Origin: Synergistaceae bacterium
GTDB taxonomy: Bacteria > Synergistota > Synergistia > Synergistales > Aminobacteriaceae
Assembly (NCBI GenBank): GCA_017448795.1
Contig: JAFSKV010000035.1
Coordinates: forward strand, 1-33,438
Direction of reading: 5' to 3'
DNA: 33,438 nucleotides
The translations under genes and the position numbers were made by a program. Every line of letters starts with the position of its first letter. The first letter of the stretch is position 1. The notes beneath the pieces were generated by a model. The model had not been told where the DNA came from. It searched no databases and was given only the letters and a program-made list of their open reading frames with translations. Of this stretch, positions 1 to 33,438 are shown piece by piece.

Positions 1-87
1 CGTTATCTCCTTGTCGCTCCGGAATATATTTCCCGTCAGCATCAGGTTCTCGATTTCGCTCCCGTCATTCAGTTTCAGTGTGTACAT
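1..87 (-). CDS. Partial small phage protein, cut by left edge
   Basis: Leftward gene whose first 29 codons are visible; it runs off the window. The start ATG at 87 has a GGAGGG ribosome site seven bases upstream. A second ATG at 93 sits only one base from that site, so 87 is preferred. The visible peptide begins MYTLKLNDGSEIENL. It looks like the small soluble proteins that often follow fibre genes in phages of gut anaerobes, but I do not recognise a named family. It is the last visible gene of the leftward fibre operon, 13 bases after the 48-aa gene upstream of it. Function unknown. Confidence 0.6.
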   Translation of the reverse strand, partial: MYTLKLNDGSEIENLMLTGNIFRSDKEIT

Positions 88-100
88 GCTCATTCCCTCC

Positions 101-247
101 TTATCTCAGCAGCACAAAGAAGCTCGCCGGGTACGTCCCATAGGTCTGGGCCGTCGTGCTCAGCCTATACGCGCCCTCCATGAACGTCCAGTTCTTCGTG
201 AGTGTAACTGTTCCTTCCCTGTACCATCTGGTATAAGTTCCGGCCAT
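101..247 (-). CDS. 48-aa mini-homologue of the fibre N-terminus
   Basis: Small leftward gene with an AAAGGAGG ribosome site eleven bases before the ATG at 247. The peptide starts MAGTYTRWYREGTVTLTK, closely matching the first 18 residues of the neighbouring 388-aa fibre (MAGNYTAWYRNGTVNITY). After that shared part it diverges and ends ASFFVLLR. It could be an intact short fibre-tip or baseplate-attachment protein that shares an adaptor motif, or the remnant of a second fibre whose distal part was lost. An upstream in-frame ATG at 289 would lie inside the fibre's 3' end and has no ribosome site, so it was not used. Confidence 0.6.
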   Translation of the reverse strand: MAGTYTRWYREGTVTLTKNWTFMEGAYRLSTTAQTYGTYPASFFVLLR

Positions 248-264
248 GATGTGAAGTTCCTCCT

Positions 265-1431
265 TTAACCGATGAGAATAAACGGCCAACAGTAGATATA
301 ATCCTCAGGCCTTGCCGTTGATGAAAGGGTAGAGTTCTTATTAGCCGCGGTTGCTCCCCCTCTGAGACCCTGAAGTGTCATTGCTGACCAGTTAGCCCCG
401 TCAACTTTGTTTGCGAGCCAATACTTGCGCCAATAATGGAACAGTCCCGGATTCTGCGAGGCAAGAGGCCACATAATGGAGTCCATGTTGCCGTAAACGT
501 CCCCTGATGAAGCGTCAATGCCTGAAATTGCGTACTGACTGGGCAGGAACATGCGCATTCCTGGTGTCCCTGTCCCTCCCGAGATCCAGTCCCTATATGT
601 CAGGATGTTATCTGCTGACGGGACAACGGCCTTCAGTTTCTCCAAGAGTGCCGGGAACGTCTCAGTGTATAGCTTGGAATTTGCGAGCCCGCCTTCTGTC
701 GTAGCGGTGTCGTTGATGTCGTACTTCCACGCGTCGCATTTGAGCCACACGACGATGTGATTAGCCTCAAAGTACGCCCCTGAATATGAATACAGGTTAC
801 AGCCGACGATCCTTGCAGTAACGCCCCCATCAATGTCGAAGTTCCAGTAACAGCCCGGGTAAAGCCCCTCAAAAGTTGCTGACCTTATGGCCTGTATCTG
901 AGCAGCTGTTACCGTGTTGCCCAGGTTGTTTGTTACAACAAGACCGTTGTGCGTGTATGCGTTGTGAACGGTGATCGGGCTGATCTGACTCTTGAGCGTT
1001 GAAATTTCACCTGCTGACTTAAGCGACTCGAGCCACTGCGCTTCAGTCCCGGAAAAGCCGTGTTCCTTTGCGATTTCGTAGGCAGATTTCCCGTTGAGTG
1101 TCTGAGTGTCAGAATTCCAGTACGTCAAGAGTTCTGCATAGAGAGCAACGCATTTAGCTGCGAGCTGTGAGGGAAGTGCGGCGGTGAAATTGCGGATGAT
1201 GTAGTAGCCGCGCCCTGATGACGTGCTGCCCTTGTACGGAGTTTTGAGGGTTATGTGTGTGTTGTCTGAGATTTCGAGTATCTCATAGTCTGACACGCCG
1301 TCAATGCTGAATATGTCGCCTGGATTGAGGCCGGCTGTAGCCCAATTAGTCCCGGAGCCTGTAACAGCCGTAGAATTGTATGTAATATTGACCGTGCCAT
1401 TTCTGTACCAAGCTGTATAATTACCGGCCAT
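265..1431 (-). CDS. Tail fibre / receptor-binding protein with DUF6273-like tip
   Basis: 388-aa leftward gene; GGAGG lies eleven bases before the ATG. The N-terminus (MAGNYTAWYRNGTVNITY) is shared with the 48-aa protein encoded next. Residues 20-75 look like a small beta domain of the kind that precedes phage fibre tips. Around residues 113-138 is a 'GKSAYEIAKEHGFSGTEAQW' segment, a motif common in phage fibres and surface proteins of gut bacteria. The C-terminal 200 residues are rich in aromatic residues and Gly and end RPEDYIYCWPFILIG, the style of DUF6273 domains that cap fibres. Role inferred: distal host-recognition protein. No template repeat or reverse transcriptase is present to suggest targeted variation. 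The family assignment is by eye. Confidence 0.75.
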   Translation of the reverse strand: MAGNYTAWYRNGTVNITYNSTAVTGSGTNWATAGLNPGDIFSIDGVSDYEILEISDNTHITLKTPYKGSTSSGRGYYIIRNFTAALPSQLAAKCVALYAELLTYWNSDTQTLNGKSAYEIAKEHGFSGTEAQWLESLKSAGEISTLKSQISPITVHNAYTHNGLVVTNNLGNTVTAAQIQAIRSATFEGLYPGCYWNFDIDGGVTARIVGCNLYSYSGAYFEANHIVVWLKCDAWKYDINDTATTEGGLANSKLYTETFPALLEKLKAVVPSADNILTYRDWISGGTGTPGMRMFLPSQYAISGIDASSGDVYGNMDSIMWPLASQNPGLFHYWRKYWLANKVDGANWSAMTLQGLRGGATAANKNSTLSSTARPEDYIYCWPFILIG

Positions 1432-1716
1432 TTATGATAATTCCTCCCTGTCTAGTTTCTGAGCTAATGAGCTGAGATACTGAGCCTGAGCGAGTACGAG
1501 TGCTTCCAAGCTGTCCAGGCGTGAAAGTATGTCAGCGTCTGTGTAATCCAAATCCTGCCATGTATTAGAGCCGTTGCCGACCTTTAGTCTGAGAGTGTCA
1601 GAGTCTAAAGCGATTTCGCCTGCCATAAGGACGGGGTTATCAGTCAGCCATTGGGCGGAAGTTTTCACGGCGAGGCACAGGTGAGACACATGAAGTGTGC
1701 TGCTGATTACGGCCAT
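1432..1716 (-). CDS. Small fibre protein with Mtd-type N-terminal domain
   Basis: 94-aa leftward gene, AAGGAG ten bases before the ATG, ending directly before the fibre gene. The segment 'LMAGEIALDSDTLRLKVGNG' followed by a Trp-containing loop is the hallmark of the N-terminal domain of major tropism determinants and related fibre proteins (GEIxxExDTxxxKxGDGxxxW). After it comes a short heptad region (LDSLEALVLAQAQYLSSLAQKL), likely a trimeric coiled coil. It lacks any receptor-binding tip, so it may be an adaptor linking the baseplate to the 388-aa fibre encoded just downstream. Identification of the domain is by motif only. Confidence 0.7.
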   Translation of the reverse strand: MAVISSTLHVSHLCLAVKTSAQWLTDNPVLMAGEIALDSDTLRLKVGNGSNTWQDLDYTDADILSRLDSLEALVLAQAQYLSSLAQKLDREELS

Positions 1717-1752
1717 GAATCCCGCGCTCCTTTCTGTGTGATGTGTGAAAGA

Positions 1753-1786
1753 AGCCCCCTGCCTGCATCAGCAAGAGACAAGGGGC
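1753..1786 (-). terminator. Possible intrinsic terminator/attenuator in the leftward fibre operon
   Basis: On the leftward strand an AGGGGGC arm pairs with GCCCCT (one bulged base) around a loop of about 20 bases, followed by TTCTTTC. It lies between the 178-aa and 94-aa Mtd-type genes. The stem is short and the T tract is interrupted, so it may only partly reduce transcription of the downstream fibre genes. Confidence 0.4.
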
Positions 1787-1805
1787 ACGAAAGGAGAATT
1801 TGCTT

Positions 1806-2342
1806 TTAGTCCCCTGCAGCGGGGGCGGGATTCGCGCTGATAACCGTGATGCCTTCCAGAGCGGAGAGACGTCCTGCGTGTGCTGTTAGTGTTGTGTCCT
1901 GCTCTGTGTCTTTGGCCTCAATAGTCGTCATGCGTGTCTCGTGCGTTACGTCTTTTGCCTCAAGGGCTGCTATTGATGTGTCCTGCGCGGTGTCTTTTGC
2001 CTCAATAGTCGTCATGCGTGTTTCGTGTGTTGTGTCTGTTGACTGGAGGCTTGAAATGTCTGACTGAGCCTGAGTCATGTCTGAGCTGAGTGAAGAAATG
2101 CTTGACTCGTTGGCTGAAACTCTGTTAGCGAGGGCCGATGCGGCGGCATCAGTGACGGGGTTGCTGTAGTAGGCCAACTCGCTCCATGCAGTAGTCCCGT
2201 CGCCGAGCTTGTATTTCTTTGTGTCGATTTCGAGTCCTATTTCGCCCGCAAGGAGTACTTCATCCGCGCCCCACTGGCTTGCGTTCTTGTACTTGAACTG
2301 AATGCTGACACCGTACATAGTATTATTCTGAGTAGTAGCCAT
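1806..2342 (-). CDS. Fibre shaft protein: Mtd-type N-terminal domain plus repeat coiled coil
   Basis: 178-aa leftward gene, GGAGG seven bases before the ATG. Residues 16-56 carry the Mtd-type N-terminal motif (LLAGEIGLEIDTKKYKLGDG then AWSEL). Residues 65-160 are Ala/Ser/Thr-rich heptads containing two copies of THETRMTTIEAKDT, spaced 28 residues (84 bp) apart, within a larger 14-residue periodicity. That is typical of a trimeric coiled-coil shaft. The tail ends with NPAPAAGD. It is the first gene of the leftward operon. With the 94-aa paralogue next door it shows duplication of the same adaptor domain. Function inferred: fibre shaft or adaptor; exact partner unknown. Confidence 0.75.
   Translation of the reverse strand: MATTQNNTMYGVSIQFKYKNASQWGADEVLLAGEIGLEIDTKKYKLGDGTTAWSELAYYSNPVTDAAASALANRVSANESSISSLSSDMTQAQSDISSLQSTDTTHETRMTTIEAKDTAQDTSIAALEAKDVTHETRMTTIEAKDTEQDTTLTAHAGRLSALEGITVISANPAPAAGD
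1863..2030 (-). repeat. 84-bp tandem repeat in fibre shaft gene (2 copies)
   Basis: Two adjacent 84-bp units (2030-1947 and 1946-1863 on the leftward strand) encode the same 14-residue block followed by a diverged second half. The units differ mostly at synonymous or conservative positions. Such repeats commonly change fibre shaft length by recombination. Confidence 0.75.
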
Positions 2343-2347
2343 GAAAG

Positions 2348-2422
2348 ACCCTCCGAATGAATTTGAGATTTACAGGGCAGGCGGTCAGATGGAAGACCCA
2401 AACGTCTGGCCTGATGGAGGGT
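2348..2422 (-). promoter_or_regulatory. Structured leader of the leftward fibre operon
   Basis: Two nested inverted repeats lie upstream of the 178-aa gene. An outer pair (ACCCTCC at 2348-2354 and GGAGGGT at 2416-2422 on the plus strand) includes the ribosome site of that gene, so in a leftward transcript the ribosome site can pair with an upstream anti-Shine-Dalgarno copy. An inner 9-bp stem (2383-2391 with 2403-2411, 11-base loop, two G-U type pairs) lies between them. If transcription starts upstream of 2422, this could mask translation. The start site is not known: a TATCAT box on the leftward strand at 2428-2423 would start transcription too late to include the outer arm. Confidence 0.4.
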
Positions 2423-2485
2423 ATGATACACTGGAAATGTCAGGGTAAAAACGCTGTAATTCCTCATGTTGCGCGGGATTATCTC

Positions 2486-2494
2486 TGTTATGAT
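2486..2494 (+). promoter_or_regulatory. Extended -10 promoter for the regulator gene
   Basis: TGTTATGAT is an extended -10 element (TGn plus TATGAT at 2489-2494) with no clear -35 box. A start about seven bases downstream (near 2501) would give a leader of about 77 bases before the preferred TTG start at 2578. Confidence 0.45.
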
Positions 2495-2577
2495 AGCAGT
2501 TTTTGGGACAGGGGGGCGTGAATGCAAAAAAATTTTCAGGTATCACACTTCCACTTCCGCAGAGAAGGGATAAAGCG

Positions 2578-3072
2578 TTGACACAAGAGGGATTGAAGGT
2601 GTGGAAGCGGAATTTTCACATGGCCGTGAACGGAGGCGTGAAGGTGAAGAGCAAGTACCAGACCTGCGAGGGATATTTATACAATTACAGGAAGATGAAG
2701 GAAGACCTGAAGTTGTGGCGTGAACAGTTAGCGCGCTCGGAAAGTGGAGACGTACACGGAGCGGGGTATGAAGTACCGAGTGAAGGAGTGTCTCAACCAG
2801 TGGAAGACTGGGCGGAATACCGGGAGAAATTGCGGGCAGGGATAGACCGAATGTCGCGCATCACGGGGGCAATAGAGAAAATGCAGCGTCATTTAGTGGA
2901 GCAGGGAAGGCGTAACAAACGGAGCGGAGAAATGCTGTTTGTACTGGAATGGTATTACTTTGACGGGATGAAAGCGGAAGAAGTGAGCCGAGTATCAGGG
3001 TTAAGTTTGGTGACGATAGACGAGAGGCGGGGGGAAATAGTGAGGCGTTTAATGTGCTATATTAAGTATTAA
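2578..3072 (+). CDS. ArpU/RinA-like phage late-transcription regulator
   Basis: Rightward gene of about 164 aa. The start chosen is TTG at 2578, seven bases after AGAAGGGA; in-frame alternatives are GTG at 2518 and TTG at 2503, the latter sitting almost on the predicted transcription start. The N-terminal part is basic and helical (YLYNYRKMKEDLKLWREQL), the middle is a long helix, and the C-terminus (FVLEWYYFDGMKAEEVSRVSGLSLVTIDERRGEIVRRL) is a sigma-region-4-like helix-turn-helix. That layout matches the ArpU/RinA class that activates phage packaging operons. Its position immediately before the terS leader and promoter agrees. Likely role: switch on the late genes from the promoter near 3111. 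Family named from architecture, not from a search. Confidence 0.7.
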   Translation: MTQEGLKVWKRNFHMAVNGGVKVKSKYQTCEGYLYNYRKMKEDLKLWREQLARSESGDVHGAGYEVPSEGVSQPVEDWAEYREKLRAGIDRMSRITGAIEKMQRHLVEQGRRNKRSGEMLFVLEWYYFDGMKAEEVSRVSGLSLVTIDERRGEIVRRLMCYIKY

Positions 3073-3108
3073 TGCGGAGAAAAGAGCGTGAAACCGGGGT
3101 TTTTTTGT

Positions 3109-3116
3109 GGTATAAT
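3109..3116 (+). promoter_or_regulatory. Putative late promoter upstream of terS
   Basis: TGG-TATAAT is a perfect extended -10 element with TATAAT at 3111-3116. The -35 region 17 bases upstream (GTGAAA) does not match consensus, as expected of a promoter needing an activator such as the upstream ArpU/RinA-like protein. The predicted transcript would begin near 3123 and run through the hairpin at 3169-3205 into the packaging genes. Confidence 0.55.
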
Positions 3117-3168
3117 AGAAAACGTAAAAGAATGGGAATGAACTAGACGAATTTTTGTGATCTTCATA

Positions 3169-3205
3169 GGACACACTCCTTCCAGGCATGGTGAGGGGTG
3201 TGTTC
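3169..3205 (+). promoter_or_regulatory. 12-bp leader hairpin upstream of terS
   Basis: GGACACACTCCT pairs with AGGGGTGTGTTC across a 13-base loop, with G-U pairs. It is followed by TTGTATGG rather than a full T tract, so it is a weak terminator or a structured leader. A similar stem with a better T tract precedes the capsid gene at 8881-8915. Confidence 0.5.
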
Positions 3206-3235
3206 TTGTATGGTATATGTGAAGGTACTGGGAGC

Positions 3236-3262
3236 GGGGGGGGGGGGCGCGATTTGCGCGCC
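3236..3262 (+). other. G12 tract and GC palindrome; candidate cos region
   Basis: Twelve consecutive G at 3236-3247 run into the inverted repeat GGCGCG-ATTTG-CGCGCC (3246-3262). It lies about 60 bases before the terminase small subunit gene, where lambda-type phages carry cos. The GC-rich, rotationally symmetric core is reminiscent of lambda cosN. This is inference; a simple hairpin or slippage-prone tract is possible. Confidence 0.3.
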
Positions 3263-3318
3263 GAGGCTCAGCGTATTTCTAGCCACAGAAAATTTTTGAC
3301 TTAGCACAGGAGGCAGGC

Positions 3319-3618
3319 ATGAAGGAAGGAAGCGCAGCCCTAGAGGAATTGATGAGGGAGCGCGCGGAACATGAGAGGCTGAAGAAGGAACGTACCCGAT
3401 TGAAGCTGATGCGTGAGCGTGGGGAATTGGTGGAATTGTCTGCAGTCAGGAAGTCGGCCGGGAATGTTATAGCCAACGTGAAGAAGAAGCTGCTTGCGTT
3501 TGAGGCGGTATTACCCCCGGTGTTGGAAGGCAAGGACAAGGCGGCCATGAAGGAGGAAATCCACCGTGCAGTGTTTGAGGCGCTAGAAGAGTTATCGGGG
3601 CTGTTCATGGAGGATTAA
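3319..3618 (+). CDS. Terminase small subunit-like protein lacking the DNA-binding domain
   Basis: 99-aa protein with GGAGG five bases before the ATG. Residues 5-40 are a highly charged helix (LMRERAEHERLKKERTRLKL), followed by RGELVELSAVRKSAGNVIANV. That is the pattern of the central and C-terminal part of Nu1-type small terminases (charged helix, RGELV, then a helical pair). The N-terminal winged helix-turn-helix that binds cos in Nu1 is missing; an in-frame stop at 3280 prevents an N-terminal extension. Its place before TerL supports a packaging role. Either this phage uses a shortened small subunit for assembly and supplies DNA binding elsewhere, or the gene lost its N-terminus. Compare the frameshifted complete relative at 30663-31111. 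Confidence 0.7.
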   Translation: MKEGSAALEELMRERAEHERLKKERTRLKLMRERGELVELSAVRKSAGNVIANVKKKLLAFEAVLPPVLEGKDKAAMKEEIHRAVFEALEELSGLFMED

Positions 3619-3666
3619 GGGGGATATGCGGTAAAATGGCGGTATTCCATAGTGCAGGAAGTGTTA

Positions 3667-3972
3667 ATGATGACAGATATTATCGCGGAGCTGAAGGCCT
3701 TACCGTTCACGCTGAATGCCGAGCGTGATGACGGAGGAATATGCGTACATGTGAATGAATTTCCGGATGCTTATGATTATGGTGATACATATGATGAGAC
3801 ACTGGGAATACTAGCGCGCAGCCTGAAAGACTGTGGGCGCGTAATAGGGGATAATGTGGACAGCTGGCGGAAAGGGCGTGAAAAACAACTGCCTTACCTG
3901 CTGAAGATTCTTGTGTCGACAGAAGAGGAGCTGCTTGAATGCCTAAGAAAAGCCACGTGCGTAAATATCTGA
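3667..3972 (+). CDS. Small protein with HicB-like fold signature, unknown role
   Basis: About 101 aa. AGGAAG lies ahead of two adjacent ATGs (3667 and 3670), so these are better starts than the GTG at 3652. Residues 16-45 (ERDDGGICVHVNEFPDAYDYG then DTYDETL) resemble the beta-beta-alpha core of HicB-type antitoxins (D/EGGY-V-x-P-D, then a G-D-T-x-E-A helix). No HicA-like toxin is adjacent; the next gene encodes 47 aa without HicA features. It overlaps that gene by 34 bases and sits between the small and large terminase genes, so a packaging or early-accessory role is as likely as toxin neutralisation. Function not assigned. Confidence 0.7.
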   Translation: MMTDIIAELKALPFTLNAERDDGGICVHVNEFPDAYDYGDTYDETLGILARSLKDCGRVIGDNVDSWRKGREKQLPYLLKILVSTEEELLECLRKATCVNI

Positions 3973-4082
3973 GGTGCAACGGCTGTGTGTTATGGAAGGA
4001 TACAGACCATGAATATTACCGCCAAATATGCGCAGACGGTGCGGAGCGGATAACGGAAGCCGAGTATTACGCGGGATTATGA
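3939..4082 (+). CDS. 47-aa conserved-looking small protein before TerL
   Basis: Short gene with AGGAG eight bases before the ATG; it overlaps the upstream gene by 34 bases and the TerL start by four (ATGA), implying translational coupling. The peptide begins MPKKSHVRKYLRCNGCVLW and has a CxxC pair near residues 13-16, another Cys in RQICADG, and ends EAEYYAGL. The basic N-terminus and Cys pair might suggest a small metal- or nucleic-acid-binding protein, but I do not recognise it. The coupling to TerL argues that it is real. Confidence 0.7.
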   Translation: MPKKSHVRKYLRCNGCVLWKDTDHEYYRQICADGAERITEAEYYAGL

Positions 4083-5866
4083 TAATTCCCGGAGAGATAT
4101 TCGCGCCCCCGCCTGAGCTGAACATATCGGGTTGGGCAGATGTATACCGAGAAATTCCGCCCGAAGCGGCGTCAGAGCCCGGCCGATGGCACACAGACCG
4201 CGCGCCCTATCAGCGGGAAATGATGAACGCGATAAATTCCCCGTCAACAGAAAGAGTCGTAATGATGACGGCAGCGCAGATTGGGAAGACTGAAATTCTG
4301 CTTAACGTGATAGGTTTTTTCATCTCGCAGGATCCCTCGCCTATTTTAGTGATTCACCCGACGCTCCAAATGGGGGAAGCGTTCAGCAAAGACAGGCTAT
4401 CGACAATGTTACGTGATTGCACGTGTCTTCATGGGCTCGTGAAAGACCCCCGGTCGCGCGACTCCGGTAACACGCTTTTGCACAAGACATTTCCGGGCGG
4501 TCATATAACGATAGCCGGGGCGAACAGTCCTGCATCACTGGCGAGTCGTCCAGTAAGGATACTGTTATGCGATGAAGTTGACCGTTACCCTGTATCAGCC
4601 GGGCAAGAAGGCGACCCTGTAGCACTAGCCATGAAGAGGACACAAAATTTCTGGAACAGGAAAATCATCCTTGTATCAACGCCGACCCTATCGGGGGCAT
4701 CGCGAATAGAGACGGAATATAACCAGTCGACGCGCGGTGAATGGATGCTACCGTGCCCAGTTTGCGGTGAATATAACGCGTTGGACTGGGAGCGAGTGAT
4801 ATACCGAGACAGGCGCGAGCCCGTGATGTCGTGTGTTTCATGCGGTCAAGAAGCGGGGGAGTCATTGTGGAAGTCCCAAAGCCCCAAAGGGATATGGCGA
4901 GATGAACGAGAAAGTGTTATCCGTGGATTTCACATGAATGCGCTTGCGAGTCCATGGGTGTCATGGTCTGACATAGTGAGCCAGTATCAGCAGGCATATA
5001 CCGGAGGGCGTGAACGTCTCAAGGTGTGGCGTAATACGGTGCTGGGGCTTCCATTTGTGTCAGTATCAGACACGGTAGAAGTAGAGACAGCGCAGGAACG
5101 TTGCGAGGAATACGGGTGTGAAATCCCTGATGGAGTGTTAATTCTGACGGCCGGTGTAGATACGCAGGATGACAGGTTAGAATACGAAATCTTAGGGCAC
5201 GGGTTGAATAATGAAACATGGGGGATATTTTACGGTGTTATTAAGGGCAATCCTTCTAGTGTTAGTGTGTGGAATGAGCTTGATGAAGTACTCACGCGAG
5301 AATGGAATTATGCTGACGGAGGGAAAATCCGTGTTGCCTGTGCGTGCATCGACAGCGGAGGGCATCATACCGACGACGTATATAGATATGTGCGAGGGAA
5401 GTCGAAGCGCGGAATATTCGCCGTAGTAGGGCGCGGTGGATTAGGGCGGCCTTCAGTTGGAGCGGTCTCACATAATAACCGTCTGAGAGTGCCATTAATC
5501 ACGCTAGGAGTGAACACGCTGAAAGGTGAAGTGTATTCTCGTCTTCAGGCATTGCCCGGTGATAACGGTTATTGTCATTTCCCTGCGGATAAAAGGCGTG
5601 GTTATGGAGAGGGTTATTTTTCTGGGCTTCTCAGTGAAAGCATGGTAATCCGTCATCGTGGTGGTGTGAGTTATGCAGTGTGGGAAAAGACCGATCACCG
5701 AGCACGGAATGAGCCGCTAGACTGCCGGGTGTATGCGCTAGGGGCGTTCAAGATACTCAACCCCGACATGAAGAGGCACACGCGCAATCACGGCGGTAGT
5801 CCCCAAGTCAAAAGCGTGAAGAAGAAGCCGCGTCCCGGAATACTAAGGCGTGGTATAGTGATGTGA
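4079..5866 (+). CDS. Terminase large subunit (lambda gpA family)
   Basis: 595 aa from the ATG at 4079, which overlaps the previous stop; an upstream in-frame start at 4028 adds 17 unlikely residues. This is the ATPase-nuclease motor that cuts and packages DNA into the prohead. Visible marks: 'SGWADVYREIPPEAASEPGR' near residues 17-36, typical of gpA proteins; Walker A-like TAAQIGKT at about 64-71; Walker B ILLCDE at about 161-166; a Cys4 zinc site (CPVCG near 226, CVSCG near 252); a nuclease acidic motif GVDTQDD near 359-365; further acidic residues in CIDSGGHHTDD; and a C-terminal basic tail. Length is close to lambda gpA (641 aa). It appears intact and sits in the usual place before portal. 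Confidence 0.95.
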   Translation: MIIPGEIFAPPPELNISGWADVYREIPPEAASEPGRWHTDRAPYQREMMNAINSPSTERVVMMTAAQIGKTEILLNVIGFFISQDPSPILVIHPTLQMGEAFSKDRLSTMLRDCTCLHGLVKDPRSRDSGNTLLHKTFPGGHITIAGANSPASLASRPVRILLCDEVDRYPVSAGQEGDPVALAMKRTQNFWNRKIILVSTPTLSGASRIETEYNQSTRGEWMLPCPVCGEYNALDWERVIYRDRREPVMSCVSCGQEAGESLWKSQSPKGIWRDERESVIRGFHMNALASPWVSWSDIVSQYQQAYTGGRERLKVWRNTVLGLPFVSVSDTVEVETAQERCEEYGCEIPDGVLILTAGVDTQDDRLEYEILGHGLNNETWGIFYGVIKGNPSSVSVWNELDEVLTREWNYADGGKIRVACACIDSGGHHTDDVYRYVRGKSKRGIFAVVGRGGLGRPSVGAVSHNNRLRVPLITLGVNTLKGEVYSRLQALPGDNGYCHFPADKRRGYGEGYFSGLLSESMVIRHRGGVSYAVWEKTDHRARNEPLDCRVYALGAFKILNPDMKRHTRNHGGSPQVKSVKKKPRPGILRRGIVM

Positions 5867-5878
5867 ATGGAGGTCATG

Positions 5879-6136
5879 ATGAATTACCGTGAGAAGATAG
5901 AAAGCCTGAGAGAGAGGCTTAGGCGTTACCGGCAAGCAGAAGATGCGGTGTTGACGGGGCAAAGCTACGAGGTTGACGGAATGAGGTTGACGCGTGCTGA
6001 CCTGAAGACAATAGCGGGGATAATCGCGGGTTTAGTGGCAGAAATCACCCGTTTAGAATCGCGTGAAATCCCGGCCATGAAGCGAAGCCGGATGCGTGTA
6101 GCAATTCCTTCTGACAGTATGAGGTTCCGGCCATGA
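5879..6136 (+). CDS. Head-tail joining protein, gpW/DUF6148-like
   Basis: About 85 aa. GGAGG at 5869-5873 serves the ATG at 5879 (or 5876); the in-frame ATG at 5867 overlaps the ribosome site itself. The sequence opens with a helical, charged segment (REKIESLRERLRRYRQAEDAVLTG), then a SYEVDG turn and RADLKTIAGIIAGLVAEI. This is the pattern of gpW/DUF6148 small proteins that lie between large terminase and portal and help join head and tail. It overlaps the portal start by four bases. Family naming is by pattern and position. Confidence 0.8.
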   Translation: MNYREKIESLRERLRRYRQAEDAVLTGQSYEVDGMRLTRADLKTIAGIIAGLVAEITRLESREIPAMKRSRMRVAIPSDSMRFRP

Positions 6137-7653
6137 GCTACATCAAGTCCCGCCATGCACCGAGGAGTCCCGAGTCCCCCCCGCCAGTGAGGAACAGCGG
6201 CTACAGCCAACACGGGGCGAGTCGTTCAAAGCCTGCGTTTCTGTCATGGTTTGCAGAGTCCCGTTCAGCGCATGAGGACATCACGGAGAATCAGGAGTTA
6301 TTGCGAGAACGTTCGCGTGATCTGTACGCAGGAGGCGGACCTTTAGGGCGTGGAGCTGTTGACAGGTTAGCGTTAAACGCAGTTGGTTCAGGATTGCGAT
6401 TGAACGTGAGGATAGACCCTGAGCTATTAGGTATGACGGATGACGAGGGGCGCAAATGGACAGCCAGAGTTGAGTCAGAGTTTGATTATTGGGCATCGTC
6501 AAAATCAGCGTCATATGACGGACAGCTATCATTCTACGAGATGCAGGCGTTAGCGTTCAGGAGCGTGCTTCTTGACGGAGAATGTCTGCTTAGGCTGCGT
6601 GATACCCCGTATCATAGCCGTAATATCTACACGTTATGCTTGGAACTGATAGAGTCAGAGCGATTGACGACCGGGGAAGCACATAGCATGCTGTCGAAGA
6701 TACCGGCTGACGGAGTGGAATGTGATGAAAACGGTCGGCCTATAGCATACTGGGTAGCGAACAGGAATCCCAATAGTACCCGGGCCGGGCTGCCTCCATT
6801 AGAATGGAACAGGTACGAGATATACACGGGTTTCCCGGAGCGGCGAGTGATGTTTTTGCTGATGGATTCCGAACGCATAGGGCAGAAAAGGGGAGTGCCA
6901 TTTCTCGCGCCTGTGATAGAACAGTTAAAACAATTGGGACGTTACACGGATGCGGAGTTAATGGCCGCGGTGATTTCAGGAATGTACGCGGTATTCTTTC
7001 AACACGAGCCGCGCCCCGAGGGAGCAATCGGAGAAGAGGAATACGCATCCGAAGAAGGATTGGGAGATTTTCCCGGTCTTGAGGGTATAAGCCAGAAAGA
7101 AATGTACGGTATGATAATGGACTTGCCTGAAGGAGTGAAACCGGTCGGTATCAGCCCCTCCCGTCCTAACACGAGCTTTGACGCGTTTGTGTCGAGCCTT
7201 TTGCGCCAAATCGGGGGATGTCTCGGCATTCCGTCTGAACTATTGACGCTGAATTTCACGGCCAGTTACAGCGCGAGTCGTGGAGCATTGCTAGAGGCGT
7301 GGAAATTGTTCCGTTATTGGCGTTCATGGTTCAGCGAAAATTTCTGCCAGTGCGTATATGAAGACTGGCTGACCGAGGCTGTGATGAAGGGGCGAGTGTC
7401 AGCACCTGGCTACATGGATGATGATTATATACGGAGCTTGTACACGTGGGCGGAATGGACAGGTCCGAGTCAAGGGCAGCTGAATCCCGTGCAGGAAGTG
7501 AACGCAGCAATTCTGAAAGCACAGCACGGGCTGAGCACATGGCAGCGAGAGACGAGCGAATTAACCGGTGGAGATTTTGACCTTAACATGAAGCAGAAGA
7601 AGCGTGAGGAGTCATTGATGACGGAGGGAACGAATGTACAAGATAAGGGATAA
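6133..7653 (+). CDS. Portal protein (lambda gpB family)
   Basis: 506 aa, starting at an ATG coupled to the previous stop (ATGA). It forms the dodecameric ring through which DNA enters the prohead. Recognisable family parts are RSRDLYAGGGPLGRGAVDRL near residues 58-77, a FRSVLLDGECLLRLR block near 140, FLAPVIEQLKQLGRYTDAEL near 255, and a FTASYSASRGALLEAWKLFRYW block near 376, all characteristic of lambda-family portals. The C-terminus is Lys/Glu-rich and disordered. It overlaps the protease gene by 20 bases, as in many lambda-like operons. No truncation is seen. Confidence 0.95.
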   Translation: MSYIKSRHAPRSPESPPPVRNSGYSQHGASRSKPAFLSWFAESRSAHEDITENQELLRERSRDLYAGGGPLGRGAVDRLALNAVGSGLRLNVRIDPELLGMTDDEGRKWTARVESEFDYWASSKSASYDGQLSFYEMQALAFRSVLLDGECLLRLRDTPYHSRNIYTLCLELIESERLTTGEAHSMLSKIPADGVECDENGRPIAYWVANRNPNSTRAGLPPLEWNRYEIYTGFPERRVMFLLMDSERIGQKRGVPFLAPVIEQLKQLGRYTDAELMAAVISGMYAVFFQHEPRPEGAIGEEEYASEEGLGDFPGLEGISQKEMYGMIMDLPEGVKPVGISPSRPNTSFDAFVSSLLRQIGGCLGIPSELLTLNFTASYSASRGALLEAWKLFRYWRSWFSENFCQCVYEDWLTEAVMKGRVSAPGYMDDDYIRSLYTWAEWTGPSQGQLNPVQEVNAAILKAQHGLSTWQRETSELTGGDFDLNMKQKKREESLMTEGTNVQDKG

Positions 7654-8407
7654 CGGAGAAGTTTACCTATACGACGCGATAACCGACGGAATAACGGCGC
7701 GGAAATTGTTGCAGGAAATCCCAGATGGTGACGAAGATTTATCATTGCACATAAACTCGTCAGGCGGCGATGTATTCGAGGCAATATATGTGTATAACCT
7801 GCTGAAATCGCGCGGCAACGTCAAAGTTTATGTTGACGGTATATGCGCATCGGCGGCAAGCATAATCGCAATGTCAGGTTCTCGTGTGATAATGAATCAG
7901 GGAACTATGATGATGATACATAACCCCGTGAGCTCAATAACCGGGACGAGCGCGGAATTGCAGGACATGGCCGGGCTTCTCGATAAAATCACCATGAGCA
8001 TAGCCGGAATATACATGCAGAAGACCGGGTTAGCGCAGGAAAAGATACTTGACTTGATGGCCGCTGAAACATGGATGCATGATTACGAGGCCAAAGAACT
8101 TGGCTTCTGTGATGACGTGAACCGAGGCGAAACCCCCCGTCAGCAAAACCTGAAGACATATGAGGACGGAGTGAGGGAGGAACGTGCGCGTATAAAAGCC
8201 CTCGACCAAATCCGAACGGTGAGGAACGCGGCCATGATAGACGACGCGAAGTACAAGACTCCCCGTAGTGCTGACAGTATAGCGTTGGAGCTGCTGAAGA
8301 TGGAGGCATATTCACGTGATGCCGAGTCAGTGCCTGTGATGCTGAAAGAGCCTGACGGAATCCGTGACATAGCAAGCATAATCAATGAGGCGAGGGGCTG
8401 GAGATAA
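7634..8407 (+). CDS. ClpP-like prohead maturation protease
   Basis: 257 aa. It cleaves scaffold or capsid proteins during head maturation. The fold is ClpP/crotonase-like: 'LHINSSGGDVFEAIYVYNLL' near residues 38-57, the catalytic serine probably Ser73 in GICASAAS, the histidine His96 in MMIHNP, and an acidic block ETWMHDYEAKELGFCDDV near 145-165. The last 90 residues are helical and charged; in related phages such a tail can act as, or be processed with, a scaffold, and no separate scaffold gene is visible. It overlaps the portal by 20 bases and ends at the decoration-protein start. Confidence 0.93.
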   Translation: MYKIRDNGEVYLYDAITDGITARKLLQEIPDGDEDLSLHINSSGGDVFEAIYVYNLLKSRGNVKVYVDGICASAASIIAMSGSRVIMNQGTMMMIHNPVSSITGTSAELQDMAGLLDKITMSIAGIYMQKTGLAQEKILDLMAAETWMHDYEAKELGFCDDVNRGETPRQQNLKTYEDGVREERARIKALDQIRTVRNAAMIDDAKYKTPRSADSIALELLKMEAYSRDAESVPVMLKEPDGIRDIASIINEARGWR

Positions 8408-8796
8408 TGAGTGAGAAGACACAGATGCGCGAGGTAACATCATGGAAGGAGACGCAAATCCCGAATGATCTTGTGGCCGGAGCGACTTTGTACACCGACG
8501 GTATATGCCGCATCGAGATACCGGGAGAATATGAGCGCGGTGAATTGATGATGGAGACCGGGACAGGTTGGGAGAAGGCGACGCCTGAAGGGCTCCAGAC
8601 ATGCAAGGACGCGTGTATCTTGGGACGGAGCTTTGAGCTTGGCGAAGACGAGTACACACAAGCCCCGTGTTACTACTGTGGGCGTTTCATGATGAGGAAA
8701 ATCCGAGTGAACGGGCACAAGCTAAGCGACTTGGACGGCCCGGAGCAGTTCCAAGTGATGGACTGTCTGAGGCGGAAAAGAATCATGCTAGTGTGA
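8407..8796 (+). CDS. Putative head decoration protein (lambda gpD position)
   Basis: 129 aa, directly after the protease and before the capsid gene, the position of gpD in lambda. The sequence contains 'LVAGATLYTDG' and a later 'CKDACILGRSFELG' segment, consistent with the beta-rich decoration fold in which a start-up loop is followed by a 'vLxr' strand. It also has an isolated CYYC pair near residue 90 that is not typical. The role (stabilising the expanded shell) is inferred mostly from position. Confidence 0.65.
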   Translation: MSEKTQMREVTSWKETQIPNDLVAGATLYTDGICRIEIPGEYERGELMMETGTGWEKATPEGLQTCKDACILGRSFELGEDEYTQAPCYYCGRFMMRKIRVNGHKLSDLDGPEQFQVMDCLRRKRIMLV

Positions 8797-8808
8797 TAAA
8801 ATTATCAC
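8791..8808 (+). promoter_or_regulatory. Palindrome at the end of the decoration gene
   Basis: GTGATAA-AA-TTATCAC is a perfect 7+7 inverted repeat overlapping the stop codon of the decoration gene. It could be an operator or a small RNA hairpin. A TACAAT box follows at 8828-8833 without a convincing -35. Confidence 0.3.
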
Positions 8809-8880
8809 TGGGGAATCAAGGAAAAAATACAATAACCTGTGATCAATCGTAAAAGGGTTGTATCCATAAGAGGAAAAACA

Positions 8881-8921
8881 AAGCTCCTTCTGTCAGCCAA
8901 GCACAGAGGGGGCTTATTTTA
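8881..8921 (+). terminator. Intrinsic terminator-like hairpin in the capsid gene leader
   Basis: AAGCTCCTTCTGT pairs with ACAGAGGGGGCTT (13 bp with two G-U pairs, 9-base loop) and is followed by ATTTTAT. It lies 24 bases before the TTG start of the major capsid gene. It may terminate part of the packaging transcript, or protect the 5' end of a processed capsid message. It resembles the leader hairpin before terS. Confidence 0.7.
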
Positions 8922-8944
8922 TGCGTGAAAAGGAGCGGTGAAAG

Positions 8945-9985
8945 TTGTTTAATTATTTCGATACCAACTATTTAATTGGTGTCCTTGAAAAGACGATGCC
9001 ATTAAAGACGTTCTGCCGGATGCGTTTCTTTGACACAGCGCACCCTGAACCGTCGCCATCGCAGACAGTTAGCTTTGAGTATCAGGCGGGTAACATGAGA
9101 TTAGCCCCCTACACGTCAGAGAGGCACGGAGGAGTGGCGACTGAATCACGTGGCTATGAGGTGAGGACTTACAGGACACCTTATCTTGTGCCGAGCAGAG
9201 TAATCACAAATGATATTCTGATGCAGAAGATGTTAGGCGAATCCCCGTTCAATTCTGGGATGACCCCCGAGGCTAGGGCAGCGCAGATAGCAGCACGTAC
9301 AGTGATGGAGCTTCAGGACAAGATACAGCGCAGGGAAGAATACATGTGCGCCCGGTGCTTACAGGACGGCGAATTATTGATAGACGGTCCCGGAGTACAT
9401 GAGCGTGTTGACTATGGATTTACCGGGATCGAGACAGTGGAAGCTGCTGACAAATGGACGGTGAATTTTGACATACCCGGATATTTGGGCAAACGTGCGC
9501 AGGGTCTCAGGAAGAAGGGTTCAAACGCGAATATTCTTGTGCTTGGGACAGATGCAGCCAACGCGCTACTAGCGAACAAGTCAGTAACAAAATTGATGGA
9601 CATGCGCCGAGTTGAGGCAGGGGAGATAAATCCCGGCGAGATAGAAGCGGGCGTGCAGTATCTGGGGAGATTGTCTATACCCGGTCTTTATGTCGACATG
9701 TACAGCTACGATGCCTACTATGAGGACGAGGACGGGACAGCGCAGCCGTATTTTGACCCTGATACGGCCATGCTTATATCTGACAGGGACAAAGGGCTTA
9801 TGCTTTACGGTGCAGTAACATACATAGACGGCAAGACGGGGGAATATAGGACAGCGTCAATGCCTTACGTTCCGTACAAAAGCTGGAGCGTGAACCCGCC
9901 CGTTCAGGAATTGTTCCTAGCATCCCGGCCGCTGCCGATGCCGAGGGATTTAACGTCATGGTGTGTGATGAAGCAGGTAGTCTAA
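8945..9985 (+). CDS. Major capsid protein (lambda gpE family)
   Basis: 346 aa starting at TTG, with AGGAG nine bases upstream. The protein builds the icosahedral shell. Features of the gpE family: an N-terminal FDTNYLIGVLEKTMP segment, FCRMRFFDTAHPEPS near residues 23-37, then YRTPYLVPSRVITNDILMQ, and the long helix containing ARAAQIAARTVMELQDKIQRREEYM near 118-142. Later come ALLANKSVTKLMDMRR and PYFDPDTAMLISDRD, also typical. Length matches lambda gpE (341 aa). The use of a TTG start together with a terminator-like hairpin in its leader is notable for the most abundant virion protein. Confidence 0.95.
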   Translation: MFNYFDTNYLIGVLEKTMPLKTFCRMRFFDTAHPEPSPSQTVSFEYQAGNMRLAPYTSERHGGVATESRGYEVRTYRTPYLVPSRVITNDILMQKMLGESPFNSGMTPEARAAQIAARTVMELQDKIQRREEYMCARCLQDGELLIDGPGVHERVDYGFTGIETVEAADKWTVNFDIPGYLGKRAQGLRKKGSNANILVLGTDAANALLANKSVTKLMDMRRVEAGEINPGEIEAGVQYLGRLSIPGLYVDMYSYDAYYEDEDGTAQPYFDPDTAMLISDRDKGLMLYGAVTYIDGKTGEYRTASMPYVPYKSWSVNPPVQELFLASRPLPMPRDLTSWCVMKQVV

Positions 9986-10305
9986 CATTCCGTCAGCAGT
10001 TTCTGATAGACACGCAGGACTTCCGAGCATGGTTTGACCCTGAAACGTTCGGTAAATTTCATGATGTAGACGGTCATAAAGTGCTTGGGGTACTCGTGAA
10101 AGTGAGGCCGTCGGATGACATGCCCATGTCTGGGACGGAAGGCTATGCTGTTTCATCGGCGCGGCTGTACGTGAGGAAGAGCGATGTATCAGGAGTGAAC
10201 GCGGGGCAGTCAGTGAGGATAGACGGTAGGCTATGGACGGTGAAATACTATGACGATATCGGGGAAGCAGTGTACCGTATAGGCTTGGAGGGCAACGACC
10301 AGTGA
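9958..10305 (+). CDS. Head-tail connector protein (FII/attachment type)
   Basis: 115 aa, overlapping the end of the capsid gene by 28 bases, start ATG at 9958. The sequence is a small beta-rich protein (HKVLGVLVKVRPSDDMPMSG, then ARLYVRKSDVSGVNAGQSVRIDGRLWTV), the style of lambda gpFII-like head-tail attachment proteins and tail-tube initiators that carry an 'R-I-D-G' style turn. Its position between capsid and the gpZ-like gene supports a neck role. Precise family by position and fold style only. Confidence 0.75.
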   Translation: MVCDEAGSLTFRQQFLIDTQDFRAWFDPETFGKFHDVDGHKVLGVLVKVRPSDDMPMSGTEGYAVSSARLYVRKSDVSGVNAGQSVRIDGRLWTVKYYDDIGEAVYRIGLEGNDQ

Positions 10306-10853
10306 ACGGTTTCGTGATAAATGTCAACATGGCCGGGGTTGAGCGCATGAAGTCCTTATTGTTGCACGCGCCGAAATTGTTAGAACAGGCCATGAAGAAT
10401 ATCCGGAAGGAAGTCCTGAAAGCGGCCAAAAAGTCAGCAGCAAGCCGAGCGTCAGAAGAATACTTCATCAAGAAATCGGGTGTAACCCGTGAAATGACTC
10501 TTAGGGGGGACTCACTTGTGCTGCGTGGTTACCGTCAAAATCTAGCGGACTACAAGATGAGCCCCAAGCGTCCCGGTTACAGGAAGAACGGAATAACCGG
10601 TGCAGTGATGCGAGAGGGCGGAATGAAGAAGATTCCTTCAGGTTTTGTGATACGTGGGAAATCCTCCGGGAAAATTCTCGGAATGATACGCACAGGCAAG
10701 CCCCGCAAAGCCTACAAGGCCCTGATTTCGCCCGCAGTGCCTCAGCTGATGGAGAACCCGCGCGTTCAGGAAGGCGTGGTGCGAGACACGGAGGAAGCCG
10801 TGAGGTTGACAGCAGCGAATGAGACGGCAAAAGCACTCAGGATGTGGAGGTGA
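10302..10853 (+). CDS. Minor tail protein Z / tail completion protein
   Basis: 183 aa from a GTG that overlaps the previous stop (GTGA). A very basic helical N-terminus (MKNIRKEVLKAAKKSAASRA) is followed by a 'KKSGVTREMTLRGDSLVLRG' beta segment and RKAYKALISPAVPQLMENPRV near 143-163. This is the pattern of lambda gpZ-like (Minor_tail_Z) proteins that complete the tail at the head-proximal end. It is intact and packed tightly between neck genes. Confidence 0.8.
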   Translation: MNGFVINVNMAGVERMKSLLLHAPKLLEQAMKNIRKEVLKAAKKSAASRASEEYFIKKSGVTREMTLRGDSLVLRGYRQNLADYKMSPKRPGYRKNGITGAVMREGGMKKIPSGFVIRGKSSGKILGMIRTGKPRKAYKALISPAVPQLMENPRVQEGVVRDTEEAVRLTAANETAKALRMWR

Positions 10854-10859
10854 TGACGT

Positions 10860-11414
10860 TTGACAGTAACAGACATGCTCGACACGATAAGTGAGGAACT
10901 GAGGAAGATATTCCGGGGTTACAGCCTGCCGAACAAGCTCGGAGTGATGCAGGAGGTGAGGATATTTCAGCAGTACATCCCACAGCCCGCGGGCATCACG
11001 GTAACCGACAGATTGTCAGGCGTGGCGAATTACACCGAGTCAGATTATGAGCGAAATTTTCCCGGTATAGTCGTGAAACTTGGAGACATAACGGACTCAG
11101 ATGACCGCCGGCTTGAAGTCAACAACACCGGGCTGCGTCTTCTTTTTGGTGTATATGATGACTCGCCAGATGGAGAAGGTTGGCGCGATGTTGCGGGTAT
11201 GATGGAGAAAGTCCGCTTTGAGTGGCTCAAGGACAGGATAATAGCCGGGAAGTTCAGGATAATTCTGCCGATAACGACACGGCTTCTAGATGACACGTAC
11301 CCTGTTTATTTCGGAGAGATGACATGCGGAGTGGAGACCGGGATTCCGAGGCGACCGCGTGATTTTGTGTACGGTATCCCGCCTAATGCGCCGCCGTACG
11401 AATACAGGCCGTGA
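10860..11414 (+). CDS. Putative tail terminator / Gp37-like neck protein
   Basis: 184 aa starting at TTG with GGAGG nine bases upstream. The protein has alternating beta strands and helices: VQ-rich start, FPGIVVKLGDITDSDDRRLE near 60, LRLLFGVYDDSPDGEGWRDV near 90, RIILPITTRLLDD near 140. The 'D-x-x-G-W-x-D' block and the following helix are like small tail-terminator proteins (lambda gpU / phage Gp37-like). Placed just before the sheath gene, as expected of a terminator that stops tube polymerisation. The function is inferred from order. Confidence 0.65.
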   Translation: MTVTDMLDTISEELRKIFRGYSLPNKLGVMQEVRIFQQYIPQPAGITVTDRLSGVANYTESDYERNFPGIVVKLGDITDSDDRRLEVNNTGLRLLFGVYDDSPDGEGWRDVAGMMEKVRFEWLKDRIIAGKFRIILPITTRLLDDTYPVYFGEMTCGVETGIPRRPRDFVYGIPPNAPPYEYRP

Positions 11415-11494
11415 GCGGTATGCACGGACATAAACGCCCCGGCCTGCGGGTAAACCTGTAAATCTCAAATTTATTTGGATGGAGTGATTATAAC

Positions 11495-12640
11495 ATGAGC
11501 TACACGCACGGAGTCTACATAAGCGAGGCAGAGACGGCCATAACCGCGCCTGTAACCGGGTATTCTGGTCTCCCTGTCTGTATTGGGACGTCAGCAAAAG
11601 GCCCTGCTAACACGCCGACGCTGATAACACGCTACGAGGAAGGCACAGACATTTTCGGCTCAAGTTCTGACTGGGAGGCCTGCACGATCAACGAGTTTCT
11701 TTACACGGAATTTGCGCTGTACGGTCAGAGCCCCGTTGTGATAATCCGCGCATCGGAGGCAGGTGCACAGGGAATAATAGACGCACTCGGCCATGTGGGG
11801 GAAGTTTTCCACAAGTATCGGTTAGTGCCTGGGATAATTCTCGCGCCGGGCTGGAGTCATTTGCCAGAAGTTGCCGCTGTGATGTCGCAGGAAGCCTCGA
11901 AAGTCTCAGGAGTCTTCCGGTGCATATCAATATGTGATGCTCCCGGAGATTCATACGCAGACATTCCTTCATGGAAGACAAGCAAGAACTATGTATCATC
12001 GCGTCAGATACTGTGTTGGCCGAAGGTGAAACTTGGTACGCGTGCCTATCACATGTCGTGTCATCTCTGCGGAGTGATGAACGCTACGGATAATTCTCGC
12101 GGTGATGTCCCGTACAAGACACCATCAAACGAGATACTTCAATGCGAGGGCTGTGTGAATGATGCAGGTGATGAGGTGCTTTTGACGCTTGAGCAGGCAA
12201 ATTACTTGAACGGTCAGGGTGTTGTTACAGCGCTCAATTGGACGGGGGGTTGGCGTGTCTGGGGCAACAACACGTGTGCTTATCCCGCCAACACAGACCC
12301 TAAGGACAGATTTATCCCGGTCCGGCGCATGTTTGACTATATCGGGAACACGTTCATCAATACGTTCTGGCAGAAGGCCGACCAACCGATGACAATCCGT
12401 CTCATCCGCGAGGTAGTGAACAGTTTCAACCTTTACCTGAACGGATTAGCAGCGCGAGACATGATCCTTGGAGGGCGCATAGAGTTCCGAGAGAATGAGA
12501 ATGTTCTTACGGACCTGATGAACGGGATTCTGAGGTTTCATGTGTTTGTGACACCGCCAGTGCCTGCTGAGACGATAGAAGGAATCCTAGAGTATGACCC
12601 GGATTATCTGAGCGCGCTTTACGAGGCAGTGAGGGGGTAA
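11495..12640 (+). CDS. Contractile tail sheath protein (P2 FI-like)
   Basis: 381 aa, ATG at 11495 behind GGAGTG. The start MSYTHGVYISEAETAITAP and the later 'FHKYRLVPGIILAPGWSH' are characteristic of P2/Mu-type sheath subunits; the C-terminal half (NLYLNGLAARDMILGGRIEF near 309-328, FHVFVTPPVPAE near 349-360) forms the conserved handshake region. The sheath contracts to drive the tube through the host envelope. Unusual: two CxxC pairs, Cys189/Cys192 and Cys217/Cys220, in the segment corresponding to the inserted domain, where relatives usually have no paired cysteines. Confidence 0.93.
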   Translation: MSYTHGVYISEAETAITAPVTGYSGLPVCIGTSAKGPANTPTLITRYEEGTDIFGSSSDWEACTINEFLYTEFALYGQSPVVIIRASEAGAQGIIDALGHVGEVFHKYRLVPGIILAPGWSHLPEVAAVMSQEASKVSGVFRCISICDAPGDSYADIPSWKTSKNYVSSRQILCWPKVKLGTRAYHMSCHLCGVMNATDNSRGDVPYKTPSNEILQCEGCVNDAGDEVLLTLEQANYLNGQGVVTALNWTGGWRVWGNNTCAYPANTDPKDRFIPVRRMFDYIGNTFINTFWQKADQPMTIRLIREVVNSFNLYLNGLAARDMILGGRIEFRENENVLTDLMNGILRFHVFVTPPVPAETIEGILEYDPDYLSALYEAVRG

Positions 12641-12644
12641 GAAC

Positions 12645-13169
12645 ATGAGTAACATAGTCCCAGAGAAGAGCAACAATTTCACGGTATATGTAGATGGATC
12701 GGAGCAGGCCGGAATAGCCGAGGGTAATTTTCCCTCTGGCGAGTTCATGACGACCGAAATACGCGGGGCGGGAATAGCAGGCGTAATAGACTCGCCCGGC
12801 ATTGGCCACATGCAGAGCCTGACAGTTGAATTAACGTGGCGTGCAGTAACAGACAGCTTTCTTGATTTGTGCGAACCCGTCGGGCATGAATTGGACATGT
12901 ACCGTGACGATTTGGCGTTTGACGCGGGCAGGGGCGAATACGTCCACAGGAGCGTGAATGTCTACATCAAGGCAGTAACGAAAGCATACGAGCTAGGCCG
13001 TCTTGTGGTGAATGACGCAGCCGAGACCAAGACGACGCATGAAGTGTATTACATGAAGGTGTTTGTTGACGGAGAAGAAGTGCTAGAAGTCGACAAGTAC
13101 AACTTTGTGTACAAGGTGAGAGGCGTGGATTATCTGGCAGAAACCCGGCGCGCTCTCGGAAAATGGTAG
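12645..13169 (+). CDS. Tail tube protein (P2 FII-like)
   Basis: 174 aa immediately after the sheath, ATG with a G-rich ribosome site at the end of the sheath gene. The start VPEKSNNFTVYVDGSEQAGIA and the LPS-style 'EGNFPSGEFMTTEIRGAGIAG' stretch, then 'SLTVELTWRAVTD', match phage major tail tube (FII) proteins. It forms the inner tube of the contractile tail. The order sheath then tube is that of P2. It ends at a TAG overlapping a TATAAT box (13170-13175). Confidence 0.9.
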   Translation: MSNIVPEKSNNFTVYVDGSEQAGIAEGNFPSGEFMTTEIRGAGIAGVIDSPGIGHMQSLTVELTWRAVTDSFLDLCEPVGHELDMYRDDLAFDAGRGEYVHRSVNVYIKAVTKAYELGRLVVNDAAETKTTHEVYYMKVFVDGEEVLEVDKYNFVYKVRGVDYLAETRRALGKW

Positions 13170-13272
13170 TATAATAATATTGTCGCAATCCATGAGTATG
13201 CAATCTGCGGATATGAAGTTATCGTTGCTCCTCTCATACAGCAATGAAGATTTCACGGCAGGTTGTACGCAG
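13170..13272 (+). promoter_or_regulatory. Non-coding interval with TATAAT box ahead of a terminator
   Basis: A TATAAT (13170-13175) right after the tube stop codon, no -35 match, then about 100 bases with no convincing gene up to the terminator at 13273-13311. It contains a small TTGCT/AGCAA inverted repeat. It may be the trailer of the sheath-tube message or a short RNA of about 130 bases. Confidence 0.3.
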
Positions 13273-13311
13273 AACCGGGGGTTTTTCCGTGAGAACTCCC
13301 GGTTTTGTTTT
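13273..13311 (+). terminator. Intrinsic terminator after the tube gene
   Basis: AACCGGGGGTT pairs with AACTCCCGGTT (11 bp, one G-U pair, 10-base loop), followed by TTTTGTTTT. It ends the sheath-tube transcript. It also lies just beyond the 3' end of the leftward gene at 13318, but on that strand no T tract follows. Confidence 0.85.
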
Positions 13312-13317
13312 GCGTGG

Positions 13318-13518
13318 TCATCCCGGAGTTTTTGCCAGAAGGTACAGCAGGAAGCCTATACCAAGCTGGACAATCATGAAGATTATTCCTAGCAGGGACA
13401 AGCTCCATGTGATGAAGTCCTTGATGTCGTCTATTATGTTGTTGGTGTCGTTGACGGCCTGCGCGAGAATGTCTGTGTCTTTGTCGTGGATGTCCTTGCG
13501 CACGTATTCTTCAGCCAT
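13318..13518 (-). CDS. Antisense small XhlA-like membrane protein (MxEEYV type)
   Basis: 66-aa leftward gene inside the rightward tail operon; GAAGGGGG lies nine bases before the ATG. It begins MAEEYVRKDIHDKDTD, continues as an amphipathic, coiled-coil-like helix (VNDTNNIIDDIKDFI), and ends with one hydrophobic segment of about 23 residues (LLGIIFMIVQLGIGFLLYLL) and a tail of four or five residues. This layout is like XhlA/hemolysin-type lysis accessory proteins. Its N-terminus is similar to the other antisense protein at 17351-17668 (MSEEYVTRSEF). It overlaps the end of the upstream 56-60-aa gene by eight bases, implying coupled translation. Suggested role: lysis accessory or antiholin; unproven. 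Confidence 0.65.
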   Translation of the reverse strand: MAEEYVRKDIHDKDTDILAQAVNDTNNIIDDIKDFITWSLSLLGIIFMIVQLGIGFLLYLLAKTPG

Positions 13519-13681
13519 GGCGCATTACCCCCTTCAGGAGCCAGACGGTGAACAGCCCCGCGGCAATCCATGACACGGAGACACCGAGTACAACGCCCCA
13601 GAACTGGCGGCGCAATGAACGCTTCCACTCGTCATAGGGCTTGGTGGGATGACGTTTCCGCAGTTTTTCACTGATACTCAC
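13511..13681 (-). CDS. Antisense single-span membrane protein
   Basis: Leftward gene of 56 aa from GTG at 13681, or 60 aa from ATG at 13693. The ATG directly abuts its possible ribosome site (AGAAGG), so the GTG (spacing 12, still long) is slightly preferred. It opens with a strongly basic, charged part (SEKLRKRHPTKPYDEWKRSLRR), then one membrane segment (FWGVVLGVSVSWIAAGLFTVWLL) and ends KGVMRHG. It is the first gene of the antisense pair and overlaps the next one. An extended -10 box lies upstream at 13719-13724. No family recognised; the design suits a small holin/antiholin or superinfection-exclusion protein. Confidence 0.6.
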   Translation of the reverse strand: MSISEKLRKRHPTKPYDEWKRSLRRQFWGVVLGVSVSWIAAGLFTVWLLKGVMRHG

Positions 13682-13718
13682 GAGAACACACATCCTTCTA
13701 TTTTTATGGGATGGACAA

Positions 13719-13727
13719 ATTATATCA
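13719..13727 (-). promoter_or_regulatory. Leftward extended -10 promoter for the antisense pair
   Basis: On the leftward strand TGA-TATAAT is a perfect extended -10 element, with TATAAT at 13724-13719. It lies between the ribosome site of the rightward chaperone gene and the start of the leftward membrane gene, giving a leader of roughly 20-30 bases. The -35 is poor (CATGGT at 17 bases). Confidence 0.55.
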
Positions 13728-13744
13728 TCAAGGAGGAAATCACC

Positions 13745-14053
13745 ATGAAGATAACCCTAACGCGCCCCGTTCCCTACAAGGACACGGAGCTTCATGAACT
13801 CACCGCCGATTTTGACACGCTGACCGGGAACGACCTTATATCAGCTGAGGAGAATATGAGGCGCAACAAGCCGGATGCGCAACTATGGGGGACGCTGCAC
13901 ATAGCCCACATAGCAGCCAAAGCCTCGCACATTCCGGCAGAAGTCATTCTGAAACTCTGCGCAAAGGACTTTATCGCCCTGTCAGCCGGGGTCATGAATT
14001 TTTTCGGCGCAATAAGCTCGGAAGTATCAGCTCCGGAACTTACAGACGATTGA
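13745..14053 (+). CDS. Tail assembly chaperone, short product (gpE-type)
   Basis: 102 aa from the ATG at 13745, with AAGGAGG just upstream. Small acidic protein beginning MKITLTRPVPYKDTELHEL, followed by LTADFDTLTGNDLISAEENM and a helical part ending in LTDD; this is the pattern of Mu gp41/P2 gpE tail chaperones. These bind the tape measure during tail assembly. The gene contains a T_TTT_TTC slippery site at 13999-14005, 16 codons before its stop. It lies between tube and tape measure genes as usual. Confidence 0.88.
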   Translation: MKITLTRPVPYKDTELHELTADFDTLTGNDLISAEENMRRNKPDAQLWGTLHIAHIAAKASHIPAEVILKLCAKDFIALSAGVMNFFGAISSEVSAPELTDD

Positions 14054-14205
14054 TAGTAACCCTTGCATCGTGTGAACTTGGCACGAGCATACCCGATTGG
14101 ATGAACGTCCCCCTGAATGATATAGTCCCCTGGGCAGAAAGTATCAGGGAGCATCAGGACGAGCAGACCCGGTATCTCAGGAAAAGCCGTAACGTAAGGA
14201 AGTGA
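13745..14205 (+). CDS. Frameshifted long tail chaperone (gpE+E'-type)
   Basis: If the ribosome slips -1 on T_TTT_TTC (13999-14005), reading continues from CGG at 14005 in the new frame to the stop at 14203-14205. The product has 153 aa: the first 87 shared, then 66 new ones. The new part contains 'LASCELGTSIPDWMNVPLND' and IVPWAESIREHQDE, the typical E'-like sequence in which a Trp-containing loop precedes a final helix. There is no separate ribosome site or good start for this part, which supports frameshifting. The stop is four bases before the tape measure ATG. Confidence 0.85.
13999..14005 (+). other. Slippery site T_TTT_TTC for -1 frameshift
   Basis: The zero-frame codons are AAT TTT TTC, giving the heptamer T TTT TTC (X XXY YYZ). 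The upstream and downstream frames encode the two halves of the expected E/E' chaperone pair, and the required shift is exactly -1. Confidence 0.85.
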
Positions 14206-14209
14206 GAAC

Positions 14210-16801
14210 ATGGCCAATGTATTAGAGTTTGCGCTGAATATGTCTATGCTGATGAGCGGAAATATAGTCAGCAGTTCCGCCAAAGCCTCGCAGGCATTAA
14301 CGGGGCTTGAGCAGAAGATGCAGGGCTTCCGTAAAATGGGGAGCCTGATGAGTGCGTTTCAGTCGCAGCAGTCGAAAGTAGAAGGTCTCCGTCAGAAGAT
14401 GGTAGCCGCGCGTGAGAAGGTAAGGCTGATGCGCGAGGAAATGCGCCGGACAGATCAGCCAACAGCGGCCATGCAGAAGAGATTTTCGCAGGCTCAGAAG
14501 GAAGCCGGGCTGCTTGGAGAACAGTTTCAGACACAGAGGAAAAAGCTAGCCGACCTGAACAGCGAGCTATTGCGGTCAGGTGTAAACACAAGCCGTCTCA
14601 TAAGTGAACAGAATAAACTAGCCGCCAATACGGACAAGGTGAAGGAAGCGCAGGAACGTTTAACGCGTGCGCAGAAAAGATATTCGTCATTGCGTGCGCA
14701 GGTTTTTGACTGGAACAACGTCAAGGGCGCATTCATTCAAGCGGCAGCGGCGGTTAAGGCAATAGAGGCGCCTGTGAGGCTAGCGGCTGACTTTGAGTCT
14801 GCAATGGCGCGTGTTAAGGCAGTAGGTTTCACAGACGGCCGGGACATGGAAGGGTTTAACCTGATGAGGGAGCAGGCGTTGAGGCTAGGGGCTGACACGA
14901 AATTTACGGCGGTAGAGGCAGCCCAAGCGCAGGAGAATTTGATACGCGCCGGTATGACCCCCCGTCAAGCAATGGATGCCATGACCGGGACGCTTAACAT
15001 GGCCGCGGCTGAAGGGTTAAGCATAGACGAAGCGTCGGCAATAATCGCAAAAGGGCTAGGAGGCATGAACCTTGAGGCGAAACTAGCCCCGCGTTATGCT
15101 GACGTTCTGGCCTACACGTCATCAATGAGCAACACGAACATCCGCGCGATATCCGAGGCAATGAAAGTAGCAGCCCCAGTAGCAGCATCCCAGAATATCC
15201 CATTGGAGAAAGTGGCAAGCTATATCGGAGTGTTAGCGAATAAAGGATTTGAGGAGTCGCAGGCAGGGAACGCGGTCTCGTCGGCCATATCTCGCCTGGC
15301 GACAAGAAGGGGCGACGTGGGCAAGACGCTTGACGCTCTCGGCATCCGTGTCATGACGAAATCGGGCGGTCTTGTGGAGCTTCCCAACATAATGCTGCAG
15401 TTGTCGAAGAAATTCGAGGGCATGGGAGAATTTCAGCAGATGGGCTACATGTCGAGGATATTCGGGCAGGAATACGGGAAGGAAATGCTCGCGTTCATGG
15501 CCGCAGTGAAGTCGGGCGAACAAGAGAAGCTGCAGACTGGGACATACGTCGAGTCCTTTGGATGGTCGGGTAAACAGGCAGATATAAATCTTGACACACT
15601 GAACGGTCAGATAGACATACTCAAATCCGCGTGGGACGGCCTGCGTATCACGATCGGCGAGACGTTTAGCCCCGTAATCCGCATTGGTGTTGAGACGCTC
15701 TCGTCGGGGCTGTCAAAAGTCAACGCTGTGATGAAAAGTTTCCCCAAAGTGTCAAAGGGAATCACGTGGCTTTTTGCGGGTGCGGCCATGAGCAAATCAA
15801 TAGCCGGGATAGCCGGGATAGCGAAGGCGTTAATCCAGTTACCATTTGCGAAAATCGCCCTCTGGAACGCCGAAAACGCCGCGGCCATAGCAGCAGGTAC
15901 AGGCAAGCTCGGCATAATGTCGCGTGTACTTTCCGGCATGGCGCATCCTATAGCAGCACTCAAGGCGGGCATCACCGGGCTGTTCTCGGTCATGTTGCAT
16001 CCTATAGCAGCACTCAAGGGCGCGCTGATGGGACTGTGGGGCTTAGTCTCAGCTCATCCTATAATCGCCCTCGGGACTCTCATAGCAGGCGGGATTGTTC
16101 TTGCCTACAATAAATGCGAGTGGTTTAGAAACTGGTGGGACTCGTGGACGCTCCCTGACGTTTTCGCGGTTCTTGTCGACTATGCTAACGCGGCTGTTAA
16201 TTACGTTAAAGCTCCGTTTGTTGACTTCTACAACTGGCTGACGGGACTCTTTGAGGGCTGGAATCCTTTCGCGGATGTCAAAGCTCCTGAGTTTGTGGAC
16301 GTGGGCAAGGTTCGCGTAAGCACGGGCGGAAGCATGCAGGTAACAAACGCTATGAGAGTACTCGGAGGAGACATGCCCCCTGGAATCAAGCCTCACGCTA
16401 AAGGCGGCATACTCACAACCCCTCACTTAGGCCTCGTAGCAGAAGCAGGGCCTGAGGCAATAATCCCATTGACCGACAAGACGCGGGCAGTTCCTCTCCT
16501 GATGCAGGCAATGAGTCTGTTAGGGATGAGCCTAAGCCCGGCCATGTCTTCACAGTCAGCAGGAATTACAGCACTGAAAGGAGCACCATCATATGAAATA
16601 CCCGGACAATCTTATAGAAGCGGTGATTTTACTGGGGCTGTTCACGCTGATAGCAGTTACGCGCCGGTAGTGAACATGACGGTGAACATAACGGGGGCAG
16701 AAGCGCAGGATTCGGAGAGCATAGCCGGGCGCATCAGGCAGGCAGTGATTGACGCGCTCGAAGAATTATCGGGATATAAGGAGCGTGTAGCTTATGCGTG
16801 A
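14210..16801 (+). CDS. Tail tape measure protein
   Basis: 863 aa, ATG behind GGAAGTGAGAAC. It sets tail length and is fed into the host at injection. Residues 25-170 are strongly coiled-coil (QQSKVEGLRQKMVAAREKVR). From about 185 to 460 comes a TP901-1-type core: FESAMARVKAVGF, LGADTKFTAVEAAQAQENL, and SNTNIRAISEAMKVAAPVA with the Q-x-x-x-GNA helix. From about 520 to 640 is a hydrophobic stretch with several possible membrane segments, including repeats of HPIAALK. The C-terminal third has a GGILTTPHLGLVAEAGPEAI motif, common in tape measures. Length suggests a tail of about 125-130 nm by the usual 0.15 nm per residue. Confidence 0.93.
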   Translation: MANVLEFALNMSMLMSGNIVSSSAKASQALTGLEQKMQGFRKMGSLMSAFQSQQSKVEGLRQKMVAAREKVRLMREEMRRTDQPTAAMQKRFSQAQKEAGLLGEQFQTQRKKLADLNSELLRSGVNTSRLISEQNKLAANTDKVKEAQERLTRAQKRYSSLRAQVFDWNNVKGAFIQAAAAVKAIEAPVRLAADFESAMARVKAVGFTDGRDMEGFNLMREQALRLGADTKFTAVEAAQAQENLIRAGMTPRQAMDAMTGTLNMAAAEGLSIDEASAIIAKGLGGMNLEAKLAPRYADVLAYTSSMSNTNIRAISEAMKVAAPVAASQNIPLEKVASYIGVLANKGFEESQAGNAVSSAISRLATRRGDVGKTLDALGIRVMTKSGGLVELPNIMLQLSKKFEGMGEFQQMGYMSRIFGQEYGKEMLAFMAAVKSGEQEKLQTGTYVESFGWSGKQADINLDTLNGQIDILKSAWDGLRITIGETFSPVIRIGVETLSSGLSKVNAVMKSFPKVSKGITWLFAGAAMSKSIAGIAGIAKALIQLPFAKIALWNAENAAAIAAGTGKLGIMSRVLSGMAHPIAALKAGITGLFSVMLHPIAALKGALMGLWGLVSAHPIIALGTLIAGGIVLAYNKCEWFRNWWDSWTLPDVFAVLVDYANAAVNYVKAPFVDFYNWLTGLFEGWNPFADVKAPEFVDVGKVRVSTGGSMQVTNAMRVLGGDMPPGIKPHAKGGILTTPHLGLVAEAGPEAIIPLTDKTRAVPLLMQAMSLLGMSLSPAMSSQSAGITALKGAPSYEIPGQSYRSGDFTGAVHADSSYAPVVNMTVNITGAEAQDSESIAGRIRQAVIDALEELSGYKERVAYA
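15943..16019 (+). repeat. Exact 23-bp repeat, 54-bp spacing, in tape measure
   Basis: A 23-base block starting GCATCCTATAGCAGCACT occurs at 15943-15965 and 15997-16019. It encodes HPIAALK twice and a third diverged copy (HPIIAL) follows at about 16054. It lies in the hydrophobic, membrane-interacting part; exact identity suggests recent duplication. Confidence 0.85.
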
Positions 16802-17009
16802 GTATATGACAATGTCGGGAGACAGGTGGGACTTGATAGCGTACCGTCTTTATCCTGACTCAGGAAGGGAGCGTAACATGAGCCGTCTTATCATGGCCAA
16901 TTCTGATTATGTAGGGGTTGTGATATTCCCGGCGGGCGTGAAGCTGAATGTCCCTGATGAAGTAGTGAGGTCAGCAAAGATAATTCCACCTTGGAGGAGG
17001 GGATCGTGA
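16794..17009 (+). CDS. Tail protein X (P2 gpX, LysM-like)
   Basis: 71 aa, overlapping the tape measure by eight bases. The sequence (MTMSGDRWDLIAYRLYP, then LIMANSDY and IFPAGVKLNVPD) is the compact LysM-like fold of gpX: a 'G-D-R-W-D' start, an aromatic helix, A-N, and a final P-AG-x-L-x-V-P. It is a small baseplate or peptidoglycan-binding tail component. Followed with one-base overlap by the holin gene. Confidence 0.88.
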   Translation: MREYMTMSGDRWDLIAYRLYPDSGRERNMSRLIMANSDYVGVVIFPAGVKLNVPDEVVRSAKIIPPWRRGS

Positions 17010-17338
17010 TGGAAGATGTAATTTCACGGGTTGAGTCAGAAGTCGAGTCGATAATATACGTTGTGGGAATGGCTGTTGTTGGAGGGCTTGCCAGTTTCTT
17101 CAAGAACGACGACGGGCATCCGAACTGGGGTAGGATACTCGCGGCGGTAATAACGTCTGCCTTCAGCGGGTTATTGTCGTATGAAATCACGTACGCGATG
17201 GGATTCGATATCCACATTCAAAGCGTTGTTGCGGGAATTTCGGGTTACGGCGGGGGGACTATGTTAGATGAGGCCATGCAGAAGTTGCACGATATTATCA
17301 TGAAGCATGCGGATGACAAATTCGGCGGCAAGAAGTAA
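17009..17338 (+). CDS. Putative holin (LydA / holin superfamily III type)
   Basis: 109 aa from the ATG at 17009 overlapping the gpX stop (TGATG), with GGAGGAGG upstream; in-frame starts farther up would lie in the ribosome site. The sequence has hydrophobic segments IIYVVGMAVVGGLASFF, ILAAVITSAFSGLLSYEITYA and VVAGISGYGGGTML separated by short charged turns (KNDDGHPNWGR). The 'GRILAAVITSAFSG' and 'ISGYGGGTMLDEAM' blocks match the LydA-type holin style. It would permeabilise the inner membrane to release an endolysin. No endolysin gene is adjacent or recognisable in the window. Confidence 0.72.
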   Translation: MEDVISRVESEVESIIYVVGMAVVGGLASFFKNDDGHPNWGRILAAVITSAFSGLLSYEITYAMGFDIHIQSVVAGISGYGGGTMLDEAMQKLHDIIMKHADDKFGGKK

Positions 17339-17350
17339 GGCCAATGCTTA

Positions 17351-17668
17351 TTATCCTTTCATGGCCGCCCATATCTGCACAACGGCTATGGCTAGGGCAC
17401 TGAGTGTTACAGTGATGCCCGCGACTGTCCACACTTTTGACCACACGCCAGACACAGCGGCCTTGATGTCGTTCATCGTGTCAATTATGCCGTCAATCCT
17501 GGCGTTCATGGCCTTCACTTCGCCGCGTATTTCGGCAATTTGCGCCTGGCAGCGTGCCTCGCTTGCCTCCTCTTTGGCCTCTATCCGGGCTATGTTGGCT
17601 TTCGTAAACTCCTCCATGCGCCTCAATGTCTCATGGAACTCACTGCGTGTTACATACTCTTCACTCAT
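17351..17668 (-). CDS. Antisense coiled-coil/TM protein (MxEEYV type)
   Basis: 105-aa leftward gene between the holin and gpD genes. It begins MSEEYVTRSEFHETLRRMEE, resembling the start of the protein at 13318-13518; the middle is a long charged coiled coil (about residues 12-85, with Ala/Glu/Arg heptads) and the end is one membrane segment (VAGITVTLSALAIAVVQIWAA) followed by MKG. The XhlA-like arrangement of cytoplasmic coil plus C-terminal anchor suggests a lysis accessory or a membrane-tethered phage protein. The ribosome site is weak (AAAGAG). A TATAAT promoter lies 33 bases upstream in the start region of gpD. Function unproven. Confidence 0.65.
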   Translation of the reverse strand: MSEEYVTRSEFHETLRRMEEFTKANIARIEAKEEASEARCQAQIAEIRGEVKAMNARIDGIIDTMNDIKAAVSGVWSKVWTVAGITVTLSALAIAVVQIWAAMKG

Positions 17669-17694
17669 AGCAATTCACTCTTTTACGTTGGGAT

Positions 17695-18786
17695 GTGATT
17701 ATTATAGCCCTGGTAAATATCGTATACGAAGGCAAGGATATTACACGCGACATTGCCCCCTTCATCACCGCGTTTACTTTCACTGACAACTCCGGAGGCC
17801 AGTCCGACGACATTTCATTAACCCTTCAGGACAGGGGCTCGTTATGGCTCAATGATTGGACACCGTCAAAAGGTGATACAATACAGGCTGCAATCGTAGG
17901 AGATGTTGCCTCTCTGAGATGCGGGGCGTTTGAAACCGATGAAATATCTTACTCAATGCCCCCTCATATACTCACGATAAAAGCCGTTTCTTGTGCAGTC
18001 CGCAAAAATTCCCGGTGGGAAAATCATAACCGTTCATGGGAAAATACTACCCTCCATGAAATCGCCTCTGATATAGCACAGTCAGCAGGCCTCTCACTGT
18101 TCTATGACGCTGAGGACTTCCCAGTCGACAGACGCGAACAGACTCACACCGCAGATTTACCCTTCATCGAGGAGCTTTGCAGGTCTTACGGGCTCAGTGT
18201 CAAAGTCTCAGACGAAAAGCTAATCATATTCAGCGAGGAAGATTATTCCGGGCATGACGCGCAGCTCATAATCACGCCCGATGATACCCGCCTCATCAGC
18301 GCGCGGTTCACGTCAAAGTCAGCCGAAATTTTCAGAAAGGCTCATGTCAGATATCATCACCCCGTCAAAGATGAAGTATATGAAGCCGAATACGAGGACG
18401 AATGCACCGAAGGAAGCGGGCGCGAGCTTGAAGTGTATGAACGCGTCGACTCGAATGAGCAGGCACTCTCAGTCGCAAAAGGGACTCTTTCACGTGTCAA
18501 CAGCAGGGAAATCACGGCCTCCCTGACGCTCAAAGGAAGCCCCGATTTCTGCGCAGGCGTGAACGTTATGCTTGACGGCTTCGGCATGTTCAGCGGGAAA
18601 TATTTCATCGACAAAGCGTCTCATTCAGCCGGAATTTCCGGGTGGACAGTCTCACTTAGTCTCAAAATGGGCGGGGAAGCCAAGAAATCCGTCAAGAAGT
18701 ACAAGGCACATTCACGGGTAAAAGTCCCAACGTCAACCGCATCACAGGGGGGGGTTCTTCTTGCTGACGACTCAGAAGGATACTGA
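17695..18786 (+). CDS. Baseplate hub protein (P2 late control gpD family)
   Basis: 363 aa from a GTG at 17695; an exact start is uncertain because no strong ribosome site is visible. The family motif near the N-terminus is LVNIVYEGKDITRDIAPFIT followed by SDDISLTLQDRGSLWLNDW, diagnostic of gpD-like hub proteins. A LysM-like region (LHEIASDIAQSAGLSLFYD) and a 'PFIEELCRSYGLSVKVSDEK' block follow. It forms the trimeric hub at the tail tip with gpV. The C-terminus is Lys/Ser-rich. It overlaps gpV by 26 bases. Confidence 0.92.
   Translation: MIIIALVNIVYEGKDITRDIAPFITAFTFTDNSGGQSDDISLTLQDRGSLWLNDWTPSKGDTIQAAIVGDVASLRCGAFETDEISYSMPPHILTIKAVSCAVRKNSRWENHNRSWENTTLHEIASDIAQSAGLSLFYDAEDFPVDRREQTHTADLPFIEELCRSYGLSVKVSDEKLIIFSEEDYSGHDAQLIITPDDTRLISARFTSKSAEIFRKAHVRYHHPVKDEVYEAEYEDECTEGSGRELEVYERVDSNEQALSVAKGTLSRVNSREITASLTLKGSPDFCAGVNVMLDGFGMFSGKYFIDKASHSAGISGWTVSLSLKMGGEAKKSVKKYKAHSRVKVPTSTASQGGVLLADDSEGY
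17701..17706 (-). promoter_or_regulatory. Leftward TATAAT box for the second antisense gene
   Basis: A perfect TATAAT on the leftward strand (17706-17701) would start transcription near 17694, giving a 26-base leader before the ATG at 17668. It overlaps the first codons of the rightward gpD gene. The -35 match is poor (TCGTAT at 17 bases). Confidence 0.5.
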
Positions 18787-19372
18787 GGGGCTGTTACGTT
18801 TCGGCCATGTCTCGGAATATGACGCTAAAAGGCACATGGGGCGCGTTTCATTTCCTGCTACTGGGACTGATTCGGGCTGGCTTCCTGTCCTTGTCTCATT
18901 CTCCAACGGCAACAGGTGCGAGGCTCATATCGACATAGGGACTCACGTGGCGTGCGTCATGTCCGGCGAAGGCTCGGAGCTAGGCGTGATACTCGGCGCG
19001 TTCTATGACGACAACAATTCTGCTCCTGACGGCGATATGAATATTTGGCGTACCCGGTTTGCTGACGGTACAGAAATCTTCTATGACAGACAGTCTCACA
19101 CTCTCACGGCTGACTGCACAGGGGATGTTGAGATTATTTCAGGGGGCAACACTGACATTCAGGCGGGGGGGAACGTCTCCATCACAGCGGGTAACTTCTC
19201 GATAACCTACAAGAGCGGGGACTCGTCTTTGGGCATTTCGTCGCCGGGCAAGATTAATATTTTTTCGGCTGACAGTATGGACATGAAGACGATGAAGGAT
19301 TTCACGCTCAGGGTTGCGGGGGATATTGACATGAAGGGAAGGCATGTAACTATTGAGGAGGGCTTGATTTGA
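18761..19372 (+). CDS. Baseplate spike protein (P2 gpV family)
   Basis: 203 aa from a TTG at 18761 that overlaps gpD. The N-terminal part is an OB-fold-like domain (LRFGHVSEYDAKRHMGRVSF, VACVMSGEGSELGVILGAFY), then a repetitive beta stretch near residues 130-190 (DVEIISGGNTDIQAGGNVSI and DMKTMKDFTLRVAGDIDMKG), the triangular beta-helix needle of gpV spikes. It pierces the outer membrane at the start of injection. No metal-binding HxH tip is seen at the C-terminus, which ends MKGRHVTIEEGLI. Confidence 0.88.
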   Translation: MLTTQKDTEGLLRFGHVSEYDAKRHMGRVSFPATGTDSGWLPVLVSFSNGNRCEAHIDIGTHVACVMSGEGSELGVILGAFYDDNNSAPDGDMNIWRTRFADGTEIFYDRQSHTLTADCTGDVEIISGGNTDIQAGGNVSITAGNFSITYKSGDSSLGISSPGKINIFSADSMDMKTMKDFTLRVAGDIDMKGRHVTIEEGLI

Positions 19373-19770
19373 CCGGGTCAATAGGGTCTATCACGTTTGT
19401 AGCATCAGAGAATTTCACACGGACTTTCACGGGTCTCAAGTTTTCGCGCAAAGCCTCATACACGGAGCATAAGATCATCGGGCGGTCAGGCTTAGCTGAA
19501 TTTACGGGAAATGACGCGGCTACATGTTCACTCAGCGTGAATTTCAGGGCTCAGGACGGGCTTAATCCCACAAAAGAGCTCACAGAATTACGCGACCTTA
19601 TGACCAATCACGAGCCTGTACCCTTTGTGCTTGCAGGCGAGGTTATGGGACGGGGGCTATGGGTCGTCGAAAGCGTGAACACTGACATTGAGATTGTCGA
19701 CAGCGGGGGGTTCATACTGTCAGCAAAAGCCGACATATCACTTAAGGAGTATCTCGATGAAGGAGTATGA
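19369..19770 (+). CDS. Tail protein U (P2 gpU family)
   Basis: 133 aa starting at TTG/ATG-type start overlapping the gpV stop by four bases. Its sequence (KASYTEHKIIGRSGLAEFTG, then LSVNFRAQDGLNPTKELTEL and GLWVVESVNTDIEIVD) matches the gpU layout: an 'EH-II-G-P-LE' strand pair, 'G-x-NP-x-E-x-x-x-L' helix, a 'W-V-IES' strand and a final 'LKEY'. In P2, gpU is part of the tail-baseplate assembly. Order V-U-W-J-I is a little different from P2 but frequent in hybrid phages. Confidence 0.85.
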   Translation: MTGSIGSITFVASENFTRTFTGLKFSRKASYTEHKIIGRSGLAEFTGNDAATCSLSVNFRAQDGLNPTKELTELRDLMTNHEPVPFVLAGEVMGRGLWVVESVNTDIEIVDSGGFILSAKADISLKEYLDEGV

Positions 19771-20086
19771 GCTTGTCATTCCTGCTAACGGGGGAAACTG
19801 TGTTGACTTTTCGCCCCCTTCTGTGCGCGCTGAAATCCTCCAGAATATACGCACCATCATCACAACCCCTAAGTATTCCGTGCCGTTGTTCCGTGAATTT
19901 GGGCTTGATGAAACCCTCACAGACTCGCCCATGAATATAGCAGGGTCAAAGCTGAAGAGCGATATAATCATGGCCGTAAGAAAGTATGAACCCAGAGCTT
20001 CAGTTACACACATTGAGATTGTCCCGGACAATAACGGAAGATTAGCATTCCGTCTCAGAATCAGGATACCATCACAGGAAGGATAA
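19757..20086 (+). CDS. Baseplate protein W (gpW/gp25-like)
   Basis: 109 aa from the ATG at 19757 with AAGGAG seven bases upstream; an in-frame ATG at 19688 lies inside gpU and lacks a ribosome site. The family block 'EILQNIRTIITTPKYSVPLF' then 'REFGLDETLTDSP' is the gp25/W signature (I-x-x-IL-TP-G-x-R-x-x-P-x-x-G). A lysozyme-like role is historic for gp25; in contractile tails it forms the wedge. It ends four bases before gpJ. Confidence 0.92.
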   Translation: MKEYELVIPANGGNCVDFSPPSVRAEILQNIRTIITTPKYSVPLFREFGLDETLTDSPMNIAGSKLKSDIIMAVRKYEPRASVTHIEIVPDNNGRLAFRLRIRIPSQEG

Positions 20087-20090
20087 CAGC

Positions 20091-20942
20091 ATGAAGAAAT
20101 CTGACTTATTCCCCGCGCTCCCTGATATAAATTTTACCGACAAAGACCCGGAGTCCGTCAAAGCAGAGATAATTTCCGCCTATGAGTCCGCATCAGGAAG
20201 GACGCTCTCAGTGTCAGACCCGGTATATCTGTTCCTGTTGACTGTGGCAAGCGTCATCATTCAGCAGCGTAACATCATAGACATAGCAGCAAAGAACAAC
20301 CTGATAGCCTACGCAGAAGGGGCTTATCTCGACCATATAGGCGCATTGCTCGGAGTTACACGCCTTGATGACGAGCCCGACGAGTCTTTTCGCGGACGCA
20401 TCTACATTGCCCCCGAATCTTTCAGCGTCGCAGGACCCTCTAAAGCCTATGAGTTCCACGCTAAGAAAGCTCATCCTGATATTCTCGATGTCAAGATTCT
20501 CACTCCTCCTGACACTGAACCGGGACATGTCGAAATTTACCCCCTCATGAAGGGCGGTCTCTTACCGTCAGCAGAAATCATTGATGCCGTCTTCATGGCT
20601 TGCTCTGATGACACAGTCAGGCCTGATACTGATTATGTCGAAGCAAAATGCCCGGAGGCTGTCAGTTTTGACGTGAATATTACGTTCTGGATTAACGCGG
20701 AATTGTCGGCTTTGTCCGCGAATATTCAGGTTGCAGTGAATGAAGCCGCTGATGCGTGGGTATTGTGGCAGAAATCGGAGCTAGGACGCGATATTAACCC
20801 GTCGGAACTCGTCAGGCGCATCATCAACGCGGGGGCTAAAAGGTGCACGGTTTCATCTCCAAGTTTCACGAGGCTCAAAAACTCACAGGTTGGTATTGCA
20901 CGGAATGTTAGTGTAAATTATGGCGGTCTCGAAGAAAGTTAG
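20091..20942 (+). CDS. Baseplate wedge protein J
   Basis: 283 aa, ATG behind GGAAGGATAACAGC. Family features: YLFLLTVASVIIQQRNIIDI near 44-63, 'NLIAYAEGAYLDHIGALLGV' near 67-88, 'PDESFRGRIYIAPESFSVAG' near 96-115, then HVEIYPLMKGGLLPSAEII. This is the P2 gpJ / Mu gp47 baseplate protein that forms the wedges with W and I. Intact. Confidence 0.94.
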   Translation: MKKSDLFPALPDINFTDKDPESVKAEIISAYESASGRTLSVSDPVYLFLLTVASVIIQQRNIIDIAAKNNLIAYAEGAYLDHIGALLGVTRLDDEPDESFRGRIYIAPESFSVAGPSKAYEFHAKKAHPDILDVKILTPPDTEPGHVEIYPLMKGGLLPSAEIIDAVFMACSDDTVRPDTDYVEAKCPEAVSFDVNITFWINAELSALSANIQVAVNEAADAWVLWQKSELGRDINPSELVRRIINAGAKRCTVSSPSFTRLKNSQVGIARNVSVNYGGLEES

Positions 20943-20980
20943 CCACATGCCGCCGCTTTAACACAAAAGGAGGCCTCATC

Positions 20981-21895
20981 ATGGCCGGTATTCTCACATC
21001 ATCACTTGCTGACATCACACCCCGCAATCTCGCGAATGACCCGGAAATCTCACGCATCATCACAGCCTTAGACCCTCACATTTCAGCACTCTCACTTGAC
21101 AGTTACATTCCCGCTTTTCTTGCTGACATTGACACACTCCCCGATGAAATACTCGACGCTTTAGCCGTCCAGTTCCACGCCGATTTTTACGGCCTCGCCT
21201 CTGATACGGCCATGAAACGCGAAATCATAAAGTCGTCACTCACATGGCACATGAAGAAGGGCACTAAGTCAGCCATAATTTCAGCACTATCTTCACTGGG
21301 CATTGAGGCAGAATTTATCCCTTGGTGGGATTATGACGGTCAGCCCTACACTTTCAGGCTTAACGCGGAAATCAGGCGGGGGTTCTCGCGCATCAGGCAC
21401 AGCGACGACATCACGCGCATCATCACAAGAGCCGTCAACGAGTCTAAGTCTGCACGCTCCTACATGGAGAAGCTGAATACCAGTCTCACGCTCACTGAAA
21501 ATCTCCCGGTCATGGCCGGAAAAGTCTTCCATATTACGGCCGATATAAGCACGCTCCTTCCAGTCCCAAAAGCTCCCGAAATGCCCCCTCTTTATTGGGC
21601 AGGTATCACGGCATCACAGGCAGATATTACACTTAATCCTCATTATGAGCGTAAAATCATCACTGATATTCACACGGCTTTAATCTCACAAGAAAACTGG
21701 GATAATAATATAGGAGTTGACTTAGGCATTATGCAGGAATTACTGCTACAATTTGAGCAAAGAATTTTCTCACGCATTGACGATATGGAGTTACATATTA
21801 ACGCGAAACTTGACTCTGAATCACGCAGGCTTGACGCAAAAATTGACTCCGTTATCGAACAGCTGAGATGGAAAGGATTTGATGAAGAACTATGA
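20981..21895 (+). CDS. Tail protein I with a long coiled-coil C-terminus
   Basis: 304 aa, AAAGGAGG nine bases before the ATG. The N-terminal 190 residues are gpI-like: IPAFLADIDTLPDEILDALA near 43-62, 'VQFHADFYGLASDTAMKREI' near 63-82, 'MKKGTKSAIISALSSLGIEA' near 90-110. P2 gpI is about 176 aa; here the remaining 110 residues add a Pro-rich linker (PVPKAPEMPPLYWAG) and a predicted coiled coil (QFEQRIFSRIDDMELHINAK then LDSESRRLDAKIDSVIEQL). The extension may recruit the fibre adaptor. Overlaps the next gene by four bases (ATGA). Confidence 0.88.
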   Translation: MAGILTSSLADITPRNLANDPEISRIITALDPHISALSLDSYIPAFLADIDTLPDEILDALAVQFHADFYGLASDTAMKREIIKSSLTWHMKKGTKSAIISALSSLGIEAEFIPWWDYDGQPYTFRLNAEIRRGFSRIRHSDDITRIITRAVNESKSARSYMEKLNTSLTLTENLPVMAGKVFHITADISTLLPVPKAPEMPPLYWAGITASQADITLNPHYERKIITDIHTALISQENWDNNIGVDLGIMQELLLQFEQRIFSRIDDMELHINAKLDSESRRLDAKIDSVIEQLRWKGFDEEL

Positions 21896-22182
21896 CGCAA
21901 GAGACTCAAGGCTGGTGGTTCGTCCATGATCCAAACGAAGACGGCAAAATTTTCGCCGTGGAATCTATAGACCAAGAGGCAGGGTCTAACATCAAGACAA
22001 TCAAGCATGTAGGCACATTCAACAACAAGGAGGATGCTCTTCTTTGCGCATTCGCCCCCACGTATAAGCGACTCCTTCAAAAGGCACTCGAAATTTTCCC
22101 GGACGACAGAGACCACAAAAACGGAAAAGCATACTGGTTCGACGAAGTCCGCGCCTCACTCCAGTATTCCACACCGTTCTAA
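21892..22182 (+). CDS. Small unknown protein between gpI and the fibre gene
   Basis: 96 aa, start ATG coupled to the gpI stop. Sequence is soluble and acidic with many aromatic residues: GWWFVHDPNEDGKIFAVESI, 'TFNNKEDALLCAFAPTYKRL', 'KAYWFDEVRASLQYSTPF'. No family recognised. Location between the tail tip protein and the fibre suggests a fibre chaperone or adaptor, as small genes after gpI often are, but nothing in the sequence proves it. Confidence 0.75.
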   Translation: MTQETQGWWFVHDPNEDGKIFAVESIDQEAGSNIKTIKHVGTFNNKEDALLCAFAPTYKRLLQKALEIFPDDRDHKNGKAYWFDEVRASLQYSTPF

Positions 22183-22183
22183 C

Positions 22184-23347
22184 ATGGGTATGATCCTCAC
22201 TGACAAGGGAAGAGACCTCCTCGCAAAAGCCCTCACAGGCAAGCAGTTATCATTTTCCCGCGTCATTGTCGGAACGGGGGACTTAGGTACGCGCAGGCCT
22301 CAAGAGTTGACTGACCTAGTCAGCCGCAAACTTGCCCTCACCATCACGGCCTTGAGAACTAGCTTAGTCGGCACGGCTGAAATCACTGCTGAAGTCTCAA
22401 ACCAGAGCATCACTTCCGGCTTCTTCATGAAGGAGACAGGGATTTTTGCCTTTGACCCAGACACACACGCTGAAGTCCTTTATGCTTACGTCAACAAAGG
22501 GAATGAGGCTGAATACATCGCGGGCTTTGATGGCACTAACCCGATCAGTTACGTTTTCCATTTTGTGACTGTTATCGATATGGCGCAGAACGTTACGGCC
22601 GTCATCACGGAAGATAAATCCTACATCACCCCCACAATCCTAGACCAGAGGATAGAGTCCCTTTTCGCCCCCTCGTCTTCACCACAAGGTTTTTGGACTT
22701 ATGCCCCCAACGACACAAGACGTTTCCGCCCTCTCACTGTCCCAGAAACCCGCAAGGCTATCATCGGCTTAACTGACATAAACAGCCTCATTGAGCGCGT
22801 GAAATCACTGGAAGATGCAGTCAACCAACTCACTTTAGCACTCAATGTTCAGGAAATTTTCCCACAAGCTGATAGATTCATGGCCGAGGACTTCCTTGTC
22901 CCTGACACTGTCGACACATTCACCGCCCAAGTCACAAGCATTGTCGCAGGGGATGACTCGGTTGACTGTGAGCCCATTGACGGACTCCTTCCGGGCAGTC
23001 TCTACACTGTTACCGACGGCTTGATGCACGAGGATGTGAAGGTTGAGAGCGTCAATCTCGAAAATGGGGTTATGCGCGTCATCATGGAGGACAGAATCAG
23101 GAACACTTACAGCCTGAACAACTGTCGGCTTCTCAGGACGACGGCCGATGTACAGGATGGCACAGCGTACGGTACGGCATCACGGCGGAATGCTGTCTGG
23201 ATACCGGGCACTGAATGGAAGGGACTCGCTGCCAGTTCCTCGTTCAATGTCAGCCTCGATACTTCCATCAGCAGGCAGGACTGCTACACTTTCACGGGGG
23301 CTGCTGCAATCAATTCTGACGGTGCTGTCACTTTGAGGAGGGATTAA
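22184..23347 (+). CDS. Tail fibre with N-terminal collar-fibre domain (DUF3751-like)
   Basis: 387 aa; the start ATG at 22184 is two bases after the previous stop, while the in-frame ATG at 22034 lies within the upstream gene. The N-terminus (MGMILTDKGRDLLAKALTG then LSFSRVIVGTG) and the following ITSGFFMKETGIFAFDP with VLYAYVNKGNEAEYI match phage tail-collar fibre domains, which attach a fibre to the baseplate. Residues from 200 are a coiled-coil linker (INSLIERVKSLEDAVNQLTL) and a beta-rich tip. Its last codons carry a GGAGGG that may serve the next gene. Confidence 0.88.
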   Translation: MGMILTDKGRDLLAKALTGKQLSFSRVIVGTGDLGTRRPQELTDLVSRKLALTITALRTSLVGTAEITAEVSNQSITSGFFMKETGIFAFDPDTHAEVLYAYVNKGNEAEYIAGFDGTNPISYVFHFVTVIDMAQNVTAVITEDKSYITPTILDQRIESLFAPSSSPQGFWTYAPNDTRRFRPLTVPETRKAIIGLTDINSLIERVKSLEDAVNQLTLALNVQEIFPQADRFMAEDFLVPDTVDTFTAQVTSIVAGDDSVDCEPIDGLLPGSLYTVTDGLMHEDVKVESVNLENGVMRVIMEDRIRNTYSLNNCRLLRTTADVQDGTAYGTASRRNAVWIPGTEWKGLAASSSFNVSLDTSISRQDCYTFTGAAAINSDGAVTLRRD

Positions 23348-23348
23348 C

Positions 23349-24824
23349 ATTTTCACACGGAGACTTAGGGGAGATTTCCGCTCGCTGTTACATTTCGACT
23401 TCCCGCACTATTACGCGCAAAATTCCGGCCTCAAGGATGAGACGGGGTTATCTGAGTGGCAGAAACACGGAAACGCTTCTTTTGCCGGGAATTTGTACCC
23501 AGTCGACAATTTCAGGAATGACGCCCCCAAATTCGGCTATAGGTGCCTCATGACACAGTCAGCTGATGATTACGTCCACGCATCAAACACAGGAGCTTTC
23601 ACGGTGTCAGGAACAGACAAATTTACCCTCGAAATTTTCGCGGACTTCCTGTCATCGTCAGCAGGGAACATCATTTCCTTCATGGCCGGGACGTCTCAGG
23701 CTCTCAGTATTACTCTCGAAGCCTCGCGCATCCTTAAGGTTTCAGTCCCAAATTGGGGCATCACTTTCACAGGGGCTGACATCCCGGCTTTATCCGCTTG
23801 GCATCACATAAGGCTCACGTCAAACGGCGCGGATTTGTCTCTCTGGCTTGACGGCGCTCTTGAAGGCAGAGCAAATCTCACGGGGACATCTCAGCTTCAG
23901 GTTACGGAATGCAGGATAGGGGGCTGTCATGCATTGCTCGATGAATTCGCTTTCAGGGACGGGGATGCAGGGGCAGGCGTTCCTTTCGAGCCCTTCAGAT
24001 TGTCGCTCGACATAACGAAGGCGGGGGGGTTTGGGACTGGAAGAGACGGCGCGCTTAATCTCACGTCAGCCAACGCGTTCACCGTCAACACACGCGGAAG
24101 GGTCAAAGAAGCGTCGGGCGTGAATATGCAGGTTATCTCATGGACAGCCGCAAACTACTTCAAGACCGTCAACCCGGGCGATGAATTGATGTTCCTCGTC
24201 ACATGCAGAAACGACTCTTTCCCGTCAACGGATCTAGCAGGGCTTTACGCTTTCAGGGACGTCGTCGCCGTCAATGACACGTATATTACTGTTGACCGCC
24301 CCATAACAGACGAGTTTGACATGACTGAGGCCTTAGCGTCTTACATCGTTACTGCCTACAAGATTCCTCACCTGTCTTCATTGTCATTCACAGGGCAGGC
24401 TAGGTTTAACTGGGACGTTTTCGCCGTGAGATCCTCGGGCGACGTGTCTTGGAACGGGGCTACATACGTCGAGAAACACGACTTGAGGCGCGATTCTATT
24501 GCACTGTCTCACTCAGACCTTCCTGACAGGATGATACCCTCAGCAGGGAACATACTCATATTCTGCGGAGGCACTTTCACAGCACCTGAAGGCGCAAGAA
24601 TCGGCCACACAAAAGCAGGGAGCATAACACGCGGGCCCGGCATCGGTGGCTCGACTCTGTGGGACAATCCTATCATGGTAGGCGCGGAGACTCTACGTTA
24701 CGCCGAGTGCAACATACTCATTGCTGCAAAGAGACTCAGAATTGACCAGTCAGCATTAGCTTACGGCGCAACTATTTCAAGCAGGTATTCAGGCCTGTGT
24801 TACTTGGCAGGTGATTTCGCGTGA
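23349..24824 (+). CDS. LamG-like fibre protein, probable AUU start
   Basis: About 491 aa if started at ATT 23349. The frame is open from a TGA at 23334, and the first ATG/GTG/TTG in it is the TTG at 23493, but the peptide before that (RRLRGDFRSLLHFDFPHYYA, then DETGLSEWQKHGNASFAGN) is a good LamG/concanavalin-like entry sequence (L-x-H-F-D ... D-E-T-G ... W ... G). A GGAGGG ribosome site lies just before ATT 23349 (another ATT at 23343 is too close). So a rare AUU start is likely; a +1 shift from the previous gene is the alternative. The rest is beta-rich (HIRLTSNGADLSLWLDGALEG near 157), compatible with glycan binding. Tip contains GGTFTAPEGARIGHTKAG. Confidence 0.75.
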   Translation: MFTRRLRGDFRSLLHFDFPHYYAQNSGLKDETGLSEWQKHGNASFAGNLYPVDNFRNDAPKFGYRCLMTQSADDYVHASNTGAFTVSGTDKFTLEIFADFLSSSAGNIISFMAGTSQALSITLEASRILKVSVPNWGITFTGADIPALSAWHHIRLTSNGADLSLWLDGALEGRANLTGTSQLQVTECRIGGCHALLDEFAFRDGDAGAGVPFEPFRLSLDITKAGGFGTGRDGALNLTSANAFTVNTRGRVKEASGVNMQVISWTAANYFKTVNPGDELMFLVTCRNDSFPSTDLAGLYAFRDVVAVNDTYITVDRPITDEFDMTEALASYIVTAYKIPHLSSLSFTGQARFNWDVFAVRSSGDVSWNGATYVEKHDLRRDSIALSHSDLPDRMIPSAGNILIFCGGTFTAPEGARIGHTKAGSITRGPGIGGSTLWDNPIMVGAETLRYAECNILIAAKRLRIDQSALAYGATISSRYSGLCYLAGDFA

Positions 24825-26275
24825 ACATTTCTTCCGGCAATAACTCAATTTTTGCACACGACAATCTGGCAGCTTTCACTTACGGCGTCATCGTCTCTAA
24901 TCCTGATTGGGGCTTTGACTGCAGGAACGCTGAATCTGTCACAGGATTCACTGTTACTGACTCTGTCCCTCCGGGTGCTGCGTTATATTTCGCGTTTAAT
25001 TCGGGCGGGCAGTGGTTCAGCCTCAGCACGTCAGGCCAGGCCGTCAGCATCTCATCACAGACTCCAGATTACCCCCTCCTGTCAGCAAAAGGCAACACTC
25101 CTTCTCAGCTAAAAGCCCTGTCATCCGTCCCGGCATTTCCCGGAAAACTCGTTAGAATCGCAATAGGACTCGCGTCGTCAGCAGGCGGGGAAGTCCCAAC
25201 AGTCAAGCTCGCTGTCAGGGCTTCATCTTCTTCACAGCAGACTTCCTTCACCGAGTACTCGCCGGTTTTCGCACTCAGCAATAACGCTGTGATTGCGGAT
25301 GTTCCTTTTGACACGGTGCTATCAGGGGGCGGGACTGTCAATGTGTCAGGCAAAATCACAAGGGCTGACGGCAGCGAATCGGACTGGTTATCTGTTCAGC
25401 AGCTTAGAGGCGCGCAGGCTTCTTCCATTCAGCTCAAGGCGGATTATTATGTACCCTCGCCCGGTAGCGCAAGCGCGAAAATCTCGCAATCCTATGTTAC
25501 GTATTACACTTCAGGCCTCGCATCATCGGGGGGAACTGGAAGGCTTTTCTCTGTCACCGAAGACTGGTATACCCCCATCAAGTCAGCTAGACTCTCCGTA
25601 AGGCATTCACCTTTAGGCGACTCGGCCATGACGGCATATGCTGCTTTCAGGATGTCGCCCGTTCAGGTCGTTGGCGAACAGCTCGGTATCTCGCCATCTG
25701 GAAGGAAGACTTACCAACTCGAGCACTCTAACGGGATACGTTATGACACTTTCAGGCTATATGTTGACTCGCAGGAGCTTTCCTCTGGCTTTGAGCTCAA
25801 CTGTGAGGCAGGGCGCGTTACTCTCTCGGCTCCTGAAGGCTCGATCATCTCATGCTCATATGAATACGGCTGGGACTCGGAAACTTGGCGGGAATTATCT
25901 CTCGCTGAAAGGGTATCTCTTGCTGACTATGACATGAGCGAGTTCACAATCACAGACGTTGACGGGGATTTTTCCGCCGGGGCGTTCAGGCTTGACATAT
26001 CGGGCTCAAGCGGCCATGTGTCAAACGAAGCCTTAGGTCTCTCATCCGCAACTGCTCGGACTGTAAGACTCTCACATCATGCTTCAGCCCTCCCGGTTGT
26101 CGAATATTATTCCGGCGGTAAATGGCTATCATTGTCAGCAAAAAATTTCGCACTCATGGACAACTCTCGGCTGTTAAGGCTCGCAGCTCCTGCCGGGTGC
26201 CAGTGCAGATGTTCTTATGACTGGACAAGCGACCCGGTTAGAATCTGGCAGACAGCTATTGTGTTCCATAACTAA
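24821..26275 (+). CDS. Large beta-rich fibre/appendage protein
   Basis: 484 aa from a GTG overlapping the previous stop (GTGA). The composition is Ser/Gly/Ala-rich with short beta strands and almost no helices: 'GVIVSNPDWGFDCRNAESVT', 'GGTVNVSGKITRADGSESDW', 'FRLYVDSQELSSGFEL'. This is typical of phage structural appendage proteins with repeated beta-sandwich modules. No domain is recognised with confidence. Location in the fibre block implies virion attachment or host binding. A 23-codon minigene and the final fibre gene follow. Confidence 0.8.
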   Translation: MNISSGNNSIFAHDNLAAFTYGVIVSNPDWGFDCRNAESVTGFTVTDSVPPGAALYFAFNSGGQWFSLSTSGQAVSISSQTPDYPLLSAKGNTPSQLKALSSVPAFPGKLVRIAIGLASSAGGEVPTVKLAVRASSSSQQTSFTEYSPVFALSNNAVIADVPFDTVLSGGGTVNVSGKITRADGSESDWLSVQQLRGAQASSIQLKADYYVPSPGSASAKISQSYVTYYTSGLASSGGTGRLFSVTEDWYTPIKSARLSVRHSPLGDSAMTAYAAFRMSPVQVVGEQLGISPSGRKTYQLEHSNGIRYDTFRLYVDSQELSSGFELNCEAGRVTLSAPEGSIISCSYEYGWDSETWRELSLAERVSLADYDMSEFTITDVDGDFSAGAFRLDISGSSGHVSNEALGLSSATARTVRLSHHASALPVVEYYSGGKWLSLSAKNFALMDNSRLLRLAAPAGCQCRCSYDWTSDPVRIWQTAIVFHN

Positions 26276-26288
26276 AGGAGGGGTAATT

Positions 26289-26360
26289 TTGGGTACTGTC
26301 AGGAAGCCAAAGAAACAAAAGACTAAAGGAGGCGGGGATGATGGCAAAACCCCTGCTTAG
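26289..26360 (+). CDS. 23-aa basic minigene (uncertain)
   Basis: TTG at 26289 lies seven bases after AAAGGAGG and opens a 23-codon frame encoding MGTVRKPKKQKTKGGGDDGK and TPA. It overlaps the start of the next gene by about 20 bases; the ribosome site of that gene (AAAGGAGG at 26325) is inside it. It may be a tiny basic protein or a leader whose translation couples the next gene. Without comparison to relatives it stays uncertain. Confidence 0.4.
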   Translation: MGTVRKPKKQKTKGGGDDGKTPA

Positions 26361-27057
26361 TGTCAGGCATATATCTAACGAGGCATTATTACCCGACAAG
26401 CTCACGCCGGGAAGATTATATTTCGTGGCTGATGAACAGGTTATCATAGTCGACCACGGAGACGGCAGAGGCCCGGTGCGTTATGGGGACAAGCCGGGAC
26501 CTCAAGGCATAGCAGGCGAACCTGTACCCGCATTACAGGGGCAGATTGACGAACTAGCTGACGCATCACTAGCTACCCTCCTCAATCTCCACAATCTCAA
26601 CGTTAGGGAGAAGGGCAACAACGAGGCCATAACGCAGAGAGTCTCAGAACTTGCTGAAAGCCTCCGTGATTCCTCGTCAGAAAATGCTGAGGCTATACTC
26701 AACCTGCTTGTGATTGTCAGCAATAAATTCAAGGATTACGATCACGCTATAGGCATTCTCGCGAACACGCTCACGAAATTTTACCCGCCTTCTTACGGAG
26801 CTACAGCGGGCGACGGTAGCAACACCATCACAACAGGCGAGATTATCACTGCCAACGGTACGGCATTCCGTGTTGATGAGTCGTATTATGACGGCGAAAC
26901 AGGAGTCGTTACGCTTACGGTTTACGACAAATCATCGGCCGGCAGTCTCCATGTAGGCGACTTAGTGCAGATAGACAACGGATATTTTGTTGTCAACAGC
27001 ATAGCCAATACTTCATACGGCGGAGTGATTCAGCTCACTCTTTACGCTGATGAATGA
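26341..27057 (+). CDS. Last fibre-block gene: shaft/adaptor-like protein
   Basis: About 238 aa from the ATG at 26341 (ATG at 26338 is also possible), AAAGGAGG upstream. The N-terminus (LLPDKLTPGRLYFVADEQVI then HGDGRGPVRYGD) is a distant variant of the adaptor domain found in the leftward Mtd-type proteins ('PxxLxxGxIYFxxDxxxIxxxDG'). Residues 60-130 are a coiled coil (NEAITQRVSELAESLRDSSS). The C-terminal 100 residues form a beta-rich domain (ITANGTAFRVDESYYDGETG, LHVGDLVQIDNGYFVVNSIA). It ends the late operon, 14 bases before the terminator. Confidence 0.82.
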   Translation: MAKPLLSVRHISNEALLPDKLTPGRLYFVADEQVIIVDHGDGRGPVRYGDKPGPQGIAGEPVPALQGQIDELADASLATLLNLHNLNVREKGNNEAITQRVSELAESLRDSSSENAEAILNLLVIVSNKFKDYDHAIGILANTLTKFYPPSYGATAGDGSNTITTGEIITANGTAFRVDESYYDGETGVVTLTVYDKSSAGSLHVGDLVQIDNGYFVVNSIANTSYGGVIQLTLYADE

Positions 27058-27070
27058 AGGCGCGTTCTTT

Positions 27071-27106
27071 TACCCTCCGTGAAAATGCGGGGGGTAATTT
27101 TTTTTT
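27071..27106 (+). terminator. Strong intrinsic terminator ending the late operon
   Basis: TACCCTCCG pairs with CGGGGGGTA (9 bp, 8-base loop) followed, after AA, by nine T. It acts rightward only: on the leftward strand the hairpin is not followed by T. It separates the late operon from the convergent primase gene, whose stop is at 27109. Confidence 0.92.
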
Positions 27107-27108
27107 GC

Positions 27109-30006
27109 CTAAATATATTCTGGATGTTCTTTCAGGGCGCGGATGACGGGGTCAGGGTCTGCGTCTGCACGGTACATGTTGAACTCGTCGAATATTACAC
27201 GGTACATGATTGCGTGCCTCGTGCTTGAGGGGTAACCGTTCTCCCATAAGGCATATTTGAGCCGTTCCCATGCCTTGCACCATCCACGGCTGTCTGCGCT
27301 GTAGGACTTCCCGAAGGATTTTTGTTTATCCCACGTCGTCCACTCATTGCCGGACCCGGGGGTTCCGGGATTTATTCCCGCCTGTTTCATCGAGGCTACT
27401 ATCGCGTTCGCTAGCCCGATTTGATTCTCCGTCATGGGGTATTTCCGGGACGTACTCACAGGAGCTGCTACTGGGGTTGACTGTTCAGGCTCTCCAATTT
27501 CGGGGGCGGGCATTTCTGGAACAGGGGCGGGCTGTGATGCGGGGGGGGTCCTGCGTTCTGGCCGGGTATAATCGCCCGGTAATCTGTCCTGGGGCGTTTC
27601 GGGCTCATCTGGGAATACCCATGTGTTAGCCCAACGCTTGGCAACAAATTTCACATCAGGCCGGATTTGGGGCATAAGTTTTTTCATGACGGCACCGAAA
27701 TTCGGCAGGCTTAAGACTCCCGTCCTTGCCTTTTCTGTCCACGGAATATAGTGCGTCTCATAAAGCGCGCTTACACTGTATGTTCCGTGAAGATCATCAA
27801 GCTCTGTACCGATGAACATTGTTACGGGGTTGGCCTGTATCATGAAGTCCCGGCGGATTTGCTCTTCCTCGTCGGTCGTTACGTAACCGCCTGACGCTAT
27901 CAGATCTCGGTAACCTTCAAGCATCATGTTGAATATCCCAGCTGCTTCCTTCTTGAGTTCGTCGAGAAGGTGAAGGTCTGCATCCCTGTCTTTGAAGATC
28001 TGGTTGAAGCCGATGAACTTCCATTTGCGGGCGAAACCGTAGGATATATCTTTGCTTGCCACAAAGTTATTGCACGCGCAGATCACTTTGCAGGTCGGGG
28101 CAAATTCCACAGCATCGACTCCTTTTCTCGCGGCCGATATCGTTTCTCCAGAGAGTACCCGCTTGATGGCGGCCTCGCCTCCTTTGAGGTCAACGCGAGT
28201 TTCCGTGCAGAAATTCACGAGGGAATGACGGAGCCTCAGGGGCTCGAAGGGGTCAGCGAATTTTGACAGGTCAACGTCGGAGCAATTCCTAGGGTCGAGG
28301 ACGTAGCGCATGATTTCTATCAGGACGCTTTTACCGTTTGCACCGTTCCCCATGAGCATGAAGCCTGTCTGAAACCGGGCGTCGCGGATGAAGGCACTTC
28401 CCATCATCTGGAGGATTAGCCGGCGTTTTTGCTTATCATTCCCGGTGATTTCGTCGAGAAACTGCGAGAATCTGGGAGCAACTGCGAGGGGGTCATAGAT
28501 GCGCGGAATTTGGATGTTCGAGTATAGCGCGGGGTTATGTTCGGATAATTCGCCTGTTACGGGGTCTAACATGCCGTTCATGAGGTTGATGTGGCCTGAC
28601 TGGTTGAACGGGGTATCGCGCCATCTTATGGCTTGGACGTGGCGGGCGCATGATGACATACGGCCGGAGATTGCGTGTCGTCCCAATAATTCGCGGGCGT
28701 AACCTTCTACAGCGAGGGCGGGGAGGGCATTCCACACGCCGTGCTGATATTCGTAGAAACCTTCACCGACTTGGAATGTGAGTTCATGTTCCTTCACGAG
28801 TTGGTCGACTATATCGCGTTCGGAGGGGGGGCGTTTGGCTTCTTTGACGCAGGCTTTTACGAAGTCGGCGTCGAGGGGGCATTTGGATCGGAGTATCTCG
28901 AGTTGGGACTCAGAGGCGTAACGGCCCGCTGTTAGGAGGAATTCCCGGAAGTCTTCTTCTTGTCCTTGGGTGAAAGACTGTGCGAGTTCGTAGACTCCCG
29001 GGATAGCACTGGCTACGAGTTCATCTAGTGAGCCTCCGTGTGAATAGTAGTCGGAGACGTCATATTTAGCGGGCGTACCGTCTGGATTTTGGGTATGTCC
29101 GCATACGAAGGGGATGTTATGGGAGAACAGGAAGCGCGCCATTTTGAGTTGGAATTTCTGGCCGGCTGGGTCATTGTCGAAGCAGATGAAGATTTTCTTG
29201 TACTCTTGGCAGATGGAGGCTAGGAGTTTCATGAGTTTGCCGGAGAAGTGTCCGCCGATGGGGGAGAGTACGTGCCAGTGTTCCTGTTCGAAGCTCATAG
29301 CGTCGAATTGACCTTCAAGGATGCAGAGGTATTCGTCGCGTTTAGCAGCTTGTTCGTCTGAATTGGTATTGCCGCACCAGTCATGTGCTAGGGTATGGAG
29401 TCCCCACATGATATTTTCGGAGTACTCATTTTTGCCTGTCCAAGCTTTTTTGTATTTGGAGCGTTTTGACTCTTTGAATTTCCACTGGCCAGAAGCGTCG
29501 CGACCTGCGTAGTAGACAGGTAGACCGTTCTGCCAGTAGGGGATGATGACTCGGTCGTAGAAACTTGATTTTGTGTCTGGGCAGTAACCGATTTTGAGGC
29601 GGTCAATAGTTTCGTCAGAGATGCGGCGGGAGTGGAGGTAATCGCGGTCGCATTGTCTCAGGGAGGAGTGCCAGCGGCTGATGAGGGAGTCGAGGGCTTG
29701 AATGTGTTGGTAGTAATTGGCTTGAGGCTGAGAGAAAAATTCTGAGCCGAGTTCTCGGAATGCTGCTTTTTTGTCGCCGTTGTATTTAGCTTCAGCGCAG
29801 AGGTCTATTACGTCGCCGTATTTGCCGGAGGAGTAATCGATCCACCAATCGTTATGGATGACGAAGGCGTCATTGTGAGAGTGAGGGCCTGGGGCGATGG
29901 AGGTGCAGCGGTCGCCGTCTCTAGAGACAGGGAGGTGAAGGATGTTGCGAGCGTAATCGAGGCAGGAATATTTTGCTCTTATGAGGTTACCTATAGTGTT
30001 TGGCAT
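27109..30006 (-). CDS. Primase-helicase: TOPRIM plus SF3 (D5/P4-like)
   Basis: 965-aa leftward gene, AAGGAG nine bases before the ATG. Residues 10-75 correspond to a CHC2-type primase zinc finger, but of the four ligands only a Cys near 34 remains: the later CxxC is replaced by DYSS (residues 57-60) before KYGDVIDLC. TOPRIM acidic motifs: LEGQFDAMSF (Glu231) and CFDNDPAGQK (Asp277/Asp279). The helicase part is a D5_N-type domain then Walker A GNGANGKS (553-560), with 'VNFCTETRVD' and 'KVICACNNF' as Walker B and sensor. A Pro-rich linker (about 810-850) leads to a C-terminal domain of unknown role. It primes and unwinds phage DNA. Leftward orientation, opposed to the late genes, suits early expression. 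Confidence 0.93.
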   Translation of the reverse strand: MPNTIGNLIRAKYSCLDYARNILHLPVSRDGDRCTSIAPGPHSHNDAFVIHNDWWIDYSSGKYGDVIDLCAEAKYNGDKKAAFRELGSEFFSQPQANYYQHIQALDSLISRWHSSLRQCDRDYLHSRRISDETIDRLKIGYCPDTKSSFYDRVIIPYWQNGLPVYYAGRDASGQWKFKESKRSKYKKAWTGKNEYSENIMWGLHTLAHDWCGNTNSDEQAAKRDEYLCILEGQFDAMSFEQEHWHVLSPIGGHFSGKLMKLLASICQEYKKIFICFDNDPAGQKFQLKMARFLFSHNIPFVCGHTQNPDGTPAKYDVSDYYSHGGSLDELVASAIPGVYELAQSFTQGQEEDFREFLLTAGRYASESQLEILRSKCPLDADFVKACVKEAKRPPSERDIVDQLVKEHELTFQVGEGFYEYQHGVWNALPALAVEGYARELLGRHAISGRMSSCARHVQAIRWRDTPFNQSGHINLMNGMLDPVTGELSEHNPALYSNIQIPRIYDPLAVAPRFSQFLDEITGNDKQKRRLILQMMGSAFIRDARFQTGFMLMGNGANGKSVLIEIMRYVLDPRNCSDVDLSKFADPFEPLRLRHSLVNFCTETRVDLKGGEAAIKRVLSGETISAARKGVDAVEFAPTCKVICACNNFVASKDISYGFARKWKFIGFNQIFKDRDADLHLLDELKKEAAGIFNMMLEGYRDLIASGGYVTTDEEEQIRRDFMIQANPVTMFIGTELDDLHGTYSVSALYETHYIPWTEKARTGVLSLPNFGAVMKKLMPQIRPDVKFVAKRWANTWVFPDEPETPQDRLPGDYTRPERRTPPASQPAPVPEMPAPEIGEPEQSTPVAAPVSTSRKYPMTENQIGLANAIVASMKQAGINPGTPGSGNEWTTWDKQKSFGKSYSADSRGWCKAWERLKYALWENGYPSSTRHAIMYRVIFDEFNMYRADADPDPVIRALKEHPEYI

Positions 30007-30135
30007 GGTGTTGACTCCTTTTTGTGATTTTGTTCTTACGCGTTTCGGGATCTAGATACCTTGCGTTAATACCGCACACTTAACCGAAGGGGGAAATGGT
30101 GAAATTCCGTCAGAAGTTGGTTCACGGCCTCACAT
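30007..30135. other. Divergent intergenic region, primase leader
   Basis: 129 bases between the primase start and the methyltransferase remnant. The primase ribosome site is here; no convincing promoter or operator could be identified. The frame of the remnant is open only back to a TGA at 30100, and no DPPY-type motif is present, so the missing N-terminus is not hidden here. Confidence 0.5.
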
Positions 30136-30670
30136 ATGCGAACAGGCCGAGTGCTGAATGATGATATTGCTGACTGGCGCGAGGCATGGAGGCTGTTTCC
30201 GGGAGATGTCGCCTACATATGGCATGCCTCAATTCATGGTGAGACTGTAGCGGAGAGCTTGCGGTCATGCGGCTTCAACATCCGTGCACAAATCATCTGG
30301 GCAAAGCCTAAGTTTGCGTTGTCTCGCGGCGATTATCACTGGCAGCATGAATGTTGTGCATACGCCCTCCGTGATGACGGGGGATATTTTCCCGGTTACG
30401 ATGGTTGCTGGTACGCAATCCGAGACGGCGAAAAGAGTCATTGGCAGGGAAGCCGCAGTGAGTCAACGTTGTGGACGATAGACTACAGCAATCAAGACGC
30501 GCAGACGAATCACGGAACGCAGAAGCCCGTTGAATGTATGCGCCGCCCAATGCTGAACAATTCCGCTCCCAACGAAATCATATATGAGCCATTCAGCGGG
30601 AGCGGGACTTGAAGGGACTGACAGCACATTTGACGCTGTAGCAGTGAAGCAGAGTGAGGCCAGTGAATGA
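30136..30670 (+). pseudogene. DNA methyltransferase remnant (both ends damaged)
   Basis: The visible 158-aa frame reads MRTGRVLNDDIADWREAWRL onward and includes GFNIRAQIIWAKPKFALSRG, 'SHWQGSRSESTLWTI', 'NHGTQKPVECMRRPMLNNSA' and ends IYEPFSGSGT before a TGA at 30610. This is the C-terminal half of the phage-type N4/N6 methyltransferase family. The N-terminal part with the catalytic DPPY is missing. After the FxGxG-type SAM motif the gene should continue, and its very end does: the next frame reads TFDAVAVKQSEASE then stop at 30668-30670. So an internal deletion with a frame change removed the region between. It cannot be active. Confidence 0.75.
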
Positions 30671-31111
30671 CCAACACACACAGGGCTTGTACCTAAAAGA
30701 GACGATAGCGAGCCTCCTGAACATCTCGGAACGCCGAATAGAACAGCTTGTGAAGAAGCGAGTAATCCCGAAAGCCGTGCGGGGAGTCTTTGACCTTGGG
30801 CCACAGTGCAGACATATGTACGTTACTTGCAGGGGTTGTGCCGCGGCGGGGAAAAGTCAGCAGAACATTCCGAGCTAGACCGCCGATTGATGGAAGCGCG
30901 AGTGTTGGAGCGGGAGTCGAAAGCGCGTCAGGCCAAGTGCGAGGCTGACCTTATGGAGCAGTTAACGACCGACAGCCGAATTTGCCGGGAAGTCAGGAAG
31001 CTCCCCGAAAAGCTGAGGCCTCTTGTGAGTGATTATGACCCTCGATTAGTTGAGCTTGTGATGATAGAGCTTGAGGCATTAATCGGTGAGATTCTTGGTG
31101 ATGCCACGTGA
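30663..31111 (+). pseudogene. Frameshifted Nu1-type terminase small subunit
   Basis: The first frame starts at a GTG at 30663 (GAGG three bases before it) and encodes LYLKETIASLLNISERRIEQ and LVKKRVIPKAVRGVFDLGP, the winged helix-turn-helix of Nu1 terminases. At about 30803 the frame must slip by -1 to continue as TVQTYVRYLQGLCRGGEKS, then the charged helix LMEARVLERESKARQAKCEA and LPEKLRPLVSDYD. Together they give a normal-length Nu1 protein of about 150 aa. There is no recognisable slippery heptamer (TTGGGCC), so a one-base deletion is the likely cause. It overlaps the methyltransferase end and the recombinase start by a few bases each, as in an ancestral operon. Confidence 0.75.
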
Positions 31112-31734
31112 AGAAGAGAGTCAGTAAGACCGTCCAGCCGATACGTTCGCAGTCCGACCGCAACGCCATAGACAGCTATTTGATGCACAGGAATCCCCGC
31201 GACCGGGTGATGTTCACGTTGGGGATATACACAGGCCGCAGGATTTCGGACTTGGTGCGCCTGAATGTCAGGGATATTGCGTACATTGACCGCAAGGGGC
31301 GTTTGTGTGTTGCGGAGCGTCTCACGATACAGGAGCAGAAGACGGGGAAATTCGCTGACGTGCTGTTGCATCCGAAGGTGAGGCGGATATTGAGCAAGTA
31401 TCTCCGTTACCGCCGGAAGCATTCTGAGACGTTGGGAGCGTTGCTGAATGAACCGTTGCTGAAGTCATTGAAGGCACGTAGGGACGGTCAATTTCGTATC
31501 ACGCGGCGACATGCGTTGAGGGTTTTGACGAACGCGGCGCGGAATTGCGGCCTGACGTACAAGATCGGAACGCACTCACTGCGCAAGACGTTTGGGTACA
31601 TCCAGCACCAGAGCGGGACGAGCATTGAGCTGATACAGAGGATGCTGAATCACAGCTCGCCGGAAGTAACGCTGTCATACATCGGGATAACGCGTGATGA
31701 CATGGACGAGGCAATATTAAGCATGGATTGGTGA
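31108..31734 (+). CDS. Short tyrosine recombinase (catalytic domain only)
   Basis: 208 aa, GTG overlapping the previous stop (GTGA). The catalytic set of the tyrosine recombinase family is complete: Arg45 in TGRRISDL, Lys78 in QEQKTGK, His156-Leu-Arg159 in THSLRKTFG, His182 in MLNHSS and Tyr191 in LSYIGIT. Only about 25 residues precede the catalytic domain, so the N-terminal arm- and core-binding domains of lambda-type integrases are absent. Short enzymes of this size include FimB/FimE-type invertases and some phage integrases. Role could be integration or site-specific inversion. Intact although its upstream neighbours are broken. Confidence 0.9.
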   Translation: MKKRVSKTVQPIRSQSDRNAIDSYLMHRNPRDRVMFTLGIYTGRRISDLVRLNVRDIAYIDRKGRLCVAERLTIQEQKTGKFADVLLHPKVRRILSKYLRYRRKHSETLGALLNEPLLKSLKARRDGQFRITRRHALRVLTNAARNCGLTYKIGTHSLRKTFGYIQHQSGTSIELIQRMLNHSSPEVTLSYIGITRDDMDEAILSMDW

Positions 31735-31743
31735 GGTAGTGAG

Positions 31744-32058
31744 ATGGTAAGTATTAACGACTTTGAGGGGCGTAACGCTGAGAAGATAAAGGCTGAGGCG
31801 AAGAGTTCACTGTTGATGATGGAGACAGTGATGACGCTTGATGCAGTAACGCGGCTGTTGGTGTCGAAGGGAATAATCTCGCAGGCTGAAGTCGAGGGCA
31901 AGAAGACGGAGCTTTTGACTTCACCGGAGTACGAATACAGCGCGGTGTATGAGACGTGCCAGAATCTGCTGAAGACGGCGCAACTAATCGAGGATGACCC
32001 GCTGGCTTTTATACAAAAGCTGTGTGAGGCGAGGGCTAAGGGAGTGATACAGGCGTGA
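31744..32058 (+). CDS. Unknown helical protein after the recombinase
   Basis: 104 aa, GTGAGG ahead of the ATG at 31744, ten bases after the recombinase stop. Predicted almost all alpha-helical and soluble: 'NAEKIKAEAKSSLLMMETVM', 'AVTRLLVSKGIISQAEVEGK', 'YEYSAVYETCQNLLKTAQLI'. No family recognised. It may be co-transcribed with the recombinase and could be a partner (directionality or regulation), but there is no direct sign. Confidence 0.75.
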   Translation: MVSINDFEGRNAEKIKAEAKSSLLMMETVMTLDAVTRLLVSKGIISQAEVEGKKTELLTSPEYEYSAVYETCQNLLKTAQLIEDDPLAFIQKLCEARAKGVIQA

Positions 32059-32103
32059 AGACAGGGCGTAAAATTAAGCAAAAATCGCGCAGAGGAGGAT
32101 ACT

Positions 32104-32866
32104 ATGTCGATTTCATTTCCGGCATTGCTGATTTATCTATTGCCTGGCTTTTTGGGGCTGTGGGTGTTCAAGAATATTGTTCAGGAAGATGTGAATAAAC
32201 GCGGGGAAAGTACCCAAATAGCAATAGCTTTATTGCTGGGTATTTCGGCGATCGCATGTCTGTGCGTGATAAATTTCACTCTGAGCGGCTTTCCTGTCGT
32301 TGCTGAGTATTTCTCCATGAATGCACTTCGAGTGTCATGGAGTGAAGGCGATACTCTCTTTAATTGGGACGGTAAATTCTGGGTTTCATATATGACGTTT
32401 TGTGCGTTTGCGTTACTGTCTGGTGGTGTATGGGCGTGGCTCAGAGAAAAGGACTGTGGGCTTACGTGGAAATTATCAGACTGTATAAATAAATGCTTAA
32501 AGCGAGGACTTCGTGTTCCGTGTGAAAGCGCAATGAGGGCATTAGTTGACGAAATGAGAGCAAATGGTCATGAACCCTCTATAGTGAAGATATACAGCTT
32601 GATAGGCGATCGTGATACTGCATTGATGGGCTGGTGGAACGGGATATTCCGAGAGTGAGAAAGAGATTGATTTGGCATTGCTGGAATTATGTGATGCTGA
32701 TACTGCCCTGCGAAAGGATTTTGACTTACAGCCTCGCCGATGCTTAGTGAATCATGCCTCTGGTATTGTTGTCGAGTTCCTTGACATAGATGAAGTGCAG
32801 GCTACAAGTTTTGAGGGACGTGCGCGGGCGGAGTATCGTCAACATGTCCACCCGCGACATGAATAA
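32104..32866 (+). pseudogene. Membrane protein (DUF6338-like), frameshifted
   Basis: The first frame (32104-32658, AGAGGAGG upstream, 184 aa) has three hydrophobic segments (ALLIYLLPGFLGLWVF; IAIALLLGISAIACLCVINF; YMTFCAFALLSGGVWAWL) and a cytoplasmic tail ending WWNGIFRE. Reading on in the +1 frame from 32651 gives ESEKEIDLALLELCDADTAL then CLVNHASGIVVEFLDIDEV to a stop at 32866, which looks like the natural end of the same protein. So the gene carries an indel near 32650. Many phages and bacteria have DUF6338-type 'PGFxxxWVF' membrane proteins of unknown function, sometimes linked with defence; the assignment is tentative. Confidence 0.6.
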
Positions 32867-32869
32867 TAT

Positions 32870-33004
32870 TTAGCTCTCACTAGAAGACTGCTGTGTTGAT
32901 GGAGGCTGTGCTGGGGGTGGAGTCTCTGGCAGCCTCTGCTGTCGTGTACATTCGTAATTATCGTGAACGTTTCCGATACGCTGTTGCTTAGGTGTATCAG
33001 CCAT
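32870..33004 (-). CDS. 44-aa Pro/Gln/Ser-rich small protein
   Basis: Leftward frame of 44 codons with AAAGGAG nine bases before the ATG at 33004. It encodes MADTPKQQRIGNVHDNYECT followed by a low-complexity tail rich in Pro, Gln and Ser (RLPETPPPAQPPSTQQSSSES). It is convergent with the membrane protein remnant and divergent from the next gene. The strong ribosome site and start position support translation; function unknown. Confidence 0.55.
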   Translation of the reverse strand: MADTPKQQRIGNVHDNYECTRQQRLPETPPPAQPPSTQQSSSES

Positions 33005-33074
33005 TCATATCATCTCCTTTCTGCGGATATTCCGCTTTTCGTAGTGATTATAACTTGAAGTGAGGTCGTAGCAC

Positions 33075-33332
33075 ATGAAGGAATTTGTGTTGAACGATGA
33101 GGATGTGCAGGTATTGAAGACGTGCCTGCTGGGATTCGTGAGACGAGTTGCGTTTCAGGGTGCGGAGTCATCTGGTGAGGCTTATGTAATGGCTGAGATA
33201 GTGAAGCTGTTACTCGGTACGGAGCTGAGGTTCACTGAAGCCGAAACGGAAGAACCACAAGAATCAGAGAATAGCGGGAAGTCTGGTTGCTGTGAGGGCT
33301 GTTGCCGTGCTGGTTTTGCGGGTGATGGCTGA
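33075..33332 (+). CDS. Small unknown protein with Cys-rich tail
   Basis: 85 aa, GTGAGG ten bases before the ATG. The first half is helical (VLNDEDVQVLKTCLLGFVRR then YVMAEIVKLLLGTELRF), the second acidic (EAETEEPQESENSGKSG), ending with a CCEGCC cluster and RAGFAGDG. The paired double cysteines suggest metal binding or lipid/iron-sulphur attachment, but they are not a known motif to me. Its stop overlaps the start of the next gene by one base. Confidence 0.65.
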   Translation: MKEFVLNDEDVQVLKTCLLGFVRRVAFQGAESSGEAYVMAEIVKLLLGTELRFTEAETEEPQESENSGKSGCCEGCCRAGFAGDG

Positions 33333-33438
33333 TGTCCGAGTTTCTAGTTTTAGGACATTCGGGATTTTTCGCCGTCAGGTGGCACAAAGTCAGTGAAATA
33401 AGGTACTGGGACGCGATTCTGAGTTGCGGTCAGCCCGC
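33332..33438 (+). CDS. Partial gene cut by the right edge
   Basis: An ATG at 33332 overlapping the previous stop (TGATG) opens a frame that stays open to the edge of the window (about 35 codons): MSEFLVLGHSGFFAVRWHKV, then SEIRYWDAIL. No family can be given from so short a piece; translational coupling supports it being real. Confidence 0.5.
   Translation, partial: MSEFLVLGHSGFFAVRWHKVSEIRYWDAILSCGQP

Follow-up and report, generated by a model that had tools for sequence, protein, structure and literature searches.

Which codon starts the lectin-domain tail fibre gene of a Synergistaceae prophage, in a reading frame that opens without any of the usual initiation codons? The frame lies on the forward strand of a 33,438-nucleotide stretch of DNA (the window). 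Direct reading of the frame confirms what the initial annotation had noticed, namely that it contains no ATG, GTG or TTG between its last upstream stop, TGA 23334-23336, and TTG 23493-23495. The codons that follow the TGA are GGA GGG ATT AAC ATT TTC ACA CGG AGA, of which the second ATT (23349-23351) is the proposed start. Read from this codon, the gene spans 23349-24824, with 491 open codons closed by TGA 24822-24824; the ORF listing gives the frame as 23493-24824. A ribosome site ahead of the ATT had also been proposed and is indeed present: the Shine-Dalgarno (SD) sequence AGGAGG occupies 23336-23341 (forward strand), within the 3′ end of the upstream fibre gene, and 7 nt separate its last G from ATT 23349. 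The anti-SD duplex energy at this ATT is −13.1 kcal/mol, a value matched by 3 of the 1,118 ATT triplets in the window (both strands, 23349 counted in). Spacing alone is no proof of a start, since AGGAGG-N4-9-ATT occurs four times in the window versus 1.6 times expected by chance; on sequence comparison, proof of the position comes from alignment with relatives and not from SD spacing. RNA structure around the start is ordinary (z 0.96), and Rfam gave no match within the window.

The gene sits in the fibre cassette of a prophage. The window, one of the 86 contigs of a 2.54-Mb genome, encodes terminase, portal, protease, major head protein, sheath, tape measure, baseplate J and I, fibres, primase and integrase; the prophage is contractile-tailed and near-complete. 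Upstream lies a tail (collar) fibre gene of 387 aa (22184-23347, forward strand; phrog_7037 tail fiber, E 2.6e-41), which ends in TAA 23345-23347, 1 nt before the proposed start. Downstream, a third cassette gene (24821-26275, forward strand) starts with GTG in a 4-nt overlap, is syntenic in relatives and shows 50-54% identity in G011, G040 and G041. The gene between them encodes a LamG/ConA-like lectin-domain tail fibre with full-length homologues and a match to PF13385 (Laminin_G_3; E 1.2e-6) of 29.2 bits, above the Pfam cut-off of 27.6. Its structure model is β-strand-rich (mean pLDDT 74.6), and a fold search with the model returned only lectin-like binding domains (TM about 0.3, about 10% identity), matches that are uninformative past the shared β-sandwich.

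Homologues were sought in 43 genomes of the same genus, the named relatives being Fretibacterium or Synergistaceae metagenome-assembled genomes, several of them from goat stomach compartments. Full-length LamG fibre homologues occur in G040, G041 and G011 at 44-48% identity. Alignment with related phages, a check suggested at the outset, places ATG opposite ATT 23349 in the three closest homologues (L003, L004/L041 and L005; M-Y-T-R versus I-F-T-R), and the protein alignment places TTG there in a fourth (L007). In the three closest, the ATG has an SD in front of it and comes just after the point where the homologue of the upstream fibre gene stops. The 48 residues before 23493 had been described as protein-like, and they prove to be conserved: over residues 2-48 (23352-23492, forward strand), which a start at 23493 would lose, 25-27 of 47 positions are identical in three relatives, corresponding to 53-57% identity versus 44-47% for the remainder of the protein. 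Codon positions 1 and 2 in this segment are conserved well above position 3, a third-position drift that indicates coding selection. The aligned ATG at the same junction, together with this conserved N-terminus, supports an AUU start of the fibre.

The same evidence bears on whether another in-frame codon (ATT 23343, CTG 23385 or TTG 23493) is used instead, which is very unlikely. ATT 23343 and CTG 23385 are near-cognates and TTG 23493 is canonical, but ATT 23343 overlaps the upstream stop and sits 1 nt from the SD, and CTG 23385 has a weaker (−8.3), longer-spaced SD. TTG 23493, the first canonical start codon of the frame, was rejected as the start: it is almost without an SD (−4.3 kcal/mol), and initiation inside the conserved protein would discard residues that are under selection. 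Moreover, the relatives begin at the 23349 position.

The junction also decides against a +1 frameshift from the preceding fibre gene, which the initial annotation had entertained as a source of an extended, fused fibre. The two frames do overlap over 23337-23344, with an SD-like AGGAGG at that point (AGG AGG G AU UAA). However, the upstream fibre homologues, 54-62% identical and aligned over residues 2-386 of 387, reach the same end point with a stop of their own, and the LamG genes of the relatives have their own ATG or TTG. A frameshift fusion was rejected on these grounds, no programmed +1 frameshift being indicated between genes that are separate in the relatives, and the probability left to it is minimal. 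An indel error was likewise rejected, as the proteins align gap-free across the start. With no indel and an upstream gene that ends as in its homologues, the two genes were not fused ancestrally, and the only change is one base of the start codon. An ATG in relatives after a single-base correction had been named as a reason to doubt the AUU, and such an ATG was found in the form of a substitution (ATG versus ATT) but not of an indel. A difference by substitution separates a real AUU from a base error only weakly.

Judged from the sequence, the LamG fibre is likely to be translated weakly from AUU 23349 after a change from AUG to AUU, with a strong SD and upstream coupling assisting; the unusual codon is probably a genuine but weak start and not an error. 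This explanation draws on the ATT-ATG alignment, the SD and its spacing, conservation of the N-terminus and conservation of start codons in the host. An ancestral AUG would have become AUU by one base, leaving the frame unshifted. Ribosomes ending the upstream fibre at UAA 23345-23347 would be retained by AGGAGG and would re-initiate one base downstream of the UAA, where fMet-tRNA would read AUU as a near-cognate start, and the expected outcome is less LamG protein than with AUG. Tolerance of such starts by the host may be reflected in polA, an FtrD-like gene and probably murA, which appear to begin at AUU, AUA or AUC behind a strong SD. The layout is that of a coupled pair (UAA, AUU one base on, SD inside the upstream gene); the SD is at a usable spacing, the ATT is at the homologues' start position and no canonical start spares the N-terminus, an arrangement from which actual initiation at AUU, coupling and reduced yield can be inferred. 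In favour of the AUU start were counted an SD among the strongest in the window, the 491-codon open frame and a largely complete prophage; against it were counted the ATG of the closest phage relatives and the identical appearance that a single wrong base would have.

Published systems offer parallels for each element of this proposal. Termination-reinitiation coupled pairs resemble the fibre pair in having stop and start 1 nt apart and an SD inside the upstream gene, and coupling drops steeply with distance and works best where genes overlap or lie a very short gap apart (PMC10666635); the fibre pair differs from them in its non-AUG start and in that its coupling is predicted from the sequence. 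In Staphylococcus aureus, cvfC1 and ccpN are like the LamG fibre in combining a near-cognate AUH codon (AUU, AUA or AUC) with a strong SD at suitable spacing, a conserved N-terminus and expected weak expression, and the AUU of cvfC1, behind a strong extended SD, yields about 10% of AUG (PMC13009471). Those starts are conserved, chromosomal and reporter-tested, whereas the fibre gene encodes a phage structural protein and starts at AUG in its relatives. Listeria rsbW mutants share with the fibre a one-base ATG-to-ATT change at a start that overlaps or adjoins the preceding gene, and translation persists in them, with weak but detectable low-level protein from the ATT (PMC13068326). They are laboratory-selected, reporter-tested mutants of a sigma-factor antagonist, whereas the fibre AUU start is predicted from sequence. 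A functional AUU start has also been described for RcsD-HPt of Yersinia pestis (PMC10191623), and a yield of about 0.3% of AUG for AUU in Escherichia coli reporters is quoted in one of these sources (Hecht 2017, cited in PMC10666635). Such weak yields lead to the expectation of a reduced LamG dose, and by analogy it is plausible that the AUU limits fibre level.

The non-canonical start is not conserved: relatives use ATG or TTG, and the AUU is private to the window sequence, unlike the starts of the FtrD-like gene and polA in the host. Searches of viral contigs, phage records and same-genus genomes turned up no second copy of the phage. This leaves room for an assembly base error or minority variant, the true codon being ATG and the start ordinary, an explanation that is unlikely but deserves some weight. 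All three close relatives carry ATG, and the named relatives are metagenome-assembled genomes, so the 86-contig genome may be one too. Switches from AUG to AUU are also very rare, at 1 of 61,358 reconstructed AUG starts (PMC5622118). On the other hand, an assembled contig is itself unlikely to carry a substitution error at precisely 23351, the remainder of the LamG frame shows no error, and independent AUU/AUA/AUC starts in many genomes of the genus raise the prior for a real AUU. Alternatively, the base change may be real and amount to start loss, the gene being effectively silenced in the prophage, perhaps as a recent defect. AUU is weak and the change is private, as a defect would be, but the frame is intact over its 491 codons, as are the neighbouring genes, the SD is optimal and the ATT start in Listeria still yields detectable protein (PMC13068326). 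Start loss is improbable, although a very recent loss may have occurred. Weak initiation at AUU 23349 has a further line of support in the host.

The start codons of host core genes were compared across the genus. In E. coli, infC has a rare AUU start against which IF3 discriminates, resulting in autoregulation of IF3. The initial annotation had cited this case; the fibre shares the rare AUU with infC, and there is no reason to think that it regulates IF3. The analogy does not carry over to the host, in which infC autoregulation through AUU was rejected: infC in the genus has a conserved TTG start, mostly behind AGGAGGAGG (L282-L311), where several model bacteria have AUU or AUA. The initiator tRNA is ordinary, with a CAU anticodon, and no altered initiation machinery was found. 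A sample of 635 kb of host chromosome was searched for SD-preceded non-canonical codons heading long ORFs, and ATT was not clearly enriched behind an SD in start-like contexts (8/730 versus 258/37,600 overall). Two candidates from this sample, an FtrD-like gene and murA, were traced through the genus. An automatic screen of 220 gene pairs between the host genome (G000) and G041 gave six AUH cases versus one to five for control codon classes, and after inspection polA and the FtrD-like gene alone survived. The genome-wide rate of AUH starts in the genus can be put, roughly, at about 1%.

For these two genes the pattern extends through the genus. The FtrD-like membrane protein gene (PF10080; L079:8783-10039 in G000, and L142-L171) has an ATT start in the host, and among 29 readable same-genus genomes its start is ATT in 26, ATA in two and ATG in one. 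In the host it starts one codon past a stop, the next canonical codon lying 108 nt downstream, and its junction, GGGAGGG followed by a stop and ATT, is similar to the one at the phage fibre. A candidate from the pairwise screen against G041, polA (L079:1519-3879, minus strand, in G000, and L212-L241), starts with ATT (12 genomes), ATA (12), ATC (1), GTG (2) or ATG (2), giving AUH in 25 of 29 same-genus genomes, with one more misaligned. Its start is nearly always behind a GAGGTGAT-like SD, and in many genomes an in-frame GTG lies inside the SD itself. At least six of the polA AUH cases have no canonical codon from the upstream stop to the start. Elsewhere in the family, outside the genus, polA mostly carries ATG or TTG close to its start. 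A third gene, murA (L100:17545-18819 in G000, and L112-L141), has ATA behind an SD in most genomes and probably starts there, an in-frame ATG six codons later being the alternative. Tentatively, the genus may use AUU, AUA and AUC as a genuine and partly interchangeable class of starts for core genes (polA, the FtrD-like gene, murA and probably more), with its phages using such weak starts to adjust how much tail protein is made, perhaps under a control shared with the host genes and exerted by IF3, whose own gene starts with UUG and not with a self-limiting AUH. A tail gene of the G040 prophage, gpD-like (L315; L069 about 7200-7225), lacks a canonical start close by; at the position of the GTG of its relatives it has TGA, followed by CTT ATT ATA, with AAAGGGG 7 nt ahead of ATT ATA. 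It is possibly a second AUU/AUA start in the phages of the genus, or else a small indel.

AUU starts as such are a known kind of signal. The open-access papers searched contained neither a phage fibre gene with a published AUU start nor a report of an AUU start in the phylum Synergistota. To our knowledge, AUH starts of polA and the FtrD-like gene across the genus are undescribed, and they are more interesting than the fibre start. Gene finders in common use recognise ATG, GTG and TTG only, so that the 48 conserved residues would be cut from the fibre; the same rule would misplace the starts of polA and the FtrD-like gene across most of the genus. If these starts are real, the genus provides a natural set in which AUU, AUA, AUC, GUG and AUG interchange at one gene start, and the cost and control of near-cognate initiation would become testable beyond the usual model bacteria. 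The fibre would then be a phage structural gene whose start codon is so weak that it sets the amount of fibre made.

Several other features of the prophage were observed. The ATG of the upstream fibre gene (22184) has essentially no SD (+0.7 kcal/mol) and comes directly after the stop of a 96-aa ORF, a setting that suggests dependence on coupling here too. Two ORFs at 13649-14053 and 13885-14205 overlap in the −1 frame and are both conserved in relatives, with a slip-like site, GAATTTTTTCGGC, at 13996-14008 near the end of the first; the pair looks like the usual −1 frameshift of tail assembly chaperones. Baseplate J (20091-20942) is missing about 95 residues after residue 92 compared with the G040 and G041 prophages, and that of G011 likewise is without them. 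Three minus-strand ORFs resembling tail fibres or spikes lie at 265-2342 next to the terminase genes, apart from the main fibre cassette. Finally, a DNA methyltransferase ORF at 30136-30612 covers only positions 244-391 of a 633-column profile and is possibly a truncated gene.
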